Origin: Burkholderiaceae bacterium
GTDB lineage: Bacteria; Pseudomonadota; Gammaproteobacteria; Burkholderiales; Burkholderiaceae_A
Length of the DNA: 64,000 bases
Assembly (NCBI GenBank): GCA_018401615.1
Contig: JAGYKN010000003.1
Span: 1 to 64,000 of the forward strand
Direction of reading: 5' to 3'
Made by a program: the position numbers and the translations under genes
Shown here: piece by piece, positions 1 through 64,000 of the stretch
Layout: each line of letters opens with the position of its first letter
Position numbering within the stretch: position 1 is the first letter of the stretch
The notes under the pieces: model-generated
Databases searched by the model: none
Seen by the model: the letters and a program-made list of their open reading frames with translations, nothing else
Told to the model about the DNA's origin: nothing

Positions 1-2
1 TG

Positions 3-1637
3 GCCCTCGACGGCGTGCTTGGCTGGGATAGCCTGTCTCTGCTGCCCCATCTGGCTGGAGACATCCATGCCCGAGAAGGTCCCCTGGGGGCCTGGCTCGC
101 CGCGCTGCTGCTCCTGCCAATTGAGGTCGCGGCCCAGCTTGTGGGCGGGGCCCGACTGGCACCCGAGCGATTTGACGATCTGGTTCGCCTGATCCACGCC
201 CTCTGGTTGACCCTCGGACTCTATGCCTTGTGGAGGGCCACGATTCGCCTGGCCCATCGACGAGAGGCCAGGCCTGTCGACCCCTTGGGCATTGGGCCCG
301 ATGCCCATGCCTATGGCCGCACCCTTGGCGACTGCGCTGTGTTACTCGCGCTGGCCTGCCTGGGCACGGTGACACGTTGGCATGAGGCTGGGCCAGCGGC
401 CCTGAGCTTTTTGTTGCAGGCAGGCCTCATCTGGGCACTGGCCTGCGCCCCCGAACGACCCCGCCCCTCGGGCCGATTCATCGGTGCCCTTCTGGCTGCC
501 CTGTTGCTGACTGACGGAATTGAGACCGCCCTGGCCTGCGGCCTTGGCCTGGTGGTCGTGACCCGAGTGGTCCATGTGATTGCACTGGTTCGAGGCCCGC
601 TCTGGCGGGAGATCGGCTGGACCTTCTGCCTGGGGATTGGACTCTGGATCGCAGCAACCCTCTGGATTGACGGCGCCGCCCGCACAGGGATCTGGTGGTC
701 TGCCCAGTTCCAATTCCACCTGCAGGCCCCCTGGCGAGCGATCAACGATTGGGCCTGGACCTGGTGGCCCCTCTGGCCAATCGTTGCCGTGCTGATCGTG
801 CAGGCAAAACGCCATGGGCTGCTCCAACTCGCGCACATCCAGATGCTCCTGATCCTGCTGGGCGTCATCGTCTTGGTGGGATGGACTGGCATTGGCTCAT
901 CCGTCCCGGGCCAACTCATTCCGGTGGCCCCGCTGGCCATTCTGGGCGCCTTTGGCCTGCTCTCGATTCCCCGCAGCCTCACCAATCTCCTGGACTGGTT
1001 TGCGGTGGTTGTCTTTACCACCATCGGTGCCTTGATCTGGCTCTACTGGTCTGCAATGGTCTTTGAGTTTCCGCAGGAATTGGCCCAGCGCCTGCGCTAC
1101 TTCGCGCCGGGCCTGCAGAGCCCCCAGCCAGGCCCCATCGAGGTCTTGTTCGGCACTGCGGTCAGCGGCCTGTGGCTCAGCCTGGTGGTCTGGCGGGTGC
1201 GCAGAACAGGTCTGCACCTCTGGCGACCCGTTGCGCTGAGCGCGGGGGGCCTCGGGCTCGCCTGGATTCTAATGATGGCCCTCTGGCTGCCAGCCCTCGA
1301 TGTCAACAGAGGCTTTCATCCCCTGTCCGACCAACTCAACCGAGCCCTTGAACAGGCCCTTCCGGGCCACTCTGCCCCCACCCTGGCGAGATGGCCAGGC
1401 GCCCCGAACGCCTGTGTCTCGGTGCCAGCGGGCGACACCCCTGCTCGACTCCTCCTGCTGGCGACCACATCGGCCCGACTCGGCCGTCCAGGTGAGCCCT
1501 GTCCGCTGAGGTTTCAGACCAGCCCCGCCGCTGACCAACGACTGGAGATCTGGTCCGGGACCCGGCCCACCGACCGTCAGGGTCGTGAGCGCTATGTCTT
1601 GCTGGTGTCGGAGATTCCTAGAAAAGACGACCGGTAG
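3..1637 (+). CDS. Membrane glycosyltransferase-like protein (5' end outside window)
   Basis: The frame is open from base 3, so the true start lies before the window; the GTG at 15 is probably an internal valine. The visible 540 or so residues form about ten hydrophobic segments joined by short basic loops, followed by a soluble C-terminal domain of roughly 110 residues. This layout recalls ArnT/PMT-type (GT39/GT83) lipid-linked sugar transferases, but the diagnostic acidic N-terminal loop would be upstream and cannot be seen, so the family call is an inference. Its last 46 bases overlap the 3' end of the convergent orn gene. It could instead be an uncharacterised polytopic membrane protein. 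Confidence 0.55.
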
Positions 1638-2161
1638 TAGCGGAGCTCCTCGATCGATTCCAGGATGTCGGCCAATGCCGTGTGGGCTCCCTTCTTGATA
1701 AAGCCCTTGTAGACCTCGGGCCGCCAGCGCCGGCAGAGTTCCTTGATCGTGCTGACATCAAGATTGCGGTAGTGGAAAAAAGATTCGAATGCCGGCATGT
1801 AACGGTTCATGAATCGACGATCTTGATGCACGCTGTTGCCACACAAGGGCGACTTTGCTGGAGACAGATGGACTGATAGGAAGCCCAGGAGCATCTGCTC
1901 AGCCTCGGCCTCGGTGAGGCTCGACGCCTTGACCCTGTCGATCAGGCCAGAGCGCCCATGGGTGGCCTTGTTCCAGTCATCCATCTCTGCCATGTGTTGG
2001 TCTGTCTGATGGACCACCAAGACGGGACCCTCGGCCACCAACTCAAGCTCGGAGGTGGTCACCACGACCGCGACCTCTAGGATGCGATTGGCAAGGGGAT
2101 CTAGGCCGCTCATCTCCATGTCAACCCAGACCAGGTGGTTCTCATTTAGGGCTTGTGTCAT
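1592..2161 (-). CDS. orn: Oligoribonuclease
   Basis: A 3'-to-5' exoribonuclease of the DEDDh family that degrades 2-5 nt RNAs and pGpG in the cytoplasm. With the ATG at 2161 the protein is 189 aa, close to the family norm. The catalytic set is visible: D14 and E16 in VDMEMSG, D114, H160 and D165 in HTALAD. The frame extends upstream to 2287, but that would overlap the divergent pterin dehydratase gene, so the internal ATG is preferred. Its 3' end overlaps the convergent membrane-protein gene by 46 bases. Confidence 0.96.
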
Positions 2162-2197
2162 CGATTTATGATCGCATGGTTGTGACATCATCTGAGC

Positions 2198-2488
2198 GTG
2201 AGACAAGTGCCCGTTCTTCAAGACCATGAAATCCTCGAAGCCCTGGAGCGTCGTCCAGATTGGACGCTCGTCGATGGGAGCCTGCAACTCGAGCGGCGCC
2301 AGGTCCCCTACCCCGTCATCTGCAGCTGGGTTCAGGCCATTGGGGCCCTGGCCATCTCGCTAGACCATCATCCCGAGATCTCCTTTGGCTACGACAGCAT
2401 TCGAATCTCCCTTCGAACACACGATCAACAGGGCATCACCGCTCGAGACCTCGATTGCGCAGACCGGATACTGACACTGCTCGTGTGA
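2198..2488 (+). CDS. 4a-hydroxytetrahydrobiopterin dehydratase (PCD/DCoH family)
   Basis: Dehydrates 4a-hydroxytetrahydropterin, normally recycling the cofactor of phenylalanine hydroxylase. The 96-residue protein carries the family signature: HHPE at residues 57-60, followed by a THD at 74-76. It starts with GTG and is divergent from orn. Its GTG-TGA end overlaps the GTG start of rsgA by four bases, so the two are probably co-translated. No aromatic amino-acid hydroxylase gene lies nearby. Confidence 0.9.
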
Positions 2489-3399
2489 TCAGTTGTCACG
2501 GCAGTCAGGCCTGGGTCGAGACGGACGACGGGGTTCGGCGGTTGTGCCACCTGAGGGGTCGGTCGCTGACACCCCTGGCCAATGATCAGGTGAGGCTCAG
2601 TGTTGAAAACGACCCCCCCATCATCGAATCGATTGGTCCGCGGCGCAACACCCTCCTGAGGCAGGAGGGCAGCAGAGAAAAACGACTGGCGGCCAACATC
2701 GACCTTGCCTGGGTGGTCGTGAGTGGGCACCCCATGTTCTCCACGGAGATCCTCCAACGTGTGCAGGCAAGCCTCGCAAGCCAGCGGATTCCCTGCTGGA
2801 TCCTGCTCAACAAATCGGATCGCATTGACGACTCTCAGGCAGCCGCAGGTCACCTGCTTGAGATCACCCCGCAGCGCCATGCAGCGGCGTCCACTGGCTC
2901 GGCCTCACCGGTCATCGCAACCCATGTTCACCCTGGAGGACTCGATGGCCTCATGGGCAAGATCGACGATGTCTTTCATGACAGGCAGTTGACCATCGCG
3001 CTCTTAGGTCAGTCTGGCATGGGCAAGAGCAGCCTGCTCAACCGACTGATCCCGAGCGCCCTGGCACAGACTCAGGCCATCTCAGAGGCCCTGCAGACCG
3101 GCCGGCACACCACCACGAGCAGCCAGACCTACCTCTGGGAGCGAGGGCTGATCATCGATACCCCTGGCTTTCAGAAATTCGGCATCGGCCACCTCGATCG
3201 TGAGGACCTCACGGCCCTCTTTCCTGAGTGGCAAGACATTCAACGACAGGAGGGTGCCTGTCGGTTCGCTGACTGCAGCCATCGACATGAGCCTGGCTGC
3301 CAGATTCGCCAGCATGTGTCGAGCCTGGGACTGGGCCATCGCCTCGGCCAGTGGGAAGGCCTGCTGCGCAGCCTGGAAGCGGAACAGCCCAGCCGTTAG
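2485..3399 (+). CDS. rsgA: Small ribosomal subunit biogenesis GTPase RsgA
   Basis: A circularly permuted GTPase that helps mature the 30S subunit. The order is diagnostic: NKSD (G4) at residues 109-112 comes before the P-loop GQSGMGKSS at 175-183 and DTPG (G3) at 225-228. A zinc knuckle follows with C258, C263, H265 and C271. An N-terminal OB-fold portion fills residues 1-65. The GTG at 2485 (304 aa) overlaps the stop of the dehydratase gene and fits family length. The upstream open frame back to 2260 reads through that gene and is a shadow. The 3' end overlaps the convergent CobD-like gene by 4 bases. Confidence 0.96.
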   Translation: MISCHGSQAWVETDDGVRRLCHLRGRSLTPLANDQVRLSVENDPPIIESIGPRRNTLLRQEGSREKRLAANIDLAWVVVSGHPMFSTEILQRVQASLASQRIPCWILLNKSDRIDDSQAAAGHLLEITPQRHAAASTGSASPVIATHVHPGGLDGLMGKIDDVFHDRQLTIALLGQSGMGKSSLLNRLIPSALAQTQAISEALQTGRHTTTSSQTYLWERGLIIDTPGFQKFGIGHLDREDLTALFPEWQDIQRQEGACRFADCSHRHEPGCQIRQHVSSLGLGHRLGQWEGLLRSLEAEQPSR

Positions 3400-4370
3400 T
3401 TCAGCCAGCGCCCAAGATAGAAGAGCAGGACCAAGAAGAACCAGATGATGACGGAGCGCCATACCAATCCCACGGCAGAGTTCATGCTGTGGATGGTTGC
3501 CTCACGGAGTTCCGGATCGTCAGAGACGCCCTCGATGGTGGCCTCGTAGTCATCGGACCCCGTTGGGCCATCTGGAATGGTGAGTCGCACACCGATGGCA
3601 CCTGCACCCGAGGCAATCAGCACCCGATCGGTGTCGTCGAGCTGCATGGGAGAGGCTGCGGCCCGCGAGCGCCACATGGCCACAGAGTCTTCAAAGTTTC
3701 CCACCACCGCAAAGATCATGGCGGTCACGCGAACCGGCAGCCAATCGACCCATCGGTAAGCCACCCGAGCGGTCTGCGAGAAGAGCCCTCCATCTTCGTC
3801 GCGTTGACCCCAGGCCCGAAGCATCTGCACGGTGAGCCAGTATGCCAATGCACCCGAGACACCCGGCAGGATCACAAACCAGAAGATCAGACCAAAGACA
3901 TGCCGCTGTGCCGCGATCAGGGCCAGGCGAATGGACTCTCGAACGATCGCGGATTCGTCTCCAGACTCCGATGCCGATCGGGCCACTGCATCGGCATTCA
4001 TGTCTGCCACCCAGAGCCCGAGCAGTCGGCGGGACTCTGGGAGGTCATCGGCCCGAAGAGCAGCCTGGATCTCGTGAAAACGATGGCTGAACTGACGAAA
4101 GCCGAGGGTCAGATACAAGATTCCAACGATAAAGAGGACCTCTAAGAGCGGATGAACAATGCCCAGGATCCGCCCAATTAAGAGGCCAAAGAAGGCCGTT
4201 CCGACAACCACCATGAGCCATGCCGCCCATATAGAGCGGGCTCCGTTCGGATCGACCATGCCACGCATGTCTTCAATCTTTCCGATGACCCAGGCGTGCA
4301 CAACATTGGCCTGCCGAATGGGCCGAATCTGCTCAAGCAGCAGCGCAATCAGGAGGCTGAGCAAGGTCAT
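3396..4370 (-). CDS. CobD/CbiB-family membrane protein
   Basis: A 324-residue inner-membrane protein with N-terminal and central hydrophobic segments, resembling the CobD/CbiB family (adenosylcobinamide-phosphate synthase relatives). Many betaproteobacteria carry this paralogue next to rplS/trmD without a cobalamin operon, so actual B12 synthesis is doubtful. The motif WFVILPGVSGALAYW near residue 175 fits the family's transmembrane core. It lies 33 bases downstream of rplS on the same strand and may be read through from the ribosomal operon. An AmpE-like role is an alternative. Confidence 0.75.
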   Translation of the reverse strand: MTLLSLLIALLLEQIRPIRQANVVHAWVIGKIEDMRGMVDPNGARSIWAAWLMVVVGTAFFGLLIGRILGIVHPLLEVLFIVGILYLTLGFRQFSHRFHEIQAALRADDLPESRRLLGLWVADMNADAVARSASESGDESAIVRESIRLALIAAQRHVFGLIFWFVILPGVSGALAYWLTVQMLRAWGQRDEDGGLFSQTARVAYRWVDWLPVRVTAMIFAVVGNFEDSVAMWRSRAAASPMQLDDTDRVLIASGAGAIGVRLTIPDGPTGSDDYEATIEGVSDDPELREATIHSMNSAVGLVWRSVIIWFFLVLLFYLGRWLN

Positions 4371-4403
4371 GTGGAGAGAGCCTTGCGATCTCGGGGGTGG
4401 ATG

Positions 4404-4805
4404 TCAGGCCTGCACCTCTTGCGGCTCAACAGCCCCGCGTGCAGCGCGTCGTGCCGGTAGTTTCTCGCGGATCCGTGCCGATTTGCCCGACCGATTTCGC
4501 AGGTAGTAGAGCTTTGCGCGACGGACATCGCCACGACGTTTGACTTCAATCTTCGCGATGAGCGGCGAGTAGAGCTGGAAGGTCCGCTCGACGCCTTCTC
4601 CGGCGGAAATCTTGCGGACAATGAAAGATGAGTTAAGCCCGCGATTGCGTTTGGCAATCACCACTCCCTCGAAGGCTTGGAGCCGCTTGCGTGTTCCCTC
4701 AACGACACTCACGCTCACCACCACGGTGTCACCCGGGGAAAAGGTTGGGATGTCTTTGGCAAGACGCGCAATTTCTTCTTGTTCGATTTGATCAATGATG
4801 TTCAT
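4404..4805 (-). CDS. rplS: 50S ribosomal protein L19
   Basis: Protein of the large subunit at the 30S-50S interface. The 133 residues begin [12 protein letters not shown] and contain the family block [14 protein letters not shown] and later [16 protein letters not shown], with a C-terminal tail slightly longer than in E. coli. It is the last ribosomal gene of rpsP-rimM-trmD-rplS. Its ATG overlaps the trmD stop (ATGA), so its translation is probably coupled to trmD. Confidence 0.98.
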
Positions 4806-5608
4806 GGTTTCTCCTGGACTGCGTCCTGTCGTGCTTCCTGCCGTGCTTCCTGCTGTGCTTTTTGTTGGGCTTGCGACCAGAGGTCAGGTCGCCTGGCCTT
4901 GGTTAGCAATTGGGCCGCCGACGCACGCCAATCTCGTATTTTGCCATGATGTCCAGACAAAAGCACGTCTGGCACGCCCTGATCCCCGAAGACCTCTGGC
5001 CGGGTGTAGTGCGGATGATCCAGGTGGCCATTTATAAAAGAGTCCTGGTCCGACGAGGCATCATCTCCGAGCGCGCCTGGAAGTCGACGTGTCATGGCGT
5101 CCATGAGTGCCATGGCCGCAATCTCGCCCCCCGAGAGCACAAAATCACCAAGGCTCATCTCAATGTCAACGCACTGATCAATAAAGCGTTGATCAACTCC
5201 CTCGTAACGTCCGCAGACAAGCGTCCACTGGCACCTCGCCGAATCATGCGCCCCTGCGGCCGCTCGAATCGGCAGGAGTGCGGCCTCGACCCAGCCCTGA
5301 TCGAGCACCTCGCCGGCGGGCGAAAACAGAATCACCGCGCCCGGCATCCACCCAGATTGCGTGGCGGCCTGCTTGGCCTCAACCACCGCGGCTTGCAGGG
5401 GTTCAGCCAGCATGACCATGCCAGGCCCACCGCCGTAGGGACGGTCATCGACTGTCTGGTGGACATCGTGGGCAAAACGACGTGGGTTGATGAGGTGGCA
5501 CTCCACCAGGCCCCTTGAGACTGCCCTGCCGCAGACCCCAGCCGCGGCCCAGGCCGACACAAGCTCCGGAAAGAGCGTGATGACATCGAATCGGATGCGT
5601 GGCGTCAT
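4802..5608 (-). CDS. trmD: tRNA (guanine-N1)-methyltransferase TrmD
   Basis: Makes m1G37 in tRNAs to prevent frameshifting. The start at 5608 ([15 protein letters not shown]) overlaps the rimM stop as ATGA and gives 268 residues. Conserved parts are visible: [13 protein letters not shown] for the SAM knot entry, [15 protein letters not shown] and [15 protein letters not shown] of the trefoil knot. The C-terminus carries an extra Gln/Ala/Arg/Glu-rich tail of about 25 residues, encoded by 12-base imperfect repeats, that most homologues lack. Confidence 0.97.
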
Positions 5609-6285
5609 GACCAATCCGGCTGCCAATCCACCGTCACGGTCTGGGCCTTGGTGTCCACGGTGTCAACGAAGGCATCGACATAAGGGATCCAATGGCGACC
5701 CACAATCAACCAATCATGTGCGCCGTTGGTGTCCATGGAATCGATGGTGCCAAGGACCAGGCCCTCTCGATTTGTGACCCTGCAGCCCACGAGGTCTGTC
5801 CAGTAGGCCTCATCTGGGGCAGGTGCGGGCAGGGCCTTGCGGGGCAGGCCAATCTGAGCCCGCATGAGCAATGCGGCGGCCTCAGGGGTCTCGATGCCCA
5901 TGATCTGCACGCGCAAGTCTTTTCCATGTGCCTCGACAGAGGTCACCGTCACAGCATAGAAGCGCTGATTGTCTGCCCGTACGAAGGCCTCTTGAAGGCC
6001 CATGAGCGCCGAGGATTGGTCCCCGCCTGGGTGAAGCGATTTCACTCTGATTGCACCCTTCAGCCCAATTGGCGACTGCAGCAGTCCGAGGGCAACAAAG
6101 CCCTCCGGAGGGGGGCAGTCTTGACGATTGAGTTCTCGAATTGGAGCGGTCGGCAGGCTATCTTGAACCAGCCTTGCGACCCGTCTTGATAAAAAAGATG
6201 ACTGCGAGCCTGCCCGGCCATTGAACGCCCGGGGGGGAGCGCTGCCCCGAGCGGGGTTAGGCTTTTGCGGCGGCTTGACCGGCAA
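5605..6285 (-). CDS. rimM: Ribosome maturation factor RimM
   Basis: Binds S19 and helps mature the 30S head. The conserved RimM core starts around [18 protein letters not shown] (from residue 62) and is followed by a PRC-barrel region ([11 protein letters not shown]). Before this core there is a basic extension of about 60 residues. The only canonical start codon in the frame is TTG at 6285, overlapping the rpsP 3' end by 29 bases. Long N-termini are known in Burkholderiales RimM, so I keep it, but the exact start is uncertain; an ATT at 6141 is the only candidate nearer the core. Confidence 0.9.
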
Positions 6286-6517
6286 AGTCTTTGAGGAGTT
6301 GGGCCACCCGAGGGCTCACCTGCGCGCCATTGCTGCGCCAATGCGCCACTCTCTCGAGGCTAAAGTTCAGACGAATATCGTTGCCGTGGGCAACCGGGTT
6401 AAAGTAACCCAGTCGCTCGATGAATCGTCCGTCTCGACGGTTGCGAGAATCTGTTGCCACCACATGATAAAACGGGCGTTTGTGGGAACCACCGCGGGCG
6501 AGTCGAATAACGACCAT
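6257..6517 (-). CDS. rpsP: 30S ribosomal protein S16
   Basis: First gene of the rpsP-rimM-trmD-rplS operon. The 86-residue protein begins [17 protein letters not shown], the usual S16 N-terminus. An AAGGAAG ribosome-binding site precedes the ATG at 6517; the longer frame to 6547 adds a non-conserved tag and is rejected. A plausible sigma70 promoter lies about 50 bases upstream. Confidence 0.97.
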
Positions 6518-6567
6518 GATGTTGTCTTCCTTAAATGATCTTGGCATTGCCGTGAAAAGCCCTCAAG

Positions 6568-6595
6568 TTTATCAGCCGAACCAACCCAGAGACAA
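6568..6595 (-). promoter_or_regulatory. Putative sigma70 promoter of the rpsP operon
   Basis: On the minus strand TTGTCT (6595-6590) and GATAAA (6573-6568) are separated by 16 bases, each matching four of six consensus positions. They lie about 50 bases upstream of the rpsP ATG, in the only gap between the divergent rpsP and mltB genes. The -35 side overlaps the ribosome-binding site of mltB on the other strand. Called by eye only. Confidence 0.4.
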
Positions 6596-6606
6596 GGAGG
6601 GCGACG

Positions 6607-7731
6607 ATTAAGCGCCGTCCCCTGCTCTCGGGCCTCTTGGGCCTGGGCCTGTGCAGCCTTGGTCTGTCCTCTCTGGGCAGGCGCGCCCTGGCCCAGAACG
6701 CACCCTCGGCAGCGCCCGCCAGGCCCCCTGCGCCGCCGTCAAGGGCGCGGCCCAAGGCACCGCTCAGGGATGCGGTGCTCCCGGACTGGCTTCCCAGGTC
6801 CGCCCTAATGGCCCAGCTCGAAGAGATCCGCGACCAACACAACATCCCGCTGCCCTGGCTCATCAGGCAATTCCAGCGATCCACCCTGCAAGACGAAGCG
6901 CTTCGCCTGGTCAACCCACCGCCTGCCGAGGGCCCCGCCCCCGCCCGATCTGTCTATCGGGTGATTCAACGCAGCCTGCACCCAAAGCTTGTCCAAGACG
7001 GCAATCGTTATCTGCGACAGCATTCAGCAGCCCTGCGACAGGCCTTCGAGGCCCATGGCGTGCCGCCTCGAGTGATCGTCGGCATCCTGGGCATCGAGAC
7101 CCGCTACGGCCGAATCCTGGGGAATTTTCCAACCATCGACACCCTCTCGACACTCGGGTTTCTCAATGAGCGTCGCGCCCCCTTTTTTAGAAATGAACTG
7201 ACCTCGCTGCTGCTCCTGTCTCACGAGCAACGGCTTGACCTCAAGGGCCTCAAGGGCTCGTTTGCCGGCGCCCTGGGCATCCCGCAATTTATGCCAAGCA
7301 GTTGGAGGCGCTATGCGGTCGACGCTGACGGTGACGGCAAGACGCAGCTCCTCCAGAGCCATGCCGATGCAATTGGGTCTGTTGCCAATTTCCTGCGTGA
7401 ACACGGCTGGATTCGCGGCCTTAGATCCCACGTGGGCCTTGGTTCACTTGACGGACTACAAGATCAATCCGAGCTGATCGACTCCATCTCCGTCCAGGGC
7501 CTTCGGGCAGAACACACGGTGGCACAGCTTGTCTCAGCCGGCGCAATTGATGAGATGCCCTCTCTGGCGCCCGGCACGCCCGCAAGTCTCATCGCCCTGC
7601 CAGAGCCAGAGGTGGGGCATGTCTACTGGATGGCCACCCCAAATTTCTTTGCCATCACGCATTACAACCGAAGCTACTTCTATGCGGTTTCTGTCCTGGC
7701 CCTCTCAGAGGCACTGAGCAGCCGCGGCTAA
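6607..7731 (+). CDS. mltB: Lytic murein transglycosylase B
   Basis: Cleaves peptidoglycan glycan strands in the periplasm. Counting from base 6607 (374 aa), residues 1-30 form a signal peptide starting KRRPLLSG with a hydrophobic core and an ALA-Q cleavage region. A Pro/Ala-rich linker follows, then the catalytic domain with the essential Glu164 in GILGIETRYG and GALGIPQFMPSSW at 221-233. The start is odd: a perfect AAGGAGG (6594-6600) sits six bases before ATT at 6607. The first canonical codon, TTG at 6637, would cut off the basic part of the signal peptide. The 3' end overlaps the convergent Nudix gene by 4 bases. Confidence 0.9.
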   Translation: MKRRPLLSGLLGLGLCSLGLSSLGRRALAQNAPSAAPARPPAPPSRARPKAPLRDAVLPDWLPRSALMAQLEEIRDQHNIPLPWLIRQFQRSTLQDEALRLVNPPPAEGPAPARSVYRVIQRSLHPKLVQDGNRYLRQHSAALRQAFEAHGVPPRVIVGILGIETRYGRILGNFPTIDTLSTLGFLNERRAPFFRNELTSLLLLSHEQRLDLKGLKGSFAGALGIPQFMPSSWRRYAVDADGDGKTQLLQSHADAIGSVANFLREHGWIRGLRSHVGLGSLDGLQDQSELIDSISVQGLRAEHTVAQLVSAGAIDEMPSLAPGTPASLIALPEPEVGHVYWMATPNFFAITHYNRSYFYAVSVLALSEALSSRG

Positions 7732-8540
7732 GAGAAGGCGAGGAGCCCCACGGCGGCCTCATGATTAAACTCTCCTCGAGACCAACGTGCGTCGATCTCA
7801 CCCGAGGTCCAGCATTCAAAGGCCGTCACCTCATCATCCTGAGGGCTTGGTTGCCATCCCTCCCCCACCTTTAGGCTGTAGACCCAGAGGCGCTCGACAT
7901 GGACCTGGTCTGGTAGGAGCCGCGCCACCCTCATGGGGCCCCGAAAGGTCGCACCACGGGCCATCTCTGCCGTCACACCAGCCTCTTCCCATGCCTCACG
8001 AGTCAGGGCATCAGAGGGCGTCTCATGGCTTGGCAGGCCACCCGCCACGGGGGCATCCCAGAGCCCCGGATCAATTGCCTTTTTAAGGCTGCGTCGTCCC
8101 ACCCACAGCCTGCCAGAGGGGTGCAGGAGGTTGAGTTGAACCGACTGGGCCATCAGGCCCAGGGGCCGAAAGAGACTGCGCTCCAGCCCGAGGGGTTGCC
8201 CTTCACCGCTCCAGAGCAGTTGGCCGTCTGCCCCAACCAGGCGTTGCTGCTCATCTCGCCAGCCAAAGCCGGGGTGTCCATCGAGTGCCAGCCGCAGCCT
8301 GGCCGACCACCCCGGCAGATCGCGCCAGGACACGGGCGAGTCTGGCCCCACAAGGTCCTTTAGGAATGGACTGGCCCACCCCATAAAGTGCAGGCGATCC
8401 TCGGCATCGCGCAACTGCCACGGCACCCACCCCTGGGCTGGGTCAAGCACGGGTGGGCACCCGAAACGACTTGGCTGGATTTGTTCACCCGGCAGCAATG
8501 CGGGCCCGAGAAACTCGCGCCCATCCATCGGACCGACCAC
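7728..8540 (-). CDS. Nudix hydrolase with N-terminal DUF4743-like domain
   Basis: A 270-residue protein. The C-terminal half holds a complete Nudix box: G167, E173, then R181-E182, E185-E186, G188 and V189. This predicts metal-dependent hydrolysis of a nucleoside-diphosphate-linked substrate; the substrate cannot be told. The N-terminal 110 residues resemble the DUF4743 region found in thiamine-pyrophosphokinase-associated Nudix proteins (a tentative match from memory). ATG codons at 8540 and 8528 are both possible starts. It lies three bases downstream of rlmB on the same strand. Confidence 0.85.
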   Translation of the reverse strand: MVGPMDGREFLGPALLPGEQIQPSRFGCPPVLDPAQGWVPWQLRDAEDRLHFMGWASPFLKDLVGPDSPVSWRDLPGWSARLRLALDGHPGFGWRDEQQRLVGADGQLLWSGEGQPLGLERSLFRPLGLMAQSVQLNLLHPSGRLWVGRRSLKKAIDPGLWDAPVAGGLPSHETPSDALTREAWEEAGVTAEMARGATFRGPMRVARLLPDQVHVERLWVYSLKVGEGWQPSPQDDEVTAFECWTSGEIDARWSRGEFNHEAAVGLLAFS

Positions 8541-8543
8541 GGT

Positions 8544-9317
8544 CTATCGGGCCAGGCGACGCTGGCGCATGGCCTCATAGAACACAACGCCTGCGCTTAC
8601 GGAGACGTTGAGGCTCTCGACGGAGCCCGTCATCGGGATGCCAATTAGGGCATCGCAATGGTCGCGAGTGAGCCGACGAAGCCCACTGCCCTCTGCTCCC
8701 AAGACGATCACAATGGGGCCGCGCAGGTCGGTCTCAAAGATGGACGCCGAGGCATTTGAATCCAAGCCAATCACCCGGTATCCCTCGTCTTGGAGTCTCT
8801 CGAGGGCTCGCGCAAGATTGGGCACCCGCAGGTACGGCACTCGGTCGGAGCCCCCAGCAGAGACCCTCACGGCCACATCATTAAGAGGCGCACCGTGGTC
8901 TTTGGGCGAGATGGCTGCAAGCACACCGGCCGCATCTGCGGATCTCAGGATCGCCCCGAGGTTGTGGGGGTCGGTCACCCCATCGAGGGCAACGAGGGTG
9001 CGTTGCGCCTCGGGACGTGAGGCAATCAGGGCGAGCATGCCCTCGAGATCGTCGGCCATCTCTCGGGCCCGTGCCAACGCCAACACGCCCTGGTGACGCT
9101 CCCCCTTTGCCCATTGCGCCATGACACTCGGCTCAGCCGGTGTGATGCGACAGTTCGCAGCCTTGAGTTCCTCTAGGAGTGCCTTGAGTCGGCCGTCTCG
9201 TCGCTGCGCATCGACGAGGATCCGATCAATGGTCTCCGGGGCCGCCCGCAGGCGGGCCCTCACGGCATGAAAGCCGAGCAGCACCACTGGGGGGTCCACC
9301 TCAAGGGGCCTGCTCAT
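8544..9317 (-). CDS. rlmB: 23S rRNA (guanosine-2'-O)-methyltransferase RlmB
   Basis: SpoU/TrmH-family enzyme that methylates G2251 of 23S rRNA. The 257 residues show an N-terminal L30e-like substrate domain and the three SpoU motifs: DPHNLGAILRSADAAG, then IVLGAEGSGLRRL, then IPMTGSVESLNVSVSAGV forming the SAM-binding knot. Its ATG overlaps the rnr stop by four bases, so it is probably translated with rnr. Confidence 0.97.
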   Translation of the reverse strand: MSRPLEVDPPVVLLGFHAVRARLRAAPETIDRILVDAQRRDGRLKALLEELKAANCRITPAEPSVMAQWAKGERHQGVLALARAREMADDLEGMLALIASRPEAQRTLVALDGVTDPHNLGAILRSADAAGVLAAISPKDHGAPLNDVAVRVSAGGSDRVPYLRVPNLARALERLQDEGYRVIGLDSNASASIFETDLRGPIVIVLGAEGSGLRRLTRDHCDALIGIPMTGSVESLNVSVSAGVVFYEAMRQRRLAR

Positions 9318-11557
9318 GCTCGACGCTTTCGACCGGTCCGCTTGGGTGCCTTGCTGGCCTTGGCGGGCTTTGCAGACTTGGCCGCCTTGGGAGATTTTGC
9401 AGCCTTGGCGGCCCGGCGCCTTGCAGCCCCGGGAGGACTCTCCAGGGCCACATCGATCTCTTCTTCGCCCAGGAGGGCCTGAAGGCCAACAACGTCATCA
9501 TCGACCCCTTGCTTTGAACGCTTGACCGCACGGACCATGGCTGGCACGAGCCGAAACTCGATCCGCCTGGCATCGAGATCGACCCGAGAGATTTGGATCA
9601 CCAGAGGATCGTAGAGCCTGAATCGACGGCCCGTTCGTTCACCGCGAAGCTCATGGATGACCTCGTTGTGCTGGAAATACTCCCCCCCGAGTTCCGAGAT
9701 GTGAATGAGCCCTTCTACATAGAGGCTGTCGAGGGTCACAAAGAGCCCAAAAGGTGCCACCCCCGTGACGGTTCCCGGGAGTTGCTCGCCCACGCGGTCC
9801 TTCATGAACTGACACTTGAGCCATGCCTCGACATCTCGGGATGCCTCGTCAGCTCGCCGCTCGCAGGCAGAGCAGTGATCACCGATGGTCCGCCAACGCT
9901 CGATGAGGTCACCCTCGCTGGCCTTTGAATCCCCCTGCCCATAACTCGGTCGGTAAGGTTTTCCATTGAGGATGGACTTGATCACCCGGTGGACAAGGAG
10001 GTCGGGATAGCGGCGGATCGGCGAGGTGAAATGGGTATAGGCCGCATAGGCCAGGCCGAAGTGGCCGCCGTTATCGGGACTGTAGATGGCCTGTTGCATC
10101 GACCGCAGCAAGAGGGTCTGGAGGAGTCGCGCATCTGGGCGCTGTCGGATCTCGCGAGACAGACGGGCATAGTCTGCTGGCTGCGGGTCCTCCCCACCAC
10201 CCAGGCGAAGGCCTTGGATTTTCAGAAACTCACGAAGTGCCTTGAGACGCTCAGGCGTTGGCCCCTCATGGACACGATAGAGGCCCAGGGCCTTGTGCCT
10301 GAGCAGGAGATCGGCCGCACTCGTGTTGGCTGCCAGCATGCATTCTTCTATGAGGCGATGGGCATCATTTCGCATTCGCGGGAGGATGTTGGAGATGCGC
10401 CCCTGGGCATCGATCTTCATGATTGTCTCGACCGTCTCGAGCTCGATGGCACCACGGTGCTCACGCGCAGACAAAAGGGCCTTAAAGACATCGTGAAGAT
10501 GCGTGAGCGTGACATGCCGGGTGCCCAAGACTCGCGCCTCTGCTCCCTCCGGGTCCGCAATGGCGGCCCATGCCTGATCGTAGGTGAGTCTGGCCGCCGA
10601 CAGCATCACCGCCTCGTAGAACTGATAGGCCTTGACCGTGCCATCGGCGGAGATGACCATGTCACAGACAAGGGCCAGTCGCTCGACCGATGGATTGAGC
10701 GAGCACAGGCCATTGGAGAGTTTCTCTGGCAGCATGGGCAGGACACGACGGGGGAAGTAGACCGAGGTTGCACGTTCGAATGCGTCGCGGTCGAGGCCGT
10801 CTCCCGGGCTCACATAGTGGCTGACATCTGCAATGGCCACCAGCAGCCTCCAGCCACGGCGAGCCAGGGGCTCTGCATAGACTGCATCGTCGAAGTCGCG
10901 AGCATCCTCACCATCGATCGTCATCAGAGGAATGTCTCGCAGGTCGATTCGGCTCTTTAGGTCAGCGGTGCGGACCTTCTCGGGCAGCTTGGCTGCGACC
11001 TGCTCTGCAGCCTCTGAGAAACGATGGGGAACATCAAATTTTCGGACTGCAATCTCGACCTCCATGCCCGGGTCATCGAGAGAGCCGAGGACTTCGACGA
11101 CCCGTCCCACGGGGGGGGTGTAGCGCGTTGGAGGATCGATGATCTCCACCATGACCACCTGACCAGCCTGAGCACCACCCACATCGGAGGGGCCAATGAG
11201 GACATCGTGCTTGATCCGCTGGTCCTCTGGCGCCACCAGAATGATGCCGCGCTCGTGAACAAGACGGCCAACGAGTTGCCGAGTGGCATGCTCGAGCACC
11301 TCGAGGATGACGGCCTCTGGTCTGCCCCGACGGTCAGTGGACTGGACCCGTGCCAAGACGCGGTCGCCATGCATTGCCTTGAGCATTTCCCGCGGTGACA
11401 CGAAGACGTCGTCGGCCCCGGTGTCCGGTCGGACAAAACCAAAGCCATCTCGATGGCCAATCAGCCGGCCGGTGAAGCTGGGTTCAGAGGCCTCTGATGT
11501 CTCTGCGGGTTGATCCAATTCAGAGCGTGCCTGTCGGTTGCCGCGAGGTTTTGACAA
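9314..11557 (-). CDS. rnr: Ribonuclease R
   Basis: Processive 3'-to-5' exoribonuclease able to degrade structured RNA. Domain order (747 aa): cold-shock OB domains (GRLIGHRDGFGFVRP near residue 30), an RNB catalytic domain with DGEDARDFDDAV carrying the metal-binding aspartates, an S1 domain near 620-700 (GTVTGVAPFGLFV), then a Lys/Ala/Pro-rich basic tail. I chose TTG at 11557 (SKPRGNRQ), preceded by a GGGAAAG. The frame stays open to 11698, but only across the opposite-strand tRNA-Leu, so longer starts are rejected. rlmB follows with an ATGA overlap. Confidence 0.95.
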   Translation of the reverse strand: MSKPRGNRQARSELDQPAETSEASEPSFTGRLIGHRDGFGFVRPDTGADDVFVSPREMLKAMHGDRVLARVQSTDRRGRPEAVILEVLEHATRQLVGRLVHERGIILVAPEDQRIKHDVLIGPSDVGGAQAGQVVMVEIIDPPTRYTPPVGRVVEVLGSLDDPGMEVEIAVRKFDVPHRFSEAAEQVAAKLPEKVRTADLKSRIDLRDIPLMTIDGEDARDFDDAVYAEPLARRGWRLLVAIADVSHYVSPGDGLDRDAFERATSVYFPRRVLPMLPEKLSNGLCSLNPSVERLALVCDMVISADGTVKAYQFYEAVMLSAARLTYDQAWAAIADPEGAEARVLGTRHVTLTHLHDVFKALLSAREHRGAIELETVETIMKIDAQGRISNILPRMRNDAHRLIEECMLAANTSAADLLLRHKALGLYRVHEGPTPERLKALREFLKIQGLRLGGGEDPQPADYARLSREIRQRPDARLLQTLLLRSMQQAIYSPDNGGHFGLAYAAYTHFTSPIRRYPDLLVHRVIKSILNGKPYRPSYGQGDSKASEGDLIERWRTIGDHCSACERRADEASRDVEAWLKCQFMKDRVGEQLPGTVTGVAPFGLFVTLDSLYVEGLIHISELGGEYFQHNEVIHELRGERTGRRFRLYDPLVIQISRVDLDARRIEFRLVPAMVRAVKRSKQGVDDDVVGLQALLGEEEIDVALESPPGAARRRAAKAAKSPKAAKSAKPAKASKAPKRTGRKRRA

Positions 11558-11597
11558 ATTAGACTTTCCCGTTAGAGTGAGTGGCCTGAAGTTCGAT

Positions 11598-11684
11598 GCC
11601 CAGATGGCGGAATTGGTAGACGCACTAGGTTCAGGTCCTAGCGGTGGCAACACTGTGGAGGTTCGAGTCCTCTTCTGGGCACCA
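11598..11684 (+). tRNA. tRNA-Leu (anticodon CAG)
   Basis: A complete class II tRNA. The acceptor stem GCCCAGA pairs with TCTGGGC and is followed by an encoded ACCA. The anticodon stem CTAGG/CCTAG holds the loop TTCAGGT, giving CAG (reads CUG). A long variable arm and a GGTTCGAGTCC T-arm are present. It sits between the divergent rnr and the convergent purA block. Confidence 0.97.
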
Positions 11685-11722
11685 TTCTCGCACCTCATCG
11701 CACCGGTTAGGCGGCGCCAACC

Positions 11723-14252
<2,530 letters not shown>

Positions 14253-14310
14253 GCGCGCATTATCCCTGACGAACCGCCCCGACTCGGGGCGGCATGGTCA
14301 AGACGCCTGG

Positions 14311-15186
14311 CTAGCGTTTTAGATTGGGGGCGCGAAAATAGCGGAAGAACTCGGACTGAGGATCGGCCACGATGACATCCGACCGCTTGTTGAAGCTCTC
14401 GCGATAGGCCTGCAGGCTGCGATAAAAACTCGCGAACTCCGGATTCTGCCCAAACGCGGCAGCATATGCCGCCGCTGCTCGGGCATCGCCGTCACCCTTG
14501 ATGGCCTGGGCCTTGCGAAAGGCCTGGGCAAGGATGCCTTCGCGTTGCCGATCTGCATTGGCTCGGATCTTCTCTGCCTCAGCCGAACCCGAGGCGCGGA
14601 GTTCGCTTGCAATGGTCTTGCGCTCAGACTCCATTCTTCTGAAGACAGAATCTCGAATTTCCTCTGCGAACTCAACGCGGCGCAGACGAACATCCACAAT
14701 CAGAACGCCGATTTGTTTGGCGTCCTCTGACACGCGATTGAATATTCCCTCCATCACCTGCTCTCGAGCACCGGAGATCACCTCATTGACGGTTCGGGTG
14801 GCGATCTCGTTGTTCAGGCCATCTCGCAAGGAGCGGGTGATCCGGTCTTCCGCGCTCGCGATTCGGCCAGCCACGCTGGTGTAGAAGACCTTCGGATCCT
14901 CCACTCGCCATTTCACATAGGTGTCGACCAATACGTTCTTTTTCTCACTGGTGATGAACCGGTCTGAGTCGGGGTTATCGATGGTGAGGGTGCGCTTTTC
15001 GACGAAGACCACATTTTGAAAGGGTGGCGGGAGCTTAAAGTTCAGGCCTGGCTCGTTGATGACTGTCTTGATCTCACCCAAGGCAAAGACAAGGGCGAAT
15101 TGACGCTGGTCCACCACAAACACACATGAGAGGAGAACCAGACCAAGGGCAATAAAGGCCGAAATGGCCGCGGTGAGACGATTCAT
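14311..15186 (-). CDS. hflC: Protease modulator HflC
   Basis: Band-7/SPFH-family inner-membrane protein that forms a complex with HflK around FtsH and modulates its proteolysis. The 291 residues have one N-terminal transmembrane segment (residues 8-26), the SPFH domain (VDQRQFALVFALGEI onward), and a charged Ala/Glu/Arg-rich coiled coil at about 195-245. It follows hflK directly with no spacer. Confidence 0.96.
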   Translation of the reverse strand: MNRLTAAISAFIALGLVLLSCVFVVDQRQFALVFALGEIKTVINEPGLNFKLPPPFQNVVFVEKRTLTIDNPDSDRFITSEKKNVLVDTYVKWRVEDPKVFYTSVAGRIASAEDRITRSLRDGLNNEIATRTVNEVISGAREQVMEGIFNRVSEDAKQIGVLIVDVRLRRVEFAEEIRDSVFRRMESERKTIASELRASGSAEAEKIRANADRQREGILAQAFRKAQAIKGDGDARAAAAYAAAFGQNPEFASFYRSLQAYRESFNKRSDVIVADPQSEFFRYFRAPNLKR

Positions 15187-16554
15187 TTAGCGACCCTCCC
15201 GGAGTCGGTCACGTAGGCTTGGCTGAGGCAGGGCCCGAGCGGGTTCAGCAGCAGGCGTTGGGGCGGCAGCCGGCGAGCCCATGGTGCCCTCGGCAGAGGT
15301 CACCGCGGCCTGAGAGGCCTGCGACGTCTGCTGGAGGATTTTGTCGAGCGGCAGGAACAACAGATTGTTGTTGGCCTTGGAGTCGACCATGACCTTGCTC
15401 ACATTTGAGAAGACTTCCTGCATGGTCTCGAGATACATGCGGTCGCGGGTCACCCCGGGGGCCTTGGCATGCTCCACGAGGATGCGTTGGAAGCGGTCAG
15501 CGTCACCCTGTGCCTGGGCAACGATGCGCTCTCGGTAACCTTCAGCCTCCTCGGCAAGTCGGTCAGCCGCACCACGCGCCCTCGGAATGACATCGTTTGC
15601 GTAGGCCTGTCCATCATTCTTGAGGCGCTCGGCATCCTGGGCGGCCTTGATGGCGTCACTGAATGCAGCCTGTACCTCCTCGGGTGGCTGGACGCTCTGG
15701 ATGGTGACGTTCACCACCGTGATGCCAGACTCGTATCGATCGGCGATTCGTTGGATGATCGTGAGGGCCTCGCGACCGATGGCTTCTTTGTTTTCGTAGA
15801 GCACTGAATCACTGAGGCTTCGGCCCACGACCTCCCTCATGGCGGTCTCTGCGGCCTGCTGCACGATGTCGTCTGGGCGCACATTATTAAAGACATAGGG
15901 CTCCGGCTGGCCGATTCGAAACTGAACGGCAAACTGCATGTCGATCATGTTCTCGTCTTTGGTGAGCATCAGGGAGTCACGGCTCTGGCCGGCCCGCTCA
16001 GCGCGAAACCCCACCGTGGTCTGGCGCAGCTGTGCAACGTCCACCAGCTCATGGCTCTCGATGGGAGAGGGCAGCCGCCACTTAAACCCAGCGCCAGTGG
16101 TGTAGTTGTATTTTCCAAGCCGCAGCACGATGCCGTTTTGGCCCTCCTGAACGATATAGAACCCAGTGGCCAGCCAGATGACGACCAGCGCACCGATGCC
16201 GGCTCCCAGAACCTTCCCGTTGAACTTAAATGATGGCAGCCCACCACCACCGCCTCCGCCTCCGCCACCGCGGTTGCCGCCGCCCCACGGATTCTGAGGG
16301 CCGCCGCCTTTCTTGCCCCCGAAGAGTCCACTCAGTCGACGATTGAAATCGCGCCAGACCTCATCGAGATCTGGGGGTTGGCCGCCACCACTGTTGGGTC
16401 GCCGATTGTCTGATCCTGGGCGCTGTTGACCTGGCTCTTCTTTGGGCGCGCCCTCGCCGGACTCACCCTGGTTTGGATCTTTGCCCCAGCGGGGATCGCC
16501 AAGGGAAAACAGTTGGGAAAAACTCTTCATTATTTGGAGTGCTCGTGTTGTCAT
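15187..16554 (-). CDS. hflK: Protease modulator HflK
   Basis: Partner of HflC in the periplasm-facing FtsH-regulating complex. The first 120 residues are polar and Gly/Pro/Asn-rich, ending in a run of ten glycines. One transmembrane helix follows (GALVVIWLATGFYIV), then the SPFH domain and a C-terminal Ala/Glu/Arg coiled coil. The ATG at 16554 overlaps the hflX stop as ATGA; a second ATG at 16530 (MKSFSQLF) is also possible, since neither has a strong ribosome-binding site. The length of 455 aa is normal for betaproteobacteria. Confidence 0.95.
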   Translation of the reverse strand: MTTRALQIMKSFSQLFSLGDPRWGKDPNQGESGEGAPKEEPGQQRPGSDNRRPNSGGGQPPDLDEVWRDFNRRLSGLFGGKKGGGPQNPWGGGNRGGGGGGGGGGLPSFKFNGKVLGAGIGALVVIWLATGFYIVQEGQNGIVLRLGKYNYTTGAGFKWRLPSPIESHELVDVAQLRQTTVGFRAERAGQSRDSLMLTKDENMIDMQFAVQFRIGQPEPYVFNNVRPDDIVQQAAETAMREVVGRSLSDSVLYENKEAIGREALTIIQRIADRYESGITVVNVTIQSVQPPEEVQAAFSDAIKAAQDAERLKNDGQAYANDVIPRARGAADRLAEEAEGYRERIVAQAQGDADRFQRILVEHAKAPGVTRDRMYLETMQEVFSNVSKVMVDSKANNNLLFLPLDKILQQTSQASQAAVTSAEGTMGSPAAAPTPAAEPARALPQPSLRDRLREGR

Positions 16555-17570
16555 GACAATGCCCGTTCAATCCCCAGAGGAGACGCTTCAAAGACGTCGT
16601 GGTTTGGCCATCCGTGAGAGACCACCGCCGCCCGAAGGCCAGACAGGCCCAGGCCGGATGCAGCACTTAACCAGACCCGAGAGATCCTACCATGCAGGTC
16701 TCTCTCGATCCGTGGGGTCAATCCCGCCAGATCGATCTTGTTGAAGACTTCAATTCGGGGAACCAATGCGGCCCCGACCTCCTCGAGCACCTTTTCCACG
16801 GCGTCTTGCCGCGAGATGCGCTCTGGATCGGCAGCATCCATGACATGGATGAGCAGGTCAGCGTCGGCAGCCTCTTGGAGGGTGGACTGAAAGGCCACGA
16901 TGAGCGTGTGGGGCAGCTGCCGAATGAACCCAACCGTATCAGAGAGCACCATGAATCGTTCCGGCTCGAGAAAGACGCGGCGACTTGTGGTGTCGAGGGT
17001 GGCAAAGAGTTGGTTGACTGCCAGCACACCGGCATGGGTCAGCGCATTAAAGACTGTGGATTTGCCTGCGTTTGTATAGCCCACCAGAGAGACATTGAGG
17101 CTTCCCGCACGGGCCCTGGCCCGCCGCCGGTTGGCACGCTGCTTTTCAAGCACGGAGAGCCGAGACTTCAGTTGACGAACCCGATTGCCAATCAGTCGGC
17201 GATCGGTCTCGAGCTGGGTCTCGCCTGGCCCACGCATGCCAATGCCGCCGCGTTGCCGCTCCAGGTGCGTCCAGCCCTTGACCAGTCGAGCAGACAGGTA
17301 GTCGAGCTGTGCGAGTTCAACCTGAAGCTTTCCCTCATGGCTTCTGGCCCGCAAGGCAAAGATGTCTAAGATCAGCGCGACGCGGTCGACAACCCGGCGG
17401 CCCAAGACACGAGAGAGGTTGCGCTGCTGGGCTGCGCTGAGTTCATGGTCAAAGATCACCAGCTCGGCATCGTTGGCAAGGCATGCAGCCCCGATCTCAT
17501 CGACCTTGCCAGTGCCTGCGAAGAGGGCAGAATCGGGGCGGTCTCTGCGCCCAAGAACGATCTGAACCAC
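16551..17570 (-). CDS. hflX: Ribosome-associated GTPase HflX
   Basis: Splits stalled 70S ribosomes. Visible parts (339 aa from the GTG at 17570): the HflX domain with GIGMRGPGETQLETDRRLI, the P-loop GYTNAGKST, DTVGFIRQLP (G3) and NKIDLA (G4). The GTG start cuts into the conserved N-terminal domain: upstream in-frame codons read [18 protein letters not shown], which matches the family, yet no ATG, GTG or TTG occurs before a stop within hfq. An ATT at 17636 is the best alternative start. The true N-terminus is therefore unresolved. Confidence 0.9.
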   Translation of the reverse strand: MVQIVLGRRDRPDSALFAGTGKVDEIGAACLANDAELVIFDHELSAAQQRNLSRVLGRRVVDRVALILDIFALRARSHEGKLQVELAQLDYLSARLVKGWTHLERQRGGIGMRGPGETQLETDRRLIGNRVRQLKSRLSVLEKQRANRRRARARAGSLNVSLVGYTNAGKSTVFNALTHAGVLAVNQLFATLDTTSRRVFLEPERFMVLSDTVGFIRQLPHTLIVAFQSTLQEAADADLLIHVMDAADPERISRQDAVEKVLEEVGAALVPRIEVFNKIDLAGLTPRIERDLHGRISRVWLSAASGLGLSGLRAAVVSHGWPNHDVFEASPLGIERALS

Positions 17571-17604
17571 CCTGGCACCTGCAGACTCGGCAAGCGCCTG
17601 AATC

Positions 17605-17949
17605 TCATTGAGATCGGGCGGCTCCTCGCGGCCAATTTGGAGCGGACGACCACCGTCTTGGGATGCTTGAGGGGGCCGCCTGCGGGGAGGTGGCGAGACC
17701 CGAGAGGTCGCTCCAGGCGTCGGCCTCGGGCGTAAAGTTCACCGCCCGCGACGGCACGATGGTGGAGATTGCATGCTTGTAGACCATCTGGGTCACGGTG
17801 TTTTTCAAGAGAACCACATACTGGTCGAACGACTCAATGTGCCCCTGCAGCTTGATTCCGTTGACGAGGTAGACAGACACCGAGACATGCTCTTTGCGCA
17901 GCGCATTTAGAAATGGGTCTTGAAGTGCTTGTCCGGCAATTTTGGTCAT
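17605..17949 (-). CDS. hfq: RNA chaperone Hfq
   Basis: Sm-like hexameric protein that pairs small RNAs with mRNAs. The core is classic: [38 protein letters not shown] and the Sm2 motif [12 protein letters not shown]. The 114-residue frame continues about 35 residues beyond the usual end (after VNFTPEAD) into a Pro/Ser/Arg-rich tail that overlaps the apparent N-terminal coding region of hflX in another frame. That tail may be a real extension or the trace of an indel. A GGAG precedes the ATG. Confidence 0.95.
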
Positions 17950-17983
17950 GACGACGCTCCAGAATTGTTTTAGTTATGACTTC

Positions 17984-18012
17984 ACTATAGCGTTTTGATT
18001 CCCCTGCTTCAC
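17984..18012 (-). promoter_or_regulatory. Putative hfq promoter
   Basis: On the minus strand GTGAAG (18012-18007) is followed after 17 bases by TATAGT (17989-17984), about 35 bases before the hfq ATG. The -10 is good (five of six) and the -35 weak. It lies at the very end of der, which would let hfq be transcribed separately from the upstream block. Called by eye. Confidence 0.4.
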
Positions 18013-19394
18013 TCCTTTGTGGCGTAGGGGTTCTTAGAGGTTTTCCACTCAATGCGAAGGGGCGTGCCTTCGAGATCGAAACGTTGCCGAAACTGCGCCT
18101 CCAGATAGCGCCTGTAGACCGCCGTCACGGCCTCTAGGGCGTTTCCATGCACGGTCACGATCGGTGGGTTGCGGCCGCCCTGATGGGCATATCGGAGCTT
18201 GGGGCGGATGCGGCCCTTTCGGGGAGGCTGCTGCCGCTCGACTGCCTCGCGAAGCGCGCGGGTGAGTTTTGGGGTGGATAACTTTCGGGTGGCAGCCTGA
18301 TAAGACAACACCACAGACTTCATAAGGCCATCGACGCCGTGGCCAGTCTGGGCAGACAGGTAGTGGAAACGGGCCCATGACAGAAAGGGAAGCTTGCGAT
18401 GGACGACACGCTTTACCTCCTCGCGGGCAACAGAATCAAGGCCATCCCACTTGTTGATTCCCACGACCAGCGCCCGGCCCGACTCAGCAACAAAGCCGGC
18501 GATGTGGGCATCTTGATCAGAGATGTCTTGTCGGGCGTCGAGCAAGAGGACCACCACATGGGCATTCTCAATGGCGTGGAGGGTCTTGATGACGGAGAAC
18601 TTTTCAACAGCCTCAAAGACCCTTCCCTTGCGACGCAGCCCGGCCGTATCAATGAGTCGGTAGCCAATGCCATGACGCTCAAACGGGATCTCAATGGCGT
18701 CGCGAGTGGTGCCCGGCATGTCAAAGGCAATGACCCGCTCTTCGCCGAGCAGGGCATTGACGAGTGTTGATTTGCCCACGTTTGGGCGCCCGACAATCGC
18801 CACCCGCAGGCCTTGCGATGGCATGCCATCGTCAGAGAGGGCCTCGGGGGACTCCGCAGGAGAGGGATCGGGCGGCGCCATCTTTAGCCGTCCCAGTGCA
18901 GCCTCCACGAGGCTGTAGACGCCATCGCCGTGGGCGCCTGAGATTGGCATGGGCTCGCCCAGTCCGAGCTCATAAAACTCGCCTGTTCGCCCCTCACCCG
19001 TGAGGCCCTCGAGTTTGTTGACGGCGAGCACGGTGGGCCGACCCGATCGACGGAGCTGCTCGGCAATCTGAATGTCTTGCGGCGTGACACCCGCCCGCCC
19101 ATCCACCAAAAACATCACCACATCGCATTCAGCAACGGCCTGGAGGCTCTGCCGTGCCATTTGGACATAGATTCCCGTCTTGGCCACCGGCTCAAGCCCG
19201 CCCGTGTCAATGACCAGATATGGAATTGGACCGAGCCGACCTTCACCGTAATGACGATCCCGGGTGAGGCCCGGCATGTCGGCCACAAGGGCATCCCTTG
19301 ATCGGGTGAGTCGATTAAAGAGCGTGGACTTTCCCACATTGGGGCGGCCCACCACCGCCACCACGGGCTTGCCGAAGACGACCGAGGACGTCAC
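18009..19394 (-). CDS. der: Ribosome assembly GTPase Der (EngA)
   Basis: Double-GTPase needed for 50S assembly. Two P-loops are present, [13 protein letters not shown] near residue 15 and [13 protein letters not shown] near 205, with matching DTGG/DTAG and NKLE/NKWD motifs. A KH-like C-terminal domain ends the 461-residue protein. It starts with ATG two bases downstream of bamB and precedes hfq, the usual betaproteobacterial order. Confidence 0.97.
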
Positions 19395-19396
19395 CC

Positions 19397-20635
19397 TCAG
19401 GGACGCAAGAGCGTGAGACGGCCATTGACCGTCTGCACCAGCAGGCCACCATCTTGAAGCGATCGCATGGGCCCCGAGAGGGGGCCGTCGAGCCGGGTGC
19501 GCCCAATGAACTGGCCATCAGCCGGCGAGAGCCCGTGCAAGAAGCCTTCGCCATCGACCACCCAGATCGCCCGAGCGTCGGCTGCAAGCCCCGTTAAGTC
19601 TCTTAAGAAGAGGCCCTCTTGTCGCCAGACCACCTCGCCGCTCTGCATGTCAAAGGCAGTCAGACGGTCACTGCTGTCGGCCGCCACCAGAATGGCACCC
19701 GTGGCAACGGCAGGCAGTGCGGCGTCGAAACGCTTCTGCCACAGGGGGCGCCCATTCTCGGCAGACACGCAGCCGATCTGTGTCTGGTAGGCCGCCACGC
19801 AGATGCGGTCCCCCTGCACCGTCGGCGTGCCGAGGAGGTCAGCGATTCGCTCCACCTCGTTGCTGCCTCGGGGCGTGACCACCTGAGATTCCCAGCGGAT
19901 GGCGCCGGTCGCGCCGCTGGCCCAGACCAGGCGCCCACCCGGCAGGCCCGCCAGGAGATCGCCTGGTCCGATGAGGTCTGCCGAGGAGGCCTCTAGGCTC
20001 GTGGGCAGGGACTTGAGCCCTGACTGCCCATGCAGCACCAGGGTGGGGAGTGTTCGTTGGAAGACCCATCGGCGATTACCAGTCGAGAGATCCCAGCCGG
20101 CAACCCGATTGTCTGCCAGCCGAACCACCACATGGCCACCCGAGATGGCTGGACGTTCGAGCGCCACGCCCCCCAGGGCCACGCGCCAGCGCAGTGTGCC
20201 CTTGGCATCGATGAGGGCCAGGTCTCCCGAGACGGTCACCACGGCAAAGCTGCCTTCCCCGGAGCCCCCACCGGTGCCCACCCCAGCTGCAATGGGAGAC
20301 TGTAGATCCAGGCTCCAGAGGGCCGCACCGGAGTCGAGTCGCGCCCCACGCACCACGCCTTGTCGATTGGCTGCCACCACAATGCCCTCGGAGACGGCTG
20401 GCGAGAATGCACCTTGGCCCTCACCGATGCGCTGGCTGCGGCCGGCCTCGAGGGTCCAGGTTGTTTTGATCGACAGGGTCGGGGTGATGTCGAGGAGTTT
20501 GGCTGGCTTGGGCTTGCTGGGACCCGAGCATGCCGAGAGCCCGATTATTAGGGGCAGCGCAATAAGAGAGAGCGACTTGACGGGCAGCACACCAAGGGGC
20601 TGGCAGCGAGAAACAAAGCCGCAATTCTTAAACAT
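19397..20635 (-). CDS. bamB: Outer membrane assembly lipoprotein BamB
   Basis: Beta-propeller lipoprotein of the BAM complex that inserts outer-membrane proteins. A lipoprotein signal is visible ([13 protein letters not shown], acylated Cys in the lipobox LSAC). The rest contains repeated PQQ-like blades such as [24 protein letters not shown]. The frame starts with ATG at 20635 (412 aa). A GTG at 20590 would give a tighter signal peptide (LPVKSLSL) and may be the real start. It is flanked by yfgM and der as in related genomes. Confidence 0.93.
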
Positions 20636-20637
20636 GT

Positions 20638-21291
20638 CTACTGTCCAGTCTGAGCAAAGGCATCCAATGACGCGAGTTTACGCGCCACCAACTCAGCACT
20701 TCGAGAGCCATCGGCCTCTGAGAGCATGGCCTTTTGTGCCGCCTCCCAGGCAGCCCTGGCCTCGTCCCAGCGCTGCATCAATACCAAGACATCCCCGCGG
20801 CGGTCTTCCACCATGCCCAAGGCCGAGGCCGGCGGTCTGCCATCGAGTTGTGTGAGGGCCTCGGGAAAGCGACTGAGATCCATCAGAACCGCAGCTGCCC
20901 TTACCTTTGCAATCCAGGCGAGCCCCTTGTCGTCGCTCTTGGCAGCGTGGGCCAACAGGGGCAGCGCTTTCTCGGGGGCCCCGGCTGCAACATGTGCCTT
21001 TGCCATGCGCAGACCCGCCAGGGCAGCATGGGTCGTGGTGCTGTAATCCTTGATGAGCAGCAGGCCATTGGCCTCTGCCTCATCGAGTTTCTCCGCCCGC
21101 AGGGCAGTCTCCATGCGCTCGAGCAGCCTGGTGGCGGTCTCGGCCCGGCTCGACTGCCAGGCTTGGAAACCTTGATAGCTCGCCACGCTTGCTGCCACCA
21201 GAATAAAGAGCCCGAGGATTCGACGACGGTGGTCGCGCCAAAAACCCCGAAGGGCATCCACCTGCTCCTGTTGCTCTAGGTCATCCCGCAC
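20638..21291 (-). CDS. YfgM-family tetratricopeptide membrane protein
   Basis: Single-pass inner-membrane protein associated with SecYEG and PpiD chaperone function in E. coli. The 217 residues begin with the conserved [19 protein letters not shown], one transmembrane helix at about 25-43, then helical TPR-like repeats. It overlaps the hisS 3' end by 11 bases and precedes bamB by two bases, the standard hisS-yfgM-bamB order. Confidence 0.92.
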
Positions 21292-22609
21292 TGTTGCCGC
21301 TCCTCTGAATGTTTAACCCACGCAAAATCTCTACGATGGCCTGCGACAAGGGGACCATCTCTTGCTGAGGCTGACCATCACGGCCACCTCGGAGTGGCTT
21401 GAGCGTGACCTGCCCTGCTGCCCGCTCGGCCTCTCCAAGTAAGACCGCAAAGGCCGCACCACTTGAGTCGGCCTTTTTCATCTGAGACTTCACACCCTGC
21501 CCCCCAACATGCATGAGCACCCTCAATCCCTCTGATCGCAGCTTTTCTGCCACGCCAATGGCATCAGTGGCCTCCATGGTTGGAGACGCCTGATCACCCC
21601 AGCTCACCAGGTAGACATCGACCAGACTGGCTGGCTGAATTGGCGCCACCTCCCCAAGAAGTGCCAATAGGCGTTCTGCCCCAATGGCAAGACCGCAAGC
21701 TGGTGCGGGCTTTCCTCCCATCTGGGCCATGAGCCCATCGTAGCGACCCCCTGCGCAGACCGTCCCCTGTGCACCGAGTCGATCGGTCACCCATTCAAAG
21801 ACCGTGAGGTTGTAGTAGTCCAGGCCGCGAACCAACCGCGGGTTCATGACAAATGGAACGCCTGCACCCCTGAGGGCCTGACAGACTCGATCTTGATGGG
21901 CGCAAGACGCCTCTCCCAGAAAGCTCGAGAGCAGCGGCGCCGACTCAACGACCTGCGCCATGGCTGGGTTCTTCGTGTCCAAGATGCGCAGCGGATTGGT
22001 CTGCAGGCGCCGTCTGGCATCGTCATCGAGCAGGCCCTGGTGCTGCCCCAGGTAATCCACGAGGGCCTCCCGATGGGCCAGCCGCTCCTGGGTGGTTCCC
22101 AGGGAGTTGAGCTGCAGTTGCGGACGATCGGCCGGCGCAATGCCGAGCCGCTCCCAGAGTCGCCAGATCATCAGGAGTTGCTCTGCATCCACCTCTGGCT
22201 CTGCCATGCCCAGGGCCTCCACACCAAACTGATGGAACTGCCGATAACGCCCCTTCTGAGGCCGCTCATGCCGAAACATGGGTCCGAAATAGCAGAGCCG
22301 ACGAGGGCCGTCGTAGAGCAGGTTGTGCTCAATGGCGGCCCGAACGACCGCCGCCGTGTTCTCTGGACGAAGGGTGAGTCGCTCGCCGTTTAGTGCGTCG
22401 GTAAAGCTGTACATCTCTTTTTCCACGATGTCGGTGGCCTCGCCGATGCCGCGAACAAACAATGCCGTGGGCTCCAAGATGGGGGTGCGGATGGCAGCGT
22501 AGCCATAGAGGCGAAAGGTCTCTGAGACCGCATCCTCAAGCCGCTCCCAGAGCACCATCTCCTCAGGCATCAGATCATTCATGCCCTTGACGCCAACGAT
22601 CTTGTCCAT
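21281..22609 (-). CDS. hisS: Histidyl-tRNA synthetase
   Basis: Class II aminoacyl-tRNA synthetase charging tRNA-His. In 442 residues: the N-terminal [10 protein letters not shown], motif 2 [20 protein letters not shown], the histidine signature [15 protein letters not shown] and [14 protein letters not shown], then a C-terminal anticodon-binding domain. Its ATG touches the ispG stop, so the two are translationally coupled. Confidence 0.98.
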
Positions 22610-23859
22610 CAGCGGTACCGCTTCACCACATACTCTTGAATGAGGGCCTGGAACTCCTCTGCGATGTGATCGCCTTTGAGGGTCGGGCCGCGTTGGCCGT
22701 CGATGTAGACCGGCGCCACCGGCTGCTCGCCGGTTCCGGGCAGTGAGATCCCGATGTTGGCGTGTTTGCTCTCACCCGGGCCATTGACAACACAGCCCAT
22801 CACAGCCACGTTCATCGATTCCACGCCAGGGTGCTCGCGACGCCAGATGGGCATCTGGTCGCGAAGGTAGGTCTGGACTTTGTCCGCAAGTTCTTGGAAG
22901 AAGGTGGAGGTCGTGCGGCCACAGCCCGGGCATGCAATGACCATCGGCGTGAAGGCCCGAAGGCCAAGGACCTGCAACATCTCCTGGGCAACCAACACCT
23001 CTTTGCGTCGATCGCCACCGGGCTCAGGCGTGAGCGAGACGCGGATGGTGTCGCCAATGCCCTCCTGGAGCAAGATGCCCATGGCAGCCGTTGAGGAGAC
23101 GATGCCTTTGCTCCCCATGCCTGCCTCTGTGAGGCCAAGATGGAGCGGGAGGTCGGTTCGCTTGGAGAGTTCTCGGTAGACCGAGACCAGGTCTTGTACG
23201 GCCGACACCTTTGCAGATAGGGTGATGCGATTGCGGCCCATGCCCCACTCAATGGCCTGCTGCGCACTCCGAATCGCAGATGTCACCAGGGCCTCACGCA
23301 TGACTGCCTGGGCATCCCACGGCACTGGGCGCGCGGCATTCTCATCCATGAGACGGGCGAGCAAATCCTGATCGAGGCTTCCCCAGTTCACGCCAATTCG
23401 GATCGGTCGATTAAAGCGCTGGGCGGCCTCGACCATGGCACCAAACTGGGACTCGCCCTTGGCGCCCCGTCCCACATTGCCCGGATTGATTCGGTATTTT
23501 GAGAGGGCCTCTGCGCAGGCTGGCACCTGCGCCAGGAGCTTGTGGCCGTTGAAATGGAAGTCACCCACAAGTGGGACCGGACAGTTCATCTTGTCGAGCT
23601 GGTCTCGAATGGCTGGAACAGCCTCGGCCGCCTCGATGGTGTTGACCGTGATGCGCACAATCTCTGAGCCCGCAAATGCGAGGTCTCTGACTTGGATGGC
23701 CGTGCCAATGGCATCGGCCGTATCGGTGTTGGTCATGGACTGGACAACCACAGGTGCATCACCCCCGATTGCCACGCGGCTGTCAGCCCACTCCACAACA
23801 ACCTGTTGGGTCAGTCGGCGGGAGGCAGCGGGACCACACGGAAATGGCTGGCTAGACAT
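22609..23859 (-). CDS. ispG: 4-hydroxy-3-methylbut-2-en-1-yl diphosphate synthase
   Basis: Fe-S enzyme of the MEP isoprenoid pathway, acting just before IspH (also in this window at 51.8 kb). The 416 residues hold a TIM-barrel N-terminal part and a C-terminal [4Fe-4S] region with ACPGCGRTT and [18 protein letters not shown]. It overlaps the rlmN 3' end by 8 bases. pilF and rodZ, which usually lie between rlmN and ispG in related genomes, are absent. Confidence 0.97.
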
Positions 23860-24946
23860 GGCGGCTCACATTTCTCTGAATCTGAATTCGTTGCTCGACA
23901 TTGGTTCGATCCATGACGGATCCGGCAAGTTGTCCGCAGGCTGCGTCGATGTCATCACCCCGGGTCTTGCGAATGGTCGTCACGAAGCCCGCCTCGGTGA
24001 GGATGCGTGCAAACCGCCGAATTGCCTCAGGCTTGGATCTCGACAGGCCAGAGGCCGCAAACGGGTTAAAGGGAATGAGATTGAACTTACAGGCCAGGCC
24101 CTCTCGCACGACGAGGTCCACCACGGCCCAGGCCTGTTCGGCCGAGTCATTAAGACCATCGAGCATCACGTACTCAAAGGTGATGAAGTCTCGCGGTGCC
24201 ACCTCGAGATACCGACGGCAGGCTGCCATGAGCTCCGAGAGTGGGTACTTCTGATTCAGGGGGACCAGTTCATTTCGCAGCTGGTCAGTCGGCGCGTGGA
24301 GCGAGACGGCGAGCGCCACGGGGCAGGATTTGGCCAGACGATCCATCATGGGCACCACGCCAGCGGTGGAGACGGTGACTCGGCGGCGAGACAGCCCATA
24401 GGCATTGTCATCGAGCATGAGTTCGAGGGCTGGCAGCAGGGCATCGAGGTTGAGCAGGGGCTCGCCCATGCCCATCATCACGACATTGGTCACAGGCCGC
24501 TCGAGCATTCGATTGGCCATGTGCAGCTGGCCGATGATCTCGGCGGTGCCCAGGTTGCGCGCAAACCCCTGATGGCCGGTTGAGCAGAAACGGCAGGCCA
24601 GCGCACAGCCCGCCTGAGACGACAGGCAGAGCGTGCCGCGGTCGTCCTCAGGAATAAAGACTGTCTCAATCGCATTGGCCTGGCCAGCATCGAGAAGCCA
24701 TTTGCGCGTGCCGTCTGCCGCAACCTGATCCGAGAGAACGGGCAGGCTTCGGATCTCCGCCACCGCCTCGAGGCTCGACCGAAAGGATTTGGCCAGGTTG
24801 GTCATGCCCTCAAAATCGGCTGCGCACGACTGATGCAGCCACTTCTGCAGTTGGGTGGCCCTGAATGGCTTCTCGCCAAGGGAGACCACCCAATCAGTCA
24901 GGGCCTTGGGCCCGAAGTCCAATAAGTTCACCATGTCAGGACGCAT
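23852..24946 (-). CDS. rlmN: Dual-specificity RNA methyltransferase RlmN
   Basis: Radical-SAM enzyme that makes m2A2503 in 23S rRNA and m2A37 in some tRNAs. The cluster motif [11 protein letters not shown] is clear, together with MGMGEPLLN and the resolving-cysteine region [15 protein letters not shown] near the C-terminus. I took ATG at 24946 ([12 protein letters not shown], 364 aa); ATG at 24934 is equally possible. The frame continues to 25165 but only over ndk. Confidence 0.96.
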
Positions 24947-24965
24947 TGGACCGACCCAGGTCGGT

Positions 24966-25394
24966 TCACCCCCGACTGTGGACCGACAGACCCGAGAAGA
25001 AAAAGCCAATCTCGTGTCTGGCGGTGTCTGCCCCGTCGGAGCCGTGGACCGCATTGGCATCGATGCTATCGGCGAAATCGGCCCGAATGGTGCCAGCAGC
25101 CGCCTTCTTTGGATCGGTTGCCCCCATGAGGTCGCGATTCTTGGTGATGGCGTCATCGCCCTCAAGGACCTGAATCATCACCGGTCCAGAAACCATGAAA
25201 TCGACAAGGTCTTTAAAGAAGGGGCGTGCTCGGTGAACGGCATAAAAGCCCTCCGCCTGTGCACGAGACAGGTGCATCATCTGGGCGGCGACGACCCGCA
25301 GGCCGGCCCTCTCAAAGCGAGCGTAAATCTCGCCGATGACATTCTTTGCCACAGCATCGGGTTTGATGATCGATAAGGTGCGCTCAACTGGCAT
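24966..25394 (-). CDS. ndk: Nucleoside diphosphate kinase
   Basis: Transfers the gamma phosphate of ATP to NDPs through a phospho-histidine. The 142 residues begin [15 protein letters not shown] and contain the active-site block [19 protein letters not shown]. It heads the long minus-strand housekeeping block and is divergent from the BI-1 gene. Confidence 0.98.
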
Positions 25395-25482
25395 GACAGT
25401 AACTTCCTCGAAAAGTTGGAGTGATGTAAGGCAACCCCCATCTGTAGAATGTGGGCTTGGAGGGCAATCAACTCAAATTACT

Positions 25483-25510
25483 TTGATTTGTCAACCAAAC
25501 CTGAGATTAT
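25483..25510 (+). promoter_or_regulatory. Putative promoter of the BI-1 gene
   Basis: TTGATT (25483-25488) and GATTAT (25505-25510) are spaced by 16 bases in the AT-rich gap between the divergent ndk and BI-1 genes, about 40 bases upstream of the start codon. An AAAGGAG ribosome-binding site lies 8-10 bases before the ATG. Called by eye. Confidence 0.5.
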
Positions 25511-25549
25511 AGGGGTTGGTTTCTTATCTCTTAAAGGAGAAAAAACGCA

Positions 25550-26248
25550 ATGTTTCCGCAACTAAACGACGTTCAGTCCAGCGGCCGTGTCCAGACAACG
25601 GCCCAAAACCGTGTCCTTCGGAACACCTATTTCATGCTGGCCGCCACCATGGTGCCCACCGTCTTGGGCGCCTGGGTCGGCATGTCCATGGGCTTCTCGC
25701 TGTTTGAGGGCAGCCCGCTCATCAGCATGATGTTGTTTCTGGGCATCGCCTTTGCCTTTTTCTACGGCATTGAGCGGACCAAGCACAGCATCGTAGGGGT
25801 CTACCTGCTGCTGGGCTTTACCTTCTTCATGGGCCTGATGCTCTCTCGCATCCTGAGCGCCGCCCTGGGGATGGGCAACGGCGGGCAGATCATCGCCGTG
25901 GCCGCTGGCGGCACCGGGGTGATCTTCTTTGGCATGGCCTCGCTCGCAACGGTCGTCAAGAAAGACCTGAGCAGCATGAGCAAATTCCTCTTTCTGGGCG
26001 TCATCCTGCTCATCGTGGCCTCGGTTGCCAACATCTGGCTCCAGATGCCAGCCCTCATGCTCACCATCTCGCTGCTGGCAGTGGTGATCTTCTCGGTGTT
26101 TCTGCTGGTCGATCTGCAGCGCATCATCAACGGTGGCGAGACGAATTACATCAGCGCCACGCTGTCGGTCTACCTCAGTGTCTACAACATCTTTACCAAT
26201 CTGGTGGTGTTGCTCATGTCGCTCTTTGGTGGCGGCAGCCGCGACTAA
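25550..26248 (+). CDS. Bax inhibitor-1 / YccA family membrane protein
   Basis: A 232-residue inner-membrane protein with seven predicted helices, of the BI-1 family whose E. coli member YccA binds FtsH and may conduct calcium. The motif FFYGIERTKHSIVG and the C-terminal pattern DLQRIINGGETNYISATLSV fit the family. It is monocistronic, with its own promoter-like sequence and a terminator behind it. Confidence 0.93.
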   Translation: MFPQLNDVQSSGRVQTTAQNRVLRNTYFMLAATMVPTVLGAWVGMSMGFSLFEGSPLISMMLFLGIAFAFFYGIERTKHSIVGVYLLLGFTFFMGLMLSRILSAALGMGNGGQIIAVAAGGTGVIFFGMASLATVVKKDLSSMSKFLFLGVILLIVASVANIWLQMPALMLTISLLAVVIFSVFLLVDLQRIINGGETNYISATLSVYLSVYNIFTNLVVLLMSLFGGGSRD

Positions 26249-26280
26249 CCCGCTCGGGCGGCTTGCCGCAGCATTTCCCG

Positions 26281-26316
26281 CCGGCCGATGGCGTCATGTC
26301 TCGGCCGGTTTTCTTT
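26281..26316 (+). terminator. Rho-independent terminator after the BI-1 gene
   Basis: CCGGCCGA (26281-26288) pairs perfectly with TCGGCCGG (26301-26308) around a 12-base loop and is followed by TTTTCTTTT. It sits 33 bases after the BI-1 stop, and its distal arm lies inside the 3' end of the convergent rlmD. Confidence 0.8.
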
Positions 26317-27703
26317 TGAAGACCGCAATCGATTCCACATGGGCTGTCTGTGGAAACATGTTGACCATGCCAGCCTGTTCGAGCTGCCAGGCCCCCTGAT
26401 GCACGAGGATCGCGGCATCTCGAGCCAGGGTGGCTGAGTTGCAGGAGACCATCACCATTCGGTCTGGACCACCCCCCTCAAGAGACCAAGCTGCATAGGC
26501 CTCGCAGAGGGACTGCGCGCCCTCACGAGGAGGGTCAAGCAGGGCCCGATCGAAGTGTCCCTGCCCCTTGAGCCAGCCAAGGTCCACCTCAAAGAGATTG
26601 ACCACCTCAAACTGGCAACGAAGACCAAGCCCATGTCTCGAGGCGTTCTCAAGGGCCCGCTGCGTGAGGGCCAGACTGCCCTCGTAGCCCACAACGCCAT
26701 TGGCTCGACGGGCCAAGGCCAGGGAGAAATTTCCAAGGCCGCAGAAGAAGTCCGCCACCCGATGTGCCGGCTGGAGGTCCATGAGACTGAGTGCCCGTGT
26801 CACCAGGGCCCGATTGAGCTGAAAGTTAACCTGTGTGAAATCGACCGGCGAATACGGCATGTGGAGGTCGAATGCGGGCAGGTCGTAGGCCAACTCGGGC
26901 ATTGCCTGACCCTGGGTTTTGCCCGGCCAATTGAGCGGTGCAGCCGTTGCTGGCCCGCCAGGTTGCAGCCAAAAGACCACATGCTGCGCATCTGCGAAGG
27001 CCTGGAGCATGGCCTCATCGGCCGCGGGAAGGGGCACCAGATTGCGAATGACCCAGACCAAGACATCGCGCTGCGCGCTGTCTTGCCTGCCCTCTCCAAC
27101 GGCCAACTCAATCTGCGGGAGCGCCTGCGCAATGGACAACCCGCCCAGGCAACGCTTTAAGGCGGGCAAAAGGCTGGCCGCCCGAGGGTGCAGGACCCGA
27201 CAGGTGTCCATGGTTGTGACATAACTGCTGGCTCGCTCTCGAAACCCAATGAGCAGACCGCCCTTCTGATCCACCCAGCGCATCGACAATCGAGCCCGGG
27301 TTCGGTAGCCCAGTGCGGGGCCACGCAATGGCGAGAGCATCTCCAGAGGCCGAAGCCGCCCAATGTGCCAGAGGTTGTCTTCAAGGACACGCTGCTTGAT
27401 GGCGACCTGGGTAGCCTCGGAGGCATGCTGCATGCTGCAGCCACCGCAGACCCCGAAATGTGGGCAGGCAGGCTTGACCCGATCTGACGATTCTCTGAGC
27501 CAGACCACCGCCCGTGCCTTGATGTAACTTGGGCGCTCACGCAAGACATCCACCATGACCTCTTCGCCCATCAGGGCGCCGGCCACAAAGACCACCTTGC
27601 CCTCGTGACGGGCGATGCCCTGCGCCTCGATGTCCACCGACTCAATTGTGAGCGGGCCCATTCGCCGAATTGGCTTGGGCTCCCCAATGGTTCTGCGGCC
27701 CAT
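26294..27703 (-). CDS. rlmD: 23S rRNA (uracil-5-)-methyltransferase RlmD
   Basis: Makes m5U1939 in 23S rRNA. The 469 residues show a TRAM domain, a Fe-S cluster region (CPHFGVCGGCSMQH), the SAM motif DFFCGLGNFSLALA, the catalytic LLDPPREGA and VSCNSATLARD. ATG at 27703 is taken; ATG at 27661 (MGPLTIES) is possible. It lies between the terminator of the BI-1 gene and a broken exonuclease gene. Confidence 0.95.
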   Translation of the reverse strand: MGRRTIGEPKPIRRMGPLTIESVDIEAQGIARHEGKVVFVAGALMGEEVMVDVLRERPSYIKARAVVWLRESSDRVKPACPHFGVCGGCSMQHASEATQVAIKQRVLEDNLWHIGRLRPLEMLSPLRGPALGYRTRARLSMRWVDQKGGLLIGFRERASSYVTTMDTCRVLHPRAASLLPALKRCLGGLSIAQALPQIELAVGEGRQDSAQRDVLVWVIRNLVPLPAADEAMLQAFADAQHVVFWLQPGGPATAAPLNWPGKTQGQAMPELAYDLPAFDLHMPYSPVDFTQVNFQLNRALVTRALSLMDLQPAHRVADFFCGLGNFSLALARRANGVVGYEGSLALTQRALENASRHGLGLRCQFEVVNLFEVDLGWLKGQGHFDRALLDPPREGAQSLCEAYAAWSLEGGGPDRMVMVSCNSATLARDAAILVHQGAWQLEQAGMVNMFPQTAHVESIAVFKRKPAET

Positions 27704-27705
27704 GC

Positions 27706-28520
27706 CTAGTGGTCGGGTTGCCAGGCCTCGAGGAAGCGGCCCCAGTGCTCACCATTTAGGGGCTCTGAGGGCTGTCCGATCCGACCGCGAAGGGCCTCCC
27801 GAATCACCTCCAACTCTGCACGCCCCGCCTCTTGCGTGAGGTGCCCCCGCAGGACTTGAAACCGGGTAAAGAGGAGGTAGGTGTTGACCACATCGGTCTC
27901 ACAGTAGGCCGCAATGCCGGCTGCGCGACCATCAGAAATGCCTCCCAGACCTGGGCTCCGTCTTCTCCGAGCTTGCCGGGAAATCCGCAGAGTTGGGCCA
28001 TGGCGTTCAACGCGGGGCATTAGCACGGCCTGTAATTGGCCGGGGCATCCATGAGTCCGAGATGTCGACTGTGGTAGCGACTGGTAGTTGTTGTATTTGG
28101 GAAATCTCGGTTGTGATCGCCTTGATCCCAATATTGGGGCGGGCAAGCCGTGGACCATGGCACGGTGGTGCAGGACCGGCAGGTCAAAGCCACCCCGTTC
28201 CAACTCACAAGCTGCGGAACATGTCGCTCGATCGAACCAAAGAATTGCCGAATGCGCTGCGCCTCCTCGGCATCAGAGGCACCGAGACCATCTCCGAGAC
28301 AGCGAACACGAAAGCCATCGTCGTCTCGAAAAGCACACCCGATGGTGAGGATGCGTTGCAGATAATGCGGCAGAAACTCGCCCTGTCCCTTGGCTGCTCG
28401 CTCGGCCTGCAGATGCAAGACCGTGGCCCGATCGTCGAGCCCCTGCGGGGCAAGGCCAAGTCGGCGGATCCCCGCAACATCGGGAATCGTCTCAAGATCA
28501 AAAACAAGGATCGGGGTCAA
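27706..28520 (-). pseudogene. Broken 3'-5' exonuclease gene (PolB-like DEDD family)
   Basis: The N-terminal part is intact (PILVFDLETIPDV, the exonuclease I motif with DLE) up to SWNG near 28200. From there the recognisable protein jumps frame repeatedly: GFDLPVLHHRA, then YWDQGDHNRDF, then KYNNYQS, then RYHSRHLGLMD, then an in-frame TAA at 28022-28020. ALNAMAQLCGFPGKLGEDG continues after it, and a last shift leads to DGRAAGIAAYCETDVVNTY and an intact C-terminus. At least five frame changes and one stop fall within about 260 bases, while both ends and both neighbours are clean. Either a decayed gene or a locally poor consensus; not a functional single ORF as given. Confidence 0.8.
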
Positions 28521-29423
28521 TTAGCGGGTGGGCAAGACGCTGAGGGGGTCGATCGGCTTGCCAGCCCTGCGGACCTCGAAGTGGAGCATCGGCTTATCGG
28601 CATCAGACATGCCCAACTCGGCAATCTTCTGGCCCCGCTTGACTGTCTGGCCCTCCTTGACGAGGATGCTCCTGTTGTGGGCGTAGGCGGTGATGAAGTC
28701 ATCTGGATGCTTCACGATGACCAGGTTCCCGTATCCCCGAAGGCCATTGCCACTGTAGACCACACGCCCCTGCTCGGCCGAAAAGACCGCCTCACCCTGT
28801 GCCCCGGCAATCGCAATGCCCTTGCTGCCACCCTCTGTGAATCCGGTGATGACCTGACCATTTGCCGGCCATCCCCAGCGCAGGTTGGTGAGCGCCGGGG
28901 CCGCTGCATCTGGCGTTGGAACAGAGGTGGGGGCACTGGCCACCACCGAGGCCTCAGGGGTCACAGCAGCCTCGGGGGCCGGCGCCACCTCGGTGATCGT
29001 CTCGCCCGGGGGACTCATCACATCGGGCAAAGAAGGCTCGACGACGCGGCCCTCAAGGGGGCGAACCTGCATGGACGAAGGGCCACTGCTGATGGGCTCT
29101 GACTGGGCCAGTTGGTTCGACTGGGCGGTCATCTCAGGCTTTGGTTCTCGCACGCGCAGCATCTGCCCGACATCGATGAGGTTGGGGTTGGCAATCTGAT
29201 TCCACTGCGCCAACTCCCGCCAGCCCACGCCGTGTTCGAGTGCAATTCCCACCAAGGTGTCGCCGCGCTTGACCCGATAAAATCCGGCAGGTGCTGCTGG
29301 CAACTCTTTGGGCGCCTGCCCAGCAGCGCCCACCTTGCGGGACTCAATCGGAGATGGCGGCTGAAATTGCGCGCAGCCAGCCAAAAGGGTGGCGGCCAGG
29401 ACCAGCCCCCATCTCAGTGGCAT
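28521..29423 (-). CDS. nlpD: LysM/M23 lipoprotein, amidase activator NlpD
   Basis: Outer-membrane lipoprotein that activates amidases for cell separation. The signal peptide ends LVLAATLLAGCAQ (lipobox LAGC). Then comes a LysM domain (YRVKRGDTLVGIALEHGV), a Ser/Pro/Ala-rich linker, and a peptidase M23 domain (GKGIAIAGAQGEAVFSA, GYGNLVIVKHPDDFITAYAH) with a degenerate active site as in NlpD. I prefer ATG at 29423, which has a GGAGG just upstream and a proper signal peptide; ATG at 29453 overlaps the pcm stop as ATGA. The usual downstream rpoS is missing. Confidence 0.92.
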   Translation of the reverse strand: MPLRWGLVLAATLLAGCAQFQPPSPIESRKVGAAGQAPKELPAAPAGFYRVKRGDTLVGIALEHGVGWRELAQWNQIANPNLIDVGQMLRVREPKPEMTAQSNQLAQSEPISSGPSSMQVRPLEGRVVEPSLPDVMSPPGETITEVAPAPEAAVTPEASVVASAPTSVPTPDAAAPALTNLRWGWPANGQVITGFTEGGSKGIAIAGAQGEAVFSAEQGRVVYSGNGLRGYGNLVIVKHPDDFITAYAHNRSILVKEGQTVKRGQKIAELGMSDADKPMLHFEVRRAGKPIDPLSVLPTR

Positions 29424-29449
29424 GCACCTCCGATTTCCAGCGCCTTCGA

Positions 29450-30235
29450 TCATCGTTGAATTCCCCTCAATATCGGCACGAACTGAACAGCATCAAACTC
29501 AAATCGCTCAAAGGTCGGCTCGGCATTGCCATCATCTTGACAACGTCGCACCACAACAAGCCGCTGGTCTGGCCAGCCCAGCGGCCCGACCATGACGCCG
29601 CCCACCTGCAATTGTCGCAACAATTCCAGCGGTGTGTCGGCAAGCCCGGCTGCGAGCACCATGGCGTCAAAGGGGGCCATCTCTGGGCAGCCATCAAGCC
29701 CATCGCCCAGGATCAGGTGCAGGTTGGACAAGGCCAAGGCCGCAAGGTTGCGCCTCGCATCACGATGCAGGCCCTCAATGCGTTCGATCGAGACCACTGA
29801 TGAAAAGAGCCCAGCCATGACAGCGGCCTGGTAGCCGCAGCCAGTTCCAATCTCGAGGGCTCGGCTGCGATCTCCATCGGCACGGCAGTGGCTCCTTGCC
29901 AGCGAGAGGGACCTTGCCACCACGTAGGGCTGCGAGAGGGTCTGTTGGTGGCCAATGGGCAGGGCGGTGTCTTCATAGACTCGGCTCGCAAGCCCCTCAT
30001 CGACAAAGCGGTGGCGTGGCACCTGACCCATGGCCCGCAGCACCGCATCGTCAGCAATGCCCTGTTGGCGCAGCCGCGCCACCATTCGCTCCCTCAGTCT
30101 CCCGCTGGCCAATCCTTGATTATCGTCCTGAGACCCTGCTGGAGCGGCTGCATGGCGTGCGCCCCACTTCGGTGGAGCGGCTTGAGATCGGGGCAACGCG
30201 GGGTCGCCCGGCCTTATGGAAGGGCTTCGAGCCAC
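29450..30235 (-). CDS. pcm: Protein-L-isoaspartate O-methyltransferase
   Basis: Repairs isoaspartyl residues using SAM. Core motifs: VPRHRFVDEGLASRVYED, PIGHQQTLSQPYVVARS, and the SAM-binding LEIGTGCGYQAAVMA. About 45 poorly conserved residues precede the core, as in other Burkholderiales. I suggest GTG at 30235 (261 aa, overlapping surE by 22 bases); TTG at 30196 is also possible. The frame to 30370 lies within surE. Gene order surE-pcm-nlpD is typical. Confidence 0.92.
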   Translation of the reverse strand: MARSPSIRPGDPALPRSQAAPPKWGARHAAAPAGSQDDNQGLASGRLRERMVARLRQQGIADDAVLRAMGQVPRHRFVDEGLASRVYEDTALPIGHQQTLSQPYVVARSLSLARSHCRADGDRSRALEIGTGCGYQAAVMAGLFSSVVSIERIEGLHRDARRNLAALALSNLHLILGDGLDGCPEMAPFDAMVLAAGLADTPLELLRQLQVGGVMVGPLGWPDQRLVVVRRCQDDGNAEPTFERFEFDAVQFVPILRGIQR

Positions 30236-30963
30236 TCCGAGAGTCCCTCCGCAGTCTGCGCGTCTCCAAGGTCGACCCGAAGCGGCGTGATCGAGACTTC
30301 CCCGTTTGCCAGGGCATGAAAATCCGTGCCCGGCCCCGCCTCCTTGATGGCCCCGGGCGCCCCCACCCAATACATGGGCTCTCCGCGAGGAGAGGAGACC
30401 CTCAAGACCGGCTGTGCAACGTGTCGGCGCCCAAGGCGGCAGACCCGGTAACCCTTTAAATCGCCCAGGGACACGTTGGGAATGTTTACATTTAGAAGGC
30501 AGGGCCCCGAGAATGGTCGTCGTATCAGGCCGGCCACCACGCGCTGGGCGACATGGACCGCCGTGTCGAGTTGACCAAAGCCGCGATCTGCCAATGAGAA
30601 GGCCACCGCTGGAATCCCCAGTAAAAACCCCTCCATGGCTGCGGCCACGGTGCCGGAGTAGAGGGTGTCTTCTGCAACGTTTTGCCCGTTGTTGATGCCC
30701 GAGACCACGAGGTCAGGTCTTTCGTTGAGGAATCCCGTCACCGCCACATGCACGCAGTCGGTGGGGGTGCCATTGACGTAATAAAACCCGTTTGCCGACT
30801 GCCGCACATACAAAGGCCGATCCAGGGTGAGCGAATTGCTGGCCCCGCTGCGGTCTGCCTCGGGCGCCACGACCGTGACCTCCCCAAATCCTCGCATGGC
30901 CCCGGCAAGGGCCTCGATGCCGGGTGAGAAATAACCGTCGTCGTTTGAGACCAGAATCCTCAA
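30214..30963 (-). CDS. surE: 5'/3'-nucleotidase SurE
   Basis: Metal-dependent nucleoside monophosphatase of the stationary-phase surE-pcm pair. The 249 residues begin RILVSNDDGYFSPG with the metal-binding DD, then the block VSGINNGQNVAEDTLYSGTV. The start codon is TTG, overlapping the stop of the CBS gene (TTGA). Confidence 0.96.
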   Translation of the reverse strand: MRILVSNDDGYFSPGIEALAGAMRGFGEVTVVAPEADRSGASNSLTLDRPLYVRQSANGFYYVNGTPTDCVHVAVTGFLNERPDLVVSGINNGQNVAEDTLYSGTVAAAMEGFLLGIPAVAFSLADRGFGQLDTAVHVAQRVVAGLIRRPFSGPCLLNVNIPNVSLGDLKGYRVCRLGRRHVAQPVLRVSSPRGEPMYWVGAPGAIKEAGPGTDFHALANGEVSITPLRVDLGDAQTAEGLSEWLEALP

Positions 30964-31433
30964 GCTTTCTCTTCTTCGCCCGGTGAGTCCTTGATATAGG
31001 CTCGCAGCATCTGATTCTCAAAGCTCTGGGCGTCGAGCACGGCTCGGGCGACATCGCGAAAGGAGACCACACCCAAGAGGCTATCGCCGTCCATGACCGG
31101 AAGGTACCGCTCACCACAGGCATTCATCACCTCCCGAAGCTGATCCACGGTCATCTCTGGATTGGCCAATGTCGGACGCGCATTCATGACCTCGCGCACC
31201 GGAATGTCTGCCATGGCTGGCGTGGGACCCGCCAGGTTCTCACGGAGTCGATTGGCCATCACGCGATTGACCTCTCTGAATGTGAGCATGCCCACCAGAT
31301 GACCAGATGACATCACCACCAGAGAGCCAATGTCTTGCTCATCGAGGGTGATCACCGCATCAGACAGCGGGCTGTCTGGGCCAACAGTAAAAAGCATGCT
31401 GCCCTTGACCTTCAAAATCTCACGAACCTTCAT
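30960..31433 (-). CDS. CBS-domain pair protein
   Basis: A 157-residue soluble protein made almost only of two CBS domains (about residues 8-60 and 75-135), which usually bind adenine nucleotides. I start it at ATG 31433 (MKVREILKVKG), seven bases after a GGGGG ribosome-binding sequence. It is directly upstream of surE with an overlap, so it is probably co-expressed with the nucleotidase and repair genes. The function beyond nucleotide sensing is unknown. Confidence 0.88.
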   Translation of the reverse strand: MKVREILKVKGSMLFTVGPDSPLSDAVITLDEQDIGSLVVMSSGHLVGMLTFREVNRVMANRLRENLAGPTPAMADIPVREVMNARPTLANPEMTVDQLREVMNACGERYLPVMDGDSLLGVVSFRDVARAVLDAQSFENQMLRAYIKDSPGEEEKA

Positions 31434-31549
31434 TGCGCCCCCCTTTTGCAGGGTCTTGCGACACTGCATGAACGTTGATTCCTTTCATGCTAGCACCAGC
31501 CCCACGGTAGAAGGGGAGGTTGGCGGGTCCTTTCTCGTTATCATGGGCA

Positions 31550-32176
31550 ATGAACTCGACTCGCCTGCCCTCGACCCGCGTCTTGGTTCTCTTTTACAGC
31601 CGGTACGGCGCGACCCAACAGCTTGCAGAGGCATGCTGCGAGGGGGTGGAATCTGTCGATGGGTGCGAGTCCGTCTTGCGCACGGTGCCGGGCGTATCGG
31701 CCAACCACGAGGCCACCGAGCCGGCAGTCCCAACCCAGGGTCCACCCTATGCCGAGGCCACCGATTTAAAAGACTGTGATGGCCTCTTAATTGGGTCGCC
31801 CACTCGATTCGGCAACATGGCAGCCCCCATGAAGTATTTCATCGACGGCACCATTCAAGGCTGGCTGGCTGGCGACTTGGTTGGCAAGCCCGGGGGCGTC
31901 TTCACCAGCACGGGAAGCCTGCACGGGGGTCAGGAATCCACCCTGATCACCATGATGATGCCGCTCTTTCACCATGGCATGGTGCTTGTGGGATTGCCCT
32001 ACTCAGAGCCCGAGCTCTCGGCCACGCAGTCGGGCGGCACCCCCTATGGTGCCTCTCACCTCGCCGGAGGGGACGGGCGGCGTCCGGTTACCGATGAAGA
32101 ACGCAGGCTCGCCAAGGCGCAGGGAAGGAGAGTCGCCCAGATCGCACAGGCCCTCAAGGCCGCCTCCCCTCCATGA
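31550..32176 (+). CDS. wrbA: WrbA-type NAD(P)H:quinone oxidoreductase
   Basis: Flavodoxin-fold FMN enzyme that reduces quinones by two electrons. Motifs: VLVLFYSRYGATQQLAE (FMN phosphate loop), GSPTRFGNMAAPMKYFID and FTSTGSLHGGQESTL. ATG at 31550 (208 aa) is preferred to a longer frame from 31520. The DUF2069 gene follows with an ATGA overlap, a common betaproteobacterial pairing. Confidence 0.94.
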   Translation: MNSTRLPSTRVLVLFYSRYGATQQLAEACCEGVESVDGCESVLRTVPGVSANHEATEPAVPTQGPPYAEATDLKDCDGLLIGSPTRFGNMAAPMKYFIDGTIQGWLAGDLVGKPGGVFTSTGSLHGGQESTLITMMMPLFHHGMVLVGLPYSEPELSATQSGGTPYGASHLAGGDGRRPVTDEERRLAKAQGRRVAQIAQALKAASPP

Positions 32177-32595
32177 CGCCGGCCGATCCAGGCGCCTTCG
32201 TGCCAAGGGGCGGTCTGCTGCCGCATCCTTGGGGGCCCGTTCACAGCGGTCTGGTGATTGCCATGGTCCTATATGGCGCTGCCTGGGAGGCCATGTGGGA
32301 TCCCATTCGAGAGGGCTCGTTGCTGTGGCTCAAGGTCCTGCCCCTGCTTTTTGTCTTGCCCGGCCTCTTGCGACACCGCAGGCTCAGCATGCAGTGGCTC
32401 TCCCTGATGATCTGGTTTTATGCCTGCGAGGCCCTGGTTCGGGTGGTCAGCCTTGAGTCCACCGAACGATGGCTTGCAGCAGGCTGGCTCCTGCTCTCGA
32501 TGCTGGTTGCAGGCGCAAATTGGCTCTCTGCAAAGGCATACCGACGCCAGATGGCCATGGGCGACTCCCCCTCGGAGATCTCGCGGCGCCAATGA
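32173..32595 (+). CDS. DUF2069 membrane protein
   Basis: A 140-residue protein with four hydrophobic helices and a short hydrophilic C-terminus, matching the DUF2069 family regularly found after wrbA in betaproteobacteria. Function unknown. Its ATG overlaps the wrbA stop. Its last 178 bases are antisense to the 3' end of dusA. Confidence 0.8.
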   Translation: MTPADPGAFVPRGGLLPHPWGPVHSGLVIAMVLYGAAWEAMWDPIREGSLLWLKVLPLLFVLPGLLRHRRLSMQWLSLMIWFYACEALVRVVSLESTERWLAAGWLLLSMLVAGANWLSAKAYRRQMAMGDSPSEISRRQ

Positions 32596-33545
32596 CGCGC
32601 GCCGGGTTGTCCATGGAACAACCCATGCCAGTGTCGACCCATTGCCTTGCCGGGCACCCCTCTTTTGAGCTGGGCCTCAAAGTAGGCCTCGAGTGCGGGC
32701 AGGATGGCCTCTCGCGTCGTGCCTGCCTGTGCCGCTGTGTTGGTCTCTGCCCACAATGTCTGCGAGAGGCGCTGCAGTATCCAGGGGTCGTGATAGGCAG
32801 CCCGGCCAAGCATCACGCCATCGAGGCCGGGCAGATCATCCGAGGGTGACATCCATTCGAGGGCTTGCTCGGTGCTCTTGAGACCGCCGTTGCCCACAAA
32901 AGTGGCCTGGGGAAATGCGGCCTTGAGCTGGCGCACGATCTGCCCTCGCAAGGGCGGAATCTCTCGATTTTCCTTGGGCGAGAGGCCCTTTAAGATGGCC
33001 GACCTTGCATGAACGATAAAGACCCGGCAGCCTGCTGCGAACAGGCGCTCCACGAACCGGGCAATAAACTCAAAATCGTCCTGGTCGTCCACGCCGATGC
33101 GGTGCTTGACTGTCACGGGAATCTTAACGGCCGCCTGCATGGCAGCCACGGCATGGGCCACCAGGTCCGGTTCACGCATCAGACAGGCCCCAAAGGCGCC
33201 CTGCTGAACCCGCTCGCTCGGACATCCACAATTGAGGTTGATCTCGCTGTAGCCCCACTCCTCACCGACACGGGCAGCCCGTGCCAGGTCATTGGGCTCG
33301 CTGCCGCCAAGCTGCAGGGCCACTGGCTGCTCAGCCTGGCTGAAGTCAAGCAGCCGCGAGCGGTCACCATGCAAGATGGCACCGGTGGTGATCATCTCGG
33401 TGTAGAGCAGCGCGCGCGGGGCGATGAGCCGATGGAAGAATCGGCAATGTCGGTCTGTCCAATCCATCATGGGTGCCACCGACAGGCGGCGCGCATCGGC
33501 AAGGGGGTCTGGACAAGGCGTGGCCGGGGAGGTGTGCTGCAACAT
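32418..33545 (-). CDS. dusA: tRNA-dihydrouridine synthase A
   Basis: FMN enzyme reducing U20/U20a in tRNA. The 375 residues include LSVAPMMDWTDRHCRFF, INLNCGCPSERVQQGAFGA (catalytic Cys), VKHRIGVDD and GVMLGRAAYHDPW. The conserved protein normally ends near GARHWRREISEG; here about 48 more residues run antisense through the DUF2069 gene, giving an unusually long tail-to-tail overlap. It is divergent from tRNA-Arg. Confidence 0.95.
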   Translation of the reverse strand: MLQHTSPATPCPDPLADARRLSVAPMMDWTDRHCRFFHRLIAPRALLYTEMITTGAILHGDRSRLLDFSQAEQPVALQLGGSEPNDLARAARVGEEWGYSEINLNCGCPSERVQQGAFGACLMREPDLVAHAVAAMQAAVKIPVTVKHRIGVDDQDDFEFIARFVERLFAAGCRVFIVHARSAILKGLSPKENREIPPLRGQIVRQLKAAFPQATFVGNGGLKSTEQALEWMSPSDDLPGLDGVMLGRAAYHDPWILQRLSQTLWAETNTAAQAGTTREAILPALEAYFEAQLKRGVPGKAMGRHWHGLFHGQPGARHWRREISEGESPMAIWRRYAFAESQFAPATSIESRSQPAASHRSVDSRLTTRTRASQA

Positions 33546-33583
33546 CCAACGAGTTTAAGATAGACATTGTTATGACGTGGTAG

Positions 33584-33659
33584 GCCTCCGTAGCTCAGTG
33601 GATAGAGCATCTCCCTCCTAAGGAGAGGGTCGCACGTTCGATTCGTGCCGGAGGCACCA
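33584..33659 (+). tRNA. tRNA-Arg (anticodon CCT)
   Basis: GCCTCCG pairs with CGGAGGC, followed by ACCA. D-arm GCTCAGTGGATAGAGC, anticodon stem TCTCC/GGAGA with loop CTCCTAA (anticodon CCT, reads AGG), T-arm GCACGTTCGATTCGTGC. All 76 bases are consistent. It marks the left edge of the PQQ/sugar-oxidation module. Confidence 0.97.
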
Positions 33660-33683
33660 AACCAAACCAGCAAAGGCCTGTCC

Positions 33684-34022
33684 GTGCAACTCGTCAAGAC
33701 GCTAGGCGTGGTCTGTTTCTATCTGGTGCTCAACCCAATGGCCCAGGGCAAGAGGATTCCGGATCAGTCGCCTCTGGGCACCATTGATTTGGCCACCTGT
33801 GCAGCCGCCGCAAAGGCTTCAAATCAAGATTACCGAGCCTGGGCCAATGCCCTCGAGGGTCGGTATCGGTGGTACTACCCTGAGATGAACAAGAAAGAAC
33901 TCAGGGAGTATGTCGACAACGTGGTCTTTACCAAGGGCAAGAAACTTGAGAACCGCGGCATCATTAAGAAGGAATTTGTCCAGAATTACTTCAACCAGCA
34001 CTGCGCCGCCCACAAGCCCTAG
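33684..34022 (+). CDS. Small exported protein of unknown function
   Basis: From the GTG at 33684 the product has 112 residues: a probable signal peptide (VKTLGVVCFYLVLNPMAQG), then a polar domain with two cysteines (in DLATC near the start and NQHC near the end) that could form a disulfide. Aromatic and charged patches such as GRYRWYYPEMNKKELREYV stand out. I do not recognise the family. It lies 24 bases after tRNA-Arg and is convergent with the cytochrome c gene. The open frame extends back into the tRNA, which cannot be coding. Confidence 0.55.
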   Translation: MQLVKTLGVVCFYLVLNPMAQGKRIPDQSPLGTIDLATCAAAAKASNQDYRAWANALEGRYRWYYPEMNKKELREYVDNVVFTKGKKLENRGIIKKEFVQNYFNQHCAAHKP

Positions 34023-34036
34023 TTGGCCTGCCGACC

Positions 34037-34351
34037 CTACTTTACCGACAGGATGTAGGCGGCCAGGATGCGGGCCTCGTCGTCTGTGACTTGCGGTTGC
34101 GGCGGCATCATGTCGTATTCCCCCCAGACCCCAGCGCCACCAGACTTGACTTTTTTGGCCACGAGTTCAATGGCCCCAGCCTGACCACCGTACTTTTCAG
34201 CGATCTGCTTGAAGTTGGGCCCGTACTTTCTCTTGTCAACGCTGTGGCAGGCAAGGCAGTTGCGGGCTTGAGCGAGGTCGTAGTCCGCATGCGCGAGGCC
34301 GAAATTGCCTGCAACACACGCAAACACGAGGATGTTAAGTGAGATGCGCAT
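34037..34351 (-). CDS. Small class I cytochrome c
   Basis: A 104-residue periplasmic c551/c552-type cytochrome. Signal peptide at residues 1-22, heme site C32-x-x-C35-H36 (CLACH), and a distal methionine in MMPP at 81-84. It is directly downstream of the sugar dehydrogenase gene on the same strand but behind a terminator. Inference: it is the electron acceptor for that dehydrogenase. Confidence 0.9.
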   Translation of the reverse strand: MRISLNILVFACVAGNFGLAHADYDLAQARNCLACHSVDKRKYGPNFKQIAEKYGGQAGAIELVAKKVKSGGAGVWGEYDMMPPQPQVTDDEARILAAYILSVK

Positions 34352-34374
34352 CAGAGGCTTCCCCGTTTATTCAT

Positions 34375-34404
34375 AAAAAACGCGCTGCCACATCGGGCAG
34401 CGCG
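34375..34404 (-). terminator. Rho-independent terminator of the sugar dehydrogenase gene
   Basis: A 9-base-pair GC-rich stem (CGCGCTGCC / GGCAGCGCG, 34381-34404), followed on the minus strand by six T at 34380-34375. It lies just after the dehydrogenase stop. The cytochrome c gene further on is then either expressed by read-through or from its own promoter. Confidence 0.85.
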
Positions 34405-34419
34405 TGGACTCAAACAACC

Positions 34420-35679
34420 TTACTGCGGTGTGACGCGAATGATGGAGCCACCATCTTCAAGGGCGACGTAGAGGTTGCCATCTGGACCCTGCTCACATGC
34501 ACGGAAGCGGCCTGCGGCGGTGGGCCAGGAGACATCCGATTTTGTGGCGCTGAGGCCGTCTGCACTGATCTTTAAGACCTCAATGCGGTTGGCAACTGGG
34601 GTTCCGTGGATGCCGATGCCTGCATAGCCCACCACCATCTGACCATCCCAGGATTTCCACTTCGCTCCGGAGAGGAATGTGTTGCAGAACATGCCCTGAG
34701 AAAGACCGTTGTTGTTCCAGGCCGGCTTCATGGCGTTGGGGTAGGTCTTTAGGTCCGTCATTGGCATGAAGGCTGCGCGCTCTTTCGGATCCATTGCACC
34801 CATCTGATTGGGGGAGTAGCCGCAATAGTTGTCTGGGCAGTCTTTACGGCCGCCCACATTGGGACGGGGATCCCAGCCAGCGTTGCCGCCGTTGGTCAGC
34901 GCTGTGACTTCATCGCTGTGCCAAGGACCATTTTCTGCCGTGAACGGGCGGTTGTCGCCAGGGCGGAATGCAATGCCTTGGGGATTCCGATGGCCATATG
35001 TGAAGACCCTGGGATCGAATCCAGCAGGAGCCTTGTTGCCTGCCGCTGCCTTGCCGTCTCGGTCAATTCGAAGCACCTTGCCACCGATGTACTTGGGGTC
35101 CATCGGGCCCGTTCCGAGGTGATTGTCGCCCGTGGTGACGTAGAGAAAGCCATCGGCTGGGGAGAACTTAATGCGGCCGCCGTTGTGAGCGCCAGGCCCA
35201 CCAAATGGATGCTTGGATGCCTTAGGCTTGTAGCCAATGTCGCCAACGATGTCTGTCCGACCAGAGACCGATTTCATGTCAGCACTGAGCTTAAAACGCA
35301 TGACACGATTCGAGAGCTTGTCGTTGAGCTTTGAGCTCGAGTAGACATAGATGAACCGATTCTTGGCGAACTCTGGGTCGATTGCCACACCCATCATGCC
35401 GGCCTGACCATCGCAAAAGAGATCTGGGCTCGATGAGGAGTAGCCTGATGAGCCACCGATGCCATGGAGCTTGTTGATGGCGCCAGCAGATGTTCGAACC
35501 GATAGGCCACGACACTTCTCCGTAAAGAGCATGGTGCCGTCTTTCATGAAGGCCATGTCCCAGGGAAGTTCGAGTTTGCCAACCGCCACGTCGGCTGAGA
35601 GGTTCGGGGCTGCTGCAAACAAGCCCCCCGACACCGCAAAACCCAGTGATGCAACTGCCAATTTAAAAGACGTTCTCAT
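34420..35679 (-). CDS. Soluble PQQ-dependent sugar dehydrogenase (GSDH family)
   Basis: Periplasmic beta-propeller enzyme oxidising glucose or related aldoses with PQQ. The 419 residues begin with a Sec signal peptide (to about A23), then family blocks: KLELPWDMAFMKDGTMLF, GQAGMMGVAIDPEFAKNRF, GGPGAHNGGRIKFSPADGFL, VFTYGHRNPQGIAF and AENGPWHSDEV. It carries more cysteines than the Acinetobacter enzyme, suggesting disulfides. GAGGAG lies ahead of the ATG. Nearby pqqA-E supply the cofactor. Family members also include aldose dehydrogenases of broad range, so the exact substrate is open. Confidence 0.9.
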   Translation of the reverse strand: MRTSFKLAVASLGFAVSGGLFAAAPNLSADVAVGKLELPWDMAFMKDGTMLFTEKCRGLSVRTSAGAINKLHGIGGSSGYSSSSPDLFCDGQAGMMGVAIDPEFAKNRFIYVYSSSKLNDKLSNRVMRFKLSADMKSVSGRTDIVGDIGYKPKASKHPFGGPGAHNGGRIKFSPADGFLYVTTGDNHLGTGPMDPKYIGGKVLRIDRDGKAAAGNKAPAGFDPRVFTYGHRNPQGIAFRPGDNRPFTAENGPWHSDEVTALTNGGNAGWDPRPNVGGRKDCPDNYCGYSPNQMGAMDPKERAAFMPMTDLKTYPNAMKPAWNNNGLSQGMFCNTFLSGAKWKSWDGQMVVGYAGIGIHGTPVANRIEVLKISADGLSATKSDVSWPTAAGRFRACEQGPDGNLYVALEDGGSIIRVTPQ

Positions 35680-35828
35680 TTTTGTTTATCTCCTCGTTGT
35701 GATCGTGCTGCGTTGTTTAGTTCACCTAAAGTGTGCTCTGCTGATTTTAGAAAGCAAGGGTCTTCGAGTGAAATTCGCGTAAACCCTGATCGAACCCCCA
35801 AGGCGTTTATGGTTTAGCCTTCAATTAG

Positions 35829-37109
35829 ATGGATATTTTTTTTCTCCTCCCCCTTTTCTTGCTCCTCGCAGGACTCATGATCCGCCTCTGGTTGGGCCTT
35901 CGGCAGATTCGGCATGTGCGGCGTCACCGAGACACAGTGCCTCTTGCCTTTGAGAAACATGTGGCCCTGGCCGATCATCAACGGGCGGCGGACTACACCG
36001 TCTCGCGAACACAGTTCATGCTGGCATCAGCCCTCCTGTCGGCCCTATTTTTTCTCGGCTGGACGATTGTCGGGGGCCTAGGCCTTCTTCATACCGCTCT
36101 TGAGCGTTTTCTGGGCACTGGCCTCCTGCAACAAGTGATGTTTTTGGTGAGTTTTATCCTCGTCGGGCGCATCCTGACCGTGCCGCTGTCGTGGTGGGCG
36201 ACTTTCCGTATTGAAGATCGGTTCGGCCTCAATCGCCGGAGCCTGCGCCTATGGATGGGAGATGGGGTCAAATCCTTTCTCCTTCTCACCCTCATTGGTC
36301 TGCCAACGCTCACGGCGGGGCTCTGGCTCATGGGCGAGGTGGGACAGACTTGGTGGCTGTGGGCCTGGGGACTCACGATGGTCTTTATCTTGCTGCAGTT
36401 ACAGGTCTACCCAGCAGTCATTGCTCCCCTTTTTAACGACTTTAAACCGCTGCGTGATCCATCTCTACAGTCCAGAGTGGACTCACTGATGAGGCGCTGC
36501 GGCTTTGTGTTTAAGGGCCTTTTTGTAATGGACAGCAGCCGCAGAAGCAGCCACGGGAATGCCTACTTTACGGGGCTGGGCCCGTCAAAACGGGTTGTCT
36601 TCTTTGACACGCTCTTGTCTCTGCTCTCGCCAGCAGAGATTGATGCTGTCTTGGCGCACGAACTGGGCCATTTTCGGCGCCGTCACATCCCAAAATACCT
36701 GGGCATCATTTTTTTGCTCACTGGCGTGAGCCTGGCTGGTCTGAGTCTTGCAGCCAATGCGCCCGGTTTCTATACCGGGCTCGGCGTGACTCCGCCATCC
36801 TCAATTGATCAAAATCCCGCCCTCACCCTGGCTCTCCTGGTGCTGGTCGTGCCCCTTTTTGCCCCCTTCATATCGCCGTTTTTGGCCAGTTACCTTCGCC
36901 GAAACGAGTTTGAGGCGGATGCCTATGCAGGTGAGCATGCCAACAGCGAGGACCTAGCCAGTGCTCTTATAAAGCTCTATCGGAACAATGCCAGTACGCT
37001 CACACCAGATCCAATCTATATGCGCTTCTACCACTCTCACCCAACAGTCGCAGAGCGCCTGAGACGACTGCGGGCCATAGACGCCGCTGTTATCCCTAAT
37101 GCGGGCTAA
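35829..37109 (+). CDS. M48 family membrane metalloprotease (Ste24/CAAX type)
   Basis: A 426-residue integral-membrane zinc protease. Several transmembrane helices surround the zinc site HELGH (277-281), with NEFEADAYA as the third-ligand motif nearer the C-terminus. The overall layout matches Ste24/HtpX-like peptidases. It sits between the sugar dehydrogenase and the ABC genes, inside the PQQ module. No M16 PqqF/PqqG protease is present here, so a role in handling PqqA is conceivable but pure speculation; quality control is the conventional role. Its end overlaps the ABC ATPase gene by 14 bases. Confidence 0.9.
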   Translation: MDIFFLLPLFLLLAGLMIRLWLGLRQIRHVRRHRDTVPLAFEKHVALADHQRAADYTVSRTQFMLASALLSALFFLGWTIVGGLGLLHTALERFLGTGLLQQVMFLVSFILVGRILTVPLSWWATFRIEDRFGLNRRSLRLWMGDGVKSFLLLTLIGLPTLTAGLWLMGEVGQTWWLWAWGLTMVFILLQLQVYPAVIAPLFNDFKPLRDPSLQSRVDSLMRRCGFVFKGLFVMDSSRRSSHGNAYFTGLGPSKRVVFFDTLLSLLSPAEIDAVLAHELGHFRRRHIPKYLGIIFLLTGVSLAGLSLAANAPGFYTGLGVTPPSSIDQNPALTLALLVLVVPLFAPFISPFLASYLRRNEFEADAYAGEHANSEDLASALIKLYRNNASTLTPDPIYMRFYHSHPTVAERLRRLRAIDAAVIPNAG

Positions 37110-37887
37110 TCTGAGCTGCAGAGGCCTCTGCCCCCAACTGCCCAAGAAGGGCGGCCTGCAGCGTCTGCCCGGCATGGAGTGTCATGAATTCATCGATTGA
37201 GCCGTCGAACCTGACCCGACCGCCTGCCAAGAGCACGAGCCTGTCGGCAATGCCCACCTCCTCGATGAGGTGAGTGGCCCAGAGGGCGCATTTGTCCTCT
37301 AGCCGACAGAGCGCCCTCACCTTCTCGAGAATCTGCTGGCGAGATGCAGGGTCGAGACCAACCGTCGCCTCGTCGAGCAGAAGAACATGAGGCTCGTGCA
37401 AGAGGGCACGGACCAGTTCAACCTTGCGCCGAGTGCCGCCAGACAGGCTCCGAACAACCGCCCTGCTTTGGGCCTGAAGGCCGAAGAGTCCCAACTCTTT
37501 GAGAATGCGATCGCGTGCAAGCCCACGAGAAAGGCCATGCAGGTCGGTGTGAAAGAGGAGGTTATCCATGACTGAGAGGTCCACATCGAGTGCCGGCTGC
37601 TGAAAGACCACGCCGAGGTGCGAGAGGGCATCGGCTGGCCTTCGACCCATGTCCACGCCCAGAATCTCGATCTGACCTAGATCCGGTGTAAAGAGGCCGG
37701 TTAACATCTGGAACAGAGTGGTCTTACCAGCGCCGTTCGAGCCCAGGAGGGCAACCATCTCACCGGCACAGAGGTCAATGCTCACGCCATCAATGGCCAC
37801 CCTGCCGGAGTAGGCTTTTTTCAGGCCTGAGGCCCGAAGCAGTGGTTTTGAGGCGGGGGCTCTCTGGACAGCGGTACCTGCCTTCAT
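37096..37887 (-). CDS. ABC transporter ATP-binding protein (PQQ-associated)
   Basis: A 263-residue ATPase with Walker A GSNGAGKTT, Q-loop VVFQQP, signature LSGGTRRKVEL, Walker B HVLLLDEATVGLD and the H-loop WATHLIEE. I start it at ATG 37887, preceded by GAGGGG; the frame extends to 38004 but without conserved sequence. It is divergent from its likely permease at 37960. Such pairs recur beside PQQ-dependent dehydrogenase genes; the transported substrate is not established. Confidence 0.9.
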   Translation of the reverse strand: MKAGTAVQRAPASKPLLRASGLKKAYSGRVAIDGVSIDLCAGEMVALLGSNGAGKTTLFQMLTGLFTPDLGQIEILGVDMGRRPADALSHLGVVFQQPALDVDLSVMDNLLFHTDLHGLSRGLARDRILKELGLFGLQAQSRAVVRSLSGGTRRKVELVRALLHEPHVLLLDEATVGLDPASRQQILEKVRALCRLEDKCALWATHLIEEVGIADRLVLLAGGRVRFDGSIDEFMTLHAGQTLQAALLGQLGAEASAAQISPH

Positions 37888-37959
37888 GTCTACCCCTCGA
37901 ACGAAATTGTTTTCAGAGTGTTCATAATAAGGTCCGCTCTCGCCTAAGGGGTTAAACGC

Positions 37960-38781
37960 TTGTCCATGAGCGTGTCGACACAAGAAAAAACATTCGCCCT
38001 TCACTGCCTGCGAGCTCTCCGCGGCGTGGTGGGGCGAGAGCTCGGACGCTTTGTCCGTCAGCCTGCCCGGCTCGGGTCAGCACTGGTTCGACCCCTGCTG
38101 TGGTTTGTTGTTTTCGCAGCCGGCTTCCATCAGGTGGTTGATGGTCTTGCGCAACCACCGTATACGGCTGATGTCACTTATCAGGAATACATTCTCCCAG
38201 GCCTGCTGGGCATGATTGCCCTGTTCAACGGAATGCAGAGCTCACTCTCGATGGTCTATGACCGAGAGATGGGCCTGATGAGACTCCTGTTGATTGCGCC
38301 GCTTGCCCGCGGCTGGTTGCTCGCCTTTAAGTTGGTTGCCTCGACTGTCCTGTCTGTTCTGCAGATGGCCCTTTTTCTGCTGATCACCCTGCTCTTTGGC
38401 ATCCACACCAACCTCGTAGACATTCCCCTTCTGTTTGCAACGCTGGTCGTGTCTGCGGCGCTCCTTGGTGCCTTCGGTCTTCTTTTATCAGTCTATGTTC
38501 GGCAGATCGAGAATTTCGCCGGTGCAATGAATTTCGTTATTTTTCCAATGTTTTTTATCAGTCCGGCCCTGTATCCCTTGTTTGGGGCTGAGAGTGATAA
38601 GCCAGTCTGGCTTGCAACGGCTGCGTGGTTCAACCCTTTTAGCCACGCTGTCGAGGCCATTCGATACGCCCTGCACGGCCAGATCAACCTTCTCTCATGG
38701 GCCGTTATGGTCGTCTGTCTTGCGGTCTTTTTTGCGGTGGCCAAGCGTGGCTACGATCCACAACGGGGTTGGTCAAGGTAG
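37960..38781 (+). CDS. ABC-2 type permease (PQQ-associated)
   Basis: A 273-residue membrane protein with six helices and the ABC-2 pattern (SMVYDREMGLMRLLLIAPL; FFISPALYPLFG), forming an exporter-type complex with the divergent ATPase. TTG at 37960 sits 8 bases after AAGGGG and is my start; ATG at 37966 is the alternative. It ends 19 bases before the end of the convergent pqqE. Confidence 0.88.
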   Translation: MSMSVSTQEKTFALHCLRALRGVVGRELGRFVRQPARLGSALVRPLLWFVVFAAGFHQVVDGLAQPPYTADVTYQEYILPGLLGMIALFNGMQSSLSMVYDREMGLMRLLLIAPLARGWLLAFKLVASTVLSVLQMALFLLITLLFGIHTNLVDIPLLFATLVVSAALLGAFGLLLSVYVRQIENFAGAMNFVIFPMFFISPALYPLFGAESDKPVWLATAAWFNPFSHAVEAIRYALHGQINLLSWAVMVVCLAVFFAVAKRGYDPQRGWSR

Positions 38782-38800
38782 CGTGAGCGGGGCGCAGGAA

Positions 38801-39958
38801 TTAATCCTGCAACTGCCTGACCAACGACTCTTCACGGGTCCGAAAGACGACGGGGAACTCACGCCGATCTTGGGCCCTCTCAACGATGCTGATCACCTTT
38901 TCATGGTGCTCCGACTTGCTGCAGACCGGATCAGCCTCGCTGGCATCTCCCGTGATGAGAAAGGCCTGGCACCGACAACCGCCGAAATCCTTGTGCCGCT
39001 CATCACAGTCACGGCAAGGCGATTTCATCCAACTCTCCCCCCGAAATCGATTAAAGGCCGAGCTGCTCTTCCAGATTTCCGAGATGGGCATGTCCTTGAC
39101 GTTTGGCAGGAGGAGGCCGGGCAGGTCGCGTGCGTTGTGACACGGCATGGCCAGTCCGTCTGGCGCGATGGTCATAAACACCGATCCCCAGCCATTCATG
39201 CAGGCCTTCGGACGATCTTCATAGTAATCGGGGACAACAAACAGAACCTTGCATTGGGTGCGGCCGCCCCTGGCCACCTGCTCTGCCCGGTACGCAGCCA
39301 CCTCGGCCTCGGCCGTTTGAAGCGCCTCGCGTGTGGGCATGAGCTGGTCTCGGTTGAGCCAGGCCCACCCATAAAACTGGGTATTTGCGAGTTCTAGGTA
39401 CTCCGCTTCGAGCTCCACAGCCATGTCAATGATCTGGCGAACATGCGGAAGGTTGTGTCGATGGAGCACGCAATTCATGACCATCGGCCAGCCGAATTCT
39501 TTGATCGTCTTGGCGACCTCCTGCTTGAGGGCGAATGTCTTCGTATGACTCAGGAAGTCGTTGAGCTCCTTCGTGGAATCTTGAAATGAGAGCTGAACAT
39601 GATCCAGCCCTGCATCTCTTAGGCGCCGGGCGCGTGCCTTGGTGAGTCCAATGCCAGACGTGATGAGATTGGTGTAGAAGCCAAGGCGGTGGGCCTCCTG
39701 CACGATCTCCTCAAGGTCATCTCTTATCAGGGGTTCTCCACCGGAAAAACCAAGCTGTGCGGCACCGAGGCTGCGAGCCTGGGTGATGACATCGACCCAT
39801 TGTGCGGTGGAGAGCTCGTCCTTTAGGGATGCGAACTGAATGGGGTTGTAGCAGAAAACGCAATGCAGCGGGCATTTGTAGGTCAGTTCTGCCAGCAGCC
39901 AGAGCGGTGGTCCAGAGGCGACAGCTTCGGGCCCGGCTGACTCACTCAATCCAGCCAC
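38801..39958 (-). CDS. pqqE: PqqA peptide cyclase PqqE
   Basis: Radical-SAM/SPASM enzyme that links Glu and Tyr of PqqA, the first chemical step of PQQ synthesis, working with the chaperone PqqD. The SAM cluster motif is C29-x3-C33-x2-C36 (CPLHCVFC), with GFSGGEPLIRDD. The C-terminal SPASM cysteines are in KACMNGWGS, MPCHNAR, SPCRDCDE and GGCRCQA. Its start overlaps pqqD by 17 bases. Confidence 0.97.
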   Translation of the reverse strand: MAGLSESAGPEAVASGPPLWLLAELTYKCPLHCVFCYNPIQFASLKDELSTAQWVDVITQARSLGAAQLGFSGGEPLIRDDLEEIVQEAHRLGFYTNLITSGIGLTKARARRLRDAGLDHVQLSFQDSTKELNDFLSHTKTFALKQEVAKTIKEFGWPMVMNCVLHRHNLPHVRQIIDMAVELEAEYLELANTQFYGWAWLNRDQLMPTREALQTAEAEVAAYRAEQVARGGRTQCKVLFVVPDYYEDRPKACMNGWGSVFMTIAPDGLAMPCHNARDLPGLLLPNVKDMPISEIWKSSSAFNRFRGESWMKSPCRDCDERHKDFGGCRCQAFLITGDASEADPVCSKSEHHEKVISIVERAQDRREFPVVFRTREESLVRQLQD

Positions 39959-40205
39959 GATGATGCGCCTCCTCTAGCAGCGAGATTATTTCTGGCTCAA
40001 TGCCCTGGGTCTCAAAGACTGTCTCGAGCTCCCTGACGACGTCACCAACCTGATGCGCTCCGTCACAACGTCTGAGTACCTCGGCCGCACTCTGGTTTAG
40101 CTGGACCATTCCCTCGGGGTAGAGCAGGACCCATCTATCCTGAGCGGGCTCAAACTGCAGGCGAAACTGCCTCGATAAGGTGGGGTGCAGCGGCAACTGA
40201 GTCAT
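39942..40205 (-). CDS. pqqD: PQQ biosynthesis peptide chaperone PqqD
   Basis: An 87-residue RiPP recognition element that presents PqqA to PqqE. Conserved pattern: [24 protein letters not shown], with the family's LN..A.E.L. It overlaps pqqC by 4 bases (ATGA) and pqqE by 17, in the usual C-D-E order. Confidence 0.95.
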
Positions 40206-40936
40206 TTACAAGCTTGCTCGATGGCATCCAACATTGACCAAAGGATATCGAGTTTGAACTGCAGAATATCGAGGGCCCGGTGTTGCTGGGAACGGGTCTG
40301 AAAATAGTCAAGGGTCACACGAAGACCATGCTCAACATCTCTGTCCGCAAGCGGGATCCGACTCCGAAAGTAGGTCATCCCAGCTGACTGGATCCACGGA
40401 TAGTGCTTGGGCCAGCTGGCCAGGCGGTCTTTGTGGATCTGGGGAGCAAACATCTCGGTCAGAGAGGAGCAGACAGACTCCTGCCAGGCAGACTGGAGCG
40501 CGAAATTAACGTAGGCGTCGCAGGCAAACCTTACGCCCGGTGCAACCCCAGAGAGTGACCAGAGTTCATGACGAGGTATTCCGACAGCCTCGCCTAGCTT
40601 TGTCCACGCCTCAAGCCCACCAGCTGAGGAGTCACTATAGTGCCCACTGCCGTCGTGGTCGAGGATGCGCTTTATCCACTCTCGTCGGTGCTCACGGTCC
40701 GGCATGTTTGCCAGAATTGCAGCATCTTTTCTGGGTATACAGCTCTGGTAGTAAAACCGATTGGCGACCCAGCAGCGAATCTCTTCGGGGCTGCATTCGC
40801 CCGAGTTCAGACGGACATTAAATGGGTGATGGATGTGATATGCCTTGCCCCTCTCGCGCAGTTGGGCCTCAAACTCGACGGCAGTCCAGGGTGCTTGATC
40901 CTGATCAGGTACAGGCGATGTGGTGGCTAATTCCAT
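40202..40936 (-). CDS. pqqC: Pyrroloquinoline-quinone synthase PqqC
   Basis: Cofactorless oxidase of the heme-oxygenase-like fold that performs the last ring closure and oxidation to PQQ. The 244 residues show conserved stretches [35 protein letters not shown] and [17 protein letters not shown]. It follows pqqB by 43 bases. Confidence 0.97.
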
Positions 40937-40979
40937 TATTGGGTCTGATGGGTCTGATAAAGAATCATAAAACCAGCCT

Positions 40980-41897
40980 CTAAAGACTCAGTGCCATGCC
41001 ATCAAAGGCGACCTCGATGCCGTGGTCGTCTAGCTCTCGGCGCTCTGCGGAGTCTTCTATGAGGATCGGATTTGTATTGTTGATATGGATGAGAACCTTG
41101 CGAACGTGGCCTGGGAGGCGGCTTAGTTGGGTGATCATTCCGCCCTCTCCGCTCTGCGGAAGGTGTCCCATGTCGAGGGCTGATTTCCGAGAGAGGCCCT
41201 GGCGGCTCATCTCATCATTTGTCCAGAAGGTTCCATCAACCATGACCACCTGGCATGTCGCCATGTGCTCCAGTAGGACGGGGGAGACAGTCGCAAGCCC
41301 AGGTGCATAGAATGCCCTGGCGCCATTTAACCGGTTGGTGATGAGAAGGCCAATGTTGTCCCCAACCCGAGGACGGCTCCTATGAGGTGAATACGGGGGT
41401 GGCTTTGACTCCAAGGCAACTGCCTGAAGACCTATCTCCGGCATGCCGTCGATGGCGGGGGCAGGCCCATCAAGCGGCAGGGTGACAGGGGCCACACCAC
41501 AGTAGTGCGACAGGATGGCGGTGATGGGAAATCCGGAACCAAGGTCCGAAAAGACCTCCTCAGTGGCCATGATGGGCAGCGGCGAGTCGCGCTCTCTGAG
41601 CATCAGCAGTCCGGTCACATGGTCAATTTGGGCATCCATGAGGAGAACGGCCTTGATTCTGCTGTCTCGGGTGGAGCGGCTAGGCTGCAGGGCGGCCGTC
41701 TGGGCGATCTGGGTGAGGACGTCGGGGGAAGCATTTACCAGGAGCCAATCTTCACCATCTTGACTCAAGGCAATGGAGGACTGTGTTCTGGATGTCGCCC
41801 TGACTGTGCCTCGTCGAAACCCTCCGCAATTTGCACAATTGCAGTTCCATTGAGGAAAGCCACCACCAGCAGCAGAGCCGAGAACCTGTATGAGCAT
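40980..41897 (-). CDS. pqqB: PQQ biosynthesis protein PqqB
   Basis: Metallo-beta-lactamase-fold hydroxylase acting on the Glu-Tyr intermediate. The 305 residues contain [33 protein letters not shown] and HINNTNPIL, as in the family. It is separated from pqqA by a strong hairpin terminator. Confidence 0.97.
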
Positions 41898-41912
41898 AGG
41901 ATTGGGGGATTA

Positions 41913-41956
41913 CAAAAAGAAGAAGGGTGCACGGCTGTTACACGCGTGCACCCTTC
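41913..41956 (-). terminator. Hairpin with T-run between pqqA and pqqB
   Basis: A perfect 12-base-pair stem (GAAGGGTGCACG, 41922-41933, with its complement at 41945-41956) and an 11-base loop. On the minus strand it is followed by TTCTTTTTG. It starts 15 bases after the pqqA stop. This should stop most transcripts after pqqA, giving an excess of peptide precursor over the enzymes, a known arrangement in pqq operons. Confidence 0.85.
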
Positions 41957-41970
41957 GGATCCATTTTGCC

Positions 41971-42045
41971 TTAACGATTGGCAATGTACATGGTGATTTC
42001 AAAGCCAAAGCGCAGATCTGTAAACGCAGGCGTTGTCCATTTCAT
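41971..42045 (-). CDS. pqqA: PQQ precursor peptide PqqA
   Basis: A 24-residue peptide starting [17 protein letters not shown]. Glu16 and Tyr20, the two residues that become PQQ, are in the standard E-x3-Y spacing (EITMY). An AGGAG ribosome-binding site lies 7 bases upstream. The 213 bases before it, up to cysM, hold no gene and presumably the pqq promoter; I see TTGTCA near 42090 but no convincing -10. Confidence 0.97.
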
Positions 42046-42258
42046 CTTGGGACTCCTTTTAAAAGTTAACTCTAGTCAAAACGTGACAAGGAATTTAAGA
42101 CCACCCCGCAACCTTATCACTTTCACCCGACGGGCTGCGACTCAGGGGTTTCCCTAGACGCTGCCCCGGGGGTGAGAACCCGCACATTCGAGGAGCAATC
42201 ATCTTGAGCCCGAGGATCTCAATGCTGCCTGGGCTGGCCCTCTCACCGGATCTGAGTC

Positions 42259-43161
42259 CTACCCCGGGAAGATCCCCATCGAGAGATACCGATCCCCCCG
42301 ATCGCACACAATAAAGACCACCGTGGCGTTCTCAAGCTGAGCAGCCACCCGCATGGCAATGAGCGCGGCTCCTGCAGCAGAGGGGCCGCAGAACAGGCCC
42401 TCCACCCTTGCAAGTTCCCGACCCATCTCCTCGGCATCGGCCTGGGTGATCTCCTCAATCTGGTCGATGAATGCTTTCTGTCGAATGGCAGGAACGTAGG
42501 CTGGCGCCCATTTCCGAATTCCAGGAATCGAAGAGCCATCTGATGGCTGTGCCCCGATGATCCGAACCCCCGGATTGCGCTCTTTTAGATACCGTGAGAC
42601 CCCCGTGATGGTGCCCGTTGTGCCCATGGCAGAGACAAAATGTGTCACCCGCCCCTCGGTGTCACGCCAGATCTCAGGGCCGGTGGCCTCGTAATGGGCC
42701 AACCAATTGTCGTCGTTGGCAAACTGGTTGAGCACCCTGCCCTTGCCCTGGGCCTCCATCTCGAGGGCCAGGTCCCTGGCCCCCTCCATGCCCACCTGTT
42801 GGGTCACCAGCAGGAGCTCGGCGCCATAGGCCTTCATGGACTGTCGGCGCTCCAGAGAGAGGTTCTCCGGCATGATCAGCACCATCCGATAGCCACGAAT
42901 GGCCGCGGCCATTGCAAGCGCAATTCCGGTGTTGCCACTGGTGGCCTCGATCAGGGTGTCCCCAGGTGCAATCTCGCCCCTGAGTTCGGCACGCGTGATC
43001 ATGGAGATCGCTGCCCGATCCTTCACCGAGCCGGCCGGATTATTGCCCTCGAGCTTGCCAAGGATGAGATTGCCACGTCTGGCCTGCTCGGCGCCCGCGA
43101 TGCGGGCAAGACTCACCAGGGGCGTCCTGCCAATCACTCCTTCCATGGTCGTGATCGCCAT
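42259..43161 (-). CDS. cysM: Cysteine synthase B
   Basis: PLP enzyme making cysteine from O-acetylserine and sulfide or thiosulfate. The PLP lysine lies in PAGSVKDRAA and the phosphate loop in ATSGNTGIALA; MGTTGTITGVSRYLK and the Arg-rich CysM-type active site also fit. Length 300 aa is normal for CysM. It follows oxyR by two bases. Confidence 0.95.
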   Translation of the reverse strand: MAITTMEGVIGRTPLVSLARIAGAEQARRGNLILGKLEGNNPAGSVKDRAAISMITRAELRGEIAPGDTLIEATSGNTGIALAMAAAIRGYRMVLIMPENLSLERRQSMKAYGAELLLVTQQVGMEGARDLALEMEAQGKGRVLNQFANDDNWLAHYEATGPEIWRDTEGRVTHFVSAMGTTGTITGVSRYLKERNPGVRIIGAQPSDGSSIPGIRKWAPAYVPAIRQKAFIDQIEEITQADAEEMGRELARVEGLFCGPSAAGAALIAMRVAAQLENATVVFIVCDRGDRYLSMGIFPG

Positions 43162-43163
43162 GG

Positions 43164-44132
43164 TCAGGTGGCCCCTCCCGACTTGGTCTTCTTAGATGGC
43201 TTAGACGGCTTGGCAAGCTTGGTGCAGCCAGGAAGGTCCACCGACAACACGATGTCGCGAAGACACTCCACAGCAGGCAGTCTTGCGAAACTCTTTCGCC
43301 AGATCAACGAGACGCGACGCGTGGGGATGGGGTCAGCAAAGGAGAGCATGGTGAGCAGTGGGTCGGTCGGGGCCGAGAGCACCGCCATCTTCGGCAAGAC
43401 CGTGATCCCAAGGCCCGAGGCCACCATATGACGAATCGTCTCCAGAGAGCTGCCCTCGAATGTCTTTTGGATACCAGCAGAACTCTGCGACAGCCGTGCA
43501 GCCTCGGGGCAGACTTCTAAGACCTGGTCTCGAAAGCAGTGGCCCACCCCCAAGAGCAGCATGGTCTCAGCCTTCAAATCATTTGGCGGCACGCTGCCAC
43601 GTGCCTCCCAGCCGTGGCCCTTTGGCACCGCAATTAGAAATTCCTCGTCATAGAGCGGCAGGATATCAAGACCAGCTGCATCAAATGGTTCGGCCAGAAT
43701 CGCCACATCGATCTCACCGGTTCGAAGCTGTTCGAGGAGCTTGATCGTGTAGTTCTCCGAGAGGATCAGGGGCATCTCGGGATGCTTGCGGATGAGTTGC
43801 TTGATGATTCGTGGAAGCAGGTAGGGCCCAATGGTGTAGATGACGCCCACCTTCAAGGGACCAAGCAAGGGGTCACGCCCTTGGGCCGCAAGTTGGCCCA
43901 ACATCGCGACCTCATCGAGCACACGTTGTGCTTGAACCACCAGTCGATCGCCAATCGGCGTGAGGCTCACCTCTGAGCCGCCTCGCTCGAAGATCTGCGT
44001 GCCCAATTCTCCCTCGAGTTTTTTCACACTCACCGACAGGGTCGGCTGACTCACGAAACATGCATCTGCCGCGCGCCCGAAGTGCCGCTCGCGGGCCACG
44101 GCAACGATGTATCGAAGTTCTGTCAACGTCAT
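43164..44132 (-). CDS. oxyR: Peroxide-sensing regulator OxyR
   Basis: LysR-family activator of the peroxide response. The N-terminal winged helix (LTELRYIVAVARERHFGRAA) is followed by the sensor domain. The two redox cysteines sit at C199 and C208 (GHCFRDQVLEVC), the same numbers as in E. coli. A Lys/Pro/Ser-rich C-terminal tail of about 15 residues is extra. It is 13 bases after recG, an arrangement typical of Burkholderiales. Confidence 0.95.
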   Translation of the reverse strand: MTLTELRYIVAVARERHFGRAADACFVSQPTLSVSVKKLEGELGTQIFERGGSEVSLTPIGDRLVVQAQRVLDEVAMLGQLAAQGRDPLLGPLKVGVIYTIGPYLLPRIIKQLIRKHPEMPLILSENYTIKLLEQLRTGEIDVAILAEPFDAAGLDILPLYDEEFLIAVPKGHGWEARGSVPPNDLKAETMLLLGVGHCFRDQVLEVCPEAARLSQSSAGIQKTFEGSSLETIRHMVASGLGITVLPKMAVLSAPTDPLLTMLSFADPIPTRRVSLIWRKSFARLPAVECLRDIVLSVDLPGCTKLAKPSKPSKKTKSGGAT

Positions 44133-44145
44133 GCCAAAACCCTCA

Positions 44146-46197
44146 TCAGAGACTGGTTAGGTAATGTTCCGCACGATAGGCCCACCGATCAAGAAGGCCA
44201 AGGATTGATTGGGGATTCAAGTCTTTTTTCGCCTCGTATTGGGCACCCCAAGAGACTGCAAAAGCCACCAGACGGTGATCTCGGGTGAGGTCACTGAGGC
44301 GAAGCCCAGGCTCTCCGGATTGTCGCACGCCCAGTAATTCGCCCGGGCCGCGCATGGCCAGATCTCGGTTGGCCAATTCAAAGCCATCGTCCGTCTCATA
44401 GAGTGCTCGCAGCCGCTCACGCGCGAGATCCGAGAGCGGTTCCTCGAACAGCAAGATACAGGTGCTCTGCCCCTCCCCCCGACCCACCCTGCCGCGCAAT
44501 TGGTGCAACTGAGCAAGGCCAAAACGCTCAGCATGGTCGATGACCATGAGCCTGGCCTGGGGGACATCCACCCCAACCTCAATCACGGTCGTGGCGAGCA
44601 AGACCAATGCCGACCCAGATGCAAAGCGGGCCATCTCAGCAGCCTTCTGGGCTGCTGGCAGACGGCCATGAACAACGGCCATGCGCTCACCCAGGAGCGG
44701 GCGCAGCCATGCCTCTGTCTGAGAGAGTGCCACCAGGGCTCGCTCTGCATCGGCCTGCTCATCAATGATCGGGCAGACCCAGTAGGCCTGTCCCTGCGAC
44801 TCAATAAAGGAGAGCAGGCGCTCGACAAGCTCCTCTCGTCGAGATTGAGACAGGAGCCGTGTTCGGATGGGCTGTCGCCCTGGGGGACGCTCATCGACCA
44901 CCGAGACATCAAGGTCAGCAAGAAAAGTCATGGCAAGGCTGCGAGGAATGGGGGTGGCAGACATGCCCAAGACATGTGGGCTGCCCTCTCGAAGCGCCAG
45001 TCGCTGTGCAACCCCAAAACGATGCTGCTCATCGACAATTGAGAGACCAAGCCGATGAAAGACGACGTCTTTCTGAATCAAGGCATGGGTTCCCACAACC
45101 ACCTGCGCCTCGCCAGACGCCAACTCGGCATGCCTGCTGCGCCGCTCTGCTGCGCCCAGACCTCCCTTTAGGAAGACCACCCGAACCCCGAGCGGATCAA
45201 ACCATTCGGTCATCTTTGCAAAGAGTTGCTGCGCCAAGATTTCAGTGGGCGCCATCACAGCCACCTGATGAGAGGACCCCACAGCCTGTGCGGCTGCCAG
45301 CGCAGCGATCACGGTCTTGCCGCTCCCCACATCGCCTTGAATCAACCGATGGGCAGGCCGCTGCAAGATGAGATCAGCGGCCACCTCTTTCCATGCCCGA
45401 TGCTGCGCGGCTGTGAGGGTAAATGGCAGACGAGCCATGAGTTGCTGGACCATTCCGCCTGCATCCATTAGAGCTGGCGCCAGATGATTGGCCCGTCGTT
45501 GGCGGGCGTGTTTGAGTGCCACCTGCTGGGCAAGGAGTTCATCGAGACGCAGCCTGTCCCACTCTGCGCCCTCACCGCGCTCAATGGCAGAGCGAATCGA
45601 CTGCTGTCCGGGCTCCACGGGGAGTTGATGGAGCCGCCTGATCGCATCTGGAAGCGGGCTGAGGTTGAGTCTTTTCAGGGTCTCATCCGCAATCCATTCT
45701 TCCGGCAGATCCGTCTCGAGTGCGCGTTGAACATGTCGGCGAATCACCGCCTGGGCCAGCCCCTGGGTGGTCGGATAGACGGGCACGAGAGGCTGCTCGA
45801 GCAATCCCTCTGGTGTGAGCCAGCCCGATCGGATGCGGGGATGAATGAATTCAATGGCGACCATCGAGCGCCTGGCCTCCCCGAGCACGCGGATCTCTCG
45901 ACCGGGTGAGAAAGACTGAACCATGCCCTGATTGAAATGAATAAATCGAAGACTGGCCTGCGACGAATCATCTCGCACGGTGACCATGAGGCTGCGCTTT
46001 GGCTTGAAGACAACCTTGGCAGACACCACCTGAACCTGGACCTGGACCGACTGACCCGAGGCCACCTCCGAGAGCAACCAGACACGGGACTCGTCCTCAT
46101 AGCGCAGGGGCAGATGCAGCAGCAAATCAATTGGGCGCAGCAGCCCGAGCTTTCGAAAGCCTTCCGGCCAGGCAGGAGACCCTCGGCTGGTGGCCAT
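44146..46197 (-). CDS. recG: ATP-dependent DNA helicase RecG
   Basis: Branch-migrating helicase that regresses stalled forks. The 683 residues hold an N-terminal wedge OB domain, Walker A (GDVGSGKTVIAAL), the box VDEQHRFGVAQR, motif III MSATPIPRSLA and a C-terminal helicase half with GRVGRGEGQS. It runs from just after ridA to oxyR. Confidence 0.97.
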   Translation of the reverse strand: MATSRGSPAWPEGFRKLGLLRPIDLLLHLPLRYEDESRVWLLSEVASGQSVQVQVQVVSAKVVFKPKRSLMVTVRDDSSQASLRFIHFNQGMVQSFSPGREIRVLGEARRSMVAIEFIHPRIRSGWLTPEGLLEQPLVPVYPTTQGLAQAVIRRHVQRALETDLPEEWIADETLKRLNLSPLPDAIRRLHQLPVEPGQQSIRSAIERGEGAEWDRLRLDELLAQQVALKHARQRRANHLAPALMDAGGMVQQLMARLPFTLTAAQHRAWKEVAADLILQRPAHRLIQGDVGSGKTVIAALAAAQAVGSSHQVAVMAPTEILAQQLFAKMTEWFDPLGVRVVFLKGGLGAAERRSRHAELASGEAQVVVGTHALIQKDVVFHRLGLSIVDEQHRFGVAQRLALREGSPHVLGMSATPIPRSLAMTFLADLDVSVVDERPPGRQPIRTRLLSQSRREELVERLLSFIESQGQAYWVCPIIDEQADAERALVALSQTEAWLRPLLGERMAVVHGRLPAAQKAAEMARFASGSALVLLATTVIEVGVDVPQARLMVIDHAERFGLAQLHQLRGRVGRGEGQSTCILLFEEPLSDLARERLRALYETDDGFELANRDLAMRGPGELLGVRQSGEPGLRLSDLTRDHRLVAFAVSWGAQYEAKKDLNPQSILGLLDRWAYRAEHYLTSL

Positions 46198-46206
46198 GCG
46201 AGAGGA

Positions 46207-46608
46207 TTAGCCGGGCAGCATCAAGACGGCCTCTGCCTCAAAGGCCGCACCCCGGGGCAGGCTGGCCACCCCCACGGCCGCGCGGGCAGGGTAAGGCGGC
46301 ACGAAGTAATTCGCCATGATCTCATTGACCTTGCCGAAATGAGAGAGGTCCGTCAGGTAGAGGTTGACCTTCACAGCGTCGTTGAGCGAGCCACCCGCTG
46401 CCTCAGCCACCGCAGCCAAATTCCGAAAGGCCTGATGAATCTGCATGGCAATGCCCTCGGGGGTGTTGTCGCCCACCAGCGTCATGGTCTCTGGGTCCAG
46501 GGGAATCTGACCGGACAGCCAGACCATCTGACCCACCCGAACCGCCTGCGAGTAGGTGCCGATCGCCGAGGGCGCGCCGGTGGTGGAGACAATTTCTCGA
46601 ATCGACAT
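46207..46608 (-). CDS. ridA: RidA family enamine/imine deaminase
   Basis: Hydrolyses reactive enamines and imines such as 2-aminoacrylate. From ATG 46608 (133 aa): IGTYSQAV, LSGQIPLDPETM and the C-terminal signature VASLPRGAAFEAEAV. The catalytic arginine is the one in PARAAVGV. It precedes recG by nine bases. Confidence 0.94.
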   Translation of the reverse strand: MSIREIVSTTGAPSAIGTYSQAVRVGQMVWLSGQIPLDPETMTLVGDNTPEGIAMQIHQAFRNLAAVAEAAGGSLNDAVKVNLYLTDLSHFGKVNEIMANYFVPPYPARAAVGVASLPRGAAFEAEAVLMLPG

Positions 46609-46674
46609 GGTTTTGGTGTTCAAAAGGTCTAGAGGTGTTCATCATAAAGGCTCTCCTCTTTGAACAACGGCCTT

Positions 46675-48033
46675 ATGAACAGACGATCACTCCTTCAGGC
46701 CAGCGGGGCAGCCGCCCTGGCAGGCCTCCTCGGCCCTCAGCGTCATGCCCTGGCGACGAGGTCGTCGATGACGCTGTCCGCCCAGACCGCCCAGCTTCAG
46801 ATTGGCCCGCCTGGCACCGCACCGACCAGCGTCTGGACCTTCAATGGACAACTTCCTGGCCCAGAGATCCGCATCGCGCAGGGTGCCGAACTCGATGCGA
46901 ACTTTGTCAATGCGCTGCCCGAACCGAGCACCATTCACTGGCACGGCATTCGACTTCCCAATGCCATGGATGGGGTGCCCGGCCTGACGCAGGCGGCTGT
47001 CGCCCCTGGCCAGACGTTCCAGTACCGCTTTCGGTGTCCGGATGCTGGAACCTTCTGGTACCACCCGCACTACAACAGCAGCGGCCAACTGGGCCGGGGC
47101 CTTGTGGGGGCGTTGATCGTCGAGGAATCCAGGCCCATAGGGGTCGACCAAGACATCACCTGGGTGCTGTCCGACTTGAGAATCGACGATGCCAGCCAGA
47201 TCGCCAACGACTTCCAGAGCCGACACGATGCCGCCCATGCCGGCCGCATCGGCAATGTGGTGATGATCAATGGGAATGTCGAGACCGACTTTCTACTGCC
47301 ATCGAATCAACGCATTCGGCTTCGCCTGATTGCTGCGAGCAGCGCAAGAATCTTCGGCCTGCGGTTTCTCGGCGCCACGCCTTGGCTCATCGCCATCGAC
47401 GGCCATCCCACGCCGGTTGAGCGACTGCGCGCAGACCTCGTTCTGGCACCAGGACAGCGGGCAGACCTCATTGTCGACGTTCCCGCCAGCGGCAGCCTTC
47501 GCATCGAGGACCATTTCTATGCCAGACAGGCGTACCTCCTTGCGAGCCTCAAGAGCGCCGTGGCCTCCGCAGGCAGCGCCATGCGCGAGGCTCCCTCTGG
47601 GCTGCCAGCCAACCCAGTAGAGCGGCCTGCCCTGTCGAGCCAGACCCGCGTGATTCCCATGCTCATCGAGGGTGGTGCTCGCAGCCCCGTGGCCAGACCA
47701 GACGCCATCTGGCGGCTCAATGGGCTCTCTCCAAAAGAACACAACGACCACGGCCATCATGTGCCAACCTTTGAGCTCAAGCGCGGCGAAACCGTGCGCA
47801 TCGATCTCAACAACCAGACTGCATGGTTCCACCCCATGCACTTTCATGGGGTCGTGTTTCAGGACATTGCCGGCTCGGCCACCGAGGGCCCGCTGCGGGA
47901 CACCGTCCTGCTAAGACCGGGGGAGAAACGTTCGATTGCCCTCAGGGGAGATGAGCCGGGGCGATGGATGATCCACTGCCATGTGCTTGAGCATCAGAGC
48001 AACGGCCTGATGGGAATGTTCGAGGTGACCTAA
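46675..48033 (+). CDS. Tat-exported multicopper oxidase
   Basis: A 452-residue laccase/CueO-like enzyme. The N-terminus MNRRSLLQASGAAALAG is a twin-arginine signal ending near RHALA. All four copper motifs are present: HWHG, WYHPHYNSS, HPMHFHG and HCHVLEHQSNGLMG, the last with the type 1 Met-type ligands. It lacks the Met-rich insert of CueO as far as I can see, and could act on copper, metals or phenolics. ATG at 46675 is preferred to TTG at 46660. A 37-base tandem repeat spans its stop codon. Confidence 0.92.
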   Translation: MNRRSLLQASGAAALAGLLGPQRHALATRSSMTLSAQTAQLQIGPPGTAPTSVWTFNGQLPGPEIRIAQGAELDANFVNALPEPSTIHWHGIRLPNAMDGVPGLTQAAVAPGQTFQYRFRCPDAGTFWYHPHYNSSGQLGRGLVGALIVEESRPIGVDQDITWVLSDLRIDDASQIANDFQSRHDAAHAGRIGNVVMINGNVETDFLLPSNQRIRLRLIAASSARIFGLRFLGATPWLIAIDGHPTPVERLRADLVLAPGQRADLIVDVPASGSLRIEDHFYARQAYLLASLKSAVASAGSAMREAPSGLPANPVERPALSSQTRVIPMLIEGGARSPVARPDAIWRLNGLSPKEHNDHGHHVPTFELKRGETVRIDLNNQTAWFHPMHFHGVVFQDIAGSATEGPLRDTVLLRPGEKRSIALRGDEPGRWMIHCHVLEHQSNGLMGMFEVT

Positions 48034-48085
48034 GGCTGCCTCACCAGAGGGAATGTTCGAGGCGACCTAAGGCTGCCTCACCAGA
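48012..48085. repeat. Tandem duplication of 37 bases at the oxidase stop
   Basis: Copy 1 is 48012-48048 and copy 2 is 48049-48085, differing at one position (GTGACC versus GCGACC). The unit contains the last codons and TAA of the multicopper oxidase; copy 2 also supplies the stop region of the convergent hypothetical gene. This looks like a recent slippage duplication. Confidence 0.9.
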
Positions 48086-48428
48086 ATCCCAGCTTCTGGG
48101 CTTTTTCCAGCGCCTTGAGGTTGTGGTGCTGCGTGGAGTCCCGAGGAATTGGGGTCCACTCTGCCTGCTTGTCGTCTGAGAGCACGACTTCGCCACCGCC
48201 CATGGCCTCGGAGCAGGCAAATTTACCGAGCTGTCGGCGCATGAAACGTTGAGGATCGTATTCTGCTCGCACCCGCATGGAGCGGAACCTCAGACCTGAC
48301 GAGGTCTTGTGAGGGGATGAAAAATCTTGGAGTTCTTCAACCGAGACAACCCCCACGCCCACCTCTTGGATGGATTCGAAATCGAGATACTCGGTCATCT
48401 CATCACTCTCGTTGACCTTAAAGAGCAT
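48078..48428 (-). CDS. Hypothetical protein, 116 residues
   Basis: A soluble, charged protein without signal peptide or transmembrane segment. It starts MLFKVNESDEM, has a central basic stretch (RFRSMRVRAEYDPQRFMRR) and ends with KALEKAQKLGFW. I do not recognise it. It follows the photolyase-like gene by 11 bases on the same strand, so the two may be co-transcribed. Its stop lies inside the tandem duplication. Confidence 0.55.
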   Translation of the reverse strand: MLFKVNESDEMTEYLDFESIQEVGVGVVSVEELQDFSSPHKTSSGLRFRSMRVRAEYDPQRFMRRQLGKFACSEAMGGGEVVLSDDKQAEWTPIPRDSTQHHNLKALEKAQKLGFW

Positions 48429-48439
48429 GACTCGTTTCC

Positions 48440-49699
48440 TTAGATGGCGTCTGCTGGCCGGGTGCCAGAAGCTTCTAATATTCTAGTCTCTAGACCCACC
48501 CGCACAAAGCGAGGGATCTGCTGCTTGACCTTGAAGAAACCAGCAGTGGCATGGGGCCAGACCATGTCATCCCAACGCCGACGCCCTTCACAGAGTGTTA
48601 ATCCGTTGGCCTCAAACACAGCTGACATCCCAAGAAGGTGGTCTTGCACCGGGCCAACGGGCAGGTAGGCAGTCAGGATCTGGGTGGCCCCATGACGCTG
48701 GGCCAACGCCACAATCTCTTCCGCTCGACCCATGCACAGCGGTGTGACAGGCAGGCCGCAACGCAACCCCGCATCTCCAAGCGCACCACGCTCAAAAGAC
48801 AGCACAAGGTCTGCCACCGGTCCCGAGGACCGCAAATGACCCGTCTCCAGGGTGGCTGCGGCCACGATCGATGGCCCGCAGAATCCTTCAAGGGCCTCTG
48901 GTGAGCAATCCTCATCCGTGATGAGAAGCAGGGTAGGCCGATTTGGATCCATTCTCTTGATGGTCCTCAGGGGTTGCGCATTGGGCAGGCCCTGCGGCTC
49001 CTCATCCTCTAGCCCGCAATCAACCTTCGCAAGGTCCTCGTCCCGCACATTAAAGCGCTGACCAGTGAACTTTCGGATGTTGTCGGCTCTGGCTGCATAG
49101 GGCTTGCCTCGAGTGTGGAGCCCAGCCACCCAACGCCAACTTAAGGTGTTTGAGGCGGCATCACCATCGAGCAGGTGGCGATAGAAAAAATCGGCCCCCA
49201 AACGCCAAGGAAGCTCAAAGGTGAAGATCCAGATCGAGGCAAACCACATGCGTGCGTGGTTGTGAAGATACCCAGTTTCTCGCAGCTCGCAGACCCAGGC
49301 ATCAAAGCAGTCAAGGCCAGTCTGACCAGCCAGTGCCTGCTCCAGACGGCGCCGGCCAACGGAATTGCCCGCCATCCGATCGGTGTCGGCTCCAAGGCCG
49401 TCTCGGTAAGCCGCCCAGACCTGCGGACGATGCTCGAGCCAGCCCTTGAAATACGATCGCCAAAAGACCTCTTGAATAAATTTCTCAGCCGCCGCTTCCC
49501 CATGCATTGCGACCGCAGCGGACACCACCTCCTGCTCGAGGATCAGCCTGCGCCGCAGATAGGGTGAGAGTCTTGAGACCGCCGTGTGTCGGCCTGGCCC
49601 GCGATCGTAATTGCGGCCATCGGTGTAGCGCGCGCCCATTCCAGGGCCAAAGGCCTCGAGGGCCGTTAAACCAGCAGCCCGGGTCGGTGTGGGGATCAA
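48440..49699 (-). CDS. Photolyase/cryptochrome-like protein, FAD domain first
   Basis: The N-terminal 200 or so residues match the FAD-binding helical domain of photolyases: GRNYDRGPGRHTAVSRLSPY, EVFWRSYFKGWLEHRP, GYLHNHARMWFASIWIFT and SNTLSWRWVAGLHTRGK. The usual N-terminal alpha/beta antenna domain is missing. Instead a Rossmann-like domain follows at about 255-400 (PTLLLITDEDCS onward, ending GFFKVKQQIPRF), suggesting a permuted order. I start at TTG 49699, overlapping the DCC gene stop (TTGA); ATG at 49777 is possible. Whether it repairs DNA or senses light is not known. Confidence 0.8.
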   Translation of the reverse strand: MIPTPTRAAGLTALEAFGPGMGARYTDGRNYDRGPGRHTAVSRLSPYLRRRLILEQEVVSAAVAMHGEAAAEKFIQEVFWRSYFKGWLEHRPQVWAAYRDGLGADTDRMAGNSVGRRRLEQALAGQTGLDCFDAWVCELRETGYLHNHARMWFASIWIFTFELPWRLGADFFYRHLLDGDAASNTLSWRWVAGLHTRGKPYAARADNIRKFTGQRFNVRDEDLAKVDCGLEDEEPQGLPNAQPLRTIKRMDPNRPTLLLITDEDCSPEALEGFCGPSIVAAATLETGHLRSSGPVADLVLSFERGALGDAGLRCGLPVTPLCMGRAEEIVALAQRHGATQILTAYLPVGPVQDHLLGMSAVFEANGLTLCEGRRRWDDMVWPHATAGFFKVKQQIPRFVRVGLETRILEASGTRPADAI

Positions 49700-50103
49700 C
49701 AGGTGCGGTCGCTGCAGATTCGACGCGTAAACGACTGCAAGAGGGGCCTCACACGAAGAAAGCCAAGATAGGCCCATTCCAACATCACCAGGACGCCGGG
49801 CAGCCGAGCAATCCTGGCGATCAGGCGCCACCCGGGCAGCCGAGCCCACATGGCAACAAAGGCAGCGGCCCCGCTCAGTCGAGAACCGTCCTCTCGTTGG
49901 ACATGGAAACGGGCCAATAGGACCTCGCGATCAGCCGCGTAACGAGCCTCTGATGCCGAGCCAGCGCTGATGTCCACAAAACTTAAGGCGCTCTCTGGCC
50001 GTGTGGCTGCTAGATTCTGAACATGTGAAATCTCACGGCGACAGAGCGGGCAGGCGCCGTCGTAGAGCACCGTGAGCACTTCTGTCGATTTAATGTCTGG
50101 CAT
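49696..50103 (-). CDS. DCC-family thiol-disulfide oxidoreductase-like protein (DUF393)
   Basis: A 135-residue protein with the family signature at the N-terminus: TVLYDGACPLCRREI, giving the D-x-x-C-x-x-C thioredoxin-like motif, and later W-x-x-LPGWRLIARIARLPG. Proteins of this family are often encoded beside photolyase-like genes; function unproven. ATG at 50103 chosen; the frame extends to 50472 without conserved sequence and across the divergent nuclease gene. Confidence 0.88.
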   Translation of the reverse strand: MPDIKSTEVLTVLYDGACPLCRREISHVQNLAATRPESALSFVDISAGSASEARYAADREVLLARFHVQREDGSRLSGAAAFVAMWARLPGWRLIARIARLPGVLVMLEWAYLGFLRVRPLLQSFTRRICSDRTC

Positions 50104-50206
50104 GTCTAGACTCCTCAAGATTGTGAATTGCATCACACAAGCAAGATCTGCTGCTGCAGTTGACATGCTGCCCATGCGGGAAAAGACAGTCCAGTAAACT
50201 CTCAGC

Positions 50207-50737
50207 ATGTTCCGAACATCCCCCGCCTGGCTGATTCTCTTTTGTGGCTTTCTACTGTCCTTTGGACTGTCGGCCAGCGAAATCCTCGGCAGGGTGGTGG
50301 CTGTCTCTGACGGGGACAGCATCACAGTCCTGGCCTCGGACAACCGCCAGGTAAAGGTCCGACTCGCCGGCATCGATGCCCCAGAGCGCAGCCAATCCTT
50401 TGGCCAGTCGAGTCGCCGGAATTTGTCAGACCTGGTCTTCGGGAAAGAGGTGAGGGTGAGCGTGGTCGACAAAGATCGCTACGGGCGCATTGTGGGAATA
50501 GTCTATGTGCCCGTGCCCGGCCCAAACGGCGAGATTGTCATTGATGTGGATCTCGCACAGATTGAATCGGGGCACGCCTGGGCATACCGAAGTTACCTGC
50601 GCACCCTGCCTGCCGAGACGGCCAAACGTTATGTTGCGGCAGAAGACAATGCCAAGGCCCGCAGACAGGGGCTCTGGATAGAAAATGACCCCAACCCGCC
50701 CTGGGAGTGGCGCCGTGAGAAGCGTGAAAAGAAGTAG
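50207..50737 (+). CDS. Secreted thermonuclease-like protein (SNase family)
   Basis: A 176-residue staphylococcal-nuclease-fold protein with a Sec signal peptide (cleavage near LSASE). Core motifs: GRVVAVSDGDSITVL, VRLAGIDAPE, and the catalytic Arg/Glu/Arg set around RLAGIDAPE and YGRIVG. It ends with a basic KKREKRE-like tail. Divergent from the DCC gene. It overlaps the start region of the ChaN-like gene. Confidence 0.9.
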   Translation: MFRTSPAWLILFCGFLLSFGLSASEILGRVVAVSDGDSITVLASDNRQVKVRLAGIDAPERSQSFGQSSRRNLSDLVFGKEVRVSVVDKDRYGRIVGIVYVPVPGPNGEIVIDVDLAQIESGHAWAYRSYLRTLPAETAKRYVAAEDNAKARRQGLWIENDPNPPWEWRREKREKK

Positions 50738-51638
50738 CGCAGCGCGCAGCGCCTTGAGACTCGCGGTGATGCTGGTCTGCGGGGCCAGCCTTTTGCATCA
50801 GCCTGCCGATGCCACCAATGTCACCAATGTCCCTAATGCCCCCAATGCCACCGTCGCCACCGACGCCACCGACGCTGCCGCCGGCCACATTGAGATCGGG
50901 GGACAGCCCGCCACGCAGGCGCAACTCATCGCCTTTTTAAAAACCGCAGACGTCCTGCTCCTTGGTGAGTTTCATGACAATCCCCAACATCACGACCTCC
51001 GCGCCATGCTCCTGCGGTTGCTCTCTGAGCGTGGTTTTCAGGTGGTGGTTGAACACCTAAATGCCCCTGAGAAGATGACGCCTGGCAGCCCAGAGACGCA
51101 GCTCAGACGTTTGGAGGCAGCCGGCTTTGATCAAAAAGGCTGGCGCTGGCCAATCCACAAGCCACTCATTGACACCAGTGATGCCCTCGGTCTGGACCTC
51201 TGGGGCGCAAACCTCGGCAGGGAACAACTTCGCAACCCGCCACCCGCCAACCTGCTCGAGATCCTAAACCGGGCCCCGCTCTCCCGTGGCGCCCAGACCA
51301 GGCTCGATGAAGACCTCAGAGTGGGCCACTGCGGAATGTTGCCTGAGGAACACATCGGCAGCATACGATCGGCCCAACGCCTCAGAGATGCCAGCATGGC
51401 CGTGGTGGCGCAGCAGAGGGCCCCATCGATCGTGCTGCTCGGCAATGGGCATGCTCGCAAGGACTATGGGGTTCCTCAGGTTCTTCGGGCGACTCATCCC
51501 GCCCTCAGGGTCATCTCCGTTGGATTCATCGAGGCCCCCCTTAAAGACACCACCACCTTTGATGCAACTTGGCAGACACCTCGTCTGGAGCGACCCGATC
51601 CCTGCGAAGAACTCCGAAAGCAGTTCAAGAGGCCCTGA
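50724..51638 (+). CDS. ChaN-family (heme/iron-regulated) protein
   Basis: Contains the ChaN domain: VLLLGEFHDNPQHHDLRAMLL near the N-terminus, VVEHLN, and VLLLGNGHARKDYGVP near the end, resembling heme-binding lipoprotein ChaN of Campylobacter. A signal-like hydrophobic stretch (ALRLAVMLVCGASLL) precedes a low-complexity Asn/Thr/Ala linker. Starts are ambiguous: GTG at 50724, GTG at 50715, or ATG at 50685; all overlap the nuclease gene. Its function is inferred only. Confidence 0.82.
   Translation: MKRSSAARSALRLAVMLVCGASLLHQPADATNVTNVPNAPNATVATDATDAAAGHIEIGGQPATQAQLIAFLKTADVLLLGEFHDNPQHHDLRAMLLRLLSERGFQVVVEHLNAPEKMTPGSPETQLRRLEAAGFDQKGWRWPIHKPLIDTSDALGLDLWGANLGREQLRNPPPANLLEILNRAPLSRGAQTRLDEDLRVGHCGMLPEEHIGSIRSAQRLRDASMAVVAQQRAPSIVLLGNGHARKDYGVPQVLRATHPALRVISVGFIEAPLKDTTTFDATWQTPRLERPDPCEELRKQFKRP
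50808..50883 (+). repeat. Low-complexity repeat within the ChaN-like gene
   Basis: Imperfect 9-base units built on ACCAATGTC and GCCACCGAC encode an Asn/Val/Thr/Ala/Asp-rich linker right after the signal peptide. Such tracts vary in length by slippage. No function is evident. Confidence 0.75.
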
Positions 51639-51656
51639 GCGTCGTCACACTTGCAG

Positions 51657-51732
51657 TGGTGCCGGTGAAAGGAATCGAACCCTCGACCTTCGCATTACGA
51701 ATGCGCTGCTCTACCATCTGAGCTACACCGGC
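51657..51732 (-). tRNA. tRNA-Thr (anticodon CGT)
   Basis: On the minus strand GCCGGTG pairs with CACCGGC, followed by ACCA. D-arm GCTCAGATGGTAGAGC, anticodon stem GCGCA/TGCGA with loop TTCGTAA (CGT, reads ACG), T-arm GAGGGTTCGATTCCTTT. It lies between the convergent ChaN-like gene and ispH. Confidence 0.96.
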
Positions 51733-51762
51733 ACGGTGCATCGACAACGATGTTAATTGATC

Positions 51763-52701
51763 TCAGGACAGCCCCTTTGGCAGCGGAAAGCGGATGGTCT
51801 CCTCGGCACCGGGTAATCGCCTCACCGAGGTGGCGCCGAGTGCCTTTACGGCCAGAACAAGACCCTGAACGAGGGCCTCCGGCGCAGAGGCTCCGGCTGT
51901 GATCCCCACCCTCTGCTTGCCCTCAAGCCAGGCAGGAATGAGCTCTTCTGCACCGTTTAGGAGGTGGGCTGGAACCCCATGCCGCTCGGCCACCTCGCGC
52001 AGCCGATTGGTGTTCGAGCTGGTCTTGCTTCCAACGACCAACACCACGTCAACCTGGCCCGACATGAGCTTGACCGCATCTTGACGGTTCTGGGTGGCGT
52101 AGCAGATGTCACTCACCTTGGGGCCGCGAATATTTGGAAAGTGTTTGCGCAACTCCCTCACCACTGAATCGGTGTCATCCATCGACAGCGTGGTCTGCGT
52201 GACATAGGCGAGCCGGTCTGGGGTCCGGACCCTTAGTCGGCCGGCCTGACTCTCATCTTCCACAAGATAGATGCCCCCGTCGAGCTGGCCCATGGTGCCC
52301 TCAACCTCGGGATGGCCCGCATGTCCAATCATCACCACCTCCATGCCCTCAGCAGCCAACTTCCTGACTTCGACATGGACCTTGGTGACCAACGGACAGG
52401 TGGCATCAAAGACATCTAGGTCACGGGCTGCAGCATGATCTCGTACCTTTCGGGCAACACCATGTGCGCTCATGATCAGTCGCGATCCGAGGGGGACCTC
52501 GTCGAGATCCTCGACGAATATCGCCCCCTTGGCTCGCAGATCGGCCACCACATGGTCGTTGTGAACGATCTCGTGCCGCACATAAATGGGCGCACCAAAC
52601 TTCTCAAGCGCACGCTCAACGATCTCGATGGCCCGATCAACACCCGCACAAAACCCTCGGGGCTCGGCTAAAACAATTTCAACTTCATGGCTCGGTGGCA
52701 T
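51763..52701 (-). CDS. ispH: 4-hydroxy-3-methylbut-2-enyl diphosphate reductase
   Basis: Last enzyme of the MEP pathway, an Fe-S protein forming IPP and DMAPP. The 312 residues contain the three cluster cysteines ([22 protein letters not shown]) and the conserved [11 protein letters not shown]. Its partner ispG is in this window at 22.6 kb. It begins two bases after fkpB. Confidence 0.97.
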
Positions 52702-52703
52702 CT

Positions 52704-53180
52704 CTACAAGACTCCAATCATCTGGACTTCAAAGCGAAGCGGCTGCCCCGCGAGGGGGTGGTTGAAATCAAAGAGGGCGGCATCACCTTCCCACCCCTTA
52801 AAAACGCCCGCGAAACGCCCGCCGTCTGGGGTTGGAAACTCAAGGAGATCTCCGAGCTCAAGGGGGTCAGTGGGGTCTGCATGGGCCTCAATTAATTTTC
52901 GAGCAACCAGCTGCAAGAGCTCAGGGTTGCGCGGGCCGAAGGCATCATCGGGCCCGAGATCGTAGGACTTGGTCTGACCCTCCAGCAAGGCCAGCAGGCA
53001 GCGCTCCAGCCCGGGGGCGAACTGACCCGCTCCCAATTGAAGGGTGGCCGGGCTTGCCTCAAAGGTGCTGAGGTAGACCCTGCCAGCCTCTGGATCTGAG
53101 AGCCGGTAATGAAAGGTCACATGTGAATCGGGCTGCACGTGGACATTTGGCGAATGGTTTGTGGGCGGCTGCATTTGCAT
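52704..53180 (-). CDS. fkpB: FKBP-type peptidyl-prolyl isomerase (SlpA type)
   Basis: A 158-residue cytoplasmic isomerase/chaperone of the SlyD/SlpA group. It shows [13 protein letters not shown], the FKBP core [20 protein letters not shown] and an insert-in-flap domain [15 protein letters not shown]. fkpB-ispH order is conserved in proteobacteria. Its 5' end is near the divergent radC start. Confidence 0.93.
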
Positions 53181-53210
53181 AGTGGGATTTTACCCACTGG
53201 ACCATCCAAT

Positions 53211-53861
53211 ATGACCCCCAACATCAACGAACAACCCAGGGAAAAGCTCCTCAAGCGCGGAGCGGCCAGCCTCACGGACAGCGAGCTGCTTAGAATCCTG
53301 GTGGGGCCTGGGAGCAGCCTGGCCAGTGGTTCACAGCTGGCTGACCACCTGCTTGAGCGACTTGGTGGGCTCACAGCCATTCTGGCTGCCCCTGCCCCGC
53401 AACTGCTCAGCATTGTTGGAATGGGCCCAGCGAAAGTCTCCATTCTGAGTGCGGCGGCCGAGGCAGCTCGCCGGGCGACCGAAAGCCCTCCCCTGGGCAA
53501 TCCGCTGCCAAATCCGATGGCGCTGGCCCCCTGGCTCATTGCCCACCTGGCGGGCCGCCCGCATGAGGTCTTCGGGGCTGCCTTCCTCGATAGCCGCAAG
53601 CGCTTGATTCGTATTGAAGAATTGTTCCGCGGCAGCCTCAGTCAGACCAGTGTGTACCCTCGGGAGGTCGCCAGCCGAGCCCTTCAGCTCAACGCTGCAA
53701 ATCTTGTGATTTTCCACAACCATCCGTCAGGCTTGGCCCAGGCCAGCATGGCGGACATACGACTGACAACCAGCCTGCGCAGCCTGTTGGGCCAGCTCGA
53801 CATTGAGCTGCTCGACCACCTCTTGGTGGCCGGCAACCAGGTCGTGAGCATCTCGAGTTGA
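53211..53861 (+). CDS. radC: RadC (JAMM/MPN domain) family protein
   Basis: The ATG at 53211 (216 aa) gives MTPNINEQPREKLL, the usual RadC beginning. The helix-hairpin-helix part (LLSIVGMGPAKVSIL) is followed by the JAMM metal motif H169-x-H171-PSG with D182. Once linked to DNA repair, the role is now unclear. The frame upstream to 53139 overlaps fkpB and is rejected. It stands just before rpmB, the common order. Confidence 0.94.
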   Translation: MTPNINEQPREKLLKRGAASLTDSELLRILVGPGSSLASGSQLADHLLERLGGLTAILAAPAPQLLSIVGMGPAKVSILSAAAEAARRATESPPLGNPLPNPMALAPWLIAHLAGRPHEVFGAAFLDSRKRLIRIEELFRGSLSQTSVYPREVASRALQLNAANLVIFHNHPSGLAQASMADIRLTTSLRSLLGQLDIELLDHLLVAGNQVVSISS

Positions 53862-53921
53862 CCCAAGGCCTTGTTTTTTTTACAATCGGGGGCTCTGCGG
53901 AACGTTTACAAGGAATTTGTT

Positions 53922-54155
53922 ATGGCACGCGTCTGCCAAGTCACGGGTAAAAAACCAATGGTTGGGAACAATGTGTCTCACGCCAACAACAAAACAAAGC
54001 GGCGTTTTCTGCCCAACCTGCACTACCGCCGGTTCTGGGTGGAAGGTGAGAAGCGTTGGATCCGCCTTCGGGTCTCGGCTGCTGCCTTGCGCACCATCAC
54101 CAAAAACGGCATTGAGTCGGTGCTAGCGGACCTTCGTGCCCGCGGCGCCCTCTAA
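53922..54155 (+). CDS. rpmB: 50S ribosomal protein L28
   Basis: The ATG at 53922 gives a 77-residue protein beginning [20 protein letters not shown], the L28 N-terminus, and ending with [15 protein letters not shown] lies about eight bases upstream. A TTTTTTTT-TACAAT-like AT-rich stretch at 53873-53886 may belong to its promoter. Confidence 0.98.
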
Positions 54156-54175
54156 GGCCTCTCAGGAGCAGACAG

Positions 54176-54343
54176 ATGGCAAAGTCAGGACGCGAGAAAA
54201 TCAAGCTGGAGTCCTCTGCGGGCACCGGCCATTTCTACACCACCACCAAGAACAAGAAAACCATGCCAGAGAAGATGGAGATCAAGAAGTTTGATCCCAA
54301 GGCGCGTGCGCATGTGATGTACAAGGAAGCGAAGATCAAATAG
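54176..54343 (+). CDS. rpmG: 50S ribosomal protein L33
   Basis: A 55-residue protein with the standard start [20 protein letters not shown] and end YKEAKIK. It follows rpmB by 20 bases with an AGGAG site, the normal rpmB-rpmG operon. It is convergent with the last tad gene. Confidence 0.97.
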
Positions 54344-54368
54344 CAATTCTGTGGGGCCCTCGGCTGCT

Positions 54369-55418
54369 CTAGCGACCGAGGGTGGCAGCCAAGAGGGGGG
54401 ACTGCGCAATGCTGATCCCAGTTGCCGAGAGCCCAATCATTGGGGTGGGCGGCCCGAAAGCCAACCGGCCAGACAACAAAAGACATTCCCGACGAAAATC
54501 GACGGAGCCGCATCCTTGGGCCACCCGCAGGGCCTTTGCAATCGCAGGCCCTGCCACCGGAACGATGAGCGGAACCCCAACACTCACACGAATCTTTAGA
54601 CTCGCTGCATCGATGTAATGCACCTGGGATCGACGTCCAATTGCAAGACCATCATCATTGGCAACGGTGCCGCTTGAAGGCACGATTGTGTCGGGCTGAA
54701 CCCAGGCAGGCGGACGAATGACGCCAGTCCCAGCATGGGCCCAATCCTCGAATGTGGCCGCTGTGGGAGACACGATGGACCATGTGATCTGCCCCTGTGC
54801 CTTGGCCATTGCGTAGCGGCCTGCTGCACCTGCAACAGTGAGCAGCGCCTCTCGCTCAGCAGCCGGCTTTAGATCGAACCAGATGGGTGCCAGGCCCCTG
54901 GCCAATCCACGATCAATGGCCAGCGCTCGCCCACCCTCGAGCGCACCTTGCCGGGCCGCCTCTGATGCCGCGTATTGAACAATGAGGGAGGCTAGACCAA
55001 CCAACATGAGTTGTGTCAGGCCAAGTGCCAGCATCAGCATCAAGGGCAGCATCAGAAGCCCTTCAATCATCGAAAAGCCCTCTGGTGGCTTGCGGCAGCC
55101 CTGCCCGAGCCGCACCTCAACGACCTGGGCAGCATCTGGTTCCCAGTAGAGTCCCAATGGAGATGATGACCCCTCGCGAATGAGGTTTCCCTCGTGGTCA
55201 AAAAATCCAAAACGAAACGCGCCCGTTGGCATCCAGCGGTGAATCGCCTGACACCCAGGCAGGACCAGGGCCGTCGTGTCACGACAACGCATCAACCCCC
55301 AGAAGCGATCCCAGGCGTGTCGGGCCACAACAATGGGGACGTCGCCCACCTGGTCTGACGCCTGTCGTCTTATCCAATCGACCATGGAGGGCGTGACCCC
55401 CGCGTTGATCGACATCAT
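54369..55418 (-). CDS. DUF192-like domain fused to a TadE-like pseudopilin
   Basis: A 349-residue protein. Residues about 28-104 look like DUF192: VARHAWDRFWGLMRC, then RWMPTGAFRFGFFDHEGN and VVEVRLG. Then comes a prepilin cleavage site G114|FSMIE with Glu at +5, a hydrophobic helix (LLMLPLMLMLALGLTQLMLVG) and a TadE-type periplasmic domain to the end. ATG at 55418 overlaps the tadC stop (ATGA). A GTG at 55115 would instead give a plain pseudopilin with a 13-residue leader. The whole upstream region looks coding, which supports a real fusion. TadE proteins are minor pilus subunits. Confidence 0.8.
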   Translation of the reverse strand: MMSINAGVTPSMVDWIRRQASDQVGDVPIVVARHAWDRFWGLMRCRDTTALVLPGCQAIHRWMPTGAFRFGFFDHEGNLIREGSSSPLGLYWEPDAAQVVEVRLGQGCRKPPEGFSMIEGLLMLPLMLMLALGLTQLMLVGLASLIVQYAASEAARQGALEGGRALAIDRGLARGLAPIWFDLKPAAEREALLTVAGAAGRYAMAKAQGQITWSIVSPTAATFEDWAHAGTGVIRPPAWVQPDTIVPSSGTVANDDGLAIGRRSQVHYIDAASLKIRVSVGVPLIVPVAGPAIAKALRVAQGCGSVDFRRECLLLSGRLAFGPPTPMIGLSATGISIAQSPLLAATLGR

Positions 55419-56284
55419 GAGAACTGGTCCAGAAGTCGAAAGACCAGGGGCGCAAAGAGAATAATAAAAGTACACGGGAAGATGCAGATCATCAGCGGCC
55501 CGAGCAGCTTGACCGGGGCCTCCTGGGCGCGCCTCTCCATGCTCAGCTGAAAATAGCGCCTTGCCTGAGACGACTGATCCCGCAGGATCTGGCCCAGACT
55601 CAGTCCGCTCTGCTCTGCAGACAGCACCGATGCTGAAAATTGCTCCACTGCGGTAATTGGCAGTGCCTGTCGAAGCAGGCCAAGCGCCTCCGCACGCCCC
55701 CGATTGTGGCGGACATCCGAGGCCACTCTTTTTAAGACTGACACCCAGGCCTGGCGGCCCCGTCCACTGATTCGGTCAGCTGCAACAGCAAATGCCGTTG
55801 AGAATGATTGGCCCCCCTCCAGGGCCAGTGCCAATCCGTCCAAGAAGACTGGAAAGCCCCTCTCAGCGGCCCGACACTCGGCATCCAGACGGGTCTTGAG
55901 CATGCGACTTGGGTGATAAAAACCAAGCCAAAACGCGATTGGAAGGAGCCACCACAATGACCCGATGCCAACGACCAAGCAGCCCGTTGCCGCGATCAAG
56001 ACAAACCCGAGTCCGCTCAGGAGCCTGTAGGCCAGCCACACCGACTCCTCCATGGGATCACGCCAGCCAGCCACCATCATGTTGATCCGAAGAGCAGGTT
56101 GGTCTACTGCCCACCGAGCAACAACGGGTGCCAGGCGTTTGGCCAGGCCAAGGTGAATCTCCTTGAAGGACCTCTGCCGCTCGAGCTTCCACCATTGCCA
56201 AAGCGCGAGACGATTCAGAGGCAACGCCGCCACGATGAAAAAGACAGACACGCCCACCAAGACGCTTGAGATATCTTGACTCAC
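55415..56284 (-). CDS. tadC: Tad pilus inner-membrane protein TadC
   Basis: GspF-domain platform protein. The 289 residues from GTG 56284 carry a T2SSF domain (GFPVFLDGLALALEGGQSFSTAF and LSAEQSGLSLGQILRDQS) between three or four transmembrane helices. GGAGG is seven bases upstream. It follows tadB by two bases and overlaps the next gene by ATGA. Confidence 0.9.
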   Translation of the reverse strand: MSQDISSVLVGVSVFFIVAALPLNRLALWQWWKLERQRSFKEIHLGLAKRLAPVVARWAVDQPALRINMMVAGWRDPMEESVWLAYRLLSGLGFVLIAATGCLVVGIGSLWWLLPIAFWLGFYHPSRMLKTRLDAECRAAERGFPVFLDGLALALEGGQSFSTAFAVAADRISGRGRQAWVSVLKRVASDVRHNRGRAEALGLLRQALPITAVEQFSASVLSAEQSGLSLGQILRDQSSQARRYFQLSMERRAQEAPVKLLGPLMICIFPCTFIILFAPLVFRLLDQFS

Positions 56285-56286
56285 CG

Positions 56287-56982
56287 CTAGACCTCCACGC
56301 GAACCAACTGCCGTATCCAGAGGGCACCAGAGATTTCGAGCATGCAGACAACCCCCATGACCACCCATCCCTGCCACGTGGTGAGGAAGAAATCGGCAGA
56401 CGTCGGATCAATCAGTATCAGCGAGCCCCCCAGTAGGACTGGGATGGCAAGCATCACCAGGGCCTGAAGCCGACCCTGTGAGGTCAGTGCTCGCATCTTC
56501 TCGGCCAGCACCAGCTCCTGCCTAAGGGCTTCTGCAAAACGCTTGAGCGCCTCGGAGAGACCACCGCCTGATTGCACAGACAGCCGAATACAAAATGCCA
56601 TGTCCATGGCCGGCGCCGACCCGAGGTTCTCTGACCAGCGCTCAAATGCGGTGTCCATGGAGTGCCCGAACTGAGTCAGGCGAAGGATCTCTCTGAATTC
56701 CCGAGACAGAATCGGAGACGAGAAGGCCGCAACCTGAACCAACGCCTGACGCAGCGATGACCCAGCCTGAATCGCACCGGCCAATAACTCGCAGGCCTGA
56801 GGGAGTTCTCGATGAAAGGCATCGTGGGTGTTGCGGCGCCCACCTCGGTAGGTGATCAGCTGTTGCCTGACCCGTTTAGACAGCCTTCCTGCCTGGGCGA
56901 GGAGCGTGCGCGGAGAGGGTAGCGTCGATATCACCAACATCGAGATGGCCACCCCCCAGAGTAGAGCGATGGCCGTGCTCAA
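56287..56982 (-). CDS. tadB: Tad pilus inner-membrane protein TadB
   Basis: The other GspF-domain platform protein. Features: an N-terminal helix ([18 protein letters not shown]), the T2SSF pattern ELPQACELLAGAIQAGSSLRQAL and RLSVQSGGGLSEALKRFAEALR, then two C-terminal helices. I start at TTG 56982, overlapping the tadA stop (TTGA), for 231 aa; ATG at 57036 would overlap tadA by 58 bases. Confidence 0.88.
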   Translation of the reverse strand: MSTAIALLWGVAISMLVISTLPSPRTLLAQAGRLSKRVRQQLITYRGGRRNTHDAFHRELPQACELLAGAIQAGSSLRQALVQVAAFSSPILSREFREILRLTQFGHSMDTAFERWSENLGSAPAMDMAFCIRLSVQSGGGLSEALKRFAEALRQELVLAEKMRALTSQGRLQALVMLAIPVLLGGSLILIDPTSADFFLTTWQGWVVMGVVCMLEISGALWIRQLVRVEV

Positions 56983-58484
56983 TCTGAATCCCCTAACCAG
57001 AGGGCCTCGGTCGACCGGAAGGCTGAACCACTCCATTCCCAGACGGGATGGAGTTGGATCACACCGCTCTCAATTCCAGACACCTCCTCAATTCGAACCA
57101 GCCTTCGCACGCCATCTGAGCAACGCTGCTGGTGAACAATCAATCCAATGGCCGACTGAATCTGCTCGCGTATGACTGGTATGGGAAGGTCAAAACCAGC
57201 CATCAAGACCATCACCTCAAGTCGATACAGCGCGTCTCTTGGCGTGTTGGCGTGGACGGTTGTAAGGGACCCTTCGTGACCCGTGTTCATGGCCTGCAAC
57301 ATGTCGAGTGCCTCTCCCCCTCGACACTCACCCACCACAATCCGGTCTGGCCTCATGCGAAGGGCATTGCGAACGAGATCTCTAATGCTGATCTCGCCAC
57401 TGCCCTCTTGATTCGCCGTCCGGGCCTCTAGGGCTATGAGATTTGATGCAGTCAGCTGAAGCTCGGCTGCATCCTCTACCGTTACGATCCTCTCGGATTC
57501 GGGAATGAGGGAGGCTAGAAACTTTAGTGTTGTTGTCTTACCGGATCCCGTGCCGCCGCAGACCACAATGTTTTTGCGCTGATGGACTGCCCTGCAGAGG
57601 TAGTCGGCCATCTCCTCAGAAAGGGTGCCAGCCAAGACCATCTTCTGCGAGGAGTAGACCCCACTCGTAAAACGTCGAATCGTGAGACACGGCCCCCCGA
57701 TTGCTGGCGGAGATAGGACGGCGTTCACCCTGGAGCCGTCTGGCAGTCGACCATCTGCCATCGGAGATGCCTCATCAATGCGTCGACCAATGGGCAGAAA
57801 GATTCGCTCAATCACACCGCGAAGACTCTGCGGACTGTCAAAGGAGGCGGCAATCTTCTCGCAGCGTCCGAACCGTTCGACAAAGATCTCTGTCGATGAG
57901 TTGACCATGATCTCCGTGACGTCCGTGTCTCGCATGATCGACTCCAGAGGACCGAGCCCGACGAGCTCTGCAACCCAACGGTCGGCCAGAGACTCTGCCT
58001 GCGACGCGGTGAGCCCCTGGAGGACCTCGCCCAACTCCTGCTCGATCAGGGCATAGACCTCCAGCCGAATGCTGCTGTCGTTCAGGCTGCCCCACTCGCG
58101 GGTCTTGGCATCGAGTTGTGCTCGAAGTCTCGATAGGCCAATCGCAAAACGATCAGGCTGAGGCTCCTCCACCGAGGTGGCCAAGGCTGGAGGGACTCCC
58201 TGCCGCACCTTTAGTTGCCAGGTGCCAATGCGTATGTCGTCGGATGCCGACAGCGGGCCGTATTCGGAGACAGCCCGTTGGTTGACCTGGGTGCCTGTGA
58301 GAGACCCCATGTCTCTTAGCATCAGGCCCGACGGACCATCTTCGAGCATCGCATGGAGGCGAGAGATCGACAGTCCGCTCAGCCGTATGTCAGTGTCTTT
58401 GCCACTTCCAAACCGAACTGGCGCCTGTTGAAAGGATGCCGTTCGGAAGTCCGACACACCCTGGCGATAGAGGACCTCAATCAT
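56979..58484 (-). CDS. tadA: Tad pilus ATPase TadA/CpaF with N-terminal FHA domain
   Basis: Hexameric motor ATPase for Flp pilus assembly, 501 residues. Residues about 20-93 form a forkhead-associated domain ([35 protein letters not shown]), a phosphothreonine-binding module. The CpaF part follows: Walker [10 protein letters not shown] at 310-318, [21 protein letters not shown], and [16 protein letters not shown] at 58484 has GGAGAGG six bases upstream and is preferred to ATG 58526. The fusion suggests regulation by phosphorylation; no kinase gene is in the window. Confidence 0.93.
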
Positions 58485-59859
58485 CTGCAGCCTCTCCAGA
58501 TGCACGATTGACCTCCGCCTGGCCATGAATGCGCCTGCGTGTCTCGTCGAGCTTGCCCATTGCCTCTCCGATCACCTTCTGATGGAAGGCATCCTGAGGC
58601 GAGATGAGCCTCGGTGTGATCATGACCACCATCTCACTGCGACGATCTCTAAAGTCCTTGGACCGAAACAAGGCTCCAAGAATTGGGATGTTTCCAAGGC
58701 CTGCCAATTTATCGATGGACTTGCTCCCCTCCTCGGATAAGAGACCGGACATCACCAGTGTCTCTCCCTGTTTGAGGTTGACCTGGGTCTCTGTCATGCG
58801 AGAGAGGAACCCCGGCAGGTCGCCGACCCGGATGGCTGGGTCGACCGTGCTGAGCTCTGTCAGGACATTTGCACTGATGACGCCCTGCTCGTTGACTCGG
58901 GGAGCAATCTCAAACCGGATGCCATAGGGCTTGAATTGGACCGATCCAGATCCCAGTGAAGACGTCACCGGCAGGGGTATCTCACCACCCGCAAGGAACT
59001 TGGCGGTTCCCCCACTGCGCGTCGATAACATTGGCTCAGCCAATACAACCGCATCTCCCTCTTGCTCCATGAGATTGATGACCGACAGCAGCGTCGATTG
59101 AAGCCCCATATAGACCGCAAACGGTGAGACTTTTGCAGCCGAGGCAGCCGAGTCGAGACCCGGAAAGTTTGGGGAAATCGATGGTGTGCCGCCGTTGAGT
59201 GCGCCATCTGATGTGGACCTGAAATGTCCGTTGGTCTTCATGTCACCAACGATCCCGACCATCGGGCCCGCCATGCTCTGCTGCCATTGGATACCGATTT
59301 TCTCCATGGCGTTTTTCTTGATTTCTAGGAATCGAACCTCCATCGCAATCATCTGCTCTGTGCCATCGGCACGGGCAAGATTGAGCAGTTTTGGATGTCG
59401 TTCAGCAAGCATTTTCAGTCGGTCTTGTTGCTCCGCGGACTTTGGTGTGCCAGTCACAACGACTTGGTCTCCGATGGCGTTTAGGGAGAGCCCATCATCT
59501 GCGCCAAGGGTCCTGCGGATGTCCTCGGTGACCCGGGAGACTTCGCCAGAGCGGACACGAACCAGGACTCGCCTTGCGGAGAATGAGTCTCCCCAGAGCA
59601 GCAGACTTGTCTCACCATCGCGCTTGCCGGCCAGGAGCAGCCCGCCACCTTTGAGCGGCTTGACGCCCAAGACGGACCCATCACCAACCACAACTCGGCG
59701 AAGGCCGTCGATGGCGATGTGCGTTGTCTGTCCGGATTGCACACTGATGCTCTCAGGAATCTCGGCCAGAAGTGATGGGCTGACCGCCGAGATGCACAGG
59801 CCCAGGAGAAATCCCAACCCCCGAAAGAGCCAGGGCCGATAGAGGTCGGTCGCTCTCAT
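58477..59859 (-). CDS. Tad pilus outer-membrane secretin RcpA/CpaC
   Basis: A 460-residue secretin with signal peptide (LLGLCISAVSPSLLA). N-terminal pilus-associated domain with GQTTHIAIDGLRRVVVGDG, a BON-like region, then the secretin domain ending MSGLLSEEGSKSIDKLAG, IPILGALFRSKDF and MVVMITPRLI. It forms the outer-membrane channel. It overlaps cpaB by 4 bases (ATGA) and tadA by 8. Confidence 0.92.
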   Translation of the reverse strand: MRATDLYRPWLFRGLGFLLGLCISAVSPSLLAEIPESISVQSGQTTHIAIDGLRRVVVGDGSVLGVKPLKGGGLLLAGKRDGETSLLLWGDSFSARRVLVRVRSGEVSRVTEDIRRTLGADDGLSLNAIGDQVVVTGTPKSAEQQDRLKMLAERHPKLLNLARADGTEQMIAMEVRFLEIKKNAMEKIGIQWQQSMAGPMVGIVGDMKTNGHFRSTSDGALNGGTPSISPNFPGLDSAASAAKVSPFAVYMGLQSTLLSVINLMEQEGDAVVLAEPMLSTRSGGTAKFLAGGEIPLPVTSSLGSGSVQFKPYGIRFEIAPRVNEQGVISANVLTELSTVDPAIRVGDLPGFLSRMTETQVNLKQGETLVMSGLLSEEGSKSIDKLAGLGNIPILGALFRSKDFRDRRSEMVVMITPRLISPQDAFHQKVIGEAMGKLDETRRRIHGQAEVNRASGEAADD

Positions 59860-60701
59860 GACGCGCCTCCTGGCTGATGAATCAGCACCTCAATTGGAGA
59901 TGAGACCCTGTTTTTTAGCGGCCGTGTCCGAGTGGGCTGATCCAGACTCCCCCGCAAGGCCACCAGGAGGCGAGATGCGGATTGCGCCTCCATGATGCTC
60001 GCCACAACCGGTGCGGGCACCAAAAGCGAGAGCCCCCCTGCGGAGTGGGCCTGCGAGTTCTCGGAGATCTCAGTGCGCCCCCCAACTGCCACGACCTTTA
60101 TTGCCGAGGCAATCAGCCGCCCACTTGTTGCGGGTGCATCGGTGGCAAGCACCTCGATTCCAGAGGAGTCTGCTGGGCGCAGGCCCGTCTGAGCGCCAAT
60201 CTGCCAGAGATCGATCAGCTGCCCCGGTCGAATAAGGCCATGCCCTCCACCAGCGTCTGCGGGAAGGCCAATGACTCGGTACCCAGAGGGGATCTCCCCG
60301 AGCGGAGAAACCGTCGTGCTTGCCGCCCGCAGATCCTCTCGCCAGATCGGTGAGCCTGGCAGGAGCGCCCTGGTCACGCGTTGACCCTCGATGTCCGAGA
60401 CCTCCTCAGGGCGAATGGGCGTGCCCGTGAACCAGGCTGCTGGGACCTCCCTCATGGCCAGGCGAGAGACTCGCAGGGGTTCGCCAGGTTGATGTGCCTC
60501 TCCAGCGACCACCACCGGCACAAGGCCCTCCTCGATGCGAACCTCGCTCCTGACCTCCTCACGGATCGACTCTCGATCGTCGTGCATGAGCCATCCCGCC
60601 GCAAGACCGGCGCAGAGCCCTGGGACTAGAAACCATCGTCGACCACCGAGCCAGACAGCTGCCTGGCCGCGCCACTTTTTTAAAGACTCGAGAACCATCA
60701 T
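59856..60701 (-). CDS. cpaB: Flp pilus assembly protein CpaB/RcpC
   Basis: A 281-residue protein with an N-terminal transmembrane helix (FLVPGLCAGLAAGWLM) and an SAF-like domain (VPVVVAGEAHQPGEPLRVSRLAMREVP) typical of CpaB. Known role: assembly or gating partner of the secretin. Two ATG codons in tandem (60701, 60698) can serve as start. The upstream small pilin gene ends three bases before. Confidence 0.9.
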   Translation of the reverse strand: MMVLESLKKWRGQAAVWLGGRRWFLVPGLCAGLAAGWLMHDDRESIREEVRSEVRIEEGLVPVVVAGEAHQPGEPLRVSRLAMREVPAAWFTGTPIRPEEVSDIEGQRVTRALLPGSPIWREDLRAASTTVSPLGEIPSGYRVIGLPADAGGGHGLIRPGQLIDLWQIGAQTGLRPADSSGIEVLATDAPATSGRLIASAIKVVAVGGRTEISENSQAHSAGGLSLLVPAPVVASIMEAQSASRLLVALRGSLDQPTRTRPLKNRVSSPIEVLIHQPGGAS

Positions 60702-60704
60702 CGA

Positions 60705-60860
60705 TCACCCCATCGGTAAGGAAACAAGAAAAAGAAAACTCCTCCACGCGCGCGCGACTGCAGGCAAGACATCAAGACGAATGAGACCAAGGATGCCGAC
60801 CGAGACAAAGGTGAGGGCGATGATGTACTCGGCAATGGCTGACCCAGTTGGCCGCCTCAA
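60705..60860 (-). CDS. Second, short Flp-type pilin
   Basis: A 51-residue ORF starting with TTG at 60860, overlapping the previous gene's stop as TTGA. The sequence shows a short basic leader MRRPTG, then SAIAEYIIAL: Gly at -1, Glu at +5 and Tyr at +6, exactly the Flp pilin cleavage motif. One hydrophobic helix follows, then a short basic part and a second hydrophobic stretch. It sits in a pilus operon between an unknown gene and cpaB. Too short for most gene finders. Confidence 0.78.
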   Translation of the reverse strand: MRRPTGSAIAEYIIALTFVSVGILGLIRLDVLPAVARAWRSFLFLVSLPMG

Positions 60861-61429
60861 CGTGTCACGTCCTGCTTGAGCTCAACGCGAAATCTCTCCC
60901 CAGACGCCAAAACAAGGCTCACCACGGTGATGATGTGTCCCCGATGCATGAGGCGCGTGACGGCGTAGGGACGATCACCTGATGACCCCTCTGAACTCTG
61001 CGAGCCTCTGGGACGAGCACCAAAACGCCCCTCGATATGCCGACGGTGGTCTTCCACCAGCGGGACATGGGCCGTGATGGGGGTGACCGTCATGCTCGCG
61101 CCATGAATGCCAAGCCCGACCTCCCATGCCCCACTGCGATCTGCTCGAGGGTGGTGATCAAGCGCCAGGCGAATGCGATATCCCTCTGAGCCCTTCGATG
61201 CGTGACGCCACTGAACAGCCTCATAGACATTCGGCCGGAGGATTGCAGCCACACACCATCCACCAGCCTGGGCCCCGAACGGTTCCAGGCCCTCTCTCTT
61301 CCAGTCGTTGAGCTGCGCATCTCGCGCGACACAGGCAGGCTGATTCGATGTCAATACCTCGGTGCTGAGCGGTTGACCAGCTGCCAGCAGGTTCATGGTC
61401 ATCAGGGCGGTGATTGAGGCAGGGTTCAT
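60857..61429 (-). CDS. Tad-operon protein of unknown function
   Basis: A 190-residue protein from ATG 61429 (MNPASITALMTMNLL), which overlaps the previous stop by ATGA. A weak signal peptide may end near LAAGQPLS. The remainder is hydrophilic with three cysteines (ACVARD, GGWCV) and beta-rich stretches (YRIRLALDHHP, GHIITVVSLVLASGERFRVEL). I do not recognise a family. Its place inside the pilus operon suggests a periplasmic assembly role. Confidence 0.7.
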   Translation of the reverse strand: MNPASITALMTMNLLAAGQPLSTEVLTSNQPACVARDAQLNDWKREGLEPFGAQAGGWCVAAILRPNVYEAVQWRHASKGSEGYRIRLALDHHPRADRSGAWEVGLGIHGASMTVTPITAHVPLVEDHRRHIEGRFGARPRGSQSSEGSSGDRPYAVTRLMHRGHIITVVSLVLASGERFRVELKQDVTR

Positions 61430-62139
61430 CTCGAGGGGCTCCGCGGGGCGGTCGTTGTCGGGAAGGGCTGCAGCCCATTGAAGCGGTGGAATCCTCTTCG
61501 GAAACGCTCTGAACCAGACTCGAGTCCCACCCATTCCATGGTGGGCATCAAGACCTCCGATACGGGCGAATAGGACAGCCCCCAGGCATCGGCCAACCAT
61601 GGCAGGGGGTTGGATCCGGACTGGACCCGAGACAGTGTCTGAGCGTCACTCTCCGAGGACCAGTCATGAGAGGTCACGGCAACAGATGCGGAGAACCCAC
61701 CTCTGTCAGTCTGGTGTTTGGGCTGACTGGCATGCGTTCGGATCAGCCGGTGACTCTCTGGCAAGGTAAAGAGTGACTCGACCGTGTTGGAGCGAAAACC
61801 AGCCAGTGCCCGGCCAAGTTGCTCCATGACAGATTGACCGGAGACCTGGGCAATCGGCTGGTCAAGACCTCGCTCGAGCTCCCCCGGGCGCTGCCCATCG
61901 GCGGGGGTACTTCGAATGGGTTGCCTGCTATCGAGGGCCCAGGGGGACTGGGTGCGCAGGAGCCTGCTGCAAGAAGGCCCGAGTGCATGGCAGGCCATGG
62001 CATCTCGATGGGCGACCCGACTGACCATCTGCGCATCGGAACCAAGACGCCAGAAGGTCAGGGCCATGCCCATGAGGCCAGCCAACAGACCCAGGATCAC
62101 AAGGCCCTCGACAAGTGCCTGTCCACCCGGCGCCCTCAT
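61426..62139 (-). CDS. TadE-like minor pseudopilin
   Basis: A 237-residue protein starting MRAPGGQALVEGLVILGLLAG. The motif G|QALVE (Glu at +5) and the following hydrophobic helix fit a TadE-type prepilin; the leader is only six residues. The rest is a periplasmic domain without clear family, including two cysteines close together (MACHALGPSCSRLL). Co-translated with its neighbours through four-base overlaps. Confidence 0.75.
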   Translation of the reverse strand: MRAPGGQALVEGLVILGLLAGLMGMALTFWRLGSDAQMVSRVAHRDAMACHALGPSCSRLLRTQSPWALDSRQPIRSTPADGQRPGELERGLDQPIAQVSGQSVMEQLGRALAGFRSNTVESLFTLPESHRLIRTHASQPKHQTDRGGFSASVAVTSHDWSSESDAQTLSRVQSGSNPLPWLADAWGLSYSPVSEVLMPTMEWVGLESGSERFRRGFHRFNGLQPFPTTTAPRSPSR

Positions 62140-63497
62140 GGGCCAGTTCTCCTGCCGGCCACGAGCATCGCGGCCGCCTGATCCTCCACGCTCAGTGCTG
62201 TGAGGTTGGCGTTCCAGAAAGGCATGAAAAGGCTTGGGAGATGCTCGATGGGCCCCGACGTTGGATCCACGAATGAGACCTGACCGACAGAGACTGCCCA
62301 GACGGCTTTGCCGAGAAATCCATCGGCCTGTGCCGGATTGAATTCACCCCCTAGCCGGACCAACCGATTGACCGCCTCAGTCGCAGCCGGTGCGAGGCGT
62401 TTCCCATCTGTGAGTCGAACCAGAATGGGGATGCGAAAGGTGGCCTGTCTGCGGCCGACGGCCGACTGATCCGAGAGGTCTCGGTATCCTGAGAGCCCGA
62501 GGTAGCCCGTGATGGCAGAACCCTCTGATCGTGCTCGAGAGAGCGCTTGACCGTTTGCAGCCGTGCCGGCCTGCGCCATCAGGCCTGCATCAACCGGCGT
62601 TGCGGCCTGCGCCGAGCCCCATCCGAGCGGGAAAGACTCGCTGATTCCCCTGCACGTGACTCGAAACCACCCTCTGCCGCGCTGCCAACGGTGAACAGAC
62701 AGGGTGTCGACAGATTCCCATTCTCTGAAATCTTGCGTCAGGGCGGTTCCGCCTCGCCGAACAAGCCGTGAGAAGAGCGTGTTCACGCTCGTTGGAACAC
62801 AGCCAGTCGAGGGAAGAAGGTAGAGGCGCTGGTCGAATCCCCTGGAGCGGCTAAAGGCATCGAGTTGCTCGAGGATGTGCTGCGCCTGGAGTTGCCGATC
62901 TGCTCCCCCGAAGCTTCGAACAGAGCGATAGAACCTCGAGACATCGGAGGTGGGAAGGTACTGACCAAAGAATCGAGGGTCTCCAGACCAGATCACCTCA
63001 TTGACGAGAGACTGGGTCGCAAAGGGGTTGGCCGCAAGCTGCATCGCCTCCTGCGAGGCCTGTAATGCCCTGGTGTAGGCGCTTCTGAAGGGAACCTCGG
63101 ACACGACCGCCGCCTGGGCGAGACCGCGAGTCGCAACCGTGGCCTGCTGAAGCCATGCTGAGACGCCCGAGAGGGCGGGAAAGAGCGCTGCGACCTGACC
63201 AGTGTTTCGTGTGATGGTCTCAAGGTGCTTGATCCACGAGAGCAATGTCAGGCTCTGCGCGATCATGACCTCATTGGCAATGATGGCCCGATTTGCGTAG
63301 GCCTGATAGTTCATGGCCTGTGCGTACCAGGTCGCAACCGACAACGCTGCCGCATCCGAGAGATCCGAACCCCTCTGCTTGTCCGAGAAGAGGGCGGCAG
63401 CGGCCAGCAAGACCGTCACGCCGACGGCGCACATCAGGATGAGTGCCATGCCGGCCGCCAAGACAAAGCCCCTGGGAGAGGTCGCAGCAGGGGTCAC
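62136..63497 (-). CDS. TadG-like pilus protein
   Basis: A 453-residue protein with one N-terminal helix (RGFVLAAGMALILMCAVGVTVLLAAAALF) after a short leader. The soluble part begins DLSDAAALSVATWYAQAMNYQAYANRAI, the pattern of TadG-like N-termini (PF13400-like; match from memory). The long C-terminal region is unique. It probably forms a periplasmic minor component. It overlaps the first pilin gene by ATGA and the next TadE-like gene by 4 bases. Confidence 0.75.
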   Translation of the reverse strand: MTPAATSPRGFVLAAGMALILMCAVGVTVLLAAAALFSDKQRGSDLSDAAALSVATWYAQAMNYQAYANRAIIANEVMIAQSLTLLSWIKHLETITRNTGQVAALFPALSGVSAWLQQATVATRGLAQAAVVSEVPFRSAYTRALQASQEAMQLAANPFATQSLVNEVIWSGDPRFFGQYLPTSDVSRFYRSVRSFGGADRQLQAQHILEQLDAFSRSRGFDQRLYLLPSTGCVPTSVNTLFSRLVRRGGTALTQDFREWESVDTLSVHRWQRGRGWFRVTCRGISESFPLGWGSAQAATPVDAGLMAQAGTAANGQALSRARSEGSAITGYLGLSGYRDLSDQSAVGRRQATFRIPILVRLTDGKRLAPAATEAVNRLVRLGGEFNPAQADGFLGKAVWAVSVGQVSFVDPTSGPIEHLPSLFMPFWNANLTALSVEDQAAAMLVAGRRTGP

Positions 63498-63787
63498 TGG
63501 CGGTTGTCTTCGTTGAAGTTTCGCAGACCCTTGGCACTGTTGGCTGTGAGGCGCGCGGAATTCGCATTCGAACTTGCTGCACTAATGGCAGAGCCGCCAT
63601 CATTTCCGGCGATCTCCTGGGCGATGCCTGCCGTCTGGTTGCGAATTGTCTGCCCAAGAAGGCTGTAGACACCAATGGCTGCAACCGCCACAACTGCAAC
63701 AACGATGATGTACTCCGTCATACCCTGGCCCTTGGGCCTGCTCGATGAGACTCCATGACGAACTCGGCGAATCCAACTGGTATTCAT
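63494..63787 (-). CDS. Major Flp-type pilin
   Basis: A 97-residue prepilin from ATG 63787 with an AGGAG seven bases upstream. The basic leader ends SRPKG, then QGMTEYIIVVAVVAVAAIGV: Glu at +5 and Tyr at +6 after the glycine, the Flp cleavage motif. A hydrophilic Ser/Ala/Asn-rich tail of 50 residues makes it longer than typical Flp (about 55-75). It heads the operon, as major pilins do. Confidence 0.88.
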   Translation of the reverse strand: MNTSWIRRVRHGVSSSRPKGQGMTEYIIVVAVVAVAAIGVYSLLGQTIRNQTAGIAQEIAGNDGGSAISAASSNANSARLTANSAKGLRNFNEDNRQ

Positions 63788-63842
63788 GCGGCGCTCCTGT
63801 GGGGAAAGAAGCCGCAAGTCTCAAGCAGCAGGGCGCCTCAGG

Positions 63843-63848
63843 ATATTA
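63843..63848 (-). promoter_or_regulatory. Possible -10 element of the tad operon
   Basis: TAATAT on the minus strand, about 55 bases upstream of the first pilin ATG, flanked by two GAGGCGC direct repeats. No good -35 is visible, so an activator or other sigma factor may be needed. Low confidence. Confidence 0.3.
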
Positions 63849-63877
63849 GCGCCTCGGATTAGGCTGTTTGTTTCACC

Positions 63878-64000
63878 TCAATGCCCGTGCAAAAACCGCG
63901 TGGCCAGAGCAGCGGTGGCCACACCAGACAGCATCAGGGCCGGCTGCTGCCAGACGGCCCGATTTTGACCGCCGTGGTGATGTGAATCTGCCTGGGCATG
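63878..64000 (-). CDS. 3' end of an unidentified gene (5' part outside window)
   Basis: The last 40 codons of a minus-strand frame ending TGA at 63878. It reads a His-rich stretch (DSHHHGGQ), then a hydrophobic helix (PALMLSGVATAALATRFL) and LHGH. It looks like the C-terminus of a membrane protein, possibly metal-related given the histidines, but the fragment is too short to assign. Confidence 0.35.
   Translation of the reverse strand, partial: HAQADSHHHGGQNRAVWQQPALMLSGVATAALATRFLHGH

Follow-up and report, generated by a model that had tools for sequence, protein, structure and literature searches.

The window, the whole 64,000-nucleotide stretch of DNA that was analyzed, carries a tad operon that spans 63817 to 54369 and closes with a gene in which a DUF192-type part and a TadE pseudopilin share a single reading frame. 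Upstream on the same (-) strand lie genes for an RcpC/CpaB-like protein (59856..60701; PF08666 above its cut-off, PF16976 under its cut-off), an RcpA/CpaC-like secretin (58477..59859; PF00263), a TadA-like ATPase with an N-terminal FHA domain (56979..58526; PF00437 and PF00498), a TadB-like platform protein (56287..57036; T2SSF, PF00482), and a TadC-like platform protein (55415..56377; T2SSF, PF00482). The phosphothreonine-binding FHA domain on the TadA-like ATPase (PF00498, E 7.8e-12) suggests phospho-regulation of the Tad motor. The start codon of the final gene overlaps the tadC stop codon in an ATGA (caTGAtg, 55415..55418 (-)), an overlap of a type shared with G001, G005, and G008, and translational coupling with tadC is likely.

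The final gene is one unbroken frame of 349 amino acids (54369..55418 (-), stop codon counted), as the sequence-only reading had described. A tad-type DUF192 domain occupies residues 28-104 (55107..55337 (-)), supported by profile comparison, an alignment of seven fusions, and an AF2 model. Residues 105-114 (GQGCRKPPEG, 55077..55106 (-)) form a predicted coil that serves as linker or leader end, and residues 115-349 (54372..55076 (-)) correspond to the mature TadE pseudopilin. In the AF2 model, an 11-residue coil separates the last DUF192 strand from the TadE helix, which begins at residue 115 and is predicted to extend to 160.

The TadE assignment is upheld by a PF07811 match at residues 114-156 that scores 22.9 bits, exactly the Pfam cut-off, and by the setting of this part behind TadA, TadB, TadC, secretin, and RcpC-like genes. 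The prepilin-peptidase site reported from the sequence is likewise present at 55062..55079 (-): in G114-F115-S-M-I-E119, Gly stands at -1 and Glu at +5 relative to a cut between G114 and F115, and a hydrophobic stretch follows. Neither G(-1) nor E(+5) varies among the 11 TadE proteins of the family or the seven fusions, and each of the five family fusions has basic residues ahead of the site, as ordinary leaders do. The stretch ahead of the site is not a short hydrophilic leader when counted from the upstream ATG, which places 114 residues there; counted from an in-frame GTG at 55115, it is 13 residues long.

The DUF192 resemblance proposed for the N-terminal part holds through a chain of profiles, but not as a direct Pfam match. 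Residues 1-109 have no match to DUF192 (PF02643) in Pfam even at E 10, an NCBIfam search of the N-domain returns no match, and a PDB sequence search with this domain alone yields chance matches. The fused domains of G001 and G019 give E 0.019 and E 0.0035 against PF02643, both under the cut-off. With hhalign, however, a profile of 19 tad-type DUF192 domains is matched at 98.3% (E 2e-14) by the four N-domains that are fused in the window's genus, and itself matches canonical DUF192 at 99.5% (E 8e-23); a sequence search with the tad-type alignment also retrieves 3m7a and 3pjy, two DUF192 structures that have been solved. L016, a DUF192-type neighbor gene between tadC and tadE, matches PF02643 at 4.5e-19, and its domain, used as a query, picks up the fused G001 domain (E 8.9e-6). 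Set directly against canonical DUF192, the profile of the four fused domains scores weakly (22%), so the assignment rests on the chain from fused to tad-type to canonical profiles, by which residues 28-104 are, at the level of sequence, a diverged Tad-locus DUF192 domain. The AF2 model of the N-domain has a pLDDT of about 84; in a Foldseek search of the PDB, no match reaches E<=0.001, and the 50 matches listed include no DUF192 entry.

Six residues of the DUF192 part (R38, G41, C56, H60, G77, and E101) are invariant across all seven fusions, a pattern that would indicate that this part retains a function. The last DUF192 element, a C-terminal strand with the pattern Gi..Gd.l, is absent in the window. 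G008 and G004, whose copies are separate genes, lack the same element, so its loss is not caused by fusion. Tad-type DUF192 domains bear a C-x3-H-x(2,3)-M motif where the canonical family has its WMKNT region, and this motif is possibly a ligand or metal site. Tad-type copies have no N-terminal signal peptide. The other DUF192 gene of the genome (L001 1336-1869 (+)) is canonical, and its N-terminus is signal-peptide-like.

The fusion recurs among relatives. The family sample comprises 26 genomes, all apparently MAGs or drafts, and 11 of them contain a TadE gene. Five of these 11 (G000, G001, G005, G009, and G019) carry the fusion; in the other six, DUF192 and tadE are separate genes, adjacent or overlapping in another frame, between tadC and tadE. 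A separate DUF192-type gene in that slot occurs across the order. In the five family fusions, which come from diverged relatives, the DUF192-to-TadE linkers run 36-120 nt past the conserved Glu, all are stop-free, and all are 0 mod 3 in length. With genomes taken as independent, the chance probability of such in-frame, stop-free junctions is about 0.008 for five of 11 in the family and 0.010 for four of six in the genus, although shared ancestry makes the former a rough figure. In the tree, G019 groups with separate-gene genomes with full support while relations within the genus are poorly resolved, and this placement implies at least two fusion origins or several splits inside the family.

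Such recurrence bears directly on whether the join is an assembly error or the product of a degenerating locus. The draft character of the family genomes would allow for this, as would the missing C-terminal strand of the window's DUF192 part and the decayed tadE elsewhere in the family, but the architecture is common to independent assemblies of seven species with invariant motif residues, and the rest of the tad operon in the window is intact. Artefact or decay is thus largely refuted by recurrence and has very little probability left. The decayed copy is a tadE remnant with a 58-residue open frame in the near-complete family genome G011 (G011:C1:534673-534816), suggesting loss of the Tad system there. 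The named records nearest to the family are Burkholderiales MAGs such as UBA954; these organisms are presumed to live in freshwater.

Beyond the family, 144 distinct DUF192-type domains, tad-type and canonical, were collected from searches of the order, class, and phylum and scanned for fusions. The scan yields two more DUF192-TadE fusions in other families, L113 (G526) and L206 (G395). The homologue survey that the sequence-only reading had recommended thus finds the same architecture in G001, G005, G009, and G019 within the family and in G395 and G526 outside it. Each of the latter two is one ORF with DUF192 at 1.8e-17 (G526) and 2.2e-18 (G395) and TadE at 1.6e-11 and 2.3e-10, respectively, all above Pfam cut-offs. 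The window protein has no relative on the plasmids searched. The tad DUF192 frame of another family continues stop-free into a different downstream protein: L091 (G501), L103 (G530), L099 (G396), L100 (G471), and L109 (G587). The downstream partner in L091 contains TPR and is apparently secreted. The internal start is a strong ATG in L099 and L100 and is weak in L091 and L103.

A single frame could also consist of two in-frame overlapping genes, in which the DUF192 stop codon has been lost, TadE begins at an internal codon, and the long product is minor or a by-product. The candidate codon in the window is the GTG of V102 (55113..55115 (-)), which would give TadE an ordinary, textbook leader of 13 residues, MRLGQGCRKPPEG; TadE leaders in separate-gene relatives are 5-18 residues long. 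SD-like sequence precedes the internal starts in G005, G001, and G019, with weak enrichment over the set (combined P 0.04), and the stop-free neighbors L099 and L100, with their strong internal ATGs, show by precedent that a lost stop can at times be tolerated where no functional fusion results. Initiation at this GTG, which the sequence-only reading had named as one of two findings that would refute it, is nevertheless poorly matched by the homologues: the codon is not conserved among relatives and SD pairing ahead of it does not exceed background (39th percentile; P 0.42), yet it is usable as a start in the window. Codon-position GC over the linker carries no signal for either reading. The internal starts of G009 offer leaders of 3 or 6 residues only, and the upstream ATG would still yield a fusion product even if an internal start were used. 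Overlapping genes are accordingly an unlikely account of the window, with perhaps one chance in four or slightly better.

The fusions outside the family weigh further against internal initiation. In G526, whose contig end falls within tadE, there is no in-frame ATG, GTG, or TTG for 68 codons ahead of the cleavage Gly; the nearest start codon is at 69 codons, inside the DUF192 core. In its sister genome G901, the genes are separate and the TadE leader has 7 residues (MHKPQRG). The TadE ATG of G901 is ATA in G526 and one further upstream base differs; if that base is assumed to be an assembly error, the G526 frame still has no start codon before a stop. G395 offers a single in-frame start codon over 60 codons, a TTG that lacks SD pairing. 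Judged by these codons, any TadE that G526 and G395 make would come essentially from the fusion. Both are independent fusions. With no start codon for TadE in G526 and a poor TTG alone in G395, they suit experiments better than the window does. For the same reason, they strengthen the reading of the window's frame as a single precursor.

A precursor of this kind would require a peptidase that acts behind a folded domain. A single Peptidase_A24 protein was detected in the genome, with both Asp-containing motifs intact, GxGD included; with the assembly at 86% completeness, another prepilin peptidase may have been missed. The detected gene (L074 1399-2085 (-), 228 aa) adjoins coaE, and Pfam matched the peptidase domain alone. 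Prepilin leaders lie in the cytoplasm and the active site of prepilin peptidase is on that face of the membrane (PMC10191384, PMC4471445), making a cytoplasmic domain ahead of the site topologically acceptable. Known prepilin leaders are 6-26 residues long, and those of type IVb are about 15-30 (PMC4471445); the 114 residues ahead of the site in the window lie well beyond this range, a point against the precursor. The predicted N-in topology and the single frame would also suit a fusion that stays uncleaved, in which TadE tethers DUF192 permanently to the inner membrane and DUF192 serves the assembly platform as a module on the cytoplasmic side. This arrangement is improbable: G(-1) and E(+5) would be needless without cleavage yet are invariant in all fusions, assembly of type IV pilins requires prepilin cleavage (PMC4471445), and relatives make the two proteins separately.

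The preferred reading, with a probability of roughly 0.6, is that the last gene of the tad operon yields a DUF192-TadE precursor that is cut between G114 and F115 into the same two products that separate genes supply. Translation would proceed as one chain from the ATG that overlaps the tadC stop codon, the tad-type DUF192 domain (1-104) would adopt its fold on the cytoplasmic side, and from residue 115 on the TadE helix would insert as an N-in signal anchor. The prepilin peptidase of the genome would then cleave after G114, sending mature TadE to the pilus apparatus and leaving the DUF192 protein, with a short tail, free in the cytoplasm. Release of the DUF192 domain in this manner is plausible. 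The fusion more likely serves to supply both of the normal Tad products from a single frame, since six of 11 relatives encode both proteins in separate genes. A bolder version is more tentative and falls somewhat short of even odds: prepilin peptidase would act as a polyprotein processor that cuts off a folded domain of 114-142 residues, DUF192 would reach the membrane in a one-to-one ratio with TadE and may there be a co-translational chaperone or docking pro-domain until it is released, and the fusion would have arisen independently at least three times.

Gene fusion is a classical sign of two proteins acting together. The present fusion ties DUF192, a domain of unknown function that recurs in Tad loci, to the TadE step. 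If the precursor is cleaved, it would represent natural prepilin peptidase action behind a folded domain, far beyond known leader lengths, and both the substrate limits of the peptidase and the role of DUF192 would become directly testable. A literature search returns no DUF192-TadE fusion, and the one paper naming both is a genome survey. The parts and the operon slot are known; the covalent arrangement is new and recurs in three families.

Comparison with known systems places the fusion closest to loci where tadC, DUF192, and tadE are separate genes, as on a Moraxella bovis plasmid (NZ_CP087831.1) and in G901, G008, and L016. These loci encode the same two proteins in the same operon slot, and the DUF192 stop and the tadE start overlap, or come close to doing so, in G901 and G008. 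Unlike the single frame of the window, they have two genes, two start codons, and TadE leaders of 5-18 residues. With TadE pseudopilins (PF07811, TadV-type peptidase), the window protein shares the cleavage site with Glu at +5 (G/xxxxE), the hydrophobic helix, and the C-terminal periplasmic part, but a 114-residue domain stands where they have a short leader. Canonical DUF192/COG1430 (PF02643; 3m7a, 3pjy) matches in its core profile through the tad-type subfamily, whereas the window's version has no signal peptide, carries C-x3-H instead of WMKNT, has lost the last strand, and is part of a fusion instead of a free protein. Long-leader type IVb prepilins offer the nearest parallel for processing, as their leader is cytoplasmic and removed by prepilin peptidase, which is also the model for the window; their reported leaders are about 6-30 residues (PMC4471445), whereas the window protein is predicted to present a folded domain in that position.
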